Shown in pieces: positions 1 to 64,000 of a DNA stretch of 64,000 nucleotides. Position 1 is the first letter of the stretch, and each line of letters starts with the position of its first letter. The stretch spans positions 82,044 to 146,043 of the forward strand of contig CANGNF010000008.1 of assembly GCA_947455205.1 (NCBI GenBank). Direction: 5' to 3'. Made by a program: the position numbers and the translations under genes. The notes under the pieces were generated by a model that saw nothing but the letters and a program-made list of their open reading frames with translations, had not been told where the DNA came from and did no database searches. Source of the stretch: Acetobacteraceae bacterium (lineage in GTDB: Bacteria > Pseudomonadota > Alphaproteobacteria > Acetobacterales > Acetobacteraceae).

Positions 1-385
1 CCGTGGCGCCGCGCTGCTCGGCGAAGCCCAGCGCGATCGGGCTGGTCAGGCTGTTGGGGTGCAGCACGCTTTCCTTGTGGATGTCATCCATCTCGAAGGC
101 GTGGCCCGCGGTGCCATTGGCCAGCGCTGCCTGCGCCCAGCTGCCCTTGGCGCCGGTGCCCCAGAGCGAGACGGCGGGGGTTGCGCCCTCGGCCAGCACC
201 ACCTGGTGCAGCAGGCGCGTCCACGGCAGCGTCGCGCCGTGCAGGCACACGCCGATGCCGTCCAGCAGGTTCAGCCTGGCCTGGTCGACCACCTGGCGGG
301 GCAGGTCCTCAAAGCGCAGCCCAGCGGCGAAGGTGGCCAGGTCGCGGGTGGCGTTGGGCAGCAGGGGGGCGGCTTCGGTGCTCAT
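1..385 (-). CDS. MmgE/PrpD family protein, partial (runs off left edge)
   Basis: Reverse complement from ATG at 385 reads MSTEAAPLLPNATRDLATFAAGLRFEDLPRQVVDQARLNLLDGIGVCLHGATLPWTRLL...GTAGHAFEMDDIHKESVLHPNS, typical MmgE/PrpD N-terminus; absent from ORF track because it is open at the edge. Confidence 0.85.
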   Translation of the reverse strand, partial: MSTEAAPLLPNATRDLATFAAGLRFEDLPRQVVDQARLNLLDGIGVCLHGATLPWTRLLHQVVLAEGATPAVSLWGTGAKGSWAQAALANGTAGHAFEMDDIHKESVLHPNSLTSPIALGFAEQRGAT

Positions 386-434
386 GGGCGGGGCGTTTCC
401 TTCTCCCCCGCACCATGCCGCGCCCGGCGGCCGG

Positions 435-1706
435 CTACAACGTCACGCCCAGGTCAGCGGCCTCGGCGGGGGTCAGGATGCCGCTGGCGCGCGGGGTCTG
501 GTCCAGCTGCCACTTGATCAGCGCGGCCTGCACATTGGCGTCGAACTGGTCGCCGGCGCGCAGCCGCAGCTGGGCCCGCAGCGCCGTCACCGCCGGGCCG
601 GAGGAGCCGAAGCGCAGCCGCCTCAGCGCCGCGTCGGGCTTGTCGGTGGCCAGCAGCCGGGCCTCGCGCCCGGTGAGCAGCATGTAGGTGTACTGCGCGG
701 TGTCGTCGTTGCGGCTGGTGTCGGGCACGTAGTCGGCGTCCACGGTGCCCAGGGCGCGGCAGAACTCGGCCCAGGGGCCGGTCATCTTCCCCTCGCGGAA
801 ATAGCCGGGGATGACCTGGCAGCCCGCGCTGTCGAACTTCAGCGGGTAGCGGCGGCTGTCGTCGCCATAGGCCACGTGGATGTTGTCGCAGGGCAGCAGC
901 GGGCCGTCCCAGTCGTCGCTGGCGCGGAACTGCATCTTGTTGTCGTCCACCCGGCGGCTGCGCAGCACCGTGACCGGCCGCTGCTGCAGCAGCGCCACCG
1001 GCAGCGGGTTGGGGCTGCTGGCACGGTGGGTGCCCACCTTGTAGCCATGCACGCCGGTGGGCAGCAGGTTGGCGTACTTGCCGCTGGCCAGCTTGGTCTG
1101 CACGTACATGTAGTCCGCGTTGCAGACGGTGGAGGCGGGGAAGCCGGCCAGCGTGCCATCCGGCCTGAGGATACCCAGCGTGCACTGGAAGGTCTGGTGG
1201 TCCGGCGTGCTCTCCCGCAACTCCAGCGCCTGGCCGAAGCGGGCGGCCGGCGAGACCAGCACGCAGCCGCGCAGGCCGAACAGCAGGGCCGGCCCGCGCT
1301 GCGGCCAGTTGCCCCGCGCCGGCAGGGCGTAGCCGTTCAACGCGGCATGGCGGAACAGCGTCTCCGCGGTGAGGCGGAAGCTGTCGGTGCCGGCCGGCTC
1401 CACCGCCAGGCCGAGATAATCCGGCGAGAGCCGGTCCGGCGCCCAGGCCACGCCGGGGCGCTCGGCCTCGGTCAGCCGGCCCCAGAACGGCACGTCGGTG
1501 CCGCCGGGGCCGAGGAAGGCGTTGACCTCGGCACCGCCCTCGCCTTCGGCATGGGCCAGGAAGGCATCGACATCGGGGCCGTCATCGTCCGGCCGGGCGG
1601 CCGGCGGGTGCGGCTGGGCGCGGGGGGCGCCCGGCGGCAGGGTGGTGGCGGCAAGCCCGCCCAGCAGGCCCGCCATGGCGGCACGGCGGCGCGTGAAAAC
1701 CGTCAT
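435..1706 (-). CDS. Exported protein with C-terminal peptidoglycan-binding-like domain
   Basis: 423 aa ORF, RRR signal-like N-terminus; C-term GSSGPAVTALRAQLRL...FDANVQAALIKWQLDQ...ASGILTPAEAADLGV resembles PG_binding_1. Confidence 0.65.
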   Translation of the reverse strand: MTVFTRRRAAMAGLLGGLAATTLPPGAPRAQPHPPAARPDDDGPDVDAFLAHAEGEGGAEVNAFLGPGGTDVPFWGRLTEAERPGVAWAPDRLSPDYLGLAVEPAGTDSFRLTAETLFRHAALNGYALPARGNWPQRGPALLFGLRGCVLVSPAARFGQALELRESTPDHQTFQCTLGILRPDGTLAGFPASTVCNADYMYVQTKLASGKYANLLPTGVHGYKVGTHRASSPNPLPVALLQQRPVTVLRSRRVDDNKMQFRASDDWDGPLLPCDNIHVAYGDDSRRYPLKFDSAGCQVIPGYFREGKMTGPWAEFCRALGTVDADYVPDTSRNDDTAQYTYMLLTGREARLLATDKPDAALRRLRFGSSGPAVTALRAQLRLRAGDQFDANVQAALIKWQLDQTPRASGILTPAEAADLGVTL

Positions 1707-1720
1707 CGCTCAACCCCGCA

Positions 1721-1742
1721 TTGATCCCGTTGGGTGGATCAA
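1721..1742. promoter_or_regulatory. Inverted repeat in divergent intergenic region (operator candidate)
   Basis: TTGATCC-8nt-GGATCAA between divergent genes starting at 1706(-) and 1800(+). Confidence 0.35.
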
Positions 1743-1753
1743 GTACCGAATAA

Positions 1754-1789
1754 CCTCAACCGCTACAACCAGAACGGGTTCGGTTGAGG
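1754..1789 (+). promoter_or_regulatory. Hairpin immediately upstream of CHAT-gene ribosome binding site
   Basis: CCTCAACCG...CGGTTGAGG 9-bp arms with inner AACC/GGTT pairing; 3' arm abuts GAGGGAG before ATG 1800. Confidence 0.45.
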
Positions 1790-1799
1790 GAGTACGGCG

Positions 1800-4130
1800 A
1801 TGCTGCGAAATGCTGTCGTGGCCGTGGCACGGCTTGGCCTGCTGCTGCTTCCCGCACTGCTGCTGGCCGGCAATGCCCTGGCGCAGGCCCCCGGTTCGCT
1901 GCGCCTGCGCAACGCCGCCCGCGTCGCGGTGTACGAGCTCTACGTCTCCCCCAGCGGCGGCAACGGCTGGGGCAGCGACCTGCTGGGCGCCGATGTGCTG
2001 CCCGGCGGCGGCCAGGTGCAGCTGCGGCTGCCCGGCGGCGCCTGCGTGCAGGACATCCGCGTGGTGTTCGAGGATGGCCGCAGCGAGTTTCGGCGCGGCA
2101 TAGACCTGTGCCGCCTGGCCGAGCTGGTGGTGGGCACCGAGGCCCCGCAGGCCGGGATGGAGTCCGCCGGGCGGGGCATGGCTCCCGGGGCGGCACCGGG
2201 CGCGGCGCCGCCGTCCCGCGGGTTGGGCCCGCCGCCCGCGCCAGCCATGGCCGCCCCCGCGCCGCCACCGCCCATGGCCGCGCCGATGGCGCCGCCACCG
2301 CCGATGGCCAGCCCGGACCGATCGATCGCGCTGCCGGGCAGCGCCCCGCCCGCCCCGTCGCGTTCGTTGTCGCCCGTGCCCCCCGCTGCGCCCGCGGCCG
2401 TGCCCGCCATGGCGCGGCCGGTGCCGGTGTACAACGTGGTGCTGGACGGTGCCGGCGGCGCTTCCGGGCAGGTGCAGCGCAACCGCGCCACCCAGGCCAG
2501 CTTCTTCGTCGGCCCGCCGGACCAGGCCAGCCGGGTGCTGGACGCCGCCACCGGCCAGGCCAGCCCGCAGGCGCGCTTCAACGCGGCGCAGGATACCTCG
2601 CTGCTGGTCACCTTCGAATGCGCCTGGTGCGCCGAGCAGGGCATGCAGACCCGGCGGATCACCTGGAACGCCGCCCGCTTCCGCTCGGACGACGCGGTGT
2701 TCAGCTTCGTCGCCCGGCCGGACGCGCGGGCGACGCCGCAGGAATCGCTGTCGCTGCATTTCTACGTCACCGGCCTGGGCGAGAGCTTTCGCCACCTGGT
2801 GGTGCCGGTGACGCTGGTGGACCAGCCTTCATCCGGCGCACCGCCGCTGGCCCTGGCCGCCACGGGCGCGGCGCAGCCCGCCAGCACCAGCCAGACGCCG
2901 TCCGAGGATGCGCTGCTGCGCATCACCGGGCGGGAGGGCAGCTTCACCCTGGTGACCAACTTCTCCCCGGCTTTCCTGGCCGCGGCGAATGCGGCGGACC
3001 GCGCCGCCCTGCTGGCCGCCAGCCAAGCCGCGGCGCCGTACCGGATGGGCTCGGCCGACCGCCAGCTGCTGGAGGCGCTGGCCAACCGGATCTACGTGCG
3101 GCTGCGGGCGCTGACCTTCGGCGACGTGGCGGACCGCGACGCGCCGGTCATCGCGCATGGCTCGCCCTTTCTCAACGCCGACGACTTCGGCAAGGCGGTG
3201 GGCAGCCTGTGCGACCTGGGCAACGAGCTGTACAGCCTGCTGTTCCGCGACCCCGACGCCGACCCGGCGCTGGCGCCGCTGCTGGCGGCGATGGAGCGTA
3301 CCGGCGCGGCCGGGCGCTTCACCCTGCATGTGCAGTCCAGCGGGGTGTACCTGCCCTGGCAGCTGCTGCACCCGAATTGCCGCGAGGCGGAGCCGCAGCT
3401 GGCCTTCTGGGGCATCCGCTGGGAAGTCTCCTCGCAGCCGCTGGAACGCGAGCGGCCGGGTGGCGCGCTGGCCGCGACCCCCACCGCCGGCGGCGCCGCA
3501 CCGCTGCTGTATGGCCGCTACGGCGATGACAGCGACACCGGCCGCGACGCGCGCCAGGTGATGGCCGGCGCCCAGGCGCTGAACGAGGTGATCAAGCGGG
3601 TGATGGGCGACGCCCAGGTGGCACGCACGCGCAACGCCTTTCTGCGGAACATGGAGGAGCAGCGCGCCGACTATCGGCTGGTGTGGACCTATACCCATGC
3701 CGATGGCGGGCTGAACGACCGCGCCGGGCAGCGGCTGATCTTCGGCACCAACAACGAGGTGGTGCCGGGCGACCTGGACCGGATCTGGCGCGGGGTGGTC
3801 AGCGCCGATGCCGGCGCCACCGTGCTGCCGCGCCGGCCGCTGGTGGTGCTGCTGGGCTGCGAGACCGGGGTTTCCCCGGGCAGCCCGTTCTCCAACCGGT
3901 CGCTGGCCGGGCAGTTCCTGAAGCTGGGCGCCAGCGGCGTGGTGGTGACGGAAAGCCGGGTCTGGGCCGATGCCACGGTGGAGTTCGGTACCCGCCTGGC
4001 GGAGCTGCTGCAGGCCGGCGGCAAGGTGCCGGCGACGCTGCGCGCCATGCGGGCGGACTGGATGCAGCGCGGCAATCCCTTCGGCCTGGTGTTCACCTTC
4101 TACGGCCACCCGTTGGCCAGCCTGAACTGA
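1800..4130 (+). CDS. Exported CHAT-domain (caspase-like) protein with Pro/Ala-rich linker
   Basis: 776 aa; N-terminal signal peptide (ARLGLLLLPALLLAGNALAQ), PA-rich linker, C-terminal CHAT-like features: LPWQLLHPNC, VWTYTHADGG (His), VVLLGCETG (Cys), SLAGQFLKLGASGVVVTESRVWADA. Confidence 0.7.
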   Translation: MLRNAVVAVARLGLLLLPALLLAGNALAQAPGSLRLRNAARVAVYELYVSPSGGNGWGSDLLGADVLPGGGQVQLRLPGGACVQDIRVVFEDGRSEFRRGIDLCRLAELVVGTEAPQAGMESAGRGMAPGAAPGAAPPSRGLGPPPAPAMAAPAPPPPMAAPMAPPPPMASPDRSIALPGSAPPAPSRSLSPVPPAAPAAVPAMARPVPVYNVVLDGAGGASGQVQRNRATQASFFVGPPDQASRVLDAATGQASPQARFNAAQDTSLLVTFECAWCAEQGMQTRRITWNAARFRSDDAVFSFVARPDARATPQESLSLHFYVTGLGESFRHLVVPVTLVDQPSSGAPPLALAATGAAQPASTSQTPSEDALLRITGREGSFTLVTNFSPAFLAAANAADRAALLAASQAAAPYRMGSADRQLLEALANRIYVRLRALTFGDVADRDAPVIAHGSPFLNADDFGKAVGSLCDLGNELYSLLFRDPDADPALAPLLAAMERTGAAGRFTLHVQSSGVYLPWQLLHPNCREAEPQLAFWGIRWEVSSQPLERERPGGALAATPTAGGAAPLLYGRYGDDSDTGRDARQVMAGAQALNEVIKRVMGDAQVARTRNAFLRNMEEQRADYRLVWTYTHADGGLNDRAGQRLIFGTNNEVVPGDLDRIWRGVVSADAGATVLPRRPLVVLLGCETGVSPGSPFSNRSLAGQFLKLGASGVVVTESRVWADATVEFGTRLAELLQAGGKVPATLRAMRADWMQRGNPFGLVFTFYGHPLASLN

Positions 4131-4248
4131 GGCTGGCGCCGGCGGTGGAGTGGGGGTTTCCTGCTTTGGAATCAGCGGGTTCCGGCAGACCTGATCGGCT
4201 TGGGTGTTCCCAGCCGCGGTGAGGCTGCGCTAGGGTCCGTTCCACGGT

Positions 4249-4346
4249 GCCGGTAATTCCACCGGCGACGACCAGATGGCAGGCGGTTGTCATAGCGGCT
4301 GTTGCACGCCGGCGGTGATTCCACCGGCGACGATCAGGCGCCAGGC
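4249..4346. repeat. Two imperfect 36-bp direct repeats, 62 bp offset
   Basis: 4249-4284 gccggtaattccaccggcgacgaccagatggcaggc and 4311-4346 ggcggtgattccaccggcgacgatcaggcgccaggc (30/36 identical by eye). Confidence 0.6.
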
Positions 4347-4375
4347 TGCCGCCGACAGGCAAAGGGAGGCAACGG

Positions 4376-5005
4376 ATGCGTGGCTGGATGATGGCGATGC
4401 TGGTCGGGCTGCTGCCGCTGGCCGGACTGGCGCAACCGGGGCCACCCGCCGCGCCGCCGACCGCCCCCGCCGCCGCGCCGGCGCCGGAGGCCACCACCCA
4501 GCCGCCCGCCAGGCAGCCCTCCCCGGCCCAGCAGGCGCAGCAGGAGCGGATGACCAGTTGCAATGCCGAAGCCGCCAGCCGCGCCGTGCCGGCCGATGGC
4601 CGCCGGGCCTTCATGCGCGAATGCCTGGCCGGGCGGCTGCCGCCGGCCACGGCGCCGGCCGCCGCGCCCGCGGCGGCGCCCAGCCAGCAGGACCGCATGC
4701 GCCGCTGCAACGCCGATGCCGGCACCCGCGAGCTGACCGGCGAGCCGCGCCGGGTATTCATGCGCGAGTGCCTCTCCGGCGGCGCCACGCCCACGGCCAA
4801 CCGGGGCGGGGTTGCCAGCGCCGCAACCACCTATTCCACGGAAGGCGCCGCCCGCACCGCCTGCGCCGAGGACGCGGTGGTCTGGGGCAACGGCGACACC
4901 CGGGTGTTCCACCTGCAGGGCTCGCGCTTCTACGGCAAGACGCAGAACGGCGCCTACCTGTGCCGCGGCGCGGCCGAGATGGCCGGCTACCGCGCCGCGC
5001 GCTAG
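4376..5005 (+). CDS. PsiF repeat-containing exported protein (two repeats)
   Basis: Two copies of QQxRMxxCNAxAxxRxxxxxxRxxFMRECL (PsiF-type repeat) after signal peptide. Confidence 0.7.
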   Translation: MRGWMMAMLVGLLPLAGLAQPGPPAAPPTAPAAAPAPEATTQPPARQPSPAQQAQQERMTSCNAEAASRAVPADGRRAFMRECLAGRLPPATAPAAAPAAAPSQQDRMRRCNADAGTRELTGEPRRVFMRECLSGGATPTANRGGVASAATTYSTEGAARTACAEDAVVWGNGDTRVFHLQGSRFYGKTQNGAYLCRGAAEMAGYRAAR

Positions 5006-5100
5006 GCGCGTCGGCCGCCGCGCGCCGGACGTGCCGGACGCCGCGCACTGGTCGCGTGGGGCGGCGCGCTGGTCGCGCCGGATGTGGGGCGGCGGTGGCG

Positions 5101-5508
5101 CTAAGGCTTTGCCGCCAGTTCCGCCGCCACCTCCCCGGCGTGGCGCATCACCTCGTCGCCGGTCTTGTTCCAGGTGGTGATGCCGCCGACCATCAGCACC
5201 TGCACCAGGCCCTCCGCCAGTTCCGGCAGGGTCAGCCCCAGGCGGATGGCGTTGGCGGCATGCGCCTTGGCGCCGCGATTCTGCCCCACCAGCGTGTCCA
5301 ACAGCGCGAAGACCAGCTCCTTGGTCTTCAGGTCCAGCGCGCCGCCCTCGGCCTTGTCGCGCATCAGCCCGGCGCGCATCAGGCCGTAGCCGGCGAAGGC
5401 CTCCGGCGCATGCGCGATCATGGTGCGGAAGCTGTCGGGCACCCGGCCATGGGTCTTCTCGAAATTCGCCAGGCCAGCGGCCACGGCCTGGTCGGTCAGC
5501 TCGGTCAT
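5101..5508 (-). CDS. Carboxymuconolactone decarboxylase (CMD) family protein
   Basis: 135 aa, LDLKTKELVFALLDTLVGQNRGAKAHAANAIRLGLTLPELAEGLVQVLMVGG. Confidence 0.75.
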   Translation of the reverse strand: MTELTDQAVAAGLANFEKTHGRVPDSFRTMIAHAPEAFAGYGLMRAGLMRDKAEGGALDLKTKELVFALLDTLVGQNRGAKAHAANAIRLGLTLPELAEGLVQVLMVGGITTWNKTGDEVMRHAGEVAAELAAKP

Positions 5509-5630
5509 CGCGGGTCCCCTCGGCGCTGCGTGGCGCCAGGGTGGGCCGGCGAGGGGGCCGGGTGCAAGGCGGCGGCATTGTCTCGGCCCAGGGTCGATCT
5601 ATAACCGGATCCGCAAACGGAGAGCCCGCC

Positions 5631-6068
5631 ATGGGATTGTTCGACCAGATCGCCGGTGCCGCCCTGGGCGCGCTGCAGCAGCAGGTGGCCGGCGCGGCCA
5701 CCGGTAGCGCCCCCGGCGCGGCGGCAGGCGCCGGCCCGGCGGTGCAGATGATCATGCAGCTGGTGCAGCAGCAGGGCGGGCTGCACGGCCTGCTGGAGAA
5801 GCTGCGCGGCGGCGGCTTGACCGAGGTGGTGCAGTCCTGGATCGGCACCGGCGCCAACCAGGCGGTCAGCCCGGCGCAGCTGAACACCGCCCTGGGCGAG
5901 CAGCATGTCGGCCAGCTGGCCGGCGCCGCCGGCATGGCGCCGCAGGAGCTGCTGGGCATGCTGTCGCAGCACCTGCCCGGCCTGGTGGACCAGCTTTCCC
6001 CCGGCGGCGAATTGCCGCATGACATGGCCGGCCTGTTGCAGGCGGGGCTGAACCTGCTGCATCGCTAG
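5631..6068 (+). CDS. YidB/DUF937-like family protein
   Basis: MGLFDQIAGAALGAL...VVQSWIGTGANQAVSPAQLNTALG...HLPGLVDQLSPGGELP, start at ATG 5631 inside longer ORF. Confidence 0.75.
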   Translation: MGLFDQIAGAALGALQQQVAGAATGSAPGAAAGAGPAVQMIMQLVQQQGGLHGLLEKLRGGGLTEVVQSWIGTGANQAVSPAQLNTALGEQHVGQLAGAAGMAPQELLGMLSQHLPGLVDQLSPGGELPHDMAGLLQAGLNLLHR

Positions 6069-6074
6069 GGCAAT

Positions 6075-6104
6075 ATCCGTTCTGACGAGATCATCAGAAC
6101 GGAT
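6075..6104. terminator. Hairpin, 11-bp stem
   Basis: ATCCGTTCTGA-8nt-TCAGAACGGAT just after stop at 6068, followed by TT. Confidence 0.5.
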
Positions 6105-6131
6105 TTCTTGCTCTGGTTTCAATAAGTTATA

Positions 6132-6164
6132 GGGCACCATGCGCCCGCCAGGCGCATGGTGCCC
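6132..6164. repeat. Perfect 14-bp stem hairpin
   Basis: GGGCACCATGCGCC-cgcca-GGCGCATGGTGCCC, directly upstream of gene at 6180. Confidence 0.7.
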
Positions 6165-6179
6165 TGAGGGAGCGCGACC

Positions 6180-6986
6180 ATGCCGACCATCACCGTCAAC
6201 GGCCACACGCTGCACACCGCCGAGGCCGGCAGCGGCCCGCCCGTGGTGCTGGTGCACGGCACCCTGCAGGACCAACGCTACTGGGCGCCGCAGATGCAGC
6301 CGCTGGCCGATGCCGGCTTCCGCGCCATTGCGCTGAGCCTGCGGCACTTCTGGCCGGAGCAATGGGACGGCGTGGGCGACGACTTCACCATCGCCCAGCA
6401 CATGGAGGATGTGGCCGCCGTGATCCGCGGGTTGCAGGGTCCGGTGCGGCTGGTGGGGCATTCCCGCGGCGGGCACATCGCCTTCCGCCTGGCCGGCGCC
6501 TACCCGGAGCTGCTGCACCAGCTGATCCTGGCCGAGCCGGGCGGCGAGCTGGATGAGACGCTGGGCGGCGCGCCCGCCACCGGCGCGCAGGCGGCGGTCT
6601 TCGCCCAGGCCGCCGAGATGGTGCGCGACGGCAAGCTGGAGGAAGGCATGGCCTTCTTCGCCGACTATACCGGCGGCAAGGGCGCCTGGGGCCGCAGGCC
6701 GGAAGCCCGCCGCCAGGTGGCGCGGGACAATGCCCGCACGCTGCTGGGCCAGATCAACGAGGCCCGGAAGCCCTATGGGCTTGAGGCGGTGAAGCTGATC
6801 CGCACGCCGACGCTGTTCGTGCAGGGGGAGAATACCCAGCCGCAGTTCAAGACCATCATCGCCGCCATGCTGCCGAACGTGCCGGGCGCCGAAAGCGTGG
6901 TGGTGCCGCGGGCGACCCACAGCATGAGCCTGGAGAACCCGGCCGACTTCAACAAGGCGATGCTGGGCTTCTTCGCCAAGGGGTGA
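6180..6986 (+). CDS. Alpha/beta hydrolase
   Basis: VVLVHGTLQD, VGHSRGGH nucleophile elbow, terminal VPRATHSM His. Confidence 0.85.
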   Translation: MPTITVNGHTLHTAEAGSGPPVVLVHGTLQDQRYWAPQMQPLADAGFRAIALSLRHFWPEQWDGVGDDFTIAQHMEDVAAVIRGLQGPVRLVGHSRGGHIAFRLAGAYPELLHQLILAEPGGELDETLGGAPATGAQAAVFAQAAEMVRDGKLEEGMAFFADYTGGKGAWGRRPEARRQVARDNARTLLGQINEARKPYGLEAVKLIRTPTLFVQGENTQPQFKTIIAAMLPNVPGAESVVVPRATHSMSLENPADFNKAMLGFFAKG

Positions 6987-7007
6987 GCCGCACGCGGCGG
7001 GCGGCGG

Positions 7008-7940
7008 CTACAGCCGGCCGCGCACGCTGGCCAACATCTCCAGCTGCTTCTCCGGGGCCCCGCAGAAGCGCAGCATCAGGTGGCTGGCGCCGGCGCGGAT
7101 GAAGCCGCGCAGGAACTCCACCGCGCCTTCCAGCCCGCCGCCATAGCAGGGGCCGAGCTTGGAGGAGATATCCGCGCGGTCGCCGTAGTAGCTGCGCAGG
7201 AAGTCGTGCACCCGCTGGGTCGCCAGCGCCGCGTCGTCGTCGATGGAAATTGTCAGGTAGGCCGCGCCGGTGATCGCCGCCGGGTCGCGGCCGTGGTCGC
7301 GCGCCGCCTGCTGGAATTCCGGCCATTTCCGCGCAAAGCCGGCGGCGTCCAGCGAGGATGGGAACCAACCGTCCAATTCCTGCGAAACGCGGCGCAGCGT
7401 GGCCGGCACCGTGCCGCCGATCCACACCGGCGGGCCGCCGGGGCGGTGCGGCATCGGGCCGACCTGCTGGGCCTTGAGCGTCCACAGCCCGTCCCAGTCC
7501 ACCCGCTCGCCGGTCCACAACGCCCGGCACAGGCGGATCGCCTGCATCATCCTGGTGCCCCGCGCCTCGAACGGCACGCCGCAGGCGGTGAATTCGTCGC
7601 GGATCGCCGGCGCGTCGGTGGCGGCGCCGATGCCGAGGATCATCCGGCCTTCGCTGATCTGGTCCAGCGTGGCCAGCTGGTGCGCCAGCACCACGGGGTT
7701 GCGCAGCGCCGGCAGCAGCACGGCGGTGCCGATCTCCACCCGCCTGGTGCGCGCCGCCACGGCGGCCAGCAGGGTCAGTGGCTCATGCCGGGGCCGGGCG
7801 GTGATGCTGTCGCCGACCCAGATGCTGTCATAGCCCAGCGCCTCGGCCTGCTCGGCCAGGGCCAGCATCGGCGCCACCTCCGGCCGGCCGAGCACGATCT
7901 GCTCGCGCGTCGGCAGCAGGTAGCCGATCTTCACGCTCAT
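7008..7940 (-). CDS. LLM-class (luciferase-like) oxidoreductase
   Basis: MSVKIGYLLPTREQIVLG...GYDSIWVGDSI...LTLLAAVAARTRRVEIGTAVLLPALRNPVVLAHQLATLDQIS. Confidence 0.85.
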   Translation of the reverse strand: MSVKIGYLLPTREQIVLGRPEVAPMLALAEQAEALGYDSIWVGDSITARPRHEPLTLLAAVAARTRRVEIGTAVLLPALRNPVVLAHQLATLDQISEGRMILGIGAATDAPAIRDEFTACGVPFEARGTRMMQAIRLCRALWTGERVDWDGLWTLKAQQVGPMPHRPGGPPVWIGGTVPATLRRVSQELDGWFPSSLDAAGFARKWPEFQQAARDHGRDPAAITGAAYLTISIDDDAALATQRVHDFLRSYYGDRADISSKLGPCYGGGLEGAVEFLRGFIRAGASHLMLRFCGAPEKQLEMLASVRGRL

Positions 7941-7947
7941 GCCGCGC

Positions 7948-9648
7948 TCAGCCGGCAATCGCGTAGGCGGGGCGGCGCGGGTCGGCGCCGGCGGCCAGCA
8001 GGCCCTTCGCCGGGTCGCTCATCACCACCTCCACCGTGCCGGCCAGCCAGGTCTGTGCCGGCCAGTCGCTGATGCCGTGGCCCTTGGCGGCCAGCGCGTC
8101 CCGCGTCGCCTGCGGAATGGCGCCCTCCACCGCGAGACGGCCGGGGAAGTACTCGAACGGCGCGAAGGAGCTGGGGAAGGAGTAGCTGGCCACGCGCGGC
8201 GCCTCGATGGCTTCCTGCACCTCCATGCCGTGCTGCAGGATGTTCAGCACCACCTGCACCATGGCCTGGATCTGCACGTCGCCGCCGGGGGTGCCGAAGG
8301 GCATCACGCCGCCGCCCTGGGTCACGATCATCGCCGGGTTCGGCGTCAGCCGCGGCCGCTTGCCCGGCGCTACGCCGCAGGGGTGCGACGGGTCCGGGCG
8401 GCTCTGGCTGCCGCGGTTGCTGGGGATGATGCCGAGGCCCGGGATGACCGGGGACGCCCAGCTGCCATCCGACGGCGTGGCGCTGAAGGCGTTGCCCCAG
8501 CGGTCCACCACCGCGCAGTAGCTGGTATCCGCCTCCACCAGCGGCTGGTCGGCGCGGGTGGCGCCCGGCAACTGCGGCGTGGCGTTGAGGATGGGGCCGG
8601 GCATTTCCGGCATCGCCCGGTCGGGGTGGATCTGCGCCAGCCGCGCGCCCAGGTGGCTGTCGCTGAGCAGCCGGTCCAGCGGGACATCCACGAAGCGCGG
8701 GTCGCCGAAGTGGTATTCGCGGTCGGCCATGGCGGCCTTCACGCATTCGGTGAACAGGTGCAGGTATTCGGCGCTGTTGTGCGCCATGTTGGCGATGCCG
8801 CCCTTTTCCAGCAGCAGCAGCAGTTCCAGCAGCGCCGGGCCCTGGCACCACGGGCCGCAGGTGATCACCTGGTGGCCGCGCCAGTCGCGCACCACGGCGG
8901 GCTCCACCCGGCTGCGGAAGCTGGCCAGGTCGGCCATGGTCAGGTAGCCGCCCTCGCGCTTCATGAAGGCGCCGATCTCGCGGGCGATGTCGCCCTTGTA
9001 GAAGGCGGCATGCGCGGCAGCCAGGCCGGCGGCGCGGCCCTGGCCGGCGACCTTCTTCTCCTCATCCGCCATGTATTGCAGCGTGCGCGCCAGGTCGGAC
9101 TGCACGAAGCGCTCCCCCACCTGCGGCAGGCGGCCGCCGGGGTAGAAGATCGGCATGCTCGTGGGGAAGCGTTCGTATTCCTCGCGGTGTTCCCGCAGGT
9201 TGTCGTGCAGCAGCGGGTAGACCGCGTAGCCGTCCCGGGCGTGGCGGATGGCGTATTGCGCGACCTCGCCGAAGCCCATGGTGCCGTGGCGTTCCAGCGC
9301 GGTGATCCAGGCATCCGGCGCCGCCGGCACCACGGTCCGCAGCACCCCGGCCGGGATCTTGCCGCCATGTTCGCGCATGAACAGGTCCGCCGGCAGGCTG
9401 GCCGGCCAGTGGCCCAGCCCGGCGATGGTCTCCAGCGTGCCGTCCGCCATGCGGATGATGATGGGCGCCACCCCGGCCACGTTGACCAGGTCCGGCAGCA
9501 GCACGCCCAGCGCCATGCCGGCGGCGCAGCCGGCATCCACCGCGTTGCCGCCGGCCTCCAGCACCGCGAAGCCGGCGGCGGAGGCCAGGTAATGCCCGGC
9601 GGAAACCGCATGGCGGGCGCCGTACAGGGTGGGTCGCGTGGCGTACAT
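7948..9648 (-). CDS. Gamma-glutamyltransferase family protein
   Basis: AVSAGHYLASAAGFAVLEAGGNAVDAGCAAGMALGV; DTSYCAVVDRWGNAFSATPSDG; GTPGGDVQIQAMVQVVLNI. Confidence 0.9.
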   Translation of the reverse strand: MYATRPTLYGARHAVSAGHYLASAAGFAVLEAGGNAVDAGCAAGMALGVLLPDLVNVAGVAPIIIRMADGTLETIAGLGHWPASLPADLFMREHGGKIPAGVLRTVVPAAPDAWITALERHGTMGFGEVAQYAIRHARDGYAVYPLLHDNLREHREEYERFPTSMPIFYPGGRLPQVGERFVQSDLARTLQYMADEEKKVAGQGRAAGLAAAHAAFYKGDIAREIGAFMKREGGYLTMADLASFRSRVEPAVVRDWRGHQVITCGPWCQGPALLELLLLLEKGGIANMAHNSAEYLHLFTECVKAAMADREYHFGDPRFVDVPLDRLLSDSHLGARLAQIHPDRAMPEMPGPILNATPQLPGATRADQPLVEADTSYCAVVDRWGNAFSATPSDGSWASPVIPGLGIIPSNRGSQSRPDPSHPCGVAPGKRPRLTPNPAMIVTQGGGVMPFGTPGGDVQIQAMVQVVLNILQHGMEVQEAIEAPRVASYSFPSSFAPFEYFPGRLAVEGAIPQATRDALAAKGHGISDWPAQTWLAGTVEVVMSDPAKGLLAAGADPRRPAYAIAG

Positions 9649-9677
9649 GGCTGGACCTGTCCGTGTTTTGCGGCCCA

Positions 9678-9697
9678 GGGTTGGCCTGGGCCAACCC
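9678..9697. promoter_or_regulatory. Dyad in divergent promoter region
   Basis: GGGTTGGCC-TG-GGCCAACCC between genes starting 9648(-) and 9753(+). Confidence 0.4.
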
Positions 9698-9752
9698 GCT
9701 GTCAACAATTGCGGTTTGGCCCCCGCACAGACGCTGTCAAGGAAACGCCACC

Positions 9753-10538
9753 ATGCCCGACCCGGTCCTGCTCGCCATCGACGCCCGCGGCATCGCCACC
9801 GCCACGCTGAACCGGCCCGAAGTGGGCAACGCCTACAACGAGGCCCTGCTGCAGGGCCTGATCGGCGGGCTGGAGACGCTGGCGAAGGACAAGTCCGTCC
9901 GCGCCCTGGTGGTGCGGGGCGCCGGCAAGCACTTCGCCGCCGGCGCCGATATCAACTGGCTGGCCGAGGTTTCCGGCTACGGGCCGGAGCGGGCCTATGA
10001 ATGTTCCTACGCCACCACCCTGGCGATGACCCGGCTGAACGAGTTCCACCGCCCGACCTTCGCGGTGATCCAGGGCGCCTGCTTCGGCGGCGGCTTCGGT
10101 ATTGCCTGCTGCGTGGACGTGGCGCTGGCCACGCCGGCGGCGCTGTTCGGCATCACCGAGGTCCGGGTCGGCGTCGCCGCCACGCCGATCTCCACCCACA
10201 TGGTCAACGCCATCGGACTGCGGCAGACCCGGCGCTATGCGCTGACCGGGGAACGCTTCGGCCCCGAGGAGGCGATGCGGATGGGCCTGGTGCATGAGGT
10301 GGTGGCCGCCGACGCCATCGAGGCGCGACTCGCGCACATCCTGGACGAGACGCTGAAATCCTCCCCGGCCGCGGTGGCGCTGACCAAGCACAGCTTCCTG
10401 TCCGCCAACGGCCTGACCCTGGACGAACGGCAGATGCAGATGCTGTCGCATGAAGGCTGGACCATCCGCGCCACCGAGGAAGCGCGCGAGGGGCTGGCGG
10501 CCTTCCGGGCCAAGCGGGCGCCTTCCTGGTACCGATAA
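9753..10538 (+). CDS. Enoyl-CoA hydratase/isomerase family protein
   Basis: AIDARGIATATLNRPEVGNAYNEALL...GKHFAAGADINWL...IQGACFGGGFGIACCVD. Confidence 0.9.
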   Translation: MPDPVLLAIDARGIATATLNRPEVGNAYNEALLQGLIGGLETLAKDKSVRALVVRGAGKHFAAGADINWLAEVSGYGPERAYECSYATTLAMTRLNEFHRPTFAVIQGACFGGGFGIACCVDVALATPAALFGITEVRVGVAATPISTHMVNAIGLRQTRRYALTGERFGPEEAMRMGLVHEVVAADAIEARLAHILDETLKSSPAAVALTKHSFLSANGLTLDERQMQMLSHEGWTIRATEEAREGLAAFRAKRAPSWYR

Positions 10539-10557
10539 GTCGGCGGGTTGTCGGTGG

Positions 10558-10586
10558 CTGTCATATAAGCTTCACAAATCTGCAAC
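10558..10586 (+). promoter_or_regulatory. Putative PHO box (PhoB site) upstream of pstS
   Basis: CTGTCAT-ATAA-GCTTCAC-AAAT-CTGCAAC: three 7-mers at 11-bp spacing resembling CTGTCAT/C direct repeats. Confidence 0.75.
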
Positions 10587-10638
10587 AGGACCGTCTCGGC
10601 CGGCGCCTAGAAGCCCGGCACGCCTTTCGCGGAGATGA

Positions 10639-11682
10639 ATGATGAACCGTCGGTCCTTCCTGCTCGCCACCAGCGCCGTCGCGCTCGGCCCCCGGCTGGC
10701 CCAGGCCCAGGCCGCGCAGATCACCGGTGCCGGCGCCACCTTCCCCAACCCGGTCTACCAGAAGTGGGCCGAGGCCGGGAAAGCCGCCACCAGCATCACG
10801 GTCAACTACCAGTCGGTCGGCTCGGGCGCCGGCATCAACCAGATCCGCAACCGCACGGTGGATTTCGGCGCTTCCGACGCGCCGCTGACGGTGGCCCAGC
10901 TGACCGACGCCAACCTGCTGCAGTTCCCGTCCGTCATGGGCAGCCTGGTGCCCATCGTGAACATTCCGGGCATCGAGAACGAGCAGATGAAGCTGACCGG
11001 CGAGGTCATCGCCGACATCTACCTGGGCAAGATCACCAAGTGGAACGACCAGCGCATCGTCGAGATGAACGCCGGCCTGACCCTGCCGAACCTGGCCATT
11101 GCGCCGGCCTATCGCGCCGACGGCTCCGGCACCACCTTCGTCTGGGTGTCCTACCTGGCGGCGGTTTCCCCGGAATGGAAGGACAAGGTCGGCGTCGGCA
11201 CCTCCGTGCGCTTCCCGGCCGGCACCGGCGCGCGCGGCAATGAAGGCGTGGCCGGCACGGTGAAGAACATCCGTGGCGCCATTGGCTATGTCGAGAACGC
11301 CTACGCCATCACCAACAAGCTGGTCACCACCCAGCTGCGCAACAAGGCCGGCCACTTCGTCAAGCCGACGCAGGAAGCCTTCATCGCCGCCGCCAGCAAC
11401 GCCGACTGGTCCACCCCCGGCATGGCCGCCAGCCTGATCGACCAGCACGGCGCCACCTCCTGGCCGATCGTCTCGCCCACCTTCATCCTGCTGCCGAAGA
11501 ACCCGACGGATGCGACGCGCAGCCTGAACGTGATGAAGTTCTTCGACTGGGCGTTCCGCAACGGCGCTGCCCTGGCGCAGGAGCTGGAGTACATTCCGCT
11601 GCCGGCCACGGTGCACGCCGCCATCCGCGCCGCCTGGGCGGCCGAGGTGAAGGCCAACGGCCAGCCGGTCTGGACCAACTGA
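10639..11682 (+). CDS. pstS: Phosphate ABC transporter substrate-binding protein PstS
   Basis: AQITGAGATFPNPVYQKWAEAG...SVGSGAGINQIRNRTVDFGASDAPL...YRADGSGTTFVW. Confidence 0.95.
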   Translation: MMNRRSFLLATSAVALGPRLAQAQAAQITGAGATFPNPVYQKWAEAGKAATSITVNYQSVGSGAGINQIRNRTVDFGASDAPLTVAQLTDANLLQFPSVMGSLVPIVNIPGIENEQMKLTGEVIADIYLGKITKWNDQRIVEMNAGLTLPNLAIAPAYRADGSGTTFVWVSYLAAVSPEWKDKVGVGTSVRFPAGTGARGNEGVAGTVKNIRGAIGYVENAYAITNKLVTTQLRNKAGHFVKPTQEAFIAAASNADWSTPGMAASLIDQHGATSWPIVSPTFILLPKNPTDATRSLNVMKFFDWAFRNGAALAQELEYIPLPATVHAAIRAAWAAEVKANGQPVWTN

Positions 11683-11703
11683 GCCTGCCCGGCTGACGCA
11701 TGA

Positions 11704-11730
11704 CGGCGGCACGGGCCAACCGTGCCGCCG
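11704..11730 (+). repeat. pstS-pstC intergenic hairpin (11-bp stem)
   Basis: CGGCGGCACGG-gccaa-CCGTGCCGCCG. Confidence 0.6.
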
Positions 11731-11766
11731 GCCCCCTCCCCCCCTCCGCCACCCGGAGCGCCTTCC

Positions 11767-12735
11767 TTGTCCCAGGCCGTCGCCTCTCCCTTGGGCGCCA
11801 AGCCCGCCGCGGCCCGCCGCGGCAACATTGGCGACCCGATCTTCGAACTGGCCTGCCGCGCCGCCGGTGCCGGCGTATTGCTGCTGCTCGGCGGCATCAT
11901 CGTCTCGCTGTTCATGGGCGGGCTGCCAGCGTTCCAGAAGTTCGGCATCGAGTTCCTGTGGTCCACCGAATGGGACCCGGTGACGGAGGTGTTCGGCGCC
12001 GGCGTCTCCATCTATGGCACCCTGGTCACCGCGATCCTGGCGATCCTGATGGCCGTGCCGGTGGCCTTCGGCGTCGCCTTCACCCTGACCGAGCTGGCGC
12101 CCGAGTGGATGCGCCGCCCGGTCGGCACCGCGGTTGAGCTGCTGGCCGCCGTGCCCAGCATCATCTACGGCATGTGGGGCTTCTTCCTGATCGCGCCGCT
12201 GATGTCGCAATACGTCCAGCCCGCGCTGATCGACAGCCTCGGCGAGTTGCCGGGCATCGGCTTCCTGTTCCAGGGCCCGCCCTTCGGCACCGGCATCTTC
12301 ACCGCGGCCCTGATCCTGGCGATCATGATCCTGCCCTTCATCGCCGCCACCATGCGCGACGTGTTCCAGCAGGTGCCCCCGGTGTTCAAGGAAAGCGCCT
12401 ACGGCCTGGGCTGCACGACCTGGGAGGTGATGAAGGGCGTGGTGCTGCCCTATACCCGCGTCTCGGTCGCCGGCGGCGTCATGCTGGGCCTGGGCCGCGC
12501 GCTGGGGGAGACGATGGCCGTCACCTTCGTCATCGGCAACGCCAACCGCATCACCACCACGCTGTTCGGGCCGGGCAACACCATCGCCTCGGTCGTGGCA
12601 CTGGAATTCGGCGAGAGCGAGGCGGGCAGCCTGAAGCTTTCGGCGCTGCTGGCGCTGGGCTTCGTGCTCTTCGTCATCTCCTTCATCGTGCTGGCCACGT
12701 CGCGCTATCTGCTGCGCTCGCGGTTGAAGGGCTGA
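11767..12735 (+). CDS. pstC: Phosphate ABC transporter permease PstC
   Basis: Homologous content across ORF 11722-12735; probable TTG start at 11767 with GGAG 8 nt upstream (track start GTG 11722 lies in hairpin). Confidence 0.9.
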   Translation: MSQAVASPLGAKPAAARRGNIGDPIFELACRAAGAGVLLLLGGIIVSLFMGGLPAFQKFGIEFLWSTEWDPVTEVFGAGVSIYGTLVTAILAILMAVPVAFGVAFTLTELAPEWMRRPVGTAVELLAAVPSIIYGMWGFFLIAPLMSQYVQPALIDSLGELPGIGFLFQGPPFGTGIFTAALILAIMILPFIAATMRDVFQQVPPVFKESAYGLGCTTWEVMKGVVLPYTRVSVAGGVMLGLGRALGETMAVTFVIGNANRITTTLFGPGNTIASVVALEFGESEAGSLKLSALLALGFVLFVISFIVLATSRYLLRSRLKG

Positions 12736-12740
12736 ACCCG

Positions 12741-13628
12741 ATGAGCGCTTCCATCCAACCCTCCCTGGCGCCGGCCAAGAACCTGGCCGTGGCCGCCAGT
12801 CTCGGGCGCAGCCGCCGGCGCGGCGATGTCCTGGCCCGCGGCCTGTCGCTGGCCGCCACCGCCATCGGCCTGGTGTTCCTCGTCTCCATCCTGGTGACGC
12901 TGTTCTACAAGGGCTTCAACGCGATGAACCTCTCGGTCTTCACCGAGGTCACGCGCCCGCCCGGCTCCAATGGTGGCCTGCTCAATGCCATCGTCGGCAG
13001 CGTCATCCAGGTGGCGCTCGGCACCGCCATCGGCACGCCGATCGGCCTGCTGGTCGGCACCTACCTGGCGGAATACGCCCGCGGCTCCGCCTTCGGTGGC
13101 GTGGTCCGCTTCGTGTCGGACATCCTGCTCTCGGCGCCGTCCATCCTGATCGGCCTGTTCGTCTATTCCCTGCTGGTGCTGCCCTTCGGCGGCTTCTCCG
13201 GCTGGGCGGGGGTGGCGGCGCTGGCCATCATCATCGTCCCCATCGTGGTCCGCACCACCGAGGACATGCTGAGCCTGATCCCGAACACGCTGCGCGAGGC
13301 GGTGATCGGCCTGGGTGCGCCGAAGTGGAAGATGATCGTGCTGGTGTGCTGGCGCTCGGCCATTCCCGGCATCATCACCGGCGTGCTGCTGGGCATTGCC
13401 CGCATCGCCGGCGAGACGGCGCCGCTGCTGTTCACCAGCCTGGGCAACAATGCCTGGTCCACCGACCTGTCGCAGCCGATGCCCAGCCTGCCGATCACCA
13501 TCTATTCCTACGCCGGCTCGCCGTTCCAGGACTGGATCGAGCTGGCCTGGGCCGGCGCCCTGGTCATCACCCTGGCGGTGCTGGGCCTGAACATCGCCGC
13601 ACGCAGCCTGTTCAGCGGCAAGAAGTGA
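12741..13628 (+). CDS. pstA: Phosphate ABC transporter permease PstA
   Basis: [39 protein letters not shown]...[14 protein letters not shown]...[16 protein letters not shown]. Confidence 0.95.
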
Positions 13629-13635
13629 GGCGGAG

Positions 13636-14472
13636 ATGAGCAGCACGATGACGCAGCACCCCGGCACGGCCGCCGGCTTCGGCGGGCTGGAGGCCCGGTC
13701 CGACGCGGCGCTGAACGCCACGGCGCGGATCGCCATCCGCGACCTGGACTTCCACTACGGCGCCAACCAGGCGCTGAAGGGGATCAGCATGGACTACCCG
13801 GAGCGGCAGGTGACCGGCATGATCGGTCCCTCCGGCTGCGGCAAGTCCACGCTGCTGCGGGTGCTGAACCGGATGTACAGCCTGTACCCCGGCCAGCGCG
13901 CCACCGGCCAGGTGATGATGGATGGCCGCAACATCCTGGACGACGACGTCGACATGAACGAGCTGCGCTCCAAGGTCGGCATGGTGTTCCAGAAGCCGAC
14001 GCCCTTCCCGATGACGATCCACGAGAACATCGCCTTCGGCATCCGCCTGCATGAGAAGCTGAGCCGCAGCCAGATGGATGAGCGGATCGAGTGGGCGTTG
14101 ACCCGCGCCGCCATCTGGGGCGAGGTCAAGGACCGGCTGCACAGCTCCGCCATGGGGCTGTCCGGCGGGCAGCAGCAGCGGCTCTGCATCGCCCGCACCA
14201 TCGCGGTGCGGCCGGAGGTGATCCTGTTCGACGAACCGACCTCGGCGCTGGACCCGATCAGCACGCTGAAGATCGAGGAGCTGATCGACGAGTTGAAGCG
14301 CGACTTCACCATCGCCATCGTCACCCACAACATGCAGCAGGCGGCGCGCTGCGCCGACCAGGTCGCGTTCTTCTACCTGGGGGAACTGGTGGAGGTGGCG
14401 CCGGCGGCGCAGCTGTTCACCGCGCCCAGGCAGCAGCGCACGCAGGACTACATCACCGGGAGGTTCGGCTGA
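13636..14472 (+). CDS. pstB: Phosphate ABC transporter ATP-binding protein PstB
   Basis: [28 protein letters not shown]...[36 protein letters not shown]. Confidence 0.95.
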
Positions 14473-15150
14473 TGCCGGGGGAACAGCATACGGTCCGCAG
14501 CTACGCCGAGGAGCTGAAGCGCCTCAGCGGGCTGATTACCCGCATGGGCGGCCTGGCCGAGCGCCAGGTGGCGGATGCCACCCATGCCCTGGTGGAGCGC
14601 GACAGCGACATGGCCGCCCAGGTGGTGCAGCGCGATGTCGAGATCGACCGGCTGGAGCGCGAGATCGAGGGCTTCACCATCCGCCTGCTGGCGCTGCGCC
14701 AGCCGATGGGCGCCGACCTGCGGATCATCGTCGCGGCCATGCGGATCAGCCACGACCTGGAGCGGATCGGCGACTACGCCCGCAACGCCGCCAAGCGCGC
14801 CATCGTCATCTCCGAGCAGCCGCAGATCGGCAGCCTGAACGGCTTCCAGCGCATGGCGCGGCTGGTGCAGGAAAACCTGAAGAACGCGATCGACGCGCTG
14901 GTGACCATGGATGCCGCCAAGGCCGACGAGGTGTGGGCCGCCGATGAGCCGGTGGACGAGATCTACAACGGCATCTTCCGCGAGATGCTGACCCACATGA
15001 TGGAGGACCCGCGCAACATCACCGCGGCCACCCATCTGCTGTTCATCGCCAAGAACCTGGAACGCATCGGCGACCACGCCACCAACATCGCCGAGACCGT
15101 CCACTTCGCCGTGCGCGGCGACACCCTGACCGAGGAGAGGCCGAAAGCCG

Positions 15151-15885
<735 letters not shown>

Positions 15886-15945
15886 GTCGCTTGCCGCCGG
15901 CCAGCCCCGCATGCCAAGCAGGCGCAGCGGAAACGGGCGGACGGC

Positions 15946-16977
15946 GTGGAAGGTCTGGTTGGCTGGGTGACGGAGTTGGTGCGGCGCCAGAGCTGGCGGC
16001 GCGGCCTGCTGTTCGGCCTGCCCTGCTTCGCCCTGGCCTTCGGCCTGCGCCTGGCGCTGGAGGAGGCGCTGCACGGCCGCCCCTTCGTCGTCTTCATTCC
16101 GGTGGTGCTGGCAACCGTGCTGGTCGGCGGCGGCACCGCCGGTGTGGCGGTCGGCGTGCTCAGCGCACTGGCCGGATGGTACTGGTTCGTCGCGCCCTAT
16201 CGCAGCTTCGCCCTGCCCTCGGTCGAGGACGGCCTGACCATGGTCTTCGCCTGGCTGGTGATCGGCGCGCTGGTGCTGCTGGTGGCCGCGCTGGGCCGCA
16301 GCATCCGTACCCAGGTGGCGGCGCAGGACAGCGCGCGGGCCGAGGCCGAGGCGCGCCGGCTGATGTTCCACGAGCTGCAGCACCGGGTCGCCAACAACCT
16401 GCAATTCGTCTCCGCCGTGCTGGGCCTGGCCGCCGGCCAGGTGGGCAGCGCCGAGGAAGGCCGTGCCGCGCTGCAGGACGCCCAGCGCCGGCTGCGCCAG
16501 ATGTCCCGGCTGCACCGCTGGCTGCACGACCCCGAGGCCGGGGCACGCGGCGTGCCGGCCCTGCTGGGCGCCATCTGCGACCAGCTGCGCGACGCCACCG
16601 GGCGGGCGGAGGCGCGGTTCGAGCTGGCGGTGGCGCCGGTGGCGCTGCCCACCGGCAGCCTGACCGCGGTGGCCCTGCTGGTGAACGAGGCGGTGACCAA
16701 CGCGCTGAAGCACGCCACCGGCCAGCCCAGCGCGCTGCTGGTGCGGGTGGGCCTGCACGCCGAGGCCGGCATGGTGGAACTGAGCGTGCAGGACAACGGG
16801 CCGGGCCTGGCGGAGCCGGTGCTGGCCCAGCCGGAGCAGGCGCGGCGTGGCAGCCTGGGCCTGCGGGTCATGGCGGCGCTGGCGGGGCAGCTAGGCGGCC
16901 GGCTGGAACTGGCCAATGCCGGCGGCACGCTGGTGCGGGTGCGGTTTCCTCTGGCGGGGCCGGGGCCGGCGGCCTGA
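15946..16977 (+). CDS. Sensor histidine kinase, DUF4118-like membrane domain + HisKA_2 type
   Basis: FVVFIPVVLATVLVGGGTAGVAVGVLSALAGWYWF (DUF4118-like); HELQHRVANNLQFVSAVLGLAA; VNEAVTNALKHA; QDNGPGL. Confidence 0.85.
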   Translation: MEGLVGWVTELVRRQSWRRGLLFGLPCFALAFGLRLALEEALHGRPFVVFIPVVLATVLVGGGTAGVAVGVLSALAGWYWFVAPYRSFALPSVEDGLTMVFAWLVIGALVLLVAALGRSIRTQVAAQDSARAEAEARRLMFHELQHRVANNLQFVSAVLGLAAGQVGSAEEGRAALQDAQRRLRQMSRLHRWLHDPEAGARGVPALLGAICDQLRDATGRAEARFELAVAPVALPTGSLTAVALLVNEAVTNALKHATGQPSALLVRVGLHAEAGMVELSVQDNGPGLAEPVLAQPEQARRGSLGLRVMAALAGQLGGRLELANAGGTLVRVRFPLAGPGPAA

Positions 16978-17039
16978 AGGTTTACAGCTAGGGGCACATG
17001 CCGGAAGCTGCCCGGCGAACACAGGGAGGAACGCGCGCC

Positions 17040-17573
17040 ATGGCCGCCGCACAGCTGACCCACATGGGCATCTACGTGCATGCGCTGGAGCCGATGGTGG
17101 CGTTCTACGCCAACGTCCTCGGCCTGGTGGTTTCCGACCGCGGGCATGTGCCGCGCTTCGGTGGCGACATCGTGTTCATGTCCGGCGACAGCCGGGTGCA
17201 TCACCAGGTGGTGCTGGTGCATGGCCGCCCGGCGCATGCCACCTACACCACGGTCATGCAGATCAGCTTCACGGTGGAAAGCCTGGCGGAGCTGCGCCAG
17301 GCCCGCGACCGCGCCCTGGCGCACGGCGCCCGCAACCTGCGCGCGGTCAGCCACGGCAATGCCTGGTCCATCTACTTCGAGGACCCCGAGGGCAACGTGA
17401 TCGAGATGTACCTGGACAGCCCGTTCCACGTGCCGCAGCCGCATGGCGACCCGCTGGACCTGGACAAGCCGGACGCGCAGATCCTGGCGGAGACCGAGGC
17501 CACCTGCCGCGCCGACCCCGGCTTCATGCCGCGTGATGAATGGCAGCGGGTGCAGGCGGCGCGGCTGGGCTAG
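17040..17573 (+). CDS. VOC family (glyoxalase/extradiol dioxygenase-like) protein
   Basis: LTHMGIYVHALEPMVAFYANVLGLVVSDRG...YFEDPEGNVIEMYLD. Confidence 0.85.
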   Translation: MAAAQLTHMGIYVHALEPMVAFYANVLGLVVSDRGHVPRFGGDIVFMSGDSRVHHQVVLVHGRPAHATYTTVMQISFTVESLAELRQARDRALAHGARNLRAVSHGNAWSIYFEDPEGNVIEMYLDSPFHVPQPHGDPLDLDKPDAQILAETEATCRADPGFMPRDEWQRVQAARLG

Positions 17574-17648
17574 CCCGCACGCGGCGCACAATATACCCGG
17601 CGTGCCGCTGCGGCTTTCACGGTTGCGGCAGCGGGGAAAATCCTTCCA

Positions 17649-18503
17649 ATGGCGGACATGGACCTGCAAGCCGAATACGACAACCGCGCCCGAGTCGCTG
17701 GTTCGGCCGAGTTGCTGGCGCAGTGGCAGCGCGACGCCGCCGCCTACCGGGAAGCCGCCCCTCATGCCGAGCTGAACCTGGCCTATGGCCCGGGCAAGCG
17801 GGAGAAGCTGGACCTGTTCCGCCCGGCCGGTGGCGGCGACGCGCCCTTGGCCATCTTCATCCATGGCGGCTACTGGCAAAGCCTGGACCGGGCCTTCTGT
17901 TCCCACTTCGCGCATGGCCTGGTCAGCCGCGGCATCGCGGTGGCCATGCCGTCCTACGACCTGGCGCCGGCGGTGCCGCTGCACCGCATCGCCGAGCAGA
18001 TGCGCAGCGTCACCAGCTGGCTGTTCCGCCGGCTGCGGCGCCGCCCGCTGCTGATCGGCCATTCCGCCGGCGGCCACCTGACCGCCATGCTGATGACGAC
18101 CGACTGGCGCGCCCTGCAGCCCGGCCTGCCGCAGGACCTGGCGCCGGCCGGCCTGCCGATCTCCGGCGTGTTCGAGCTGGAGCCGCTGATGCCGACCACC
18201 ATCGCCAAGGCGCTGCGGCTGCGGCCGGAGGATGCGCGCCGGCTCTCGCCGCGCTGGATGAAGCCGCCGAGCTTCGCCTCGCACCACCTGGTGACGCCGG
18301 GCGCCACCCTGCACTGCGTGGTGGGCGCCGCCGAATCCGGCGAGTTCATCCGCCAGAGCCGCGACTTCGCCACCGCCTGGGGCGGCGGGTTCGAGGCCAT
18401 TCCGGGCGCCAACCACTTTACCGTGCTGGACCCGCTGCTGGACCCCGGCAGCGCCCTGGTGGACCGTGCCGCCGCCATGGCAACGGTGCTTGCCCCGGGG
18501 TGA
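17649..18503 (+). CDS. Alpha/beta hydrolase (arylformamidase-like)
   Basis: IFIHGGYWQSLDR, LLIGHSAGGHLTAML, GANHFTVLD. Confidence 0.8.
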   Translation: MADMDLQAEYDNRARVAGSAELLAQWQRDAAAYREAAPHAELNLAYGPGKREKLDLFRPAGGGDAPLAIFIHGGYWQSLDRAFCSHFAHGLVSRGIAVAMPSYDLAPAVPLHRIAEQMRSVTSWLFRRLRRRPLLIGHSAGGHLTAMLMTTDWRALQPGLPQDLAPAGLPISGVFELEPLMPTTIAKALRLRPEDARRLSPRWMKPPSFASHHLVTPGATLHCVVGAAESGEFIRQSRDFATAWGGGFEAIPGANHFTVLDPLLDPGSALVDRAAAMATVLAPG

Positions 18504-18550
18504 TGCTTCAGGCCTAAACTGTTTCCGAGAGAGAGATGGGAGTTTCCGGC

Positions 18551-19726
18551 ATGACCGAGTTCGGCAGGCGTGGCGTTCTGTTGGGTGGCGCGGGTGCCTT
18601 GGCCATGCCGTTTGTGGCCAAGGCCCAGGCGGCGGGCGTGAAGATCGGCCTGGTGGCGGTGCAGACCGGCCCGGCCGCCTCGCTCGGCACCCACCTGAAG
18701 GACGGCTTCATGCAGGGGCTGAAGCACCTGGATGGCAAGCTGGGCGGGCTGGCGGCGCATGTGGTCGATATCGACGACGAGCTGCGGCCGGAAGTGGCGG
18801 TCACCAAGGTTCGCGCCGCGCTGGAACGCGACAAGGTGGATTTCGTCGTCGGCGTGGTGTTCAGCAACATCCTGCAGGCGATCATCCGCCCGGTGACGGA
18901 AAGCGGCACGATCCTGGTCAGCACCAATGCCGGGCCCTCCACCTTCGCCGGCGCCGGCTGCAACCCCAACCTGTTCGTGACCAGCTACAGCAACGACCAG
19001 GTCCACAGCGTGATGGGCCAGGCCGCCGAGACCAGCGGCTACAAGAAGGTCTTCGTGCTGGTGCCGAACTACCAGGCGGGCAAGGACGCGGTGGCCGGCT
19101 TCAAGTCCCGCTTCAAGGGCGAGGTCGTCGACGAAGTGTACGTTCCGCTGAACCAGCTGGATTTCAGCGCCGAACTCGCAAAAATCGCCGCCGCCAAGCC
19201 GGACGCGATCTTCACCTTCATGCCCGGTGGGCTCGGCGTGAACCTGGTGAAGCAGTATCGCGCGGCCGGGCTGGCCCACATTCCGTTCCTGTCCACCTTC
19301 ACGGTGGATGAGAGCACGCTGCCGGCGCAGCAGGATGCGGCGCTGGGCTTCTTCAGCGCCTGCCCCTGGGCGCCCAACATGGACAATGCCGCCAACCAGC
19401 GCTTCGTCCGCGACTTCGAGGCCGCGCACAACTACGTGCCCGGCAGCTACGCGGCGCAGAGCTACGACGCGGCAATGCTGCTGGACAGCGCCATCCGCAA
19501 GGTGGGCGGCAACCTGGCCAACAAGGCCGCGCTGCGCGCCGCCATCAAGGCGGCCGACTTCCGCAGCGTGCGCGGGTCGTTCAAGTTCGGCGCCAACCAC
19601 TACCCGGTGCAGGACTTCTGGCTGTGCAAAGTGGTCAAGCGCGCCGACGGCAAGTTCGCCACCGAAACCGTCCGCCGCGTGCTGGAGAACGACACCGACC
19701 CCTACGCCAGCGCCTGCAAGATGTAG
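18551..19726 (+). CDS. Branched-chain amino-acid-type ABC transporter substrate-binding protein
   Basis: RR signal sequence; VKIGLVAVQTGPAASLGTHLKDGFMQGLKH...LVSTNAGPSTFAGAGCNPNLFVTSYSNDQ; followed by liv permease/ATPase genes. Confidence 0.9.
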   Translation: MTEFGRRGVLLGGAGALAMPFVAKAQAAGVKIGLVAVQTGPAASLGTHLKDGFMQGLKHLDGKLGGLAAHVVDIDDELRPEVAVTKVRAALERDKVDFVVGVVFSNILQAIIRPVTESGTILVSTNAGPSTFAGAGCNPNLFVTSYSNDQVHSVMGQAAETSGYKKVFVLVPNYQAGKDAVAGFKSRFKGEVVDEVYVPLNQLDFSAELAKIAAAKPDAIFTFMPGGLGVNLVKQYRAAGLAHIPFLSTFTVDESTLPAQQDAALGFFSACPWAPNMDNAANQRFVRDFEAAHNYVPGSYAAQSYDAAMLLDSAIRKVGGNLANKAALRAAIKAADFRSVRGSFKFGANHYPVQDFWLCKVVKRADGKFATETVRRVLENDTDPYASACKM

Positions 19727-19727
19727 G

Positions 19728-20651
19728 GTGAGCACGCAGCTTCTTCTCATCCAGGCGCTCAACGGGTTGCAGTTCGGCGTCCTGCTGTTCCTGGTGGCGG
19801 CGGGGCTGACGCTGGTGTTCGGGGTGATGGACTTCATCAACCTGGCGCATGGCGTGCAGTACATGCTGGGCGCCTATCTGGGCGCCAGCTTCGCCGCGGC
19901 CACTGGCAGCTTCTGGTGGGCGCTGCTGCTGGCGCTGCCGGTGGCGCTGCTGGCCGGGCTGCTGCTTGAGTGGCTGGTGTTCCGGCACCTCTATGCGCGC
20001 GACCACCTGGCGCAGGTGCTGGCCACCTTCGGCGTGATCCTGTCGCTGAACCAGCTGGTCCGCATGGTCTGGGGCAGCGCGCCGTTGCAGGTGCCGGTGC
20101 CGGCGCTGCTGGAAGGCGGCATCCAGCTGATGCCGGGCCTGACCTGGCCGACCTATCGCGCCGCCATCCTGCTGGCCGGCCTGGCCACCGCCGGGCTGCT
20201 GTGGCTGGTGGTGGAGCGCACCCGTGTCGGCGCCCTGGTGCGCGCCGGGGCCAGTAATGCGCCGATGGTCGCGGCGCTGGGCGTGGATATCCACCGGCTG
20301 TTCATGCTGGTCTTCGGCTGCGGCGCCATGCTGGCGGGCTTCGCCGGCGTCATGGCCGCGCCGATCCTTTCCGTGGAACCCGGCATGGGCGACACGGTGC
20401 TGATCCTGGCCTTCGTCGTCATCGTCATCGGCGGCATCGGCAGCGTGCGCGGCGCCTTCATCGCGGCGCTGCTGGTCGGGCTGATCGAGACGCTGGGGCG
20501 CAGCCTGATGCCCGACCTGATGCGACTGTTCCTGGCGCCCTCCCCGGCGCGGCAGACCGGCGCGGCGCTGGCCTCCATGCTGGTCTATGTCGCCATGGCG
20601 GGCATCCTCGCCTGGCGTCCGCGTGGCCTCTTCCCCGTGCGGGCCGGCTGA
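19728..20651 (+). CDS. Branched-chain-type ABC permease (LivH-like)
   Basis: GTG start; LNGLQFGVLLFLVAAGLTLVFGVMDFINLAHG. Confidence 0.9.
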   Translation: MSTQLLLIQALNGLQFGVLLFLVAAGLTLVFGVMDFINLAHGVQYMLGAYLGASFAAATGSFWWALLLALPVALLAGLLLEWLVFRHLYARDHLAQVLATFGVILSLNQLVRMVWGSAPLQVPVPALLEGGIQLMPGLTWPTYRAAILLAGLATAGLLWLVVERTRVGALVRAGASNAPMVAALGVDIHRLFMLVFGCGAMLAGFAGVMAAPILSVEPGMGDTVLILAFVVIVIGGIGSVRGAFIAALLVGLIETLGRSLMPDLMRLFLAPSPARQTGAALASMLVYVAMAGILAWRPRGLFPVRAG

Positions 20652-21567
20652 GTGCTGCACCGTTACGCCGTACCGCTGGCGATCTTCGGCGCGCTGGCGC
20701 TGGCGCCGCTGCTTGGCTTCGGCGCCGGGCATAGCCTCTCGCTGCTGGCCCGCGCGATGATCCTCGGGCTGGGTGCGGTCGGCCTCAGCGTGCTGGTGGG
20801 CGGCGCCGGGCTGGTCAGCCTGGGGCATGCCGCCAGCTTCGGCATCGGCGCCTATGCGGTGGTGATGCTGGACGCCGCCGGCCAGACCAATGCCGGCGTG
20901 GTCTTCCCCGTCGCCGTCCTGGCGGCCGCGGTCTTCGCGCTGCTGACCGGCGCCGTCGCCATCCGCACCGCCGGCGTCAACTTCATCATGATCACCCTGG
21001 CCTTCGGGCAGATGGCGTTCTTCACCGCGGCCTCGCTCTCGGCCTATGGCGGGGATGACGGCTACACCCTCTACGCCCGCACGCGGCTGTTCGGCACCAG
21101 GCTGCTGGAGAACCGCTGGTTCTTCCACTACCTGCTGCTGGCGCTGCTGGTGCTGGCCTGGGTGGCCGGGCGGCGACTGCTGGCGTCGCGCTTCGGCCGG
21201 GTGCTGCGCGCTATCAGGGAGAACCCGCTCAGGGTGCAGGCGCTGGGCTTCTCGCCCTACCCTTACCAATTGCTGGCCTACACGCTGGCGGGCGCGCTGG
21301 GCGGGTTGGCGGGCGCGCTGCTGGCCAATGCCACCGAGTTCGTCGCGCCCAGCTTCATCGCCTGGCAGCGCAGCGGGGATCTGCTGTTCATGGTCATCCT
21401 GGGCGGCCTCGGCCAGTTGCACGGCGCGGTGCTGGGCGCGCTGGCCTTCGTGCTGCTGGAGGAATACCTGGCCGAACTGACCCCGCATTGGCGGCTGATC
21501 TTCGGCCCGCTGCTGGTGCTGGTGGCGCTGTACCTGAAGGGCGGGCTGCTCGGCCTGGTGCAGCGCC

Positions 21568-21575
<8 letters not shown>
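20652..21575 (+). CDS. Branched-chain-type ABC permease (LivM-like)
   Basis: GLGAVGLSVLVGGAGLVSLGHAASFGIGAYAV...RAIRENPLRVQALGFSPYPYQLLAY. Confidence 0.9.
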
Positions 21576-22316
<741 letters not shown>

Positions 22317-22317
<1 letters not shown>

Positions 22318-23018
22318 TGCTGCGGGTGGACAGCCTGGCCGCCGGCTATGGCCACAGCCAGGTGCTGTTCGATGTCTCCCTGGCCGTGGATGCCGGCCAG
22401 GTGGTGACGCTGATGGGCCGCAACGGCATGGGCAAGACCACCACGGTGCGCGCCCTGATGGGCATGCTGCCGGCGCTGGGCGGCCGCGTGCTGGCCGGGC
22501 GCGTGGGCTGGCAGGGCGCCAGCATCCTCGGCCAGCCGGCGCATCGGGTGGCGCAGCAGGGGCTGGGCCTGGTGCCGGAAGGGCGGCAGGTGTTCCCGAC
22601 GCTGACGGTGCTGGAGAACCTGACCGCCACCGCCCGCCCCGGTGCCTGGACGCTGCCGCGCGTGCTGGAGCTGTTCCCGCGCCTGGGCGAACGCGCCGGC
22701 AACCTGGGCGCCCGGCTCTCGGGCGGGGAGCAGCAGATGCTCGCCATCGGCCGCGCGCTGCTGACCAACCCCTCGCTGCTCATTCTCGACGAAGCCACCG
22801 AGGGGTTGGCGCCGCTGGTGCGGGCCGAGATCTGGGCCGTGCTGGCGCGGCTGAAGGCCGAGGGGCTGGCGATACTGCTGATCGACAAGAATCTCGGCGC
22901 CGTCATGCGGCTGTCGGATCGCCTCGTGATCGTCGAAAAAGGTCGCAGCGTCTGGGCCGGCACGCCGGAAGCCTTGGCAGCGGCCCCCGAGGTGAGCCAG
23001 ACTTACCTGCACGTGTGA
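22317..23018 (+). CDS. ABC transporter ATP-binding protein (LivF-like)
   Basis: MGRNGMGKTTTVRALMG; LSGGEQQMLAIGRALLTNPSLLILDEATEGLAP. Confidence 0.9.
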
Positions 23019-23034
23019 AACGAAGGGAAACTCC

Positions 23035-23484
23035 ATGTCCATCCCCCCGATGAGTGCCGGCATCACGCCGGCGGGTGAAGGCGAGAACGGCATCGTCTGG
23101 AACATCCTGGGCCAGACCTACAAGCCGAAGCAGTGCAGCGCCGACAGCTTCGCCTTCGACACGCTGTTCCCGCCCGGCACCTTCGTGCCGCCGCACATCC
23201 ACACCGACCAGGACGAGTTCATCTACATCCACGACGGCAAGTTCGAGTTGTTCCTGGACGGCCAGACCAAGTTCGCCAGCACCGGCGACCTGATCCGCAT
23301 GCCCATGGGCATTCCGCACGGCATCTTCAACAAGTCCGGCAGCCCGGTGAAGGCGCTGTTCTGGGTGGCCCCGGCGAAGGGCCTGTACGAGCTGTTCACC
23401 CGCATCCACAACGTGGCCGACCCGGCCGAGGTGGTACGGATCGCCAGCGAGTACAACGTGAACTTCCTGCCGCCTCCGGGCTGA
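23035..23484 (+). CDS. Cupin domain protein
   Basis: PPGTFVPPHIHTDQDEFIYIHDGKFELFLDG...GDLIRMPMGIPHGIFNKSG. Confidence 0.85.
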   Translation: MSIPPMSAGITPAGEGENGIVWNILGQTYKPKQCSADSFAFDTLFPPGTFVPPHIHTDQDEFIYIHDGKFELFLDGQTKFASTGDLIRMPMGIPHGIFNKSGSPVKALFWVAPAKGLYELFTRIHNVADPAEVVRIASEYNVNFLPPPG

Positions 23485-23491
23485 GGCGAGG

Positions 23492-23519
23492 GGCTGGCCG
23501 GGCCCATCCCCGGCCAGCC
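23492..23519. terminator. Bidirectional terminator-like hairpin between convergent genes
   Basis: GGCTGGCCGGG-6nt-CCCGGCCAGCC followed by TT. Confidence 0.6.
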
Positions 23520-23529
23520 TTGCCGCGCC

Positions 23530-24618
23530 TCAATCGGCGGCGGCCAGCGCCTCGGCGCTCAGCTCGAAGCCCAGCCCCGGGCCATCCGGAATGGCGATGA
23601 AGCCGCCCTGCGGGATCATCTGCGGATAGGGCGGCAGCGCCAGGTCGGCGAAGTAGACCTCCAGCGGCTCCTCCGCCTCCGCCGCCGCCAGGAAGTGCAG
23701 CGTGGCCAGCAGGCCCGGCCCGAAATACGGGCTGTGCGGCACGCAGCGCAGGCCATGCTTGCGCGCCAACGCGCCCACCGCCGCCAGCGCGGAAACCCCG
23801 CCCACCTTGGTCACGCTCGGCTGCATCACATCCACCGAGCCAGCCGCGGCCATCGCCTCGAATTCCGCGAGCCCGCCCAGGTTCTCGCCGGCCGCGATCG
23901 GCACGCCGGCGCTGCGCCGCACCTCGGCGATCGGGCCGGGCTGTTCCGGCGGCCAGACCGGCTCCTCCACCCACCAGATGTTCTTGCCGGCCACCGCATG
24001 GCAGAAGGCGACGCCCTGCGGCACCGTGTCCCAGAAGCAGTTGATGTCCAGCATCAGCGGGACCTCGGCCGGCGCGTTGTCGCGGGCGGCCTGGATGCAG
24101 TCCAGCTTCACCTCATGCAGCTTGATGTGGCGGTAGCCCTTGGCCACGGCGGCGGCGGTGTTCTTCGCCACCAGGCCCGGCTCGCCATAGCGCAGCAGGC
24201 TGGCATAGGCCGGCACGCGGCTGCGCTTGGCCCCGCCCAGCAGCGCATGCAGCGGCTTGCCCGCGGCCTTGCCGGCAATGTCCCACAGCGCGATGTCGAG
24301 GCCGGACAGCGCAAAGGTCACCGCGCCATTCCGCCCGAAATTGTGGAAGCGCCGCGCCAGCGCCTTCATCGTGCCGGCGATATCCGCGGCATCCATGCCC
24401 AGCGCCACCGGCGCCACCAGCTTGTCCATGGCGAAGCGCGTGGTCTCGCACAGCGTGAAGCCGAAGCCCTCGCCCCAGCCGATGATGCCGGTATCGGTCT
24501 CCACCCGGATTGCCAGCGTGTCCATGCCGCGCAGGTGCAGGTTGCCGCCGACGCCACCCTCGGCCCCGTAGGTGAAGCTGGAACGCAGCATGTGGGTGGT
24601 GATGCGGGCGATCTTCAT
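23530..24618 (-). CDS. Mandelate racemase/muconate lactonizing (enolase superfamily) protein
   Basis: MKIARITTHMLR...LALWDIAGKAAGKPLHALLGG...MLDINCFWD...WVEEP...AAGENLGG...VPHSPYFGPG. Confidence 0.9.
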   Translation of the reverse strand: MKIARITTHMLRSSFTYGAEGGVGGNLHLRGMDTLAIRVETDTGIIGWGEGFGFTLCETTRFAMDKLVAPVALGMDAADIAGTMKALARRFHNFGRNGAVTFALSGLDIALWDIAGKAAGKPLHALLGGAKRSRVPAYASLLRYGEPGLVAKNTAAAVAKGYRHIKLHEVKLDCIQAARDNAPAEVPLMLDINCFWDTVPQGVAFCHAVAGKNIWWVEEPVWPPEQPGPIAEVRRSAGVPIAAGENLGGLAEFEAMAAAGSVDVMQPSVTKVGGVSALAAVGALARKHGLRCVPHSPYFGPGLLATLHFLAAAEAEEPLEVYFADLALPPYPQMIPQGGFIAIPDGPGLGFELSAEALAAAD

Positions 24619-24679
24619 GCGGTTCCCTCCTGAGGCGCTTGGCGCGATACTCGGCGCAATCGCTTCACGGAGGAAGCCC

Positions 24680-25645
24680 ATGCTCACCCGTTTCGTGCCG
24701 GCATTGCTGGCGCTGCTGACCTGCTGGCCGGCACTAGCGCAGGACGCTTTCCCCAACCGCCCGGTGCGGCTGATCGTGCCCTTCGCCACCGGCGGCCCCA
24801 GCGACATCCTGGCCCGGCTGATGACGCCCCGCATGAGCGAACGCCTGGGCCAGACGGTGGTGGTGGAAGCCCGCCCCGGCGCCGGCGGCGTGACCGGCGT
24901 GGACGTGATGGTGAAGGCCCCAGCCGATGGCTACACCTTCGCGCTCGGCTCCGCCGGCGGGCTGGTGATCTCGCCGGGGCTGGACCGCAACATGCCCTAC
25001 GACACGCTGCGCGACCTGGCGCCGCTGACGCTGGCGGCGGTGGTGCCGGAACCGGTGGTGGTCGGCGGCGCCACGCCGTTCCATTCCATGCAGGAATTGC
25101 TGGCCGCCGCCCGCGCGCGGCCGGGGCAGCTGAACTATGCCTCTACCGGCCCCGGCAGCATGCCGCACCTGGCGGGCGAGTGGATCAAGGCCGTCACCGG
25201 CGTGGACATCACCCATGTGCCGTACCGCGGCGGCGCCCCGCTGGCGACGGCGCTGCTGACCGGGGAAGTGCAGATCGGCCTGGCCGACCTGCCGATTTTG
25301 CTGCCGCACCTGCGCGCCGGCAGCATCCGCGCCCTGGCTATCGGCCATGCCACGCGGGTGCCCTGGTTGCCGGACGTGCCGACCATGCGCGAGGTCGGCA
25401 TCGCCGAGGTGAACACCGACAACTGGCACGGCCTGGTCGCCCGCGCCGGCACGCCGGAGGCGATCATCGCGCGGTTGGCCGATGCCGCTGTCTTCGCCAT
25501 CAAGGACCCCGCCGTGGCGCGGCTGATGTACGACCAGGGCGCCCTGCCCGGCGGCAATACCCGCGACGAGTTCGCCGCCTTCATCAAGGCGGAGCTGGAG
25601 CGCTGGGGCGGCGTGATCCGCCGCGCCAACATCAAGGTGGACTGA
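24680..25645 (+). CDS. Tripartite tricarboxylate transporter substrate-binding protein (TctC/Bug)
   Basis: FPNRPVRLIVPFATGGPSDILARL...LNYASTGPGSMPHLAGEW...VPYRGGAPLATALL. Confidence 0.9.
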   Translation: MLTRFVPALLALLTCWPALAQDAFPNRPVRLIVPFATGGPSDILARLMTPRMSERLGQTVVVEARPGAGGVTGVDVMVKAPADGYTFALGSAGGLVISPGLDRNMPYDTLRDLAPLTLAAVVPEPVVVGGATPFHSMQELLAAARARPGQLNYASTGPGSMPHLAGEWIKAVTGVDITHVPYRGGAPLATALLTGEVQIGLADLPILLPHLRAGSIRALAIGHATRVPWLPDVPTMREVGIAEVNTDNWHGLVARAGTPEAIIARLADAAVFAIKDPAVARLMYDQGALPGGNTRDEFAAFIKAELERWGGVIRRANIKVD

Positions 25646-25702
25646 TGTGTTGGAGCGGCCGATTCACGCCTCCGCGCCCTGAGGCGCTCCAGCGATCGGG
25701 CG

Positions 25703-26644
25703 CTAGTCGGCCTTGATGTTCGCCCGCCGCACCACCTCGCCCCACTTGGCGATCTCGGCGGCGATGAAGTCCCGCGCCGCCGAGGGCGTGTTGCCGACGG
25801 CGCGGGTTCCCATGGCGGCGAAGCGGCGCTGCAGCTCCGGGTCGGCCAGCGCCGCCACCACCGCCGCGTTCAGCGCGGCCACGCGGGCCGGCGGCGTCGC
25901 CACGGGCGCCAGCAGCGGGTACCAGGTCTCGGTCTCCACGCCCGCCACCCCGGCCTCGGCCATGGTCGGCACCTCCGGCAGCACGGCGCTGCGGACCGGG
26001 CTGGCCACCGCCAGCGCGCGCAGCGTGCCCTCCCGCACATGCGGCAGCAGCACCGCCAGGTCGTGGAAGCTCAGGTCCAGCTCCCCGGCCAGCAGCGCGG
26101 TGATGGCCGGCGCGGCGCCCCGATACGCCACATGCGTCAGCTGGATGCCCGCCCGCAGCGCCAGCAGTTCTGGCGCCAGATGCGGCGTGCCGCCCGGCCC
26201 GGTGCTGCCGAAGGTCAGGCCCGGCCGCTGCCTGGCCAGCGCCACCAGGTCGGCCAGCGTCTTCACCGGCGACGCCGCCCGCACCACCAGCAGGGACGGC
26301 GTAGCGCCGACAATGCTGACCGGCGCGAAGTCGCGCAGCGTGTCGTAGGGCAGGCCGGGGATCAGCGACATCGCGACGGAAGCCGGGCCGGTGCTGGCGA
26401 AGGCCAGCGTCATGCCATCCGGCGCCGACTTGGCCACCGCATCCACGCCGATGGTGCCGCCGGCGCCGCCGCGGTTCTCCACCAAAATCGGCTGCCCCAG
26501 CGGTGCGGCCATGGCGGCGGCCAGCAGCCGCGCGGCGGTGTCCACGGGACCACCGGGCGGGAACGGCACGATGAAGCGCACCGCACCGCCCTGGGCAAGC
26601 GCGGGCGAGGCCGCCAGCGCGGCCAGCAGCGCCCGCCGCTTCAT
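25703..26644 (-). CDS. TctC/Bug substrate-binding protein
   Basis: VRFIVPFPPGGPVDTAARLLAAAM...ENRGGAGGTIGVDAVAK...THVAYRGAAPAITALLAGE. Confidence 0.9.
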   Translation of the reverse strand: MKRRALLAALAASPALAQGGAVRFIVPFPPGGPVDTAARLLAAAMAAPLGQPILVENRGGAGGTIGVDAVAKSAPDGMTLAFASTGPASVAMSLIPGLPYDTLRDFAPVSIVGATPSLLVVRAASPVKTLADLVALARQRPGLTFGSTGPGGTPHLAPELLALRAGIQLTHVAYRGAAPAITALLAGELDLSFHDLAVLLPHVREGTLRALAVASPVRSAVLPEVPTMAEAGVAGVETETWYPLLAPVATPPARVAALNAAVVAALADPELQRRFAAMGTRAVGNTPSAARDFIAAEIAKWGEVVRRANIKAD

Positions 26645-28134
26645 GCCACGCGGTCCGGGCCCAGCGGCCGCAGCCGCACACCGGGGCGAAGCTTGGTGTA
26701 CGGGTAGAGCGCCGGGTCGGCGCCGTAGTAGCCCGGCGCCAGCGCCACGATGACCGCCTCGGCGATCGGCTGGAAATCCCCGCGGAAATGGCAGGTGGAT
26801 TTCAGCGCCAGGATCTTCTCGGCGGTCGGCTCCACGCCCACGTGCCGGAACGGCGCCAGGTCCAACGCCTGCATCCGCTTGGTGGTCACCACCACGCGCA
26901 CGCCGCCGGTCTCCAGCACAGCCATCGGCCCAAGGTCCACCGGCCGATTGCCGGAGACGCTGCCGGTGGTGTTGAACTTGCCGGCGCCGAGCGTGACCAC
27001 GCGGAAGGTCGCGGCCAGCGGCGTCACCGGCTCCGGCCCCGTCCGCCCGCCCAGCGCCAGGGTGATGCTGGCGCCCTCGCCGGCCGCATGCGCGGCCTTC
27101 GCGGCCTCGGCGTCGCAGAGGAAGCCCATGACGGCGCCTTCCGCCTTGGCCGCGATCAGCGCCTTCAGCAGGTCCGTGGTGTCGGCATTGCCGCCGCAGC
27201 CCGGGTTGTCCTGCGTGTCCGCGATCACCACCGGCTTGGTCGCCGTGCGGGCGATGGCCATGGCCTGGGCCACGCCTTCCTCCGGGCTCACCATCGCCAC
27301 GGCGAAGTTGGCTTCCTGCAGCACGATCTCGCGCAGCATCGCATCCGCGGCGCGGTCGGCATCGGCCTGGGTCCAGGCATGCGCGATCACGGAGGGACCG
27401 CACCAGTACAGGTCGCTGGGCGGGAAGCCCGCGAGGTAGCTGAGGTTCAGCAGCCCGTCCTCGCAGACCTTGCTGCGCGCCACGATGCCGGCGCTGGGCT
27501 CCACCAGCGTGCACTGGTCGTTCAGCGGAATCAGGAAGGGCGTCTTCCGCAGCGCCCGCCCAGCAGGCCGCCCACGCTCCAGCACCGCTTCCATCGCCTT
27601 CGCCGCGCGCAGCCCGGTCTGCGGCCGGTCCACATGCGGGTAGGTCAGGTAGGCGATCAGCGCGTCGGTGTTCTGCACCATCGCGGGGGTCACGTTGGAA
27701 TGGTAGTCCAGGCTGATCACCACCGGGATCACCTCCCCCACCACCGCGCGCACGCGGCGCAGCAGCTCGCCCTCGCCGTCCTCGAACGGCGCCGAAACCA
27801 TGGCGCCGTGCAGGTCCAGGTAAACCGCGTCCAGCGGCATCGCCTCGCTCAGCCGGCCCACCAGCTCACCGGTGATGCGCTCATAGGCATCCGCGGTCAC
27901 CAGGCCGCCGGCGCCACCGCTGGTCCACAGCAGCGGCACCAGCTCGTGCTTCGCCTCCATGGCCTGCATGAAGCCGCCGAGCGCGAAGCTGGAGCCGCGC
28001 AGCCACTGGAACACATCGGCGCCGCGCACCAGCGGCGGGCGGTCGCGGTGGGTGTTGAAGTAGGCGTAGTCGGTATCCGGCTTCACGAAGCAATTCGTCT
28101 CGTGGTGAAAGCCACCAACGGCTATGCGGGCCAT
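26641..28134 (-). CDS. M81 family metallopeptidase (MlrC-like)
   Basis: MARIAVGGFHHETNCF; LDLHGAMVS; VISLDYHSNVTP; DNPGCGGNADTT. Confidence 0.85.
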   Translation of the reverse strand: MARIAVGGFHHETNCFVKPDTDYAYFNTHRDRPPLVRGADVFQWLRGSSFALGGFMQAMEAKHELVPLLWTSGGAGGLVTADAYERITGELVGRLSEAMPLDAVYLDLHGAMVSAPFEDGEGELLRRVRAVVGEVIPVVISLDYHSNVTPAMVQNTDALIAYLTYPHVDRPQTGLRAAKAMEAVLERGRPAGRALRKTPFLIPLNDQCTLVEPSAGIVARSKVCEDGLLNLSYLAGFPPSDLYWCGPSVIAHAWTQADADRAADAMLREIVLQEANFAVAMVSPEEGVAQAMAIARTATKPVVIADTQDNPGCGGNADTTDLLKALIAAKAEGAVMGFLCDAEAAKAAHAAGEGASITLALGGRTGPEPVTPLAATFRVVTLGAGKFNTTGSVSGNRPVDLGPMAVLETGGVRVVVTTKRMQALDLAPFRHVGVEPTAEKILALKSTCHFRGDFQPIAEAVIVALAPGYYGADPALYPYTKLRPGVRLRPLGPDRVA

Positions 28135-28205
28135 GCGGCGCCCTCCCCTTGCCTGTCTGCCTCGCAGCATGCCAGCGTGGCACGAAAGCACAAGGAACCG
28201 CCCGC

Positions 28206-28892
28206 ATGCTGCACAACCCGCCGCTGCTGACGCTGCATCGCGGCCACAAGCGCCCCTCGCGCGCCATCATCGAAGCCTTCCGCAACGCCCAGACCGGCCA
28301 TGTCTGCGACGCCATGGACGGCCGCGGCGCGGTGGACTGGCGGATCAAGCCGCTGGCCCCCGAGAACGCCGTGTTCTGCGGCCCCGCCATCACCGCCCAC
28401 GCCTACCCGGCGGACACGGTCGGCATGTTCGGCGCGTTGCATGAGGCCGAGGCCGGCGACGTGATCCTGGTGGCCTGCGACGGCTATACCGGCACGGCCG
28501 TGCTGGGCGACTTGGCCGCGGGCATGATGAAGAACAAGGGCGTCGCCGGCTTCGTCACCGATGGCCTGGCGCGGGACAAGGCGGGCATCCTGGCCACGCG
28601 CCTGCCGGTGTTTGCCATGGGTGTCTCGCCGAACAGCCCCGCGCGCAATGGGCCTGGCGTGGTCGGGCTGCCGATCACCCTGGGTGGCGTCTACGTCCGT
28701 CCCGGCGACATCATCGTGGCCGATGCCGACAGCGTGGTGGTGGTGCCGCAGGACCGTGCCGAGGCGGTGCTGGAAGCCCTGGCCGAAGTGCGCGCCGCCG
28801 AGCTGGTGGCCGAGCAGAAGGTGCGCGAGGGCGCGACCATGACCGGCGGCATGCTGCCGATCATCGCCGCCGCCAAGATCGTGCTGGGCTGA
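28206..28892 (+). CDS. RraA family protein / dimethylmenaquinone methyltransferase-like aldolase
   Basis: [12 protein letters not shown]...[14 protein letters not shown]...[21 protein letters not shown]. Confidence 0.85.
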
Positions 28893-28897
28893 GCGCG

Positions 28898-29362
28898 GTG
28901 TCCCGCCCACCCTTCCCGCCCTTCAACGCCGAGACCGCGGCGCAGAAGGCCCGCATGGCCGAGGACGCCTGGAACGGCCGCGACCCCGCCCGCGTGGCGC
29001 TGGCCTATACGGAGCAGAGCCGCTGGCGCAACCGCGCCGAGTTCTTCAGCGGCCGCCCGGCCATCGAGGCCTTCCTGACTCGCAAATGGGCTGGGGAGTT
29101 GGAGTACCGGCTGATCAAGGAAGTCTGGGCTTTCGAGGGCAACCGCATCGCCGTGCGCTTCGCCTATGAATGGCACGACGCCGATGGCCAGTGGTTCCGC
29201 AGCTACGGCAACGAGAACTGGGCGTTTGACGAAGCGGGGCTGATGGCCGAGCGCCATGCCAGCATCAACGACCTGCCGATTGCCGAGAGCGAGCGGAAGT
29301 TCCGCTGGCCGCTCGGCCGCCGGCCGGACGGGCACCCGGGGCTGAGTGATCTCGGGTTGTAG
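28898..29362 (+). CDS. DUF1348 / NTF2-like family protein
   Basis: [29 protein letters not shown]...[25 protein letters not shown]. Confidence 0.8.
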
Positions 29363-29372
29363 GCTGCATCAT

Positions 29373-29391
29373 GGCCGGGCGCGTCCCGGCC
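29373..29391. terminator. Hairpin between convergent genes
   Basis: GGCCGGG-cgcgt-CCCGGCC. Confidence 0.4.
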
Positions 29392-29487
29392 CTCGGCGTC
29401 CAAACAACGGCGCTTGTGACTCAGAGCGCGCCGGACCGCCCTGCTTGCCCGGCATGGCGCCGCACCCAACCCGGTGATCGTGCCGCG

Positions 29488-30363
29488 CTACCGCCGCTGG
29501 CTGCGCGGGTCCAAGGCGTCCCGCAGGCCATCGCCTACCAGGTTGAAGGCCAGCACCACCAGGAAGATCGCCACGCCGGGATAGATCGCCATCCACGGCG
29601 CCTGCGTCAAAAAGCGTTGCGCGCTGTTCAGCATGCTGCCCCAGCTCGGGCTCGGCGGCTGCTGGCCAAGGCCGAGGAAGCTCAGCGACGCCTCGGCGAT
29701 GATGGCCTCCGCGATGGAGAGCGTGGCCTGCACCATCAGCGGCGGGATGATGTTGGGCAGCACATGCACCAGCGCCAGGCGCCAGGGCGGGTTGCCCAGG
29801 GCGCGTGCCGCCTCCGCCCAGTCGGTGTTCTTCGCCTCCAGCGCCATGCCGCGCGCCAGCCGCACGAAGACCGGGCTGGCGGTGATGGCGATGGCCAGCA
29901 TCGCGTTCTCCAGCGCCGGGCCGAGGAAGGCCGCCAGCGCGATGGCGAGAATGAGGAACGGCACCGCGAGCATGGCATCGGCCACGCGGCCGATGATCGT
30001 CTCGGTCCAGCCGCCGGAAAGCCCGGCCAGCAGCCCCAGCGGCACGCCGATCAGCGCCGCCAGCGTCACCGCCACCACGCCCGCCATCAGGCTGGCGCGC
30101 GCGCCGTAGATGACGCGCGCCAATACGTCGCGCCCGTTCTCATCCGTGCCGAACCAATGCGCCGCGCTGGGCGCCTTGCGCACCAGGGTCCAGCTGGTCT
30201 GCAACGGGTCGTACGGCGCCAGCAGCGGCGCGAACACCGCGGCGGCGACGAAGGCGGTGACGACCACCAGGCCGAACACCGCCAGCCGATGCCGGAAGAA
30301 CTGCCGCAGCGCGCGGCGAAACGGGCTTTCGGGCGGCGCCACGCGGGCTTGGGTCGCGCTCAT
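29488..30363 (-). CDS. Dipeptide/oligopeptide-type ABC permease (DppC-like)
   Basis: FRHRLAVFGLVVVTAFVAAAVFAPLLAPYDP...HWFGTDENGRDVLARVIYGARASL. Confidence 0.9.
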   Translation of the reverse strand: MSATQARVAPPESPFRRALRQFFRHRLAVFGLVVVTAFVAAAVFAPLLAPYDPLQTSWTLVRKAPSAAHWFGTDENGRDVLARVIYGARASLMAGVVAVTLAALIGVPLGLLAGLSGGWTETIIGRVADAMLAVPFLILAIALAAFLGPALENAMLAIAITASPVFVRLARGMALEAKNTDWAEAARALGNPPWRLALVHVLPNIIPPLMVQATLSIAEAIIAEASLSFLGLGQQPPSPSWGSMLNSAQRFLTQAPWMAIYPGVAIFLVVLAFNLVGDGLRDALDPRSQRR

Positions 30364-31307
30364 GCGTGCCTCAGCCGCGGATTGACCAGCAGGTAGATCA
30401 CGTCCGCCAGCAGCGCCAGCAGCACGGTGATGACGGCGACGACCATGACCACGCCCTGCACCACCGGGTAGTCGCGGTTGAACACCGCATCCACGATCAG
30501 CTTGCCAAAGCCGGGGATGGTGAAGATCTGCTCGGTCAGCACAGCGCCCGCCAGCAGGCGGCCGAGTTCGATGGCGCCCAGCGTCACCACCGGCACCAGC
30601 GCGTTGCGCAGCGCGTGCTTCAGCACCACCACGCGCTCCCCCAGCCCCTTGGCGCGGGCGGTGCGGACGTAGTCCTGCGAAAGCGCGTTCAGCATGGCGG
30701 CGCGGGTGTGGCGCATCAGCACGGCGGAGATGGCGTTGCCCAGCACGAAGGCCGGCATGATCGTGGTCTTCAGGCTCTGCCAGGGGTCCTCGAACAGCGG
30801 CACATAGCCGGAGGGCGGCAGCCAGCCGAGGTTCACGCTGACCAGCAGGATCAGCATGATCCCCAGCCAGAAATTCGGCGTGGAGATGCCGGCCAGCGCC
30901 ACCGCGTTCACCAGCACATCCGGCCAGCGGCCCTTGTAGACGGCGGACAGCACGCCCAGCGGCACGCCGATGCAGCAGGCGATGACGAAGGCCATGCCGC
31001 CCAGTTGCAGCGTGACCGGCAGCTTCTGCAGAATCAGCACCGCCACGGGTTCGCGGATGCGCCAGGAAAACCCCAGATCGCCCTGCAACGCCCGCCACAG
31101 CCAGCGCACGTATTGCTCCGGCAGCGGCCTGTCGAGGAACAGCTCCGCCCGGATTTGCGCCAGCACCTGCGGGTCGCCGCGCTCCTCCCCGGCCAGGATC
31201 AGCGCGGGGTCGCCCGGCATCAGCTGCTGCAGCGCGAAGATCAGCACCGAGAGGATCAGCAGCGTCGGGATGATCTGCCCGATGCGGCGCAGCAGCCATA
31301 CCGCCAT
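30360..31307 (-). CDS. Dipeptide/oligopeptide-type ABC permease (DppB-like)
   Basis: LLRRIGQIIPTLLILSVLIFALQQLMPGDPA...DYVRTARAKGLGERVVVLKHALRNALVPVVT. Confidence 0.9.
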   Translation of the reverse strand: MAVWLLRRIGQIIPTLLILSVLIFALQQLMPGDPALILAGEERGDPQVLAQIRAELFLDRPLPEQYVRWLWRALQGDLGFSWRIREPVAVLILQKLPVTLQLGGMAFVIACCIGVPLGVLSAVYKGRWPDVLVNAVALAGISTPNFWLGIMLILLVSVNLGWLPPSGYVPLFEDPWQSLKTTIMPAFVLGNAISAVLMRHTRAAMLNALSQDYVRTARAKGLGERVVVLKHALRNALVPVVTLGAIELGRLLAGAVLTEQIFTIPGFGKLIVDAVFNRDYPVVQGVVMVVAVITVLLALLADVIYLLVNPRLRHA

Positions 31308-32806
31308 CTATTGCAGCCTCAGCCCCTGCACGCGGACCAGGCCGTCCGGCACGGCGGCGAAGCCCTGCACCCGTGCGCTCATCGCCGGGGTGTTCTTGCG
31401 GTGCCACAGGTAGATGCGCGACACGTCCTGCACCACGGCGATCCGCCACATGCGTTCCAGCAGCGCGCGGCGCTCAGCCACGCCGTTGACCTGGCGCTGC
31501 TGGTTCAGCAGGGCGTCCACCTCGGGGTTGCTGTAGCGGCCGTCATTCTGGGGCGCGCCGGTGTGGATGAAGGTCCAGATGTTGCCATCCGGGTCGGTGC
31601 GGCCGGACCAGCCGAGCAGATAGGTCTCGAACTCACCGCGCGACGCCGCCTGCAGGCTGCTGGCGAACTCCATCGCGTTGATCTTCAGCTCGAAGCCGGC
31701 TTCCGCGACCATGGCCTGGATGACCTCCGCCACCTGGCGCAGGTCCGGGTTGTTCGGCACCGTCATCTCGACCGGCAGCGGCGTGCGCACGCCGGCTTCG
31801 CGCAGCAGCGCCTTGGCGCGCTCCACGTTGCGCGGCTCCGGCCGAATGCCCGGCACGTGGTAGGGGCTGGCCGGCGGCACCGCCTGGCGGGTCGGGCTGT
31901 ACATGCCCTCATACACCACCTGGTTCAGCGCATCGCGGTCGATGGCGAGTTCGAAGGCCTGGCGCACCCTGGGGTCGCGGCCGAAGGGCGTGTTGGCGCG
32001 CGGGCCGTTGCCGATGTTCAACGTGATGCTCTGGTAGCCAAGCTCGTCGCTCAGCACCAGGCGCAGCCGGCTGTTGCGGCGGATGGCCGCGACATCCGAA
32101 GGGCTGACCGTTTCGCTGATCTCGATGGCGCCGGATTGCAGGTTGGCCAGCCGCACCGTGCTGTCCGGTATCGGCAGGTAGGTGATGCGGTTCAGGTGGA
32201 TGCGTGCGGCATCCCAGTAGTCGGGAAAGCGCTCCACCACGATGCGGTCCTGCGCCACGCGCTCGACGAAGCGGAACGGCCCGGCGCAGACCGGACGATT
32301 GCCGAACTGGTTGCCCGCCGCCTCCGCCGCCTTCGGGCTGACGATCATGCCGGCGCGGTCGGTCAGCTGCGACAGGAACGGCGCGAAGGGCTCCTTCAGC
32401 CGGATGCGGACATGGGTGGCGTCAACGACCTCCACGCTCTCCATGCTGTTGATCTCGCCGCGGCGGAAGCTGCCCTGCATGTTGAGGTGGCGGAGCAGGC
32501 TGTACTTCACCGCCTCGGCGTCCATCGCCTCGCCGTCATGGAAGCGCACGCCGGTACGCAGCGTCACCAGCAGCGTCTTCGGGTCCTCCCACGCATGGGC
32601 GGTGGCCAGCTGCGGCACGATCTCCAGCTTCTCGTTGATGTCGAACAGCTTGTCGCACAGCGCCGCGAAGACGATGCGGCCGACATAGGTGCGCGCCAGG
32701 CTGGGATCGAGGATGTCCGGGTCCTCGCGCAGGCCGATCCGCAGGTTGGGCAGCGGTTGCGCCGCCGCCGCGCCGGCCAGCATCATCAGGGCTAGGGCTA
32801 GTCGGA

Positions 32807-32810
<4 letters not shown>
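31308..32810 (-). CDS. ABC transporter substrate-binding protein, SBP_bac_5 type
   Basis: [27 protein letters not shown]...[23 protein letters not shown]. Confidence 0.9.
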
Positions 32811-33837
<1,027 letters not shown>

Positions 33838-33841
<4 letters not shown>

Positions 33842-34797
33842 GCCGCCAATACCTGGTCCAGGGGGGCGCGCCAGCAGGCGGCGCTGTGCCCGGGCGATAC
33901 TTCGGCCAGCGGCGGCGCCTCGTTACAGCGCGCCACGGCAAAGGGGCAGCGCGGGGCGAAGCGACAGCCCGGCGGCAGGTTCAGCGGGTCGGGCACGGTG
34001 CCCTCGATGCTGGCCAGCCGGCCGCCGCCACCCACTAGGCGCGGCGCCGCGCCCAGCAGCCCCACCGTGTAGGGGTGCTGCGGCGTGGCGAAGAGCTGCG
34101 CCGCCGGCGCCGCCTCCACCACGCGGCCGGCATACATCACCGCCACCTGGTCGGCGCGGTCCGCGACCACGCCCAGGTCGTGGGTGATCAGCACCACCGC
34201 CGTCCCGGTCTCCCGCCGCAACTCGTCCAGCAGCGCCATGATCTGCGCCTGCACCGTCACGTCCAGCGCCGTGGTCGGCTCGTCGCACAGCAGCAGCCGG
34301 GGGCGGCAGGCCAGCGCCATGGCGATCATCACCCGCTGGCGCATGCCGCCCGAAAGCTGGTGCGGGTATTGCCGCGCCCGCCGTGCCGCGTCCGGAATAT
34401 GCGCGCGGGAGAGCATCTCCACCGCCGCGTCGAAGGCCGCGCGCGGCGCCAGGCCGCGATGCTTCCGCAGCGCCTCGGCCACCTGCTCCCCAGCAGTGAA
34501 GGCCGGGTTCAGGCTGGTCATCGGTTCCTGGAACACCATGGCCAGGTCGCGGCCACGCTGCGCCTCGCGGGCGTCGCGGCCGTCGAACAGGATGCGGCCG
34601 CCGACCTGGGCGCTGCCGGGCAGCAGGCCCATCACCGCCAGGGCGGTGACGGACTTGCCGCAGCCACTTTCCCCCACCACCGCCAGCATCTCGCCGGGGG
34701 CGACGCGGAAGGAAACGGCCTCCACCGCGCGCACCAGGCCGCGATCGGTGGCGAAGCCAACGGACAGGGAGTCGAGTTCGAGGACCGGGGTGCTCAT
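33838..34797 (-). CDS. Dipeptide-type ABC ATP-binding protein (DppD-like)
   Basis: [22 protein letters not shown]...[39 protein letters not shown]. Confidence 0.9.
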
Positions 34798-34798
34798 T

Positions 34799-34839
34799 CC
34801 CCCGGTCCTAGCAAGCCTTGCGCCAGCAAGGCCAGGGGG
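34799..34839 (-). terminator. Hairpin downstream of livM-like gene
   Basis: GCCTTGC-gcca-GCAAGGC with outer CCCCC/GGGGG. Confidence 0.4.
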
Positions 34840-34841
34840 CG

Positions 34842-35837
34842 CTACAGCTTCACCTTGAACCAGTTGCCCAGCTCACCGATGATTCCGCGGCGGAAGGCCA
34901 GCACGCAGGCGACGAAGATGCCGCCCTGGATGACGGTGACCCAGGCGCCCAGCTCGGCCAGGTAGTTCTGCATGCCCACCACCACGGCGGCGCCGACCAC
35001 CGGGCCGAAGATGGTGCCCAGCCCGCCGACCAGCGTCATCAGCACCACCTCGCCGGACATGGAGAAGTGCACGTCGGTCAGCGTGGCAATGCCGAAGACC
35101 AGCGTCTTGGTCGCCCCGGCCACGCCGGCCAGGCCGCAGGACAGGATGAAGGCCACCAGCTTGTAGTCGTCCGTCCGGTAGCCAAGGCTGGTCGCGCGCG
35201 GCTCGTTCTCGCGGATCGCCTTCATCACCTGGCCGAAGGGGGAATGGATGATCCGGTGGATGGCCATGAAGCCGAACAGGAAGACCACCGCCACGACCCA
35301 GTACATGGCCATGTCGCTCTCCAGCGAAATCACGCCGAACAGCTTGCCGCGCGGGATCGCCTGGATGCCGTCCTCACCGCCGGTGAAGGGCGCCTGGACG
35401 CAGAAGAAGTAGACCATCTGCGCCAGCGCCATGGTGATCATGGCGAAGTAGATGCCCTGCCGCCGGATGGCCAGCCAGCCGCCGATGACACCCAGCCCGG
35501 CGCCGACCAGGCCGCCGGCGATGATGCTGATCTCCGGCGTCAGGCCCATCACCTTGGCGGCGTGCCCGGCGATGTAGCCGCCCATGCCGAAATAGGCGGC
35601 ATGGCCGAAGCTCATCAGCCCGACATAGCCGATCAGCAGGTTGAAGGCGCAGGCGAACAGCGCGAAGCACAGCAGCTTCATCACGAAGACGGGGTAGAGG
35701 AAGAACGGCGCCAGGGCGAGCGCCGCCACCAGCACCAGCAGCGCGATCAGCTGGCTGCCGTTGAAGCCCCAGATCCCCGGCGCCTGCTTGCCGACGACGC
35801 CGGTGGGAATGGCGGTGAGCGTGGTTTCGCTGGCCAT
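34842..35837 (-). CDS. Branched-chain-type ABC permease (LivM-like), second system
   Basis: LLCFALFACAFNLLIGYVGLMSFGHAAYFGMGGYIAG...RAIRENEPRATSLGYRTDDYKL-type motif. Confidence 0.9.
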   Translation of the reverse strand: MASETTLTAIPTGVVGKQAPGIWGFNGSQLIALLVLVAALALAPFFLYPVFVMKLLCFALFACAFNLLIGYVGLMSFGHAAYFGMGGYIAGHAAKVMGLTPEISIIAGGLVGAGLGVIGGWLAIRRQGIYFAMITMALAQMVYFFCVQAPFTGGEDGIQAIPRGKLFGVISLESDMAMYWVVAVVFLFGFMAIHRIIHSPFGQVMKAIRENEPRATSLGYRTDDYKLVAFILSCGLAGVAGATKTLVFGIATLTDVHFSMSGEVVLMTLVGGLGTIFGPVVGAAVVVGMQNYLAELGAWVTVIQGGIFVACVLAFRRGIIGELGNWFKVKL

Positions 35838-35840
35838 GGG

Positions 35841-36989
35841 TCAGGCCCTCCCGAACAGGCCGGCGGGACGCGCCAGCAGGACGATAGCCATGATGACGAA
35901 GATGACGGTGGCCGAGGCCTCGGGGTAGTAGACCTTGGTCAACCCCTCGACGATGCCCAGGCCGAAGCCGGTGACGATGGAGCCGAGGATGCTGCCCATG
36001 CCGCCGATGACGACCACGGCGAAGACCACGATGATGAGGTTGCTGCCCATCTGCGGGTTCACCGAGTAGATCGGCGCCGCCAGCACGCCGGCGACGGCCG
36101 CCAGCGCCACGCCGGCGCCATAGGTCAGCGTGATCATGCGCGGCACGTTGATGCCGAAGGCCTGCACCAGTTCGGCGCGCTCCGTCGCCGCGCGCAGGTA
36201 GGCGCCCAGGCGCGTCTTCTCGATGATGAGCCAGGTGGCCAGGCAGAAGATCAGCGCCGCCACCACGACCCAGCCGCGATAGATCGGCATGAACATGAAG
36301 CCGAGGTCCCAGGCGCCCTGCAGCTCCGCGGGGATGCGGTAGGGCAGGCCCGAGGAGCCGAACTTGTTGCGGTAGATGCCTTCGATGATCAGGCCCAGGC
36401 CGAGCGTCAGCAGCAGCCCGTACAGGTGGTCCAGCTTGTACAGCCGGCTGATGAAGACCCGTTCCAGCACCACGCCGTTGACGCCCACCAGCAGCGCGCA
36501 GAGCGGCAGCGCCGCCCAGTAGCCCAGGCCGTTGGGGAACACCCAGGCCAGCACCGCGGCGATCCGCGTCGGCAGGTCCAGGGTGGTGGCGATGACGCTG
36601 GCCAGCGGCCCGATCCCGGGCAGGCTGACCATCAGCCCCGGCAGGAACAGCAGCAGCACCACGCCGAAGGCCAGCGCCCGCATCTGCCGCGAGACCTGGT
36701 ACTTCAGGGTCATCGCGTCCACCAGCCAGAACAGCGGGAACATCAACAGGTAGCCGATGCCCAGGCCGGCATCGTTGTTGGTCCCCATGGCCAGCAGCAT
36801 CCAGGCGGCGAAGGCGCCCATCATGAACTGTGCGCCATGGGTGAAGTTGATGATGTTGAGCAGCCCGAAGATGACCGCCAGCCCCAGCGACAGCATGGCG
36901 TAGAAGGCGCCGTTGATCAGGCCCAGCAGCAGCTGCCCGAACAGCAGCGGCGCGGGCACGCCGAGGTAGGCCTCAATCAGATCGAGCAT
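35841..36989 (-). CDS. Branched-chain-type ABC permease (LivH-like), second system
   Basis: LINGAFYAMLSLGLAVIFGLLNIINFTHGAQFMMGAF...VFAVVVIGGMGSILGSIVTGFGLG. Confidence 0.9.
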   Translation of the reverse strand: MLDLIEAYLGVPAPLLFGQLLLGLINGAFYAMLSLGLAVIFGLLNIINFTHGAQFMMGAFAAWMLLAMGTNNDAGLGIGYLLMFPLFWLVDAMTLKYQVSRQMRALAFGVVLLLFLPGLMVSLPGIGPLASVIATTLDLPTRIAAVLAWVFPNGLGYWAALPLCALLVGVNGVVLERVFISRLYKLDHLYGLLLTLGLGLIIEGIYRNKFGSSGLPYRIPAELQGAWDLGFMFMPIYRGWVVVAALIFCLATWLIIEKTRLGAYLRAATERAELVQAFGINVPRMITLTYGAGVALAAVAGVLAAPIYSVNPQMGSNLIIVVFAVVVIGGMGSILGSIVTGFGLGIVEGLTKVYYPEASATVIFVIMAIVLLARPAGLFGRA

Positions 36990-37052
36990 CGTGCTCCAAC
37001 TCCTTCACCAGTCACGTCGACCGGCCCGGGGGGTTGCCCCGGGCCGGCAGTC

Positions 37053-38273
37053 TCAGCTGCGCACCAGGCTGCAGCCACCTTCGTTCAGCGGGCGGAAGGC
37101 CTCGCCGGCCGGGGTGGTGCCCAGCAGCTTGTAGTAGTCGTACGGGCCCTTGCTCTCGGCCGGGCTCTTCACCTCGAACAGGTAGCTCGGGCACAGCTTG
37201 CGGCCGTCCACCCGGATGCTGCCGGCGCCGAAGGCGTCGTCGTCGCACGGGATCGCCTTCATGCGGTTCACCAGCTCGGTGCCGCTGGCCTTGGCCGCGG
37301 CCACGCCCATGTCCTTCACCGCCTTCAGGAAGTGCAGGGCGGCGGAGTAGTTGGCAACGCTGGCCATGTTGGGGTAGGCGCCGTTCAGGTGCGGCAGCAG
37401 CCGGCGCGTCACCGCGCGGGTGCGGTCGTTCAGGTCCCAGTAGAAGCTCTCGGTCAGCACCAGGCCCTGCGCCGTCTGCAGCCCCAGCGCATGCACGTCG
37501 GCCAGGAACATCAGCAGCGCCGCCAGCTTCACGCCGCGCCGGGTGATGCCGAACTCGGCCGCCTGCTTGATGGTGTTGATGGTGTCGGCGCCGGCATTGG
37601 CCATGCCGATGACCTTGGCGCGCGACGCCTGCGCCTGCACCAGGAAGCTGGAGAAGTCCGAGGTGGAGGGGAACGGGTAGCGCACCTGGCCCATCACCCG
37701 GCCGCCGGCGGCACGCACGAAGTTGGCGGTGTCGCGCTCAAGCGCATGGCCGAAGGCGTAGTCGGCGGTCAGGAAGAACCAGCTGTCGCCGCCGGCCTTC
37801 ACCATGGCGCTGCCGGTGGACTTCGCCAGCATGTAGGTGTCGTACATCCAGTGCACGGTGGTGGCCTGGCAGGCCGCACCGGTCAGGTCCGAGGTCGCCG
37901 ACCCGGTGTTGATGTAAGCCTTGTTCTTTTCCTTCGCGACCTGCGAAACCGCCAGGCCCACCGAACTCGTCGGCACGTCCAGGATCAGGTCCACGCCCTG
38001 GTCGTACCACTGGCGGGCCAGGCCGGCGCCGACATCCGGCTTGTTCTGGTGGTCAGCGTTGATGACCTCCACGTTGAAGCCCTGGGCGCCGAACTCGGCG
38101 ACCGCCTGCTTGGTGCAGGCCACGCCGTAGGGGCCGCTGATGTCGCGGTACGGCCCGGACATGTCGTTCAACACGCCGATCCTGATGGTGTTGGCCTGCG
38201 CCCGCGCGCGGGAAAGCGGGGCAACACCCAGCGCGGCACCGGTGAGCAGGGCGGATCGGCGGCTGAACGACAT
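37053..38273 (-). CDS. ABC transporter substrate-binding protein, tandem copy 1 of 4
   Basis: SRRSALL signal; TIRIGVLNDMSGPYRDISGP...DVPTSSVGLAV...SDLTG...DYAFGHALERDT; parallels copies 2-4. Confidence 0.9.
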   Translation of the reverse strand: MSFSRRSALLTGAALGVAPLSRARAQANTIRIGVLNDMSGPYRDISGPYGVACTKQAVAEFGAQGFNVEVINADHQNKPDVGAGLARQWYDQGVDLILDVPTSSVGLAVSQVAKEKNKAYINTGSATSDLTGAACQATTVHWMYDTYMLAKSTGSAMVKAGGDSWFFLTADYAFGHALERDTANFVRAAGGRVMGQVRYPFPSTSDFSSFLVQAQASRAKVIGMANAGADTINTIKQAAEFGITRRGVKLAALLMFLADVHALGLQTAQGLVLTESFYWDLNDRTRAVTRRLLPHLNGAYPNMASVANYSAALHFLKAVKDMGVAAAKASGTELVNRMKAIPCDDDAFGAGSIRVDGRKLCPSYLFEVKSPAESKGPYDYYKLLGTTPAGEAFRPLNEGGCSLVRS

Positions 38274-38293
38274 GGCAGTCTCCTGTTTATTGC

Positions 38294-39520
38294 TTAGGCA
38301 CGCACCAGGGCACAGCCGCCCTGGGTGATCGGACGGAACGCCTCGTTGGCCGGGGTGGTGCCCAGCACCTTGTAGTAATCCCACGGCCCCTTGCTCTCGG
38401 ACGGCTTCTTCACCTCAAGCAGGTAGCTGGCGTGCAGCTTGCGGCCGTCCGGGCGGATGGTGCCGGCGCCGAAGGCGTCGTCCATGGTCGGCATCGCCTT
38501 CATGCGGTTGACGATGTCGGTGCCGCTGGCCGCCTTGGCGGCCGCGATGCCCATCTCCTTCACCGTCTTCAGGTAGTGCAGCGTGGCGCTGTAGCAGCCG
38601 GCATGGATCATGTTGGGGTGCAGGTTGGGCATCTTCGGCAGCACGCGGCGGGTGAAGGCGCGCGTGGTCGCGTTCAGGTCCCAGTAGAAGGTCTCGCTGC
38701 ACACCAGGCCCTGGCCGGTCTCCAGCCCGATGCTGTGGACATCGGTGATGAACATCAGCAGCGCCGCCAGCTTGGTGCCGCGGCGGGTGATGCCGAACTC
38801 GGCGGCCTGCTTGACGCAGTTGATGGTGTCGCTGCCGGCATTGGCGAAGCCGATGACCTTGGCGCGGCTGGCCTGCGCCTGGGTCAGGAAGCTGGCGAAG
38901 TCCGTGGTCCCCGGGAAGGGCGTGCGGACGGCACCCAGGATGCGCCCGCCGGCGGCCTTGACGAAGTCGCCGGTGTCACGCTCCAGCGCATGGCCGAAGG
39001 CGTAGTCCGCGGTGATGAAGAACCAGGTGTCGCCGCCGGCCGCCACGGTGGCGCCGCCGGTGGTGCGGGCCAGCTGGTAGGTGTCGTACGCCCAGTGGAC
39101 CGCGCTGGGGCTGCACTGCGCGCCCGTCAGGTCCGAGGTGGCGGAGCCGACGTTGATGGCGACCTTGTTCTTCTCCTTGGAGACGTTCTGCACCGCCAGG
39201 CCCACCGAGCTGGTCGGCACGTCCAGGATCATGTCCACGCCCTGGTCGTACCACTGCCGCGCCAGGGAGACGCCGACATCCGGCTTGTTCTGGTGGTCGG
39301 CGAAGATCAGCTCCACGTTGAAGCCCTGGGCGCCGAATTCCTCGATCGCCTGGCGCGCACAGGCCACCGAGCCGGGCCCGGTGTTGTCCTTGTAGGTGCC
39401 GGACATGTCGTTCATCACGCCGATGCGGATGGTATTGGCGGCCTGCGCCCGCGTCAGGCGGGGCATGGCGGTGGCGCCGATGGCCAGGCTGCCGAGCAGG
39501 GTCCTGCGGTTCATCATCAT
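38294..39520 (-). CDS. ABC transporter substrate-binding protein, tandem copy 2 of 4
   Basis: NRRTLLG signal; TIRIGVMNDMSGTYKDNTGPGSVACARQAIEEFGAQGFNVE...DYAFGHALERDTGDFVKAAGGRILG. Confidence 0.9.
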   Translation of the reverse strand: MMMNRRTLLGSLAIGATAMPRLTRAQAANTIRIGVMNDMSGTYKDNTGPGSVACARQAIEEFGAQGFNVELIFADHQNKPDVGVSLARQWYDQGVDMILDVPTSSVGLAVQNVSKEKNKVAINVGSATSDLTGAQCSPSAVHWAYDTYQLARTTGGATVAAGGDTWFFITADYAFGHALERDTGDFVKAAGGRILGAVRTPFPGTTDFASFLTQAQASRAKVIGFANAGSDTINCVKQAAEFGITRRGTKLAALLMFITDVHSIGLETGQGLVCSETFYWDLNATTRAFTRRVLPKMPNLHPNMIHAGCYSATLHYLKTVKEMGIAAAKAASGTDIVNRMKAMPTMDDAFGAGTIRPDGRKLHASYLLEVKKPSESKGPWDYYKVLGTTPANEAFRPITQGGCALVRA

Positions 39521-39546
39521 GGGTTGTCCCTCCCTTCCGGTTTTCG

Positions 39547-40773
39547 TCAGGCGCGCACGAAGGCGCAGCCGCCTTCGGCCAGCGGGCGGAATGCCTCGCC
39601 GGGCGGCGTGACGCCCAGCACCTTGTAGTAGTCGTACTGGTGCTTGCTTTCCTCGGGCTTCTTCACTTCCAGCAGGTAGGCCGGGTGCAGTTTGCGGCCG
39701 TCCTGGCGGATGGTGCCGGGGCCGAAGCAGTCGTCGTCGCAGGGCATCGCCTTCATGCGGTTGACGGTCTCGACGCCATTGGCCTTGGCCCGCGCCACGC
39801 CCATGTCGGCCACCGTCTTCAGGTAGTGCAGCACCGCGGCGTAGCCGCCGGCGTGGTTCATGCACAGCAGGCCGTTGTTGGTCTGCGCCTTGACCCGGTT
39901 GGTGAAGGCGCGGGTGCGCTCGTTCAGGTCCCAGTAGAAGGTCTCGGTGCAGACCAGGCCCTGCGCGGTCTGCAGCCCCAGCGCATGCACGTCGGTCAGG
40001 AACATCAGCAGCGCCGCCAGCTTGGTGCCGCGCCGGGTGATGCCGAACTCCGCCGCCTGCTTGATGCAGTTGATGGTGTCGCCGCCGGCATTGGCGAAGC
40101 CGATGACCTTGGCGCGCGAGGACTGCGCCTGCACCAGGAAGGAGGAGAAGTCGCTGCTGGGGAACGGGTGCCGGGTGGCGCCCAAAATCCGCCCGCCGGC
40201 GGCCTTGACGAAGTCGCCGGTATCACGCTCCAGCGCATGGCCGAAGGCGTAGTCGGCGGTGACGAAGAACCAGGTGTCGCCGCCGGCCTTGACCAGGGCG
40301 CCGCCGGTGGACTTGGCCAGCATGTAGGTGTCGTAGGTCCAGTGCACCGTGTTGGGGGAGCACTTGGACCCCGTGAGGTCCGAGGTGGCCGAGGAGGTGT
40401 TCAGGAACACCTTGTTCTTCTCGCGGACGATCTCGTTCGCCGCCAGCGCCACCGAGGAAGCGCCGCCATCGACGATGACATCGACGCCCTGGTCGATCCA
40501 TTGCCGCGACAGGTTGGAGCCGACATCGGCGCGGTTCTGGTTGTCGCCGTAGATGACTTCGATGTTGAAGCCGCGATTGGCGAACTCGGCCGCCGCCTGC
40601 TTGATGCAGGCCAGTTCCGTGGGGCCGGTGACGTCGCGGTAGGTGCCGCTGAAGTCGCACAGCAAAGCGATGCGGATCGTGTTCGCCGCCTGCGCCTTGC
40701 TCAGCGTCGGCAGGCTGCTGCCCAGCGTGGTGACCGCGAAGGCCCCCAGCAGTCCACGGCGTCCCAGGTCCAT
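39547..40773 (-). CDS. ABC transporter substrate-binding protein, tandem copy 3 of 4
   Basis: GRRGLLG signal; TIRIALLCDFSGTYRDVTGPTELACIKQAAAEFANRGFNIEVIYGDNQNRADVG. Confidence 0.9.
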   Translation of the reverse strand: MDLGRRGLLGAFAVTTLGSSLPTLSKAQAANTIRIALLCDFSGTYRDVTGPTELACIKQAAAEFANRGFNIEVIYGDNQNRADVGSNLSRQWIDQGVDVIVDGGASSVALAANEIVREKNKVFLNTSSATSDLTGSKCSPNTVHWTYDTYMLAKSTGGALVKAGGDTWFFVTADYAFGHALERDTGDFVKAAGGRILGATRHPFPSSDFSSFLVQAQSSRAKVIGFANAGGDTINCIKQAAEFGITRRGTKLAALLMFLTDVHALGLQTAQGLVCTETFYWDLNERTRAFTNRVKAQTNNGLLCMNHAGGYAAVLHYLKTVADMGVARAKANGVETVNRMKAMPCDDDCFGPGTIRQDGRKLHPAYLLEVKKPEESKHQYDYYKVLGVTPPGEAFRPLAEGGCAFVRA

Positions 40774-40822
40774 CTCGGTCGTCTCCCCAATGGCGCCGGT
40801 TTTCCGGCTGCCGGTTGTCGCT

Positions 40823-42055
40823 TCAGCCATTCGCCAGCGCGCAGCCACCCTCGGCGATCGGGCGGAATGCCTCGTTCGCCGCGGAGGTCTGCAGCAGCTT
40901 GTAGTAGTCCCACGGCGCCTTGCTCTCGCCGGGCGCCTTCACCTCGAACAGGTAGGCCGGGCACAGCTTGCGGCCATCGGCGCGGATGCTGCCGGCGCCG
41001 AAGCAGTCGTCATCCGTCGGCATGCGCTTCATCTGCGCCACCGCGGCGGCGCCATCGGCCTTGGCCGCGGCCACGCCCATCTGCTTGGCTGCCTTGAGGT
41101 AGTGCAGCACGCCGCTGTAGGCGCCGGCATGGCCCATGCTGGGCATGTTGCCGGCGGTATGCGGCCTCACCCGGTTGGTGAAGGCGCGGGTGCGGTCGTT
41201 CAGGTCCCAGTAGAAGGTCTCGGTGCAAACGAGTCCCTGCGCCGTCTGCAGCCCCATGCCGTGCACGTCGTTCAGGAACATCAGCAGCGCCGCCAGCTTC
41301 ACGCCGCGGCGGGTGATGCCGAACTCGGCCGCCTGCTTGACGCAGTTGATGGTGTCGCCACCCGCATTGGCCAGGCCGATGACCTTGGCGCGCGACGCCT
41401 GCGCCTGCACCAGGAAGCTGGAGAAATCCGTGGTGCCCGGGAACGGCGTGCGTACCGCGCCGACCACGCGGCCGCCCTGCGCCTTGACGAAATTGCCGGT
41501 GTCCCGCTCCAGCGCATGGCCGAAGGCGTAGTCCGCGGTCAGGAAGAACCAAGTGTCGCCACCCGCCTTCACCATTGCCCCGCCGGTGGACTTGGCCAGC
41601 ATGTAGGTGTCGTAGGCCCAGTGGATGGTGTTGGCGTTGCAGGACGGCCCGGTCAGGTCGGCGGACGCCGCGGTGGTCGGGATGAAGACCTTGTTCTTCT
41701 CCTTGGCCACCTGCGCCACCGCCAGCGCCACCGAGGAGGTCGGCACGTCCACGATGATGTCCACGCCGTCGCGGTCGAACCATTGCCGCGCCACGTTGAC
41801 GCCGACATCCGGCTTGTTCTGGTGGTCGGCGATCACGACCTCCACGTTGAAGCCGAGGCTGCCCAGGTCCTGCGCGGCCTGGCGCACGCAGGCGGTGGTG
41901 GTCGGGCCGCTGATGTCGCGGTAGAGGCCGGATTGATCGTTCAGCACGCCCACCTTCACGGTGGTGCCCTGGGCGCGGGCGCTGCGGAACGGCAGCCCCC
42001 CCAGCGCGGGCAGGGCGGCGGCGGCCCCCAGCAGGCCGCGACGATCAAGCGCCAT
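40823..42055 (-). CDS. ABC transporter substrate-binding protein, tandem copy 4 of 4
   Basis: DRRGLLG signal; TVKVGVLNDQSGLYRDISGPTTTACVRQAAQDLGSLGFNVEVVIADHQNKPDVG. Confidence 0.9.
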   Translation of the reverse strand: MALDRRGLLGAAAALPALGGLPFRSARAQGTTVKVGVLNDQSGLYRDISGPTTTACVRQAAQDLGSLGFNVEVVIADHQNKPDVGVNVARQWFDRDGVDIIVDVPTSSVALAVAQVAKEKNKVFIPTTAASADLTGPSCNANTIHWAYDTYMLAKSTGGAMVKAGGDTWFFLTADYAFGHALERDTGNFVKAQGGRVVGAVRTPFPGTTDFSSFLVQAQASRAKVIGLANAGGDTINCVKQAAEFGITRRGVKLAALLMFLNDVHGMGLQTAQGLVCTETFYWDLNDRTRAFTNRVRPHTAGNMPSMGHAGAYSGVLHYLKAAKQMGVAAAKADGAAAVAQMKRMPTDDDCFGAGSIRADGRKLCPAYLFEVKAPGESKAPWDYYKLLQTSAANEAFRPIAEGGCALANG

Positions 42056-42075
42056 GGTCTCTCTCCCGTTCCTGT

Positions 42076-42786
42076 TCACACGCCGAGGTATTGGTGCAGC
42101 CGATCCAGCGACCCCAGCAACTCGTCATTGCCCACCATGTCGACCACGCGGCCGTGCTCCATCACGTAGTGGCGGTCGGCCACGGTCTGGGCGAAGCGGA
42201 AGTTCTGTTCCACCAGCAGCACGGTGAAGCCGCGCTTCTTGATCTCGCGGATCATGGCGCCGATCTGCTGCACGATCACCGGGGCCAGGCCCTCGGTCGG
42301 CTCGTCCAGCAGCAGCAGCTTGGCGCCGGTCCGCAGGATGCGGGCAATCGCCAGCATCTGCTGCTCACCGCCCGACAGCTTGGTGCCCTGGCTGCCGGCG
42401 CGTTCCTTCAGGTTGGGGAACAGCTGGTAGATCGTCTCCAGGTCCAGCCCGCCCTCGGCCACCACCGGCGGCAGCATCAGGTTCTCGGTGACGTTCAGGC
42501 TGGCGAAGATGCCGCGCTCCTCCGGGCAGTAGCCGATCCCGGCGCGCGCGATCAGGTCCGGCCGCATGCCGACCATTTCCTGCCCGGCATAGCGGATGCT
42601 GCCTTTCCGGCGCCCGACCAGGCCCATGATGCTGCGCAGCGTGGTGGTCTTGCCGGCGCCGTTGCGGCCCAGCAGCGTCACCACCTCGCCGGGATGCACC
42701 TCGATGCCGACGCCGTGCAGGATGTGGCTCTCGCCGTACCAGGACTCGAGGTCCTTGATCTCCAGCAGCGGGCTAGACATGGGCAA
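42076..42786 (-). CDS. ABC transporter ATP-binding protein (LivF-like), second system
   Basis: LLGRNGAGKTTTLRSIMGLVG...LSGGEQQMLAIARILRTGAKLLLLDEPTEGLAPVIVQQI. Confidence 0.9.
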   Translation of the reverse strand: MPMSSPLLEIKDLESWYGESHILHGVGIEVHPGEVVTLLGRNGAGKTTTLRSIMGLVGRRKGSIRYAGQEMVGMRPDLIARAGIGYCPEERGIFASLNVTENLMLPPVVAEGGLDLETIYQLFPNLKERAGSQGTKLSGGEQQMLAIARILRTGAKLLLLDEPTEGLAPVIVQQIGAMIREIKKRGFTVLLVEQNFRFAQTVADRHYVMEHGRVVDMVGNDELLGSLDRLHQYLGV

Positions 42787-43549
42787 CGGCCCCCGAAACG
42801 CCGGGGTCGGTGCCCAGATAGGCCGCGATCACCTCCGGATTGGCGGAAACGCTGGCGTAGTCGCCCTCGGCCAGCACCTGGCCGCGCGCCAGCACGGTGA
42901 TGCGGTCGCACAGGCCCTGCACCACCTTCAGGTTGTGCTCCACCAGCAGCACGGTGCGGCCGACGGCCACGCGCTTCACCAGCGCCACCACCCGGTCCAC
43001 GTCGTCATGCGTCATGCCCGCGGTGGGCTCGTCCAGCAGCATCATCTCGGGGTCCATCGCCAGCGTGGTGGCGATCTCCAGCGCGCGCTTGCGGCCGTAG
43101 GGCAGGCTGCCGGCCAGCTCGGCGGCGTATTCCGTCAGGTCCACGTCGGCCAGCAGCTGCATGGCCCGGTCGTCGTATTGCCGCAGCAGCGCCTCGTTGC
43201 GCCAGAAGTCGAAGCTGCCGCCGCGCTGGCGCTGCAACGCCACGCGCACGTTTTCCAGCACGGTGATGTGCGGGAACACGGCGCTGATCTGGAAGCTGCG
43301 CACCAGGCCCAGCCGCGCCACCTGCGCCGGCTTCATCCGGGTGATGTCGCGACCGTTATAGGTGATCTTCCCCCGCGTCGGCGGCAGGAAGTTGGTCAGC
43401 AGGTTGAAGCAGGTGGTCTTGCCGGCGCCGTTCGGGCCGATAAGCGCATGGATGCTGCCACGGCGAACCTTCAGCGCCACGTCGCTGACCGCGACGAAGC
43501 CCCGAAATTCCTTGGTCAGGCCCTCGGTTTCCAGGATGGTGTCTGACAC
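42773..43549 (-). CDS. ABC transporter ATP-binding protein (LivG-like), second system
   Basis: LIGPNGAGKTTCFNLLTNFLPPTRG...LPYGRKRALEIATTLAMDPEMMLLDEPTAGMTHDD. Confidence 0.9.
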   Translation of the reverse strand: MSDTILETEGLTKEFRGFVAVSDVALKVRRGSIHALIGPNGAGKTTCFNLLTNFLPPTRGKITYNGRDITRMKPAQVARLGLVRSFQISAVFPHITVLENVRVALQRQRGGSFDFWRNEALLRQYDDRAMQLLADVDLTEYAAELAGSLPYGRKRALEIATTLAMDPEMMLLDEPTAGMTHDDVDRVVALVKRVAVGRTVLLVEHNLKVVQGLCDRITVLARGQVLAEGDYASVSANPEVIAAYLGTDPGVSGAVAHV

Positions 43550-43680
43550 CCGGATCGCTCTCCCCAGACACGGCCAGCCGGGTTGAGGCGATGGCAGCCG
43601 TCGTTGCGGCTAGGTATGGCCGGGGCGCAGGCGGGATGCAAGGCCGACGCATGGCTGGCGCGCGGCTTTATGCTTGTGAA

Positions 43681-43708
43681 GCCGGGTGGAAAATTGACAC
43701 CACCCGGC
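43681..43708 (-). terminator. Hairpin just downstream of DUF1185 gene
   Basis: GCCGGGTGG-11nt-CCACCCGGC-type stem between 43681-43689 and 43700-43708; no clear U tract. Confidence 0.4.
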
Positions 43709-43717
43709 ACGACCGGA

Positions 43718-44302
43718 CTAGCGCAGCCCGTCCTTGCCTTCAATCTGTGCAACCGCCAGCCCACCGATCCGCGGCAGCGGCCGGCCGCCCACGGTCAGGG
43801 CAACGCAGACCAGGATCTCATCGGCCCGCGGCGCGTCCGGCACCCGCGCCTCCATGGCGTCGAAATGGCTGCGGACGAAGGCGGCGTCCTTGTGGCCCAG
43901 CGGCACGTCGATGGCGGTGCCCGGCCCGCCCGACTTCTTGGCCGAGGGGATCAGCGCCGCGCCGCCGCCCAGCGCCGCCCGCACCGGCGCGCCCATCTTC
44001 GGGTGCAGCAGCGCGGCGGCGTGCTCCAGCTCGCCATTCTCCCCCACCACGGCGGCCTTGCCGTAGCTCTCGCAGGCTTCCCCCGGCACGCCCAGCGCGG
44101 CGATGGCGCGGGCCACCAGCAGCGCGCCCAGCTCCTCGCCCTGGGCGACCAGCTCGGCCAGGTCTTCCTGGTAGCGCCCGGCGAAGGGGTTGCGGATGAC
44201 CGCGCAGGCCACGGCCCGGCGGATGGGCGGGGAGACCGGGCGCCCCATCTCCATGCGGGTTTCGTCCAGCAGCGTCACCAGCTTGCGGATCACGGCGGGC
44301 AT
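43718..44302 (-). CDS. Amino acid synthesis family protein (DUF1185)
   Basis: ETRMEMGRPVSPPIRRAVACAVIRNPFAGRYQEDLAELVAQGEELGALL...ALGGGAALIPSAKKSGGPGTAIDVPLGHKDAAFVRSHFD. Confidence 0.8.
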   Translation of the reverse strand: MPAVIRKLVTLLDETRMEMGRPVSPPIRRAVACAVIRNPFAGRYQEDLAELVAQGEELGALLVARAIAALGVPGEACESYGKAAVVGENGELEHAAALLHPKMGAPVRAALGGGAALIPSAKKSGGPGTAIDVPLGHKDAAFVRSHFDAMEARVPDAPRADEILVCVALTVGGRPLPRIGGLAVAQIEGKDGLR

Positions 44303-44317
44303 TGTCGGGTGTCCTTC

Positions 44318-45517
44318 CTAATGTGCCAGCAGTTCCGGCACGCGCTCGGCCGGGGGCGTGTTGCGGCTGCGGCCACAGCGCACCGCGCCGTCGATCATCA
44401 CCATGCCGACGCCGGGGATATCCCCCAGCTCGATGCTGTGCAGCATGTCCCGCCCGGCGGAATGCTGGGCGCGGTCCAGGAAGACCAGGTCGGCGGCGCG
44501 GCCGACTTCCAGCAGCCCGCCATCCAGGTTGCGGATTCGCGCGGTGTTGCCGGTGGCCAGCGCAATCGCCTGCGCCGCAGGGATGCGCCCGAAGCCGGCC
44601 AGCAGGGAGATCAGCCGCAGGATGCCCAGCGGCTGCACGCCGGAGCCGGCCGGGCTGTCGGTGCCCAGGATGACCCGCCCGAGCACGCCCAAATCCCGCG
44701 CCGCCTGTACCGCTGCCACCGCCACCCGCTCATTGCCGTTGTGGACGATCTCGATCGCGCGGCTGCTGCGCTCGCACAACTCGCAGACATGCGCCTCCGA
44801 CAGGCTGGTATGGCCGCCGTTGATGTGGCCGATGATGTCGGCATCCGCCTCCAGCACCGTGTCCTTGTCGATGTAGCCGCTGCCGGGAACGCTGGGGCCG
44901 CCGGTATGGATGGTGCTCTGGATGCCGTGCTTGCGCGCCCAGCCGATCATCTCCCGCGCTTCATAGCCCGCCTTCACGCTGCCCAGCCCCACCTCGCCCA
45001 GCAGGGTCACCCCGGCGGCGGCCAGCTCGGCGAAATCGGCCTCCACCATGCCCTTTTCCAGCACCGGCGCGCCGGCGATCACCTTCACCCCCGCCGGCCT
45101 GGCATTGAAGAAGGCGCGCTGCGCGGTGATGGCCAGCGCCTTCAGCCCCACGATGTCCTTGGGACGGCCGGGCAGATGCACCTCCCCGGCCGAGACCATG
45201 GTGGTGACGCCGCCATGCAGGAAGCTCTCGACCCAGCCGATCTGGTTCTGCCGCGGGGTCCAGTCGCCGAAGACCGGGTGGACATGGCTGTCGATCAGCC
45301 CCGGCGCCACGGCGCAGCCATGCGCGTCGATCACCATGTCGAACGGCCCATGCGCGATCAGCTCGTGCCCGCGGCCCAGCGCGGCGATGATGCCGTCCTG
45401 GATCACCAGCGCATCGGCCTCCAGCAGCGGCCGGTCGACATCGCCCGAGAGCATCAGCCCGGCATTGCGCACCAGGGTGCGGCCCTTCTGCGGGCCTGCG
45501 ACGGGTTCCAGCGCCAT
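44318..45517 (-). CDS. Amidohydrolase, enamidase-like (Ena of nicotinate fermentation family)
   Basis: APGLIDSHVHPVFGDWTPRQNQIGWVESFLHGGVTTMVSAGEVHLPGRPKDIVGLKALAITAQRAFFNARPAGVKVIAGAPVLEKGMVEADFAELAAAGVTLLGEVGLG...IHTGGPSVPGSG...GHINGGHTS...LGTDSPAGSGVQPLGILR...CGRSRNTPPAERVPELL closely resembles recalled Eubacterium barkeri enamidase. Confidence 0.75.
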   Translation of the reverse strand: MALEPVAGPQKGRTLVRNAGLMLSGDVDRPLLEADALVIQDGIIAALGRGHELIAHGPFDMVIDAHGCAVAPGLIDSHVHPVFGDWTPRQNQIGWVESFLHGGVTTMVSAGEVHLPGRPKDIVGLKALAITAQRAFFNARPAGVKVIAGAPVLEKGMVEADFAELAAAGVTLLGEVGLGSVKAGYEAREMIGWARKHGIQSTIHTGGPSVPGSGYIDKDTVLEADADIIGHINGGHTSLSEAHVCELCERSSRAIEIVHNGNERVAVAAVQAARDLGVLGRVILGTDSPAGSGVQPLGILRLISLLAGFGRIPAAQAIALATGNTARIRNLDGGLLEVGRAADLVFLDRAQHSAGRDMLHSIELGDIPGVGMVMIDGAVRCGRSRNTPPAERVPELLAH

Positions 45518-45579
45518 GGGTCGGGTCTCCTTCGGCGGCGATGCTAGCCTCCGGCCGACCGTAAGCCTAGAAACGAAGC

Positions 45580-46011
45580 ATGGGAACGTCCCCCGCCCCC
45601 GACTACCAGTTGGAAGACCAGGTCGGCCACCTGCTGCGGCGCGCCTATCAGCGCCACCTGGCACTGTTCCAGGGCATCATGGGGGAGGACGGGCCGACCT
45701 CCATGCAGTTCGCCGCCCTGGTCACGCTGTGGCGCCAGGGACCGCTCAGCCAGAACCTGCTGGGCCGCGGCCTGGCGATGGACCCGCCGACGGTGAAGGG
45801 CGTGGTCGCCCGGCTGATGGCGCGCGGCTGGGTCACCCGCCACCGCGACCCCGCCGATGCCCGGCTGCTGCGGGTGGCGCTGACCCCGGCCGCCGAGGCC
45901 GCCCTGCCCGGCTGGGTGGAGAAGGCCCGCGGCATCACCGCCGCCACCCTGGCGCCGCTGGGCCCGGCCGACGCCGCCCGTGTCGCAGCCTTGCTGCGCC
46001 GGATGGAATGA
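45580..46011 (+). CDS. MarR family transcriptional regulator
   Basis: DGPTSMQFAALVTLWRQGPLSQNLLGRGLAMDPPTVKGVVARLMARGWVTRHRDPADARLLRVALTPAAEA. Confidence 0.85.
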   Translation: MGTSPAPDYQLEDQVGHLLRRAYQRHLALFQGIMGEDGPTSMQFAALVTLWRQGPLSQNLLGRGLAMDPPTVKGVVARLMARGWVTRHRDPADARLLRVALTPAAEAALPGWVEKARGITAATLAPLGPADAARVAALLRRME

Positions 46012-46097
46012 CGGCCCTGCGGCGCCGGATGGAATAGCCGTGGCGCGGCGCCGTGGCGCTGGTTATCGTTAGCCTGCAAACAATCGGCTGCCCTGGC

Positions 46098-46937
46098 ATG
46101 GATGCCTATCTCCGCCCCCGATCCCTGGACGAAGCGCTGGCCCTGCTGGCCGCCACCCCCGGCTGCCAGCTGCTGGCCGGCGGCACGGACGTCCTGCCCG
46201 CCCGCGCCGGCGCCGAGGTCTGGCTGCACGCGGACCGCCGCCCGCTGCTGGACCTTTCCGGCATCACCGCGCTGGCCGGCATCGCCGAAACGCCGGACGG
46301 CTGGCGCATCGGCGCCCTGGCCACCTGGGCGCAGCTCTGCGCCACGCCGCTGCCGCCGGCCTTCGACGGGCTGAAGCAGGCGGCGCGCCAGGTCGGCGGC
46401 GCCCAGGTGCAGAATCGCGGCACGCTGCTGGGCAACCTGTGCAACGCCTCCCCGGCGGCCGATGGCGCCCCGCCGCTGCTGGCGCTGGACGCGCGGGTGG
46501 AGCTGACCGGCCCGGCCGGCGCGCGGGTGCTGCCGCTGGGGGAATTCCTGCTCGGCAACCGGCGCACCGCGCTGGCGGCCGGGGAGATCGCCACCGCGCT
46601 GCTGCTGCCGAGGCCGCCGGAAGGCGCCCGCGGTGGCTTCCTCAAGCTGGGCGCGCGCAGCCACCTGGTCATCTCCATCGCCATGGTCGGCGGCGTGCTG
46701 GTGTTGGAAGAGGGCGTGGTGCGCCATGCCCGGCTGGCGGTGGGCGCCTGCGCCGCCACGGCGCAGCGGGTGCCGCTGGCGGAGGCGGCGCTGCTCGGCG
46801 CCGCGCCGGACCCGGCCCGCCTGCTGCCGGACCACCTGGCCGCGCTGACGCCGATCGACGATGTCCGCGCCAGCGCCGCCTATCGCCGGCACGCCAGCCT
46901 GGTGCTGCTGCAACGCCTGGTGGAGAGCCTGGCATGA
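46098..46937 (+). CDS. Xanthine dehydrogenase family FAD-binding subunit
   Basis: LRPRSLDEALALLAATPGCQLLAGGTDVLP...RQVGGAQVQNRGTLLGNLCNASPAADGAPPLLALDA. Confidence 0.9.
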   Translation: MDAYLRPRSLDEALALLAATPGCQLLAGGTDVLPARAGAEVWLHADRRPLLDLSGITALAGIAETPDGWRIGALATWAQLCATPLPPAFDGLKQAARQVGGAQVQNRGTLLGNLCNASPAADGAPPLLALDARVELTGPAGARVLPLGEFLLGNRRTALAAGEIATALLLPRPPEGARGGFLKLGARSHLVISIAMVGGVLVLEEGVVRHARLAVGACAATAQRVPLAEAALLGAAPDPARLLPDHLAALTPIDDVRASAAYRRHASLVLLQRLVESLA

Positions 46938-49597
46938 CCACCCTGCTGCTGAACGGCGCCGCAGCGCATATCGACGCCGCCCCGCAGACCCGCCTTTCCG
47001 CCGCGCTGCGCGACGCCTGCGGCCTGACCGGCACCAAGGTGGGCTGCGATGCCGGCGACTGCGGCGCCTGCACCGTGCTGCTGGACGGCGCCCAGGTCTG
47101 TTCATGCCTGGTGCCGCTGGCCCAGGCCGAGGGCCGCGCCGTGACCACGGTGGAAGGCCTGGCCGCCACCCCGCAGGGCGCCGCGCTGCAGGCCGCCTTC
47201 CACGCCGCGGGCGCGGCGCAGTGCGGCATCTGCACGCCGGGCATGCTGATGGCGGCCAGCGACCTGTTGGCCCACACCCCCCACCCGACCGAGGCCGAGG
47301 TGCAGGCCGCGCTGGGCGGCGTGCTGTGCCGCTGCACCGGCTACCGCGCCATCATCGCCGCGGTACTGGCGGCGGGTACCGGCGCCAGACCGTCGGCCGC
47401 CGCGGTCCTGGCGGCGGGCGCCAACGCCCTGCCCCTCGGCGCGGTCGGCGACGCGCTCCCCCGTCTCGACGGCCTGCCCAAGCTGGACGGCACCGAGCGC
47501 TTCGGCGCCGACGACGCTCCGGCCGATGCGCTCTGGCTGCGGCCGATCCGCAGCCCCCACGCGCATGCCCGCTTCAGCATCGGCGATGCCTCCCACCTGC
47601 CGGTGCGCCTGCTGACCGCCGCCGATGTGCCCGGCCGCAACGGCTTCGGCATCTACCCGGATATCAAGGACCAGGCGGTCTTCGCCGAGGGCCTGGCGCG
47701 CTACCGTGGCGATTGCGTGGCCGCCCTGGTGGGAGAGCGCGCCGCCGTGGAATCGGTGCGTTGGGAGGACCTGCCGATCACCTGGCAGGAGTTGCCGCCG
47801 CTGACCGCCGCCACCGCGCCGGACGCCGCGCCGCTGCACCCGCGCTGGCCGGACAACATCCTGACCACCGGGCGGCTGCGCAGCGGCGAGACCGCGCCCC
47901 CCGCCGCCCATACCGCCCAGGGCCACTGGACCACCGGCTTCGTCGAGCACGCCTATATCGAGCCCGAGGCCGGCTGGGCCGAGCGCCATGGCGAGACCAT
48001 TCATGTGCATGGCTGCACCCAGGCGCCCTACATGGACCGGGATGAGGTCGCGGGCGTGCTGGGCATTCCGCTGGACAACGTCCGCATCATGCCCTCCGCC
48101 TGCGGTGGCGGGTTCGGCGGCAAGCTGGACGTCAGTTTCCAACCCATGGTCGCCGTGGCTGCCTGGCTGACGGGCCGGCCGGTGCGCGCGGTGTGGTCGC
48201 GCGGGGAAAGCCTGGCCAGCAGCACCAAGCGCCACCCCGCCAGCATCCACGCCAGCGCCGGCTGCGACGCGGAGGGCCGGCTGACCAGTTTCGAGTTCGA
48301 GGCCGACTACGACACCGGCGCCTATGCCAGCTGGGGGCCAACCGTGGCGGGCCGCGTGCCTGTGCATTGCATGGGGCCGTATCGCCTGCCCTTCGTGCGC
48401 AGCCAGGCGCGGGCGGTGCTGACCAACAACCCGCCCAGCGGCGCCTTCCGCGGCTTCGGCGTGCCGCAGGCCGCCATTGCCCAGGAAATGCTGTGGGACC
48501 AGCTGGCGGACCAGGCCGGCCTGGACCGGCTGGAGTTCCGCGTGCTGAACGCGCTGCGCGAAGGCGATGTGACCAATACCAGCCAGAAGCTGGAACACAG
48601 CGTCGGCCTGGTGGCATGCCTGGAAGCGCTGCGCCCGCACTGGCACGCGCTGCGCGCCGCCCGCCGCACCACCGGTCGCACGCGTGGCGGCGTCGGCGTT
48701 GCCTGCATGTGGTACGGCATCGGCAATACCGGCATGTCCAACCCCTCCACCATGCGCCTCACGCTGGCGCCGGACGGCCGGCTGACCTTCCACAACGGCG
48801 CGGTGGATATCGGCCAGGGCAGCACCACCGTGCTGGCGCAGATCGCCGCCGAGGCGCTGGGCCTGCCGGTCTCGGCCCTGCACCTGGTGCTGTACGACAC
48901 AGGCCTGACCGCCGACGCCGGGAAGACCAGCGCCAGCCGCCAGACCTTCGTCAGCGGCCGCGCCGCCCAGGGTGCCGGCGAGGCGCTGCGCGGCGAGATC
49001 CTTCGTCGCGCCAATGCCGGCCCCGACGCCCGGCTGACACTTTCGGATGGCAGGCTGCGGGTGAATGGCGAGGCGCTGCGCCTGGACTCCACGCTGGAGG
49101 GCCTGGGCAGCTGGGACCCACCCACCGTGCCGCTGGACGCCGATGGCCAGGGCATCCCCTACGCCACCTACGGCTTCGCCGCTCAGCTCGCCGCGCTGGA
49201 GGTGGACATGGATCTGGGCACCATTCACCTGCAGAAGATCGTCGCGGCGCATGATGTCGGCCGCGCCATCAACCCCATGCTGGTCCGCGGCCAGGTGGAA
49301 GGCGGCATCGCCCAGGGCATCGGCCTGGCGCTGATGGAGGAATACCTGCCCGGCCGGACCGAGAACCTGCACGACTACCTGATCCCGACCATCGGCGACG
49401 TGCCGGAGATCAAGACCATCCTGGTCGAGGCGCGCGAACCGCTCGGCCCCTTCGGCGCCAAGGGCATCGGCGAGCCGGCGCTGGTGCCGACCGCGCCGGC
49501 CATCCTCTCGGCCATCCGCGACGCCACCGGCGCCACGCTGCGCCGCGTACCCGCCCTGCCACATCGCGTGCTGGAGGCCATTCGTGAGCACCGATAG
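46934..49597 (+). CDS. Fused 2Fe-2S / molybdopterin-binding xanthine dehydrogenase family hydroxylase
   Basis: N-term GCDAGDCGACTVLLDG...QCGICTPGMLM...CRCTGYRAI (two [2Fe-2S] motifs) followed by Mo-domain CGGGFGGKLDV, SGAFRGFGVPQ, GQGSTTVLAQIAAEALG, GPFGAKGIGEPALVPTAPAILSAIRDATG. Confidence 0.9.
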   Translation: MTTLLLNGAAAHIDAAPQTRLSAALRDACGLTGTKVGCDAGDCGACTVLLDGAQVCSCLVPLAQAEGRAVTTVEGLAATPQGAALQAAFHAAGAAQCGICTPGMLMAASDLLAHTPHPTEAEVQAALGGVLCRCTGYRAIIAAVLAAGTGARPSAAAVLAAGANALPLGAVGDALPRLDGLPKLDGTERFGADDAPADALWLRPIRSPHAHARFSIGDASHLPVRLLTAADVPGRNGFGIYPDIKDQAVFAEGLARYRGDCVAALVGERAAVESVRWEDLPITWQELPPLTAATAPDAAPLHPRWPDNILTTGRLRSGETAPPAAHTAQGHWTTGFVEHAYIEPEAGWAERHGETIHVHGCTQAPYMDRDEVAGVLGIPLDNVRIMPSACGGGFGGKLDVSFQPMVAVAAWLTGRPVRAVWSRGESLASSTKRHPASIHASAGCDAEGRLTSFEFEADYDTGAYASWGPTVAGRVPVHCMGPYRLPFVRSQARAVLTNNPPSGAFRGFGVPQAAIAQEMLWDQLADQAGLDRLEFRVLNALREGDVTNTSQKLEHSVGLVACLEALRPHWHALRAARRTTGRTRGGVGVACMWYGIGNTGMSNPSTMRLTLAPDGRLTFHNGAVDIGQGSTTVLAQIAAEALGLPVSALHLVLYDTGLTADAGKTSASRQTFVSGRAAQGAGEALRGEILRRANAGPDARLTLSDGRLRVNGEALRLDSTLEGLGSWDPPTVPLDADGQGIPYATYGFAAQLAALEVDMDLGTIHLQKIVAAHDVGRAINPMLVRGQVEGGIAQGIGLALMEEYLPGRTENLHDYLIPTIGDVPEIKTILVEAREPLGPFGAKGIGEPALVPTAPAILSAIRDATGATLRRVPALPHRVLEAIREHR

Positions 49598-50999
49598 AAC
49601 CGCCCTGTTCGGCGCCCGCGAGGGCAACGAAGGCATCATCCGCTGCGACGCCTGCCCGGTGCTGTGCCGGATCCGCCCCGGCCGCGCCGGCGCCTGCGCC
49701 CGCTACGCCAACAAGGATGGCGAGCTGATCCGCACTGACCCGCTGGTGCTGCTGGAAAGCGGGGAGCGCAGCTTCGTCACCGGCATCGGCAGCGGCACCA
49801 CCTACCCTGACTACAAGCCGGCGCCCTTTATCGTCGGCGCCACGCATGAGGGCGTGGACACCGTCACGGTCGTCACCGAGGGCATGTTCAGCTACTGCGG
49901 CCTGAAGGTGAAGATCGACACCGACCGGCATCTCGGCGACGAGACGGCGGCGGTGCGGGTGAATGGCGAGCAGATCGGCCATGTCACCTCGGCCGAATAC
50001 GGCAGCCAGATGCTCTCGCTCGGCGGCGTTCACCACCTGGTCGGCGGCAGCAAGAAGGAGGGCAACGCCACCTGCGCCGCCATGCTGACCCTGGCCAATC
50101 GCGGCGCTGTCGAAGTGACCATCGACGGCGGCGCCACCATCATGCTGCAGGCGGGCACCCAGCCCATCGTCAACGGCAGGCCGGAAGCGCGGATGCGCGT
50201 GGGGTGCGGCAGCGCCGCCATCGGCATCTTCGCCCAGCAATGGCACGGCCATGTGGACGAGGTGATCGTGGTGGACGACCACATCACCGGCGTGCTGAGC
50301 GAACACCAGGCCGGCAAGTGCCTGGACATTCCGCCCGCCGGCATCCGCGTCCGCGGGCGGCGCAGCACGCCGGGGCGCTACTTCCAGGTCGCCAACCCCG
50401 GCACCGGCTGGGGCGGCACCGACATCACCGAGCCGCTCAGCATCATCGAGAGCATCGACCCCAAGGTGGCCCGCCCCGGCCTGCGCCTGCTGCTGACCAG
50501 CACCACCGGCGAGGACGCGATGTTCTGCGTCCTGGACGAGGAGCTGCGCCCGCGCGAGGCCGCCATGCCGCCGGAGGTGCAGCTGGTGGTGGACCGCATC
50601 GGCGAGAACTGCGAACCGGCGTTGACCAGCATCCTATTCATCGCCGGCGCCGGTGGCAGCCTGCGCGCAGGGGTAACGGAGAACCCGATATTGCTGACCC
50701 GCGCGGTGCAGGCCGGCCAGGTGCGGGTGACCATGGGCGGCGCGCCTTGCTACCTCTGGCCGGGTGGCGGCATCACCATCATGGCGGATGTGCTGCGGAT
50801 GCCGCGCGACAGCTTCGGCTATGTGCCCACCCCCGCGCTGGTGGCGCCGCTGGAGTTCACGCTGAACGCCGCCGCCTACGCCGCGTTGGGGGGGCACATG
50901 CAGCACGTGCAACCCGCCGAACGCATCCTGGCCGAGTACGGCGCCGCCGCCCGCCACGACGCGCCGGCGCCGGAAAACCCATGGCCCACAGCGCCGTAA
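49584..50999 (+). CDS. 6-hydroxynicotinate reductase-like iron-sulfur protein
   Basis: GTG start overlapping upstream stop; N-term CDACPVLCRIRPGRAGAC (CX2CX3CX9C); overall family recognised as 6-hydroxynicotinate reductase type, supported by adjacent enamidase-like and Mo-hydroxylase genes. Confidence 0.65.
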   Translation: MSTDRTALFGAREGNEGIIRCDACPVLCRIRPGRAGACARYANKDGELIRTDPLVLLESGERSFVTGIGSGTTYPDYKPAPFIVGATHEGVDTVTVVTEGMFSYCGLKVKIDTDRHLGDETAAVRVNGEQIGHVTSAEYGSQMLSLGGVHHLVGGSKKEGNATCAAMLTLANRGAVEVTIDGGATIMLQAGTQPIVNGRPEARMRVGCGSAAIGIFAQQWHGHVDEVIVVDDHITGVLSEHQAGKCLDIPPAGIRVRGRRSTPGRYFQVANPGTGWGGTDITEPLSIIESIDPKVARPGLRLLLTSTTGEDAMFCVLDEELRPREAAMPPEVQLVVDRIGENCEPALTSILFIAGAGGSLRAGVTENPILLTRAVQAGQVRVTMGGAPCYLWPGGGITIMADVLRMPRDSFGYVPTPALVAPLEFTLNAAAYAALGGHMQHVQPAERILAEYGAAARHDAPAPENPWPTAP

Positions 51000-51826
51000 C
51001 CCTGCCCGATGGCCGCCTGCATCTGCAGGAAGGCCCCATCGACATCGTCATCGGCCTGTCCGGCACCCGCGCCGCGCTGGTGGAAGCCCGCGCCCGCGCC
51101 GAAGCCGCCTTCGCCGGGCTGCTAGGCGCGCTGGCGGCGGAGCTGCCGCTGCTGCGCGCGGCGCTGGCGGTGGACATGCCGGCGGCGCGGCACCCGGTGG
51201 CGCAGCGCATGGTCGCCGCCTGCTGGCCGCATCGGCGCGGCTTCATCACCCCCATGGCCGCGGTGGCCGGCGCGGTGGCCGAGCATATCCGCGACGCGCT
51301 GGCAGAAACGCCAGGCCTGGCCACCGCCTATGTCAACAATGGCGGCGACATCGCGCTGCACCTGGCGCCGGGCCAGCGGCTGCATATCGGCCTGGTCCAT
51401 CACCTGGCCCATGCCGCGCCGGAAGGCCTGGTGCGGGTGCGGGCGGAGGACCCGGTGCGCGGCATCGCCACTTCTGGCTGGCCCGGCCGCAGCTTCTCGC
51501 GCGGCATCGCCGATGCGGTGACGGTGCTGGCGCGGGATGCCGCTGCCGCCGATGCCTGCGCCACCGTCATCGCCAATGCCTGCGACGTGGCGCACCCGGC
51601 CATCCAACGCGCCCCCGCCAGCAGCCTGGACCCCGACAGCGACCTGGGCGACCTGCTGGTCACCACCGCCGTCGGCCCACTGCCGCCGGAAGCCGTTGCC
51701 GCCGCGCTGGAAGCCGGCGAGGCCATGGCGGAAACCCTGCTGGCGCGCGGCCTGATCCATGCCGCGCTGCTGGCGGTGGGGGACGACCTCCGCACTGTCG
51801 GCACGCCGCTGCTGAGCCATGGCTGA
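50981..51826 (+). CDS. UPF0280 family protein (ApbE-like superfamily)
   Basis: QEGPIDIVIGLSGTRAALVEARARAEAAFAGLL...PMAAVAGAVAEHI...AYVNNGGDIALHLAPGQRLHIGLV...GIATSGWPGRSFSRGIADAVTVLARDAAAADACATVIANA. Confidence 0.8.
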   Translation: MAHSAVTLPDGRLHLQEGPIDIVIGLSGTRAALVEARARAEAAFAGLLGALAAELPLLRAALAVDMPAARHPVAQRMVAACWPHRRGFITPMAAVAGAVAEHIRDALAETPGLATAYVNNGGDIALHLAPGQRLHIGLVHHLAHAAPEGLVRVRAEDPVRGIATSGWPGRSFSRGIADAVTVLARDAAAADACATVIANACDVAHPAIQRAPASSLDPDSDLGDLLVTTAVGPLPPEAVAAALEAGEAMAETLLARGLIHAALLAVGDDLRTVGTPLLSHG

Positions 51827-51834
51827 TCGTCCGC

Positions 51835-51846
51835 GCCGTATACGGC
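51835..51846. promoter_or_regulatory. 12-bp palindrome GCCGTATACGGC (operator candidate)
   Basis: Perfect palindrome; near copy GCCGTATACGAC at 51898-51909. Confidence 0.45.
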
Positions 51847-51883
51847 AGACCGCCACAGCAGCCCTATCGGCGGCAAAAACCGA

Positions 51884-51912
51884 TTGACGCGGCCCCCGCC
51901 GTATACGACGAT
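51884..51912 (+). promoter_or_regulatory. Candidate sigma70-type promoter with GCCGTATACGAC in spacer
   Basis: TTGACG-17nt-GACGAT, 30 nt before ATG 51943; -10 is a weak match. Confidence 0.35.
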
Positions 51913-51942
51913 GCGCCACCCCACCCGCAGGAGAGCCCCGCG

Positions 51943-52674
51943 ATGACCGCGCTGATGAACCAGGACGAATTCCGCACCGCGCTGGAAAACGCCATCAAGG
52001 GCAAGAGCGCGAACAAGTCGCCGTTCAGCGTCGCCTGGGCCTCGGGCAAGCTCTCGCGTGAGCACCTCTGCCGCTGGGCCGAGAACCACTACCACTATGT
52101 CGGCCCCTTCGCCGACTACCTGGGCTACGTCTATGGCCGCATGCCGGCGCAGTACCAGGAGGCCAAGGACTTCCTGCTGGCCAACATGTACGAGGAAGAG
52201 ATCGGCGGCGACCGCCACACCGACCTGCTGATCCGCTTCGCCGAGTCCTGCGGCACCACGCGCGAGCGGGTGAAGGACGAGAACAACATGTCCGCCACCA
52301 CCCGCGCCCTGCAGGCCTGGTGCTACTGCGTGGCCATGCGGGAAGACCCGATCGTCGCCGTCGCCGGCCTGGTGGTCGGGCTTGAGAGCCAGGTGCCCAG
52401 CATCTACCGCCGCCAGACCCCGACCCTGCGCGAGAAGTACGGCTTCACCGACGAGGAGGTCGAGTTCTTCGACCTGCACATCGTCTCCGACGAGATCCAT
52501 GGCGAGCGCGGCTACCAGATCGTGCTGGAGCACGCGACCACGGTCGAGCTGCAGCAGAAGTGCCTGAAGATCTGCGAGATCGGCGCCGAGATGCGGCTGC
52601 TGTACACGACGGCGCTGTACAACGACTACGTCGCCAGCGACCTGTCGCTGGCCGACCTGGACATGGCCGCCTGA
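51943..52674 (+). CDS. TenA/PqqC-like, HDO-superfamily iron-containing redox protein
   Basis: WAENHYHYV...ANMYEEEIGGDRHTDLL...EVEFFDLHIVSDEIHGERGYQIV: E/E-H/HX3DX2H ligand pattern of heme-oxygenase-like diiron proteins. Confidence 0.75.
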   Translation: MTALMNQDEFRTALENAIKGKSANKSPFSVAWASGKLSREHLCRWAENHYHYVGPFADYLGYVYGRMPAQYQEAKDFLLANMYEEEIGGDRHTDLLIRFAESCGTTRERVKDENNMSATTRALQAWCYCVAMREDPIVAVAGLVVGLESQVPSIYRRQTPTLREKYGFTDEEVEFFDLHIVSDEIHGERGYQIVLEHATTVELQQKCLKICEIGAEMRLLYTTALYNDYVASDLSLADLDMAA

Positions 52675-52704
52675 TTTTGTGGGCAACCACGTTGCCCACA
52701 AAAT
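52674..52704. repeat. Perfect 14-bp stem hairpin overlapping HDO stop region
   Basis: ATTTTGTGGGCAAC-cac-GTTGCCCACAAAAT. Confidence 0.7.
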
Positions 52705-52858
52705 GAGGCCATTTCCGCCCTCAAGCGCGTCGTGCGAGCAGCACGCCTGCGGCGTGGGCGCGGCCATCCGGCCGCTTGCCTTGCGCCGGACAACCGGCGG
52801 GCGCCGTTCGGCGCCTCGGCCCGGGGCTGGGCCCCGTGCCGCATTCATGAGGAACCGC

Positions 52859-53155
52859 ATGCCCTCCGTCACCTTCCGCGTCGGCGACCAGGCCTTCACC
52901 GAGGAGGTGGCGGACAACACCAACCTGGTGGTCCGCGCCGGCATCAAGAAGTTCCCCTTCCCGCACCTGAAGTACAAGTGCGGCATGGGCAAGTGCGGCA
53001 CCTGCGCCTGCCGCGTGCTGGCGGGCGCGGATGCACTGCCGGAGCCGAACTGGAAGGAAGAGAAGGTGCTGGGCCACCGCCTGGCGCAGGGCTGGCGGCT
53101 GGGCTGCCAGCTCTGGCTGCATCACGACCTTGAACTGACGCAGGACCGCCCCTGA
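52859..53155 (+). CDS. [2Fe-2S] ferredoxin 1
   Basis: LKYKCGMGKCGTCACRVL...GWRLGCQLW, CX4CX2CXnC; ATG 52859 with GAGGAA upstream. Confidence 0.85.
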   Translation: MPSVTFRVGDQAFTEEVADNTNLVVRAGIKKFPFPHLKYKCGMGKCGTCACRVLAGADALPEPNWKEEKVLGHRLAQGWRLGCQLWLHHDLELTQDRP

Positions 53156-53472
53156 TGTACGCCATCCTGACCAGCAAGCCCGGCCAGTACCGGACCGAGA
53201 TCGCCGCCGGCGTCACCCCGGTGGAAGCCTATGACTACGTCTTCTGCGGCGCCGTCCGCGCCCGCTTCGTCATCGCCGAACTGGGCGACGCCAAGCGCCT
53301 GCACGTGATCGACGAAGGCACCCCGCCCACGGTCAACAAGGTGCCGGTGAAGTTCTTCCCCAGCTTCGCCACGCTGGAAGCGGCGCGGCGCGAGCTGCAG
53401 CACCTGGTCAAGTTCGGCTCCATGCAGGTGGCGCTGGACCCCGTCCCGCTGCCGCGTGCGGTTGCCGCCTGA
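53155..53472 (+). CDS. Conserved-looking orphan protein between two ferredoxins
   Basis: 105 aa MYAILTSKPGQYRTEIAAGVTPVEAYDYVFCGAVRARFVIAELGDAKRLHVIDEG...; stop/start overlaps of 1 bp with both ferredoxins. Confidence 0.75.
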   Translation: MYAILTSKPGQYRTEIAAGVTPVEAYDYVFCGAVRARFVIAELGDAKRLHVIDEGTPPTVNKVPVKFFPSFATLEAARRELQHLVKFGSMQVALDPVPLPRAVAA

Positions 53473-53789
53473 TGCCGCAGGTCACCTTCCTGACCAATGC
53501 CGGCAAGGTCGCGCCCGCGCCGGAGGAGCCGACCAGCCTGCTGCGCATCTCCATCCGGGAGAAGGGCGGCATTCCCTTCAAGTGCGGCGGCGGCCTGTGC
53601 GGCACCTGCAAATGCCTGATCGAGGTGGGCCGCGAGAACACCGACGCGATCAAGCCTAAGGAACGCAAGCACCTGAGCGAGGAGCAGTTCGCACAGGGCT
53701 GGCGCATGGCCTGCCAGACCTTCGTCCTCGGCGATGTCAGCGTCTCCTGGCCGCCGCCCCCGCCCAAGCCTGGCAGCGCCACGAGCTGA
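53472..53789 (+). CDS. [2Fe-2S] ferredoxin 2
   Basis: IPFKCGGGLCGTCKCLIEVGRENTD...QGWRMACQTF, CX4CX2CXnC. Confidence 0.85.
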   Translation: MPQVTFLTNAGKVAPAPEEPTSLLRISIREKGGIPFKCGGGLCGTCKCLIEVGRENTDAIKPKERKHLSEEQFAQGWRMACQTFVLGDVSVSWPPPPPKPGSATS

Positions 53790-53812
53790 CCGCCCGCGCC
53801 CCCGTTGAACGC

Positions 53813-53861
53813 GGCGCAGGAAATCGGCCTGGGTGATGGTCACCCAGGCCGATATTGCGCC
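53813..53861. terminator. Very strong hairpin after ferredoxin 2
   Basis: GGCGCA-4nt-ATCGGCCTGGGTGA-tgg-TCACCCAGGCCGAT-at-TGCGCC. Confidence 0.65.
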
Positions 53862-53882
53862 CAAGCCCGGAAGCACCGCGCC

Positions 53883-54362
53883 ATGAAAAAAGCCCTGAAG
53901 CTGGAAGCCCGCGAGGCCCGCGCCATGGTCGCCGCCGCGCTGGCGGAAGCCGCCCGCCTCGGCGTGCCGCAGACCTGCTGCGTGACGGATGAAGGCGGCT
54001 TCCCCATCGCGCTGGAACGCATGGACGGCGCCCGCGTCACCGGCCCGCAGATCAGCTGGAACAAGGCGTTCACCGCGGCTGGCCACAAGCGCAGCACCCA
54101 CCTGTTCAACACTCCGCCGAACGGGCCGGCGCTGCCGGGCAACGAGGCCTTCGGCATCCAATGGAGCTTCGAGGGCAAGTTCGCCGTCTTCGTCGGCGGC
54201 TTCCCGGTGGTGGTGGATGGCGAGGTCGTCGGCGGCATCGGCCTGTCCGGCGGCAATGGCGAACAGGACATTGCCTGCGGCGTCGCCGGGCTGAAGGCGC
54301 TGGCCGAGCTGCTGGCGCCCGAGGGCCACACCGTGCTGGTGGCGGCGGATATCAAGAAGTAG
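53883..54362 (+). CDS. GlcG/HbpS family heme-binding-like protein
   Basis: EARAMVAAALAEAARLGVPQTCCVTDEGGFPIALERMDGARVTG...NEAFGIQWSFEGKFAVFVGGFPVVVDGEVVGGIGLSGGNGEQD. Confidence 0.8.
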   Translation: MKKALKLEAREARAMVAAALAEAARLGVPQTCCVTDEGGFPIALERMDGARVTGPQISWNKAFTAAGHKRSTHLFNTPPNGPALPGNEAFGIQWSFEGKFAVFVGGFPVVVDGEVVGGIGLSGGNGEQDIACGVAGLKALAELLAPEGHTVLVAADIKK

Positions 54363-54384
54363 CGGCCTGGGTTATCCTGCCGGG

Positions 54385-54852
54385 GTGACCCAAGACTCCC
54401 CCGCCCCGGCCGGTTTCCGGCAACTCCCCGGCTACGACAAGCCCGTCTTCAACAACCTGGTCGGCCCGCTCTGGGCCATGTCGGAGGGTGCCGACGGCAT
54501 CCTCTACGGCTTCCGGGTGGAACTGCGGCACTGCAACCCGCAGGAGGTCGCTCATGGCGGCCTGCTGGCCAGCTTCGCCGATATCGTGCTGACCGGCGGC
54601 ACCAACTACGTGGCGCGGCTCTCGCGCTTCGTCGTCACCGTCTCGCTCGCCACCGACTTCCTCGCCCCGGCAAAGATCGGCGCCTGGGTGCAGACCCGGC
54701 CGGAGGTGCTGCGCGTGGGCCGCAGCACCGCCTTCAGCCAATGCCTGGTCACGGCTGATGGCAAGCCGGTGCTGCGCTGTTCCGGCACCTTCAACCTGAG
54801 CGGCGAGGTGCACGAGAAATACGACCGGCTGCGCCACTTCCTCGGCACATGA
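54385..54852 (+). CDS. PaaI-like hotdog thioesterase
   Basis: FRVELRHCNPQEVAHGGLLASFADIVLTGG...VTVSLATDFLAPAKIGAWVQTRPEVLRVGRSTAFSQCLV. Confidence 0.8.
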   Translation: MTQDSPAPAGFRQLPGYDKPVFNNLVGPLWAMSEGADGILYGFRVELRHCNPQEVAHGGLLASFADIVLTGGTNYVARLSRFVVTVSLATDFLAPAKIGAWVQTRPEVLRVGRSTAFSQCLVTADGKPVLRCSGTFNLSGEVHEKYDRLRHFLGT

Positions 54853-56033
54853 GCCGCGCGGCCAGCCTGGGCACGGCGCTGCTGGCAACCACCACGGCGC
54901 AGGGGCTGGCCACCTTCACCGTCTTCGTGCTGCCGGTGCTGGCACCGCAGGCCAGCGCCACGCTGGGCGTGGGGGCGCAACTCATCGGCGTGCAGATGGC
55001 GCTGGTCTATGGCGCGGCGGCCTGCACCTCCGCGGTGGCTGGCGGCGCGCTGCGGCGCTGGGGGCCGGCGCGATGCACGCAGATCGCGCTGGCCAGCGCC
55101 GCCTTCGCCTGCCTGGCCATCGCGCTGGGGGGCCTGGCCGGCGTGGCGCTGGGGTCGCTGGCCACCGGGCTGGGCTATGGCCTGACCAACCCGGCCGCCA
55201 CGCAGGTGCTGGCGCGGCTGGCGCCGCCGGCCCGGCGCAACATGGTCTTCGCCATCAAGCAGACCGGCGTGCCGCTGGGCGGGGCGCTGGCCGGGCTGCT
55301 GCTGCCAACGCTGGCGGCCTGGCTGGGCTGGCAGGGCGCGGCGGTGCTGGCCGGCGCCACCATCGGGCTGGTCACCCTGGCCTACGCCCCGCTGCGCCGG
55401 CACTGGGACACCGAGCGCGACCCGACCTCCCCCCTGCGAGCCGGCAGCGGCGCCGGCTTGCGGGCGCTGCGGGAACAGCCGGGGCTGCTGGGGCTGGCGG
55501 TATGCGGCGGCTGCTACAGCGGCATCCAACTGGCCATGGGCGCCTTCATGGTCACCATGCTGGTGGCCGAGTTCGGCTGGACCCCGGTGGCCGCCGGCCT
55601 GGCCACCGCGTTGGTGCAGGCGGCGGGGGCGGTGGCGCGGCTGGCCTGGGCCTGGGTGGCGGACCGCAGCGGCAGCGGGCTGCGCACGCTGGTGGCCATC
55701 GGCTGCCTGACGGTGGCCTGCGCCGTGCTGATCCCGCTGGCACCGGCCTGGCCGCAGGTGGCGGTGCTGGCGCTGTTCACCGCGCTGGGCTTCTGCGCCT
55801 CCGGCTGGAATGGCGTGCTGATGGCCGAGACCGCCCGCATGGCCGCACCCGGCCGCGCCGGGGAGGCCGCCGGTGGCGTGCTGGTGCTGAGCTTCGGCGG
55901 CGTGGTCGTGGGGCCAGGCCTGGCGGCGGCGCTGGTGGGCCTGGTGGGCAGCTACGCCCTGGCCTTCGCCGCGCTGGCGGTGCTGCCGCTGACCGGGGCC
56001 GTGGTGGCCTGGCGCACGGCACGGCGGGCGTAG
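54849..56033 (+). CDS. MFS transporter
   Basis: 12-TM hydrophobic pattern, VFAIKQTGVPLGGALAGLLLP. Confidence 0.85.
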   Translation: MSRAASLGTALLATTTAQGLATFTVFVLPVLAPQASATLGVGAQLIGVQMALVYGAAACTSAVAGGALRRWGPARCTQIALASAAFACLAIALGGLAGVALGSLATGLGYGLTNPAATQVLARLAPPARRNMVFAIKQTGVPLGGALAGLLLPTLAAWLGWQGAAVLAGATIGLVTLAYAPLRRHWDTERDPTSPLRAGSGAGLRALREQPGLLGLAVCGGCYSGIQLAMGAFMVTMLVAEFGWTPVAAGLATALVQAAGAVARLAWAWVADRSGSGLRTLVAIGCLTVACAVLIPLAPAWPQVAVLALFTALGFCASGWNGVLMAETARMAAPGRAGEAAGGVLVLSFGGVVVGPGLAAALVGLVGSYALAFAALAVLPLTGAVVAWRTARRA

Positions 56034-56055
56034 CAGGTCGGACGCCCGGTGGGCC

Positions 56056-56177
56056 GAGGTTTGGCCTGCGGCCGAACGCGGGGGCCTGAGGCTCGGCCTG
56101 CGGCCGACCCCAGGGATGCCGAGGTTTGGCCTTATGGCCAAACCCGGCGGCCCGACGTTCTGCCTGCGGCGGAACCC
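56056..56177. repeat. Array of four imperfect tandem hairpin units (about 32-33 bp period)
   Basis: GAGGTTTGGCCtgcGGCCGAAC / GAGGCTCGGCCtgcGGCCGACC / GAGGTTTGGCCttatGGCCAAACC / GACGTTCTGCCtgcGGCGGAACC. Confidence 0.75.
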
Positions 56178-56182
56178 GGCGA

Positions 56183-57124
56183 CTATTCCGCCTTGATCCC
56201 GGCGTCGCGGATGATCGCCTCCGCCCGGCTGTAGGCATCGCGGATATGCGCCATCGCCTCGGCTGGGGTGCCGCCGCGCGCCGCCACCTGCTGTTCCGTC
56301 AGCGCCCGGCGCAGCGCCGGCCGCGCCAGCGCCTGGTTCACCGCCGCATTGACCTTCGCCACCACCTCGGCCGGCGTGCCCTTCGGCCCGTACAGGGTGA
56401 AGAAGCCGTTGCTCTCGAAATCCGCCATCCCCTGTTCGGCAAAACTGGGGATGTCAGGCAGTTCCGGGCTGCGCTGGCTGCCGGCGATGCCCAGCGTGAT
56501 CAGCCCGCCCGACTGGATCACATCCATTGGCCCGACATAGAAGGCGCATTGGATGCGCCCGGTCAGCAGGTCCTGGATCAACCCAGTGCGCGGGTAGGGC
56601 ACCATCTCGATATCCAGCTTCTCGCGAATCTTCAGCAACTCCATCGCCAGGTGCTGCGGCGTGGCGTTGCCGCCGCTGCCGTAGCTCAGCTTGCCCGGGT
56701 TGGCGCGGGCATGGGCGATGAACTGCTGCAGGTTGCGCGGGGGAATGCTGGGGTGGCTGACCAGCATCATCCGGTTGGTGCCGATCAGCACCATCACCAC
56801 GGCGTCGTTGGTGTCGAAGTTCAGCCGCTTCAGCAGCGGATTGCCGACATGCACCGGCAGCGCGCCAAGGCCCAGCGTGTAGCCATCCGGCTGAGACCGC
56901 AGCACGTATTCAGTGGCCACCGTGCCGCTGCCGCCGGCGCGGTTCTCAATGACCACAGGCTGGCCGAGAATCTCCTGCATGTGCGGCGTCAGCACCCGCA
57001 GCACCGCGTCCGTCGCGCTGCCGGGGGAGAAGATATCCACGATGCGGACAGGACGGTTGGGCCACACCGCCTGCGCCAGGGCGGGGGTCGCCAGCGCGGC
57101 GCCGAGCAAGCTTCTACGCAGCAT
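56183..57124 (-). CDS. TctC/Bug substrate-binding protein
   Basis: VWPNRPVRIVDIFSPGSATDAVLRV...ENRAGGSGTVATEYV...LSYGSGGNATPQHLAMELL. Confidence 0.9.
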   Translation of the reverse strand: MLRRSLLGAALATPALAQAVWPNRPVRIVDIFSPGSATDAVLRVLTPHMQEILGQPVVIENRAGGSGTVATEYVLRSQPDGYTLGLGALPVHVGNPLLKRLNFDTNDAVVMVLIGTNRMMLVSHPSIPPRNLQQFIAHARANPGKLSYGSGGNATPQHLAMELLKIREKLDIEMVPYPRTGLIQDLLTGRIQCAFYVGPMDVIQSGGLITLGIAGSQRSPELPDIPSFAEQGMADFESNGFFTLYGPKGTPAEVVAKVNAAVNQALARPALRRALTEQQVAARGGTPAEAMAHIRDAYSRAEAIIRDAGIKAE

Positions 57125-58316
57125 GGGCCACCACCGCTCCTGTCGCCTGCAACGCGGCGATCTCATGCGTGCTGAAGCCGGCTTCGCTCAGCACCTCAAG
57201 GCTATGCTCGCCCATGCGCGGCGGCTGCCGCCGCAGCGTGGTGCGGGCGCCGCCGCCGAACTCCACCGGCAGGTTGGGCAGGCCATACAGGTCGCCACCG
57301 CCCACCGCGGAGATTGCCGTCTGCAGCAGCCCGCCGCTGGCCAGCAGATGCGCGTCCTCAAACAAATCGCGCGGCTTGCCGACATTGGCGAAGCTGACGC
57401 CGCAGGCCTCGCACAGCCGCGCCGCCTCGGCCTGCGGGAAGGCAAGCAAGGCGTCCTGCAGGGCCGGGATCAGCCACGCGCGTTCCTTGGCCCGCTTGGC
57501 GTTGGTGTCCAGCCGCTCGTCGGCGGCCAGCGCATTCAGCCCGAAGGCCTCGGTGAAGCGCAGCCATTGCTGGTCTGACGTGACGCCGATGAACAGCTCG
57601 CCTTCGCCGCCGGTCTTGAACACGTCGTAGATGCCCCAGGCGCCGCGCCGCGCCGGCATCGGCGGGGCTTCGGTGCCCGTCGCGGCGAAGCCGGCCATGT
57701 GGCTGCCCATCAGGAAGGCCGCGCTCTCGAACAGCGCGCTGCTCACCCGCTGGCCCTCGCCGGTGCGGTCGCGTTCGCGCAGCGCCGCCAGCACGGCGGT
57801 CACGCCGAAGACGGCGCCGAGGATGTCGATGATCGACGCGCCGGCCCTTAAAGGCCGCCCCGGCGGCCCGGTCATGTAGGCCAGCCCGACCTGGAACTGC
57901 ACCACCTCGTCCAGCGCCGGCCGATGCTCATACGGCCCGGCCAGGTAGCCCTTCAGCGCCAGGTAGACCAGGCGCGGGTTCACCGAGCGCAATTGTTCCC
58001 AGCCGCAGCCAAGGCGCTCCATGGTGCCGGGGCCGTAATTCTCCAGCACCACATCCGCCTGCGCCACCAGCCTGTGCGCCGCGGCGCGCCCGGCCTCGCT
58101 CTTCAGGTCCAGCGCAATGCTGCGCTTGTTGCGGTTGAAGGCGGCGAAGAAGCCGGCGGCGAAGCCCGGCAGCTTGCGGGTGTGGTCGCCGGCCGGGGCC
58201 GGTTCCACCTTCACCACCTCGGCGCCCAGATCCGCGAACAGCAGCCCGGCGCAGGGGCCCATGATGGTGTGGCTGAATTCGAGGACCTTCAGGCCAGCGA
58301 GAGGCGCCGCACTCAC
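57114..58316 (-). CDS. CaiB/BaiF CoA-transferase family protein
   Basis: GTG start; PLAGLKVLEFSHTIMGPCAGLLFADLGAEVVKVEP...RNKRSIALDLKSEAGR...ADVVLENYGPGTMERLG. Confidence 0.9.
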   Translation of the reverse strand: MSAAPLAGLKVLEFSHTIMGPCAGLLFADLGAEVVKVEPAPAGDHTRKLPGFAAGFFAAFNRNKRSIALDLKSEAGRAAAHRLVAQADVVLENYGPGTMERLGCGWEQLRSVNPRLVYLALKGYLAGPYEHRPALDEVVQFQVGLAYMTGPPGRPLRAGASIIDILGAVFGVTAVLAALRERDRTGEGQRVSSALFESAAFLMGSHMAGFAATGTEAPPMPARRGAWGIYDVFKTGGEGELFIGVTSDQQWLRFTEAFGLNALAADERLDTNAKRAKERAWLIPALQDALLAFPQAEAARLCEACGVSFANVGKPRDLFEDAHLLASGGLLQTAISAVGGGDLYGLPNLPVEFGGGARTTLRRQPPRMGEHSLEVLSEAGFSTHEIAALQATGAVVAHAA

Positions 58317-59272
58317 GCCGCGCGCTTCCGGAACGCGTCCAGCGACCCCGCGCGGATCAGCTCGCTCGGCAGCATGTGCCCGACGATGCGCTCCGCCACG
58401 CGCCCCACCTCGATCAGCCGGTCCAGGTCCACGCCGGTGCTGATGCCCATCTCCTCGCACAGCAGCACCAGTTCCTCGGTGCAGATGTTGCCCGCCGCGC
58501 CCTTCTGACCCGCGAAGGGGCAACCGCCCAGCCCGCCCACGGTGCTGTCGAACTGCGTCACCCCCAGCCGCAGCGCCGTCGCCGCATTGGCCACCGCCAG
58601 GCCGCGCGTGTCGTGCAGGTGCAGCCCCACCGCAATCTCCGGCCAGCGCTCCCGCACCGCGGCCACCCCGCGCTCGATCCGGATCGGCGTGGCCCAGCCC
58701 ATGGTGTCCGCCAGGCTGATCCGTTCGATCGTGCAGCCCTGCTCGGCGGCTATAGCCATGCCGTCCGCCACCGTCTGCACCACCTGGTCAGCCGAAATAT
58801 CGCCCTGGTAGTTGCAGCCGAAGGCCGCCATCACGCCCACCCGCGTCACCGCGATGCCGTGCTTCAAATGCACCGCGGTCTGCTTCCGCATGGCATCCAG
58901 GTTCTCGGCATGGCCGCGGTTCAGGTTCTTCCGCGTGAAGGCCTCGGACGCCGCCAGCGAGATGCTGCCGCTCATCGCCAGCGTGCCGGCGAAGGCCAGC
59001 GCCCGGTTCAGCCCGTTCTCGTTGAACCACAGCGCGGTGTAGTCCACCCCCGGCACCGGCCGCAGCCCGGCGCAGACGGCCTCGGCATCCGCCCAGCCCG
59101 GCACTAGGCGCGGATTGACGAAGGAACAGACCTGGATGTGGTGCAGCCCGCATTCCGCCAGGGCATGGATCAGCTCCAGCTTGTCCGCGGTCGGGATCGG
59201 CCCGGGCTCGATCTGGAAGCCCTCGCGCGGGCCTTCCTCATGGATATGCACAGCCTTCGGCAGATCGGTCAT
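58313..59272 (-). CDS. Hydroxymethylglutaryl-CoA lyase-like (DRE-TIM) protein
   Basis: EEGPREGFQIEPGPIPTADKLELIHALAECGLHHIQVCSFVNPRLVPGWADAEAV...LADTMGWATP...LHLHDTRGLAVANA...GGLGGCPFAGQKGAAGNICTEEL. Confidence 0.85.
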   Translation of the reverse strand: MTDLPKAVHIHEEGPREGFQIEPGPIPTADKLELIHALAECGLHHIQVCSFVNPRLVPGWADAEAVCAGLRPVPGVDYTALWFNENGLNRALAFAGTLAMSGSISLAASEAFTRKNLNRGHAENLDAMRKQTAVHLKHGIAVTRVGVMAAFGCNYQGDISADQVVQTVADGMAIAAEQGCTIERISLADTMGWATPIRIERGVAAVRERWPEIAVGLHLHDTRGLAVANAATALRLGVTQFDSTVGGLGGCPFAGQKGAAGNICTEELVLLCEEMGISTGVDLDRLIEVGRVAERIVGHMLPSELIRAGSLDAFRKRAA

Positions 59273-59374
59273 GGCCGGGTTCCTCCATTCGGTTGCCCCA
59301 TCCTGCCGCCCACGGCCTTGCTTCACCAGCCCCACCCCGGCAAAACCATGCCAGAAACCCGGAGGAAGACCCCG

Positions 59375-60181
59375 ATGAGCGCCGCTGCCCAGATGACGGA
59401 CGAAGGCACCCAGCCCACCCTGGAGATCCAGGGCAGCCGCGCCACGCTCCGCCTGAACCGCCCCAAGGTGATGAACCGGATCCAGCCGGAGGACATCATC
59501 GCCATCATGGGCTTCCTGGCGGAGGTGGAAGCCAACCCGGCGGTGCGCGTGCTGGTCATCGCCAGCGAGGGCAAGTCGTTCTCGGCCGGCGCGCACCTGG
59601 GCGCCATGCATGCCCAGGCCGCGGCCGGCGGCATCAAGGATACGCCCGGCGCGACCTTCGAGGACATGATCAACCGGCTGGAAATGCTGAAGATCCCGAC
59701 CATCGCGCGCCTCCATGGCGGCGTGTATGGCGGCAGCACGGACCTGGTGCTGGCCTGCGACTTCCGCATCGGCGTCACCCCGGCCACCGTCATGTTCATG
59801 CCGGCCGCGCGCATCGGCGTGCATTATTACGAGAGCGGGCTGCGCCGCTACGTCTCCCGCCTCGGCCTCAACAACGCCAAGCGGCTGTTCATGCTGGCCG
59901 AGCAGCAGAGCACCGAGGAACTGCTCCGCATCGGCTACCTGACCGACGTGGTGGCGCCGGCCGAGCTGGACGCCAAGGTCGATGCCATCGCCGACCGCCT
60001 GGGCGAGCTGGCTCCGCTGGCGGTGCAGGGCGCCAAGCGCGCCATCAATGAGCTGGGCCACGGCGCGCTGGACGTGCCGGCGCTGGAAGCCCGCATGAAG
60101 GCGGCGAAGAACTCTGACGACATCAAGGAAGGCCTGGCCGCCTTCAAGGAAAAGCGCAAGCCGGTGTTCAAGGGGCGCTGA
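59375..60181 (+). CDS. Enoyl-CoA hydratase/isomerase family protein
   Basis: LEIQGSRATLRLNRPKVMNRIQPEDI...GKSFSAGAHLGAM...LHGGVYGGSTDLVLACDFRI. Confidence 0.9.
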   Translation: MSAAAQMTDEGTQPTLEIQGSRATLRLNRPKVMNRIQPEDIIAIMGFLAEVEANPAVRVLVIASEGKSFSAGAHLGAMHAQAAAGGIKDTPGATFEDMINRLEMLKIPTIARLHGGVYGGSTDLVLACDFRIGVTPATVMFMPAARIGVHYYESGLRRYVSRLGLNNAKRLFMLAEQQSTEELLRIGYLTDVVAPAELDAKVDAIADRLGELAPLAVQGAKRAINELGHGALDVPALEARMKAAKNSDDIKEGLAAFKEKRKPVFKGR

Positions 60182-60252
60182 GCGTGCAAACCCCGTAGGG
60201 CGGCTTCGCACGAAGGGGTAATTTGCCCGCTATCTGGATGTTGCTGGCTCGG

Positions 60253-60287
60253 CGTCCTGGCACGCCACAGCGTGGTGTGACAGGACG
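60253..60287 (+). promoter_or_regulatory. Hairpin directly upstream of ribosome binding site
   Basis: CGTCCTG-g-CACGCCAC-agc-GTGGTGTG-a-CAGGACG followed by aaggga and ATG 60301. Confidence 0.6.
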
Positions 60288-60300
60288 AAGGGACAGCAAC

Positions 60301-61404
60301 ATGGAGGAAGTCGACTGCATCGTCGTCGGCGCTGGCGTCGTCGGCCTGGCCACCGCCCGCGCCCTGGCGCTGGCGGGGCGCGAGGTGCTGGTGCTGGAAG
60401 CCGCCGAGGGCATCGGCACCGAGACCTCCTCCCGCAATTCGGAGGTGATCCATGCCGGCATCTACTACCCCGCCGGCAGCCTGCAGGCGCGCAGCTGCGT
60501 GGAGGGGCGCAAGCTGCTCTACGCCTATTGCGGGGAACGCGGCCTGCCGCACGACAATTGCGGCAAGCTGATCGTCGCTACCGATGAGGCCGAGGCCGCC
60601 AAGCTGCTCGCCATCCAGGCCCGCGCCGCCGCCAATGGCGCGGAACTGCACCTGCTGAGCCGCGACGAAGCCCTGGCGATGGAGCCGGCGCTCCACTGCA
60701 CCGCCGCGCTGCTGTCGCCCAGCACCGGCATCATCGACAGCCACGCCTACATGCTCTCGCTGCAGGGCGACGCCGAGAATGCCGGCGCCACCTTCGTCTT
60801 CCACACTCCCGTGCTGGGCGGCCGCGTCACCAATGCGGGCATCGAGATCGAGTGCGGCGGCGCCGAGCCGATGCGGCTGCACTGCCGCACCCTGGTCAAC
60901 AGCGGCGGGTTGCATGCGCCGAAGCTGGCCGGCGCCATCCAGGGCATGCCGGCCGCCCACGTGCCGGGCATGTGGTACGCCAAGGGCAACTACTTCTCCC
61001 TGGCCGCGAAGAACCCCTTCGGCCGGCTGATCTACCCGGTGCCGGTGCCGGGCGGCCTCGGCACCCACCTGACCATCGACCTCGGCGGCCAGGCCCGCTT
61101 CGGGCCGGATGTGGAATGGGTGGAGTCGCTGGACTACGAGGTGAACCCCCGCCGCGGCGACAGCTTCTACGAGTCCATCCGCCGCTACTGGCCGGGCCTG
61201 CCGGATGGCAGCCTGCAGCCAGGCTATTCCGGCATCCGGCCGAAGACGGTGCCGCCTGGCGCCCCGGCGCAGGATTTCGTGGTCCAGGGGCCGCGCGACC
61301 ACGGCATTCCCGGCCTGGTGCATCTGTTCGGCATCGAGAGCCCGGGCCTCACCGCCTCCCTGGCGCTGGCCAACCATGTCGCCGAGGTGGTCGCCGCCGG
61401 TTGA
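60301..61404 (+). CDS. NAD(P)/FAD-dependent oxidoreductase, L-2-hydroxyglutarate oxidase (LhgO)-like
   Basis: [73 protein letters not shown]. Confidence 0.85.
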
Positions 61405-61603
61405 TCCCAGCGTCTTCAGGCACTTGCGCGCCTTCCCGCCCGGCGCGCATGAGCCCGAACGAGCCCCCCGCAAGCCCCAGCCCCCCGCTGCCGCTTCAAC
61501 TTTGCGCCAGCGGCAACCGCTGTCATCGCGCCGCGATGGATCGGATGACCAGGCCGGCGGTAAAGCCCCCCGGCCTGCACGCCGAAAGGGGCGCTTCGCC
61601 ACG

Positions 61604-61882
61604 ATGACCGAAACCGAGTTGCTGACCTACCTGACCGACGCCGCCGAGCCGCCGCCCTGCCTGGGGGACGCCGTGGTGCTGCGGACCCGGCGGGGCGCCA
61701 GCGATGCCCAGGCCTTCTCCGCCACCGGCCGCCTGCTGGGCCGGGTACCGCCGGCCGAACGCGCCGCGCTGGGCCACTACCTGGCCGACGGCCTCTGCCT
61801 GCCCGGCCGCGTCACCGCGCTGGTGCCGCGGCCCAACCAGGCCGGCATCGGCCGCGTGCACGTCACGCTCTTCGCCGCCTGA
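61604..61882 (+). CDS. Small protein of unknown function (93 codons)
   Basis: MTETELLTYLTDAAEPPPCLGDAVVLRTRRGASDAQAFSATGRLLGRVPPAERAALGHYLADGLCLPGRVTALVPRPNQAGIGRVHVTLFAA; intact ORF in a gap. Confidence 0.5.
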   Translation: MTETELLTYLTDAAEPPPCLGDAVVLRTRRGASDAQAFSATGRLLGRVPPAERAALGHYLADGLCLPGRVTALVPRPNQAGIGRVHVTLFAA

Positions 61883-61962
61883 GCCGCAACCGCCGGCACC
61901 GCATCGACAGCGCCGCCCCGGCAAGGGCATGCTACCCCGGCAATGAGTCGGAGCCGGACCGC

Positions 61963-62304
61963 ATGAGCCTGACCCAGGCCGAAATCGCCCCCGGCGTCGT
62001 CCGGCTCGCGCTGGCGGGCCGGCTGGACGCCGCCGGCCTGGCGCAGGTGGAGCTGGGCTTCACCGCGCTGGCCACGGCCGGCAGCAACCATGTGCTGGTG
62101 GACCTCTCCGGCGTGACCTTCTGCGCCTCGCTCGGGCTGCGGCTGATCATCGCAAATGCCCGGGTGGTGCAGCGGCGCGGCCGGGTCATGGCGCTGTACG
62201 GCGCGCAGCCGGCGGTGGCGGAAGTGCTGCAGACCGTCGCGCTGGACCAGCTGATGCCGATCCTCGGCACCGAGGCCGCCGCCCTGGCCGCGCTGCCAGG
62301 ATGA
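61963..62304 (+). CDS. STAS domain anti-sigma-factor antagonist-like protein
   Basis: GRLDAAGLAQVELGFTALATAGSNHVLVDLSGVTFCASLGLRLIIANARVVQRRGRVMALYGAQPAVAEVLQTV. Confidence 0.85.
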   Translation: MSLTQAEIAPGVVRLALAGRLDAAGLAQVELGFTALATAGSNHVLVDLSGVTFCASLGLRLIIANARVVQRRGRVMALYGAQPAVAEVLQTVALDQLMPILGTEAAALAALPG

Positions 62305-62765
62305 CCGCGCCGCCGTTCCAGCGGGACATCCCCCCCACCGCCGCCGGGCTGGCCGCCGCCAGCCAGGCGCTGGCCGACTGGCTCGGCGCCCAGGGCGCGC
62401 CGCAAGCCGGCATCGGCCGGGTGGAACTGGTGCTGGAGGAGGTGGTGATGAACGTCATCATGCACGGCAGCCCGGCCGAGGCCCCGGCGCGCATCCGCCT
62501 GGCCGCCAGCGCCACCCCCGGCGCCTGCGAGCTGGAACTGCACGACAACGGCCCGGCCTTCGACCCCAGCACCGCCCCGCCGCGCCGGGATGGCGCCGCG
62601 CTGGACCAGGACCGGCCGGGCGGCCTGGGCCTGGTGCTGCTGCGCCGCTACGCCCGCGACCTGCGCTACACGCGGCTGGCCGGTGGCAACCAGCTGCGCC
62701 TGAGCATCCCGTACCAGCCGCAGACCCCAGGCTTTCCCCTGCCGCCGCCCGGAACATTGCGCTAG
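62301..62765 (+). CDS. RsbW-like HATPase_c_2 serine kinase/regulatory protein
   Basis: VELVLEEVVMNVIMHGSP...CELELHDNGPAFDP...DQDRPGGLGLVLLRRYARDLRYTRLAGGNQLRLSIP. Confidence 0.85.
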   Translation: MTAPPFQRDIPPTAAGLAAASQALADWLGAQGAPQAGIGRVELVLEEVVMNVIMHGSPAEAPARIRLAASATPGACELELHDNGPAFDPSTAPPRRDGAALDQDRPGGLGLVLLRRYARDLRYTRLAGGNQLRLSIPYQPQTPGFPLPPPGTLR

Positions 62766-62793
62766 AAGCAGCCCACCGGAGGCAGGGGGACCG

Positions 62794-64000
62794 ATGATGC
62801 TGGCGGTGTTCGGTGCCCTGGCGCGGGCCGTGCTGGGCTTCCTGCTGGGCGCGCTGCTGCTGTTCCTGCTGGCCACCCCGGCGGCGGAATGGGCTGCCCG
62901 GGCCGCGCCGGCGCTCGACGTGCTGCGGCACTTCCCCGCCCTGGTGCCGCCCGAGCCCGCCGCCGCCTCGCTGCGCCTGCTGGCCACCGGCGTGGCGCTG
63001 GGCCTGCCGCTGGCGGCACTGCTGGTGCGACTGCCGGCGCTGGGCCACCCGCTCTTCGCCGCGCTGGCCCTGGCGGTGCCGGCCTGGGTGCTGGCGCTGC
63101 AGCTGGCCATTGCCTGGCCGCCCGGCCCTGCCCTGGCCACCGCCGGCATGGCCTGGACCGCGGCGCTGGCCTGCGCCCTGCCCTGGCGCGCCGCCACCGA
63201 CCGTCCGCTGCTGGCGGTGCTGCGCCAGGCCCCCGCCGGGATGGCTGCGCTGCTCGCGACCCAACTGGCGCTGGAACTGTATTGCCGGACCGGCGGGCTG
63301 GCCGCCACGCTGGTGCAGGCCAAGCACTGGCGCCGCCCTGACGAGGCGCTGGCGCTGCTGCTGGCCTGGCTGGCCCTGGCCCTGCCTGTCGCCCTGGCCG
63401 CCCGGCTGACGCAGCTGGCGCTGGACCCGGCGCCGCCTGGCGGGGTCACCGCTGTCCAGCCGCGTCGGGTAGCGCCGGCCCTGCGGCAGCTCGGCATGGC
63501 GCTGGTGCTGCTGCATCTGGGCGCCGCGCTGCTGGCGCTGGTGCCCAATGCCACGCCGACGACCGGCCTGCTGGCCCGGCTGCTGGCCGGGGGCTGGCCG
63601 CTGCTGCTGCCGGTGGCCGCCGCGCTGGCCCTGGCGCTGCCGATGGGCGGGCTGGCCGGGCTGACCCAGGGGCTGCGTCGCGGCACCGCCGGGCCGCCCG
63701 CGCTGCTGGCCGGCCTGGGCGCCCTGCCGCTGCTGCTGGCGGCACGGATGGAGCCGGAGGAGCCCACCCGCGCCTGGTGGTTGGCGCTGCTGCTGCCGGC
63801 GCTGGCCGGCATGGTGCTGGCCGGGCGCGCCGCCGGCGCTCGCCTGGCGCCCCAGGGCTTCGTGCTGCAGGCGCGGCTGCGCGGCGCGCACGGCTTCGCG
63901 CTGGCCCTGGCGCTGCTGCCGCATGCCGCCGCGCCGCTGCTGGCCGCCGCCGCCCGCCAGGCCGCCCTGCTGCTGCTGGCGCTGGCGCTGATGTCGGCCA
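62794..64000 (+). CDS. Multi-pass membrane protein, partial (possible ABC permease-like); open at right edge
   Basis: Frame open from ATG 62794 to window end; MMLAVFGALARAVLGFLLGALLLFLLATPAAE..., C-terminal QARLRGAHGFALALALLPHAAAPLL recalls permease coupling-loop region. Confidence 0.55.
   Translation, partial: MMLAVFGALARAVLGFLLGALLLFLLATPAAEWAARAAPALDVLRHFPALVPPEPAAASLRLLATGVALGLPLAALLVRLPALGHPLFAALALAVPAWVLALQLAIAWPPGPALATAGMAWTAALACALPWRAATDRPLLAVLRQAPAGMAALLATQLALELYCRTGGLAATLVQAKHWRRPDEALALLLAWLALALPVALAARLTQLALDPAPPGGVTAVQPRRVAPALRQLGMALVLLHLGAALLALVPNATPTTGLLARLLAGGWPLLLPVAAALALALPMGGLAGLTQGLRRGTAGPPALLAGLGALPLLLAARMEPEEPTRAWWLALLLPALAGMVLAGRAAGARLAPQGFVLQARLRGAHGFALALALLPHAAAPLLAAAARQAALLLLALALMSA

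Follow-up and report, generated by a model that had tools for sequence, protein, structure and literature searches.

A conserved module of a heme-oxygenase-like dimetal oxygenase candidate, two ferredoxins and an orphan protein in Proteobacteria

The HDO module

Four genes, encoding a candidate heme-oxygenase-like dimetal oxygenase (HDO), a plant-type [2Fe-2S] ferredoxin (Fd1), an orphan protein of 105 aa and a second [2Fe-2S] ferredoxin (Fd2), form one travelling module across many Proteobacteria, in dozens of genera. On balance, the module is probably a multicomponent oxygenase for a small imported substrate, in which the HDO would be fed by its own ferredoxins and the orphan would act in docking or coupling. 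A module conserved to this degree, with ferredoxins, a permease and a probable switch of its own, would suggest that the HDO fold has a role in catabolism. It would also make it possible to test how an HDO is supplied by ferredoxins and perhaps gated by a protein. Its distribution apart from a 6-hydroxynicotinate reductase-like gene (Hnr) in most genomes also disposes of an attractive though unlikely account of the electron source of Hnr.

The copy described here lies in a window of 64 kb, the whole stretch of DNA analysed. All of its genes are on the forward strand: HDO at 51943–52674 (243 aa), Fd1 at 52859–53155 (98 aa), the orphan at 53155–53472 and Fd2 at 53472–53789. The start of Fd1 is placed at the ATG at 52859, as opposed to the mechanical GTG start of the open reading frame at 52679. 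The original prediction had described an HDO/TenA-like protein with an HX3DX2H pattern, followed by two [2Fe-2S] ferredoxins flanking a 105-aa protein, with the last three genes joined by 1-bp TGATG overlaps at 53153 (Fd1/orphan) and 53470 (orphan/Fd2). All of these features are seen in the sequence at the positions given. The unit extends further than that description, with a fifth member encoding an HbpS/GlcG-like protein at 53883–54362 on the forward strand (PF03928, 2e-32; found close to HDO under 33 of 37 genus labels) and two GTATAC sites upstream, at 51838 and 51901. The five genes are regarded as real because dN/dS is below 1 for HDO, Fd1, the orphan, Fd2 and HbpS in every pair tested. 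Thioesterase and MFS genes lie after HbpS (54385–56033) and stand beside the module in the window's genus only.

A perfect hairpin of 14 bp lies directly 3′ of the HDO stop on the forward strand (52674–52704). Hairpins with changed arms occur at the same place in three other loci (L015, L016 and L017), and none is present in L018, where the gap between HDO and Fd1 is 12 bp. From the few sequences compared, the stem-loop may be a transcript-end or stability element.

The HDO protein

The HDO matches PF14518 at 1e-36, scoring 126.7 bits against a cut-off of 28.9. The pattern noted originally is present as H179-X3-D183-X2-H186, and alignment to CADD gives the full 3His/3carboxylate set of E85, H92, E148, H179, D183 and H186. 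Ligand conservation had been proposed as a check on the assignment, and all six metal ligands are invariant across the 87 homologues (87/87). The AlphaFold2 (AF2) model has a pLDDT of 84 and is closest to CtCADD (TM 0.78/0.88), followed by PqqC, TenA homologues, UndA and HrmI. The protein is probably an oxygen-using iron enzyme. Its identity is 84–99% among the best 80 of 475 relatives from a scan of genome contigs, and 83–99% among orphan-bearing copies.

Among solved structures, CADD and another 4-aminobenzoate synthase come closest, which raises the reading that the HDO is itself a self-sacrificing 4-aminobenzoate (pABA) synthase like CADD, with the ferredoxins only serving it. This is extremely improbable. 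Tyr27 and Lys152 of CADD align with S29 and Q158 of the HDO, and both of these residues are invariant in the 87 copies. The HDO is not considered a pABA synthase of the CADD kind because the sacrificial Tyr and Lys are replaced; it also misses the curated cut-off of the CADD family TIGR04305, with 101.7 against 200 bits. The curated cut-off of the PqqC family TIGR02111 is likewise missed (49.6 against 240 bits).

Ferredoxins and the orphan protein

Pfam places both ferredoxins in PF00111 (Fd1 4e-9, Fd2 6e-12). The CX4CX2C...C cluster motif is present in every complete homologue, 85/85 for Fd1 and 84/84 for Fd2. The protein between them had been called unassignable, and this holds: Pfam and NCBIfam give no family. 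The AF2 model of the orphan (pLDDT 88) has seven strands and one helix, and no fold match in the PDB is better than E 0.89. A match to effectors of the MmoB/DmpM type was found neither in Pfam at E up to 10 nor by fold in the PDB. No usable match came from the sequence and fold searches of the orphan. One of 12 members matches Phage_Bbp19 (8e-7); this family was set aside because the other 11 are without it. A Skermanella plasmid record labels the orphan ‘ferredoxin’ (L117:13157-13480). This label is not supported, since the window copy has a single cysteine that is not conserved in the alignment.

The orphan and the HDO are found in the same genomes. Separate searches for HDO (at 83% identity or above) and for the orphan across 148 relatives and 399 genomes of the phylum placed both in the same 14 of the relatives (Fisher 7e-20) and the same four of the phylum genomes (Fisher 1e-9). 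At the loci measured, Fd1 is followed by the orphan and then by Fd2 as contiguous genes, the listed gaps being −16 to 93 bp. The HDO is sometimes a few kb from this trio, or divergent from it.

Association with Hnr

Window genes upstream of the module look like a nicotinate-type cluster, an assignment that rests on the original prediction and on gene context. As 6-hydroxynicotinate reductase belongs to a ferredoxin-dependent class (EC 1.3.7.1), the module had been proposed as its dedicated electron supply, with Fd1 and Fd2 as donors of the neighbouring Hnr-like reductase and the HDO as a side gene. In each of the six genomes examined from the window's genus (6/6), module and Hnr do adjoin and share a strand. 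The distribution beyond that genus makes the proposal very unlikely. Hnr is present in 39/148 relatives and 33/399 phylum genomes. Among the relatives, 27 of the 39 Hnr genomes are without the HDO module and two of the 14 module genomes are without Hnr; in the phylum set, the corresponding figures are 31/33 and 2/4. In G427, a genome with both Hnr and HDO, the two are approximately 168 kb apart.

Of eleven further regions that were cut out, ten centre on Hnr (L156–L165) and the other on a divergent HDO (G280, L155). None of HDO, Fd1, the orphan or Fd2 found a match in any of the ten Hnr loci. Scanning these loci for plant-type ferredoxin motifs yielded two matches, which look like chance reading frames. 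Four of the ten (G067, G032, G016 and G040) belong to the window's family and carry Ena, Cox, Hnr and UPF0280 genes. The ferredoxins go with the HDO, and with Hnr in the window's genus only. It is therefore unlikely that the module powers a vitamin-breakdown cluster, as it adjoins such a cluster in one genus only, and a role as partner of Hnr was rejected. The supply claim also faces the module's own palindromes, common to a GntR-permease locus elsewhere in the genome.

In the phylogenetic profile suggested with that claim, most Hnr genomes lack the module; a weaker association of the two remains within the family. With the window's genus left out, Hnr occurs in 6/8 HDO genomes and in 27/134 others (Fisher p=0.002, with genome size and lifestyle uncontrolled). 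At phylum level, with the window's genome left out, the association has p=0.22. A looser link between Hnr and HDO within the family is graded as possible, because genome size and lifestyle were uncontrolled.

The placement beside Hnr looks derived. In the HDO tree the window's genus stands beside a Rubritepida copy, at a poorly supported fork (87/39), and this neighbour has the order GntR-permease-HDO. In the window's genus only, the module may have been taken over for the oxidation of a nicotinate-type pathway product, such as the enamidase product, with another substrate elsewhere. The stable adjacency within the genus and the family-level association are consistent with this, as is the like restriction of the thioesterase and MFS genes. 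Set against it, the module has kept its own palindromes, shared with the GntR-permease pair on another contig, and the HDO is 84–92% identical to copies without Hnr in the stretch compared; recruitment of this kind is considered rather unlikely. The original prediction had offered, as a second option, a separate oxygenase or decarboxylase acting on a ring-opening product. The separate and oxygenase-like character is supported; action on a ring-opening product has no support outside the window's genus and would be conceivable within it.

Regulatory palindromes

Two operator-like palindromes precede the HDO. The first (CCGTATACGG, 51836–51845) is a probable GntR/FCD site, with GTATAC at 51838. 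The second (CCGTATACGA, 51899–51908) has GTATAC at 51901 and lies 63 bp from the first. These are the only two GTATAC sites in the 64 kb window, and both are inside the 116-bp gap between the UPF0280 gene and HDO. Across 90 HDO copies, 75 have GTATAC within 200 bp upstream. Of the 15 without it, 14 were examined, and 11 have a site immediately 5′ of the permease gene, which in these copies stands ahead of HDO; no GTATAC was found in the stretch examined for L039, L051 and L067.

In the window's genus the module lies by the nicotinate-type cluster, and the GntR and permease genes are on another contig with the same palindromes. The gap between these two genes in the genome of the window contains two matching sites (L114, 9265 and 9397). 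The extended pattern YCGTATACRRCR occurs at five distinct places in this genome. Two of them precede HDO, two fall in the gap between GntR and permease, and the fifth lies within a BamA-like coding region. A test for a GntR/FCD regulon found the palindrome upstream of HDO to be common to the GntR-permease locus. The GTATAC palindromes are probably GntR/FCD operators. A literature search on such an operon, the operator sequence and homarine returned nothing on the module.

The wider unit in other genera

From the 475 relatives in the genome-contig scan, the best 80 (79 loci) were retained; with a few added loci there were 85 with HDO, under 37 genus labels, some of which stand for unnamed MAGs. 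In this set, HDO is accompanied by Fd1 and Fd2 and has as neighbours a GntR gene in 36 labels, HbpS in 33, a permease in 22, an aldehyde dehydrogenase in 17, a TauE/SafE protein in 14, and a reductase and an OCD family gene in 12 each. The regulator is of the GntR/FCD type and the permease is approximately 510 aa. The reductase is BenC-like, with [2Fe-2S], FAD and NAD domains. The order annotated on a Skermanella plasmid is GntR (divergent), permease-like, HDO, ferredoxin, orphan, ferredoxin, aldehyde dehydrogenase, HbpS and reductase. No BenC-like reductase was found in the genome of the window, and the aldehyde dehydrogenase was not found in the Acetobacteraceae loci examined.

Variants of the unit were also observed. 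Four loci (L047, L084, L089 and L098) have two HDO copies each. In Kaistia and Aminobacter, one HDO copy is with HbpS and the reductase, and the other with Fd1-orphan-Fd2, the aldehyde dehydrogenase and TauE/SafE. A divergent HDO in G280 (L155:6929-9650), 46% identical, has HbpS, GntR, two GTATAC-type sites and a Rieske-like gene beside it; neither the orphan nor the ferredoxins were found at this locus.

Naming a substrate from the neighbours was attempted; aldehyde dehydrogenases, permease, and OCD- and GGT-family genes did not narrow the choice. The linked aldehyde dehydrogenases score under the cut-offs of every family listed. The permease has no relative in Pfam, NCBIfam or the PDB, and one homologue matches DUF969 below its cut-off. 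Another reading is an oxygenase that cleaves sulfonates, with sulfite and an aldehyde as products. It would fit the TauE/SafE-family exporters (14 genus labels) and the sulfite dehydrogenase genes SorA/SorB, which lie upstream of HDO at 12 Achromobacter loci (including L054, L059 and L094). TauE/SafE proteins transport other anions as well, however, and the SorAB genes vary inside Achromobacter, being missing from other loci of that genus. The window's module has neither TauE/SafE nor SorA/SorB close by, and the Acetobacteraceae loci lack both; sulfonate cleavage is judged improbable.

Proposed mechanism

In the preferred reading, that of a ferredoxin-fed oxygenase, GntR would control the HDO locus and the permease locus through the GTATAC palindromes. 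The permease would import a small, probably anionic, substrate. The HDO is predicted to bind a dinuclear iron (or Mn/Fe) site, activate O2 and oxidise the substrate, probably to an aldehyde, which the linked aldehyde dehydrogenase of other genera would remove. Electrons may pass from NAD(P)H to the BenC-like reductase (linked in some other genera), then to one or both ferredoxins before reaching the HDO. The orphan would dock the ferredoxins to the HDO or gate the reaction, and HbpS may assist in some way.

The shared genomes of HDO and orphan, the gene order, the neighbours, the palindromes, the ligands and fold, and the precedent of MboA/MboB all count for a ferredoxin-fed oxygenase. That no BenC-like reductase was found in the window's genome, and no aldehyde dehydrogenase in the Acetobacteraceae loci examined, counts against it. 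HDOs characterised to date do not require an effector protein (PMC13108848), and the orphan has no match to an MmoB/DmpM-type effector; both points also count against this reading. The stricter form of the proposal, a catabolic multicomponent oxygenase that has the heme-oxygenase-like dimetal fold, needs a coupling protein of unmatched fold and has two ferredoxins dedicated to it, is put forward as a tentative and somewhat doubtful possibility.

Comparison with known systems

The nicotinate Hnr cluster is known from Azorhizobium and Bradyrhizobiaceae (PMC3511419). The window genes upstream of the module resemble it, whereas Hnr loci elsewhere (ten loci) are without the HDO module. Members of the HDO superfamily include CtCADD, UndA, HrmI, BesC and MboA (PMC13108848). 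The module HDO is similar to these in fold (model TM 0.78 to CtCADD) and in the 3His/3carboxylate ligand set. It differs in the absence of the pABA-synthase residues, in being accompanied by two ferredoxins and the orphan, and in its neighbours, which are catabolic-looking as opposed to natural-product genes.

MboA/MboB is an HDO with a dedicated reductase partner, MboB, described as drawing on NAD(P)H, a [2Fe-2S] cluster and a flavin (PMC13185094). Both systems pair an HDO with its own redox partner, and the domains of the reductase linked in other genera ([2Fe-2S], FAD and NAD) are similar to what is described for MboB, but the module has ferredoxins with a small protein in between, and no linked peptide-biosynthesis genes. 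Soluble methane and phenol hydroxylases are multicomponent oxygenases with a reductase and a small coupling protein. The part list of oxygenase, iron-sulfur carrier, reductase and accessory protein of ~100 aa is alike, whereas the oxygenase of the module is of the HDO fold and its orphan matches neither MmoB/DmpM nor a PDB fold.
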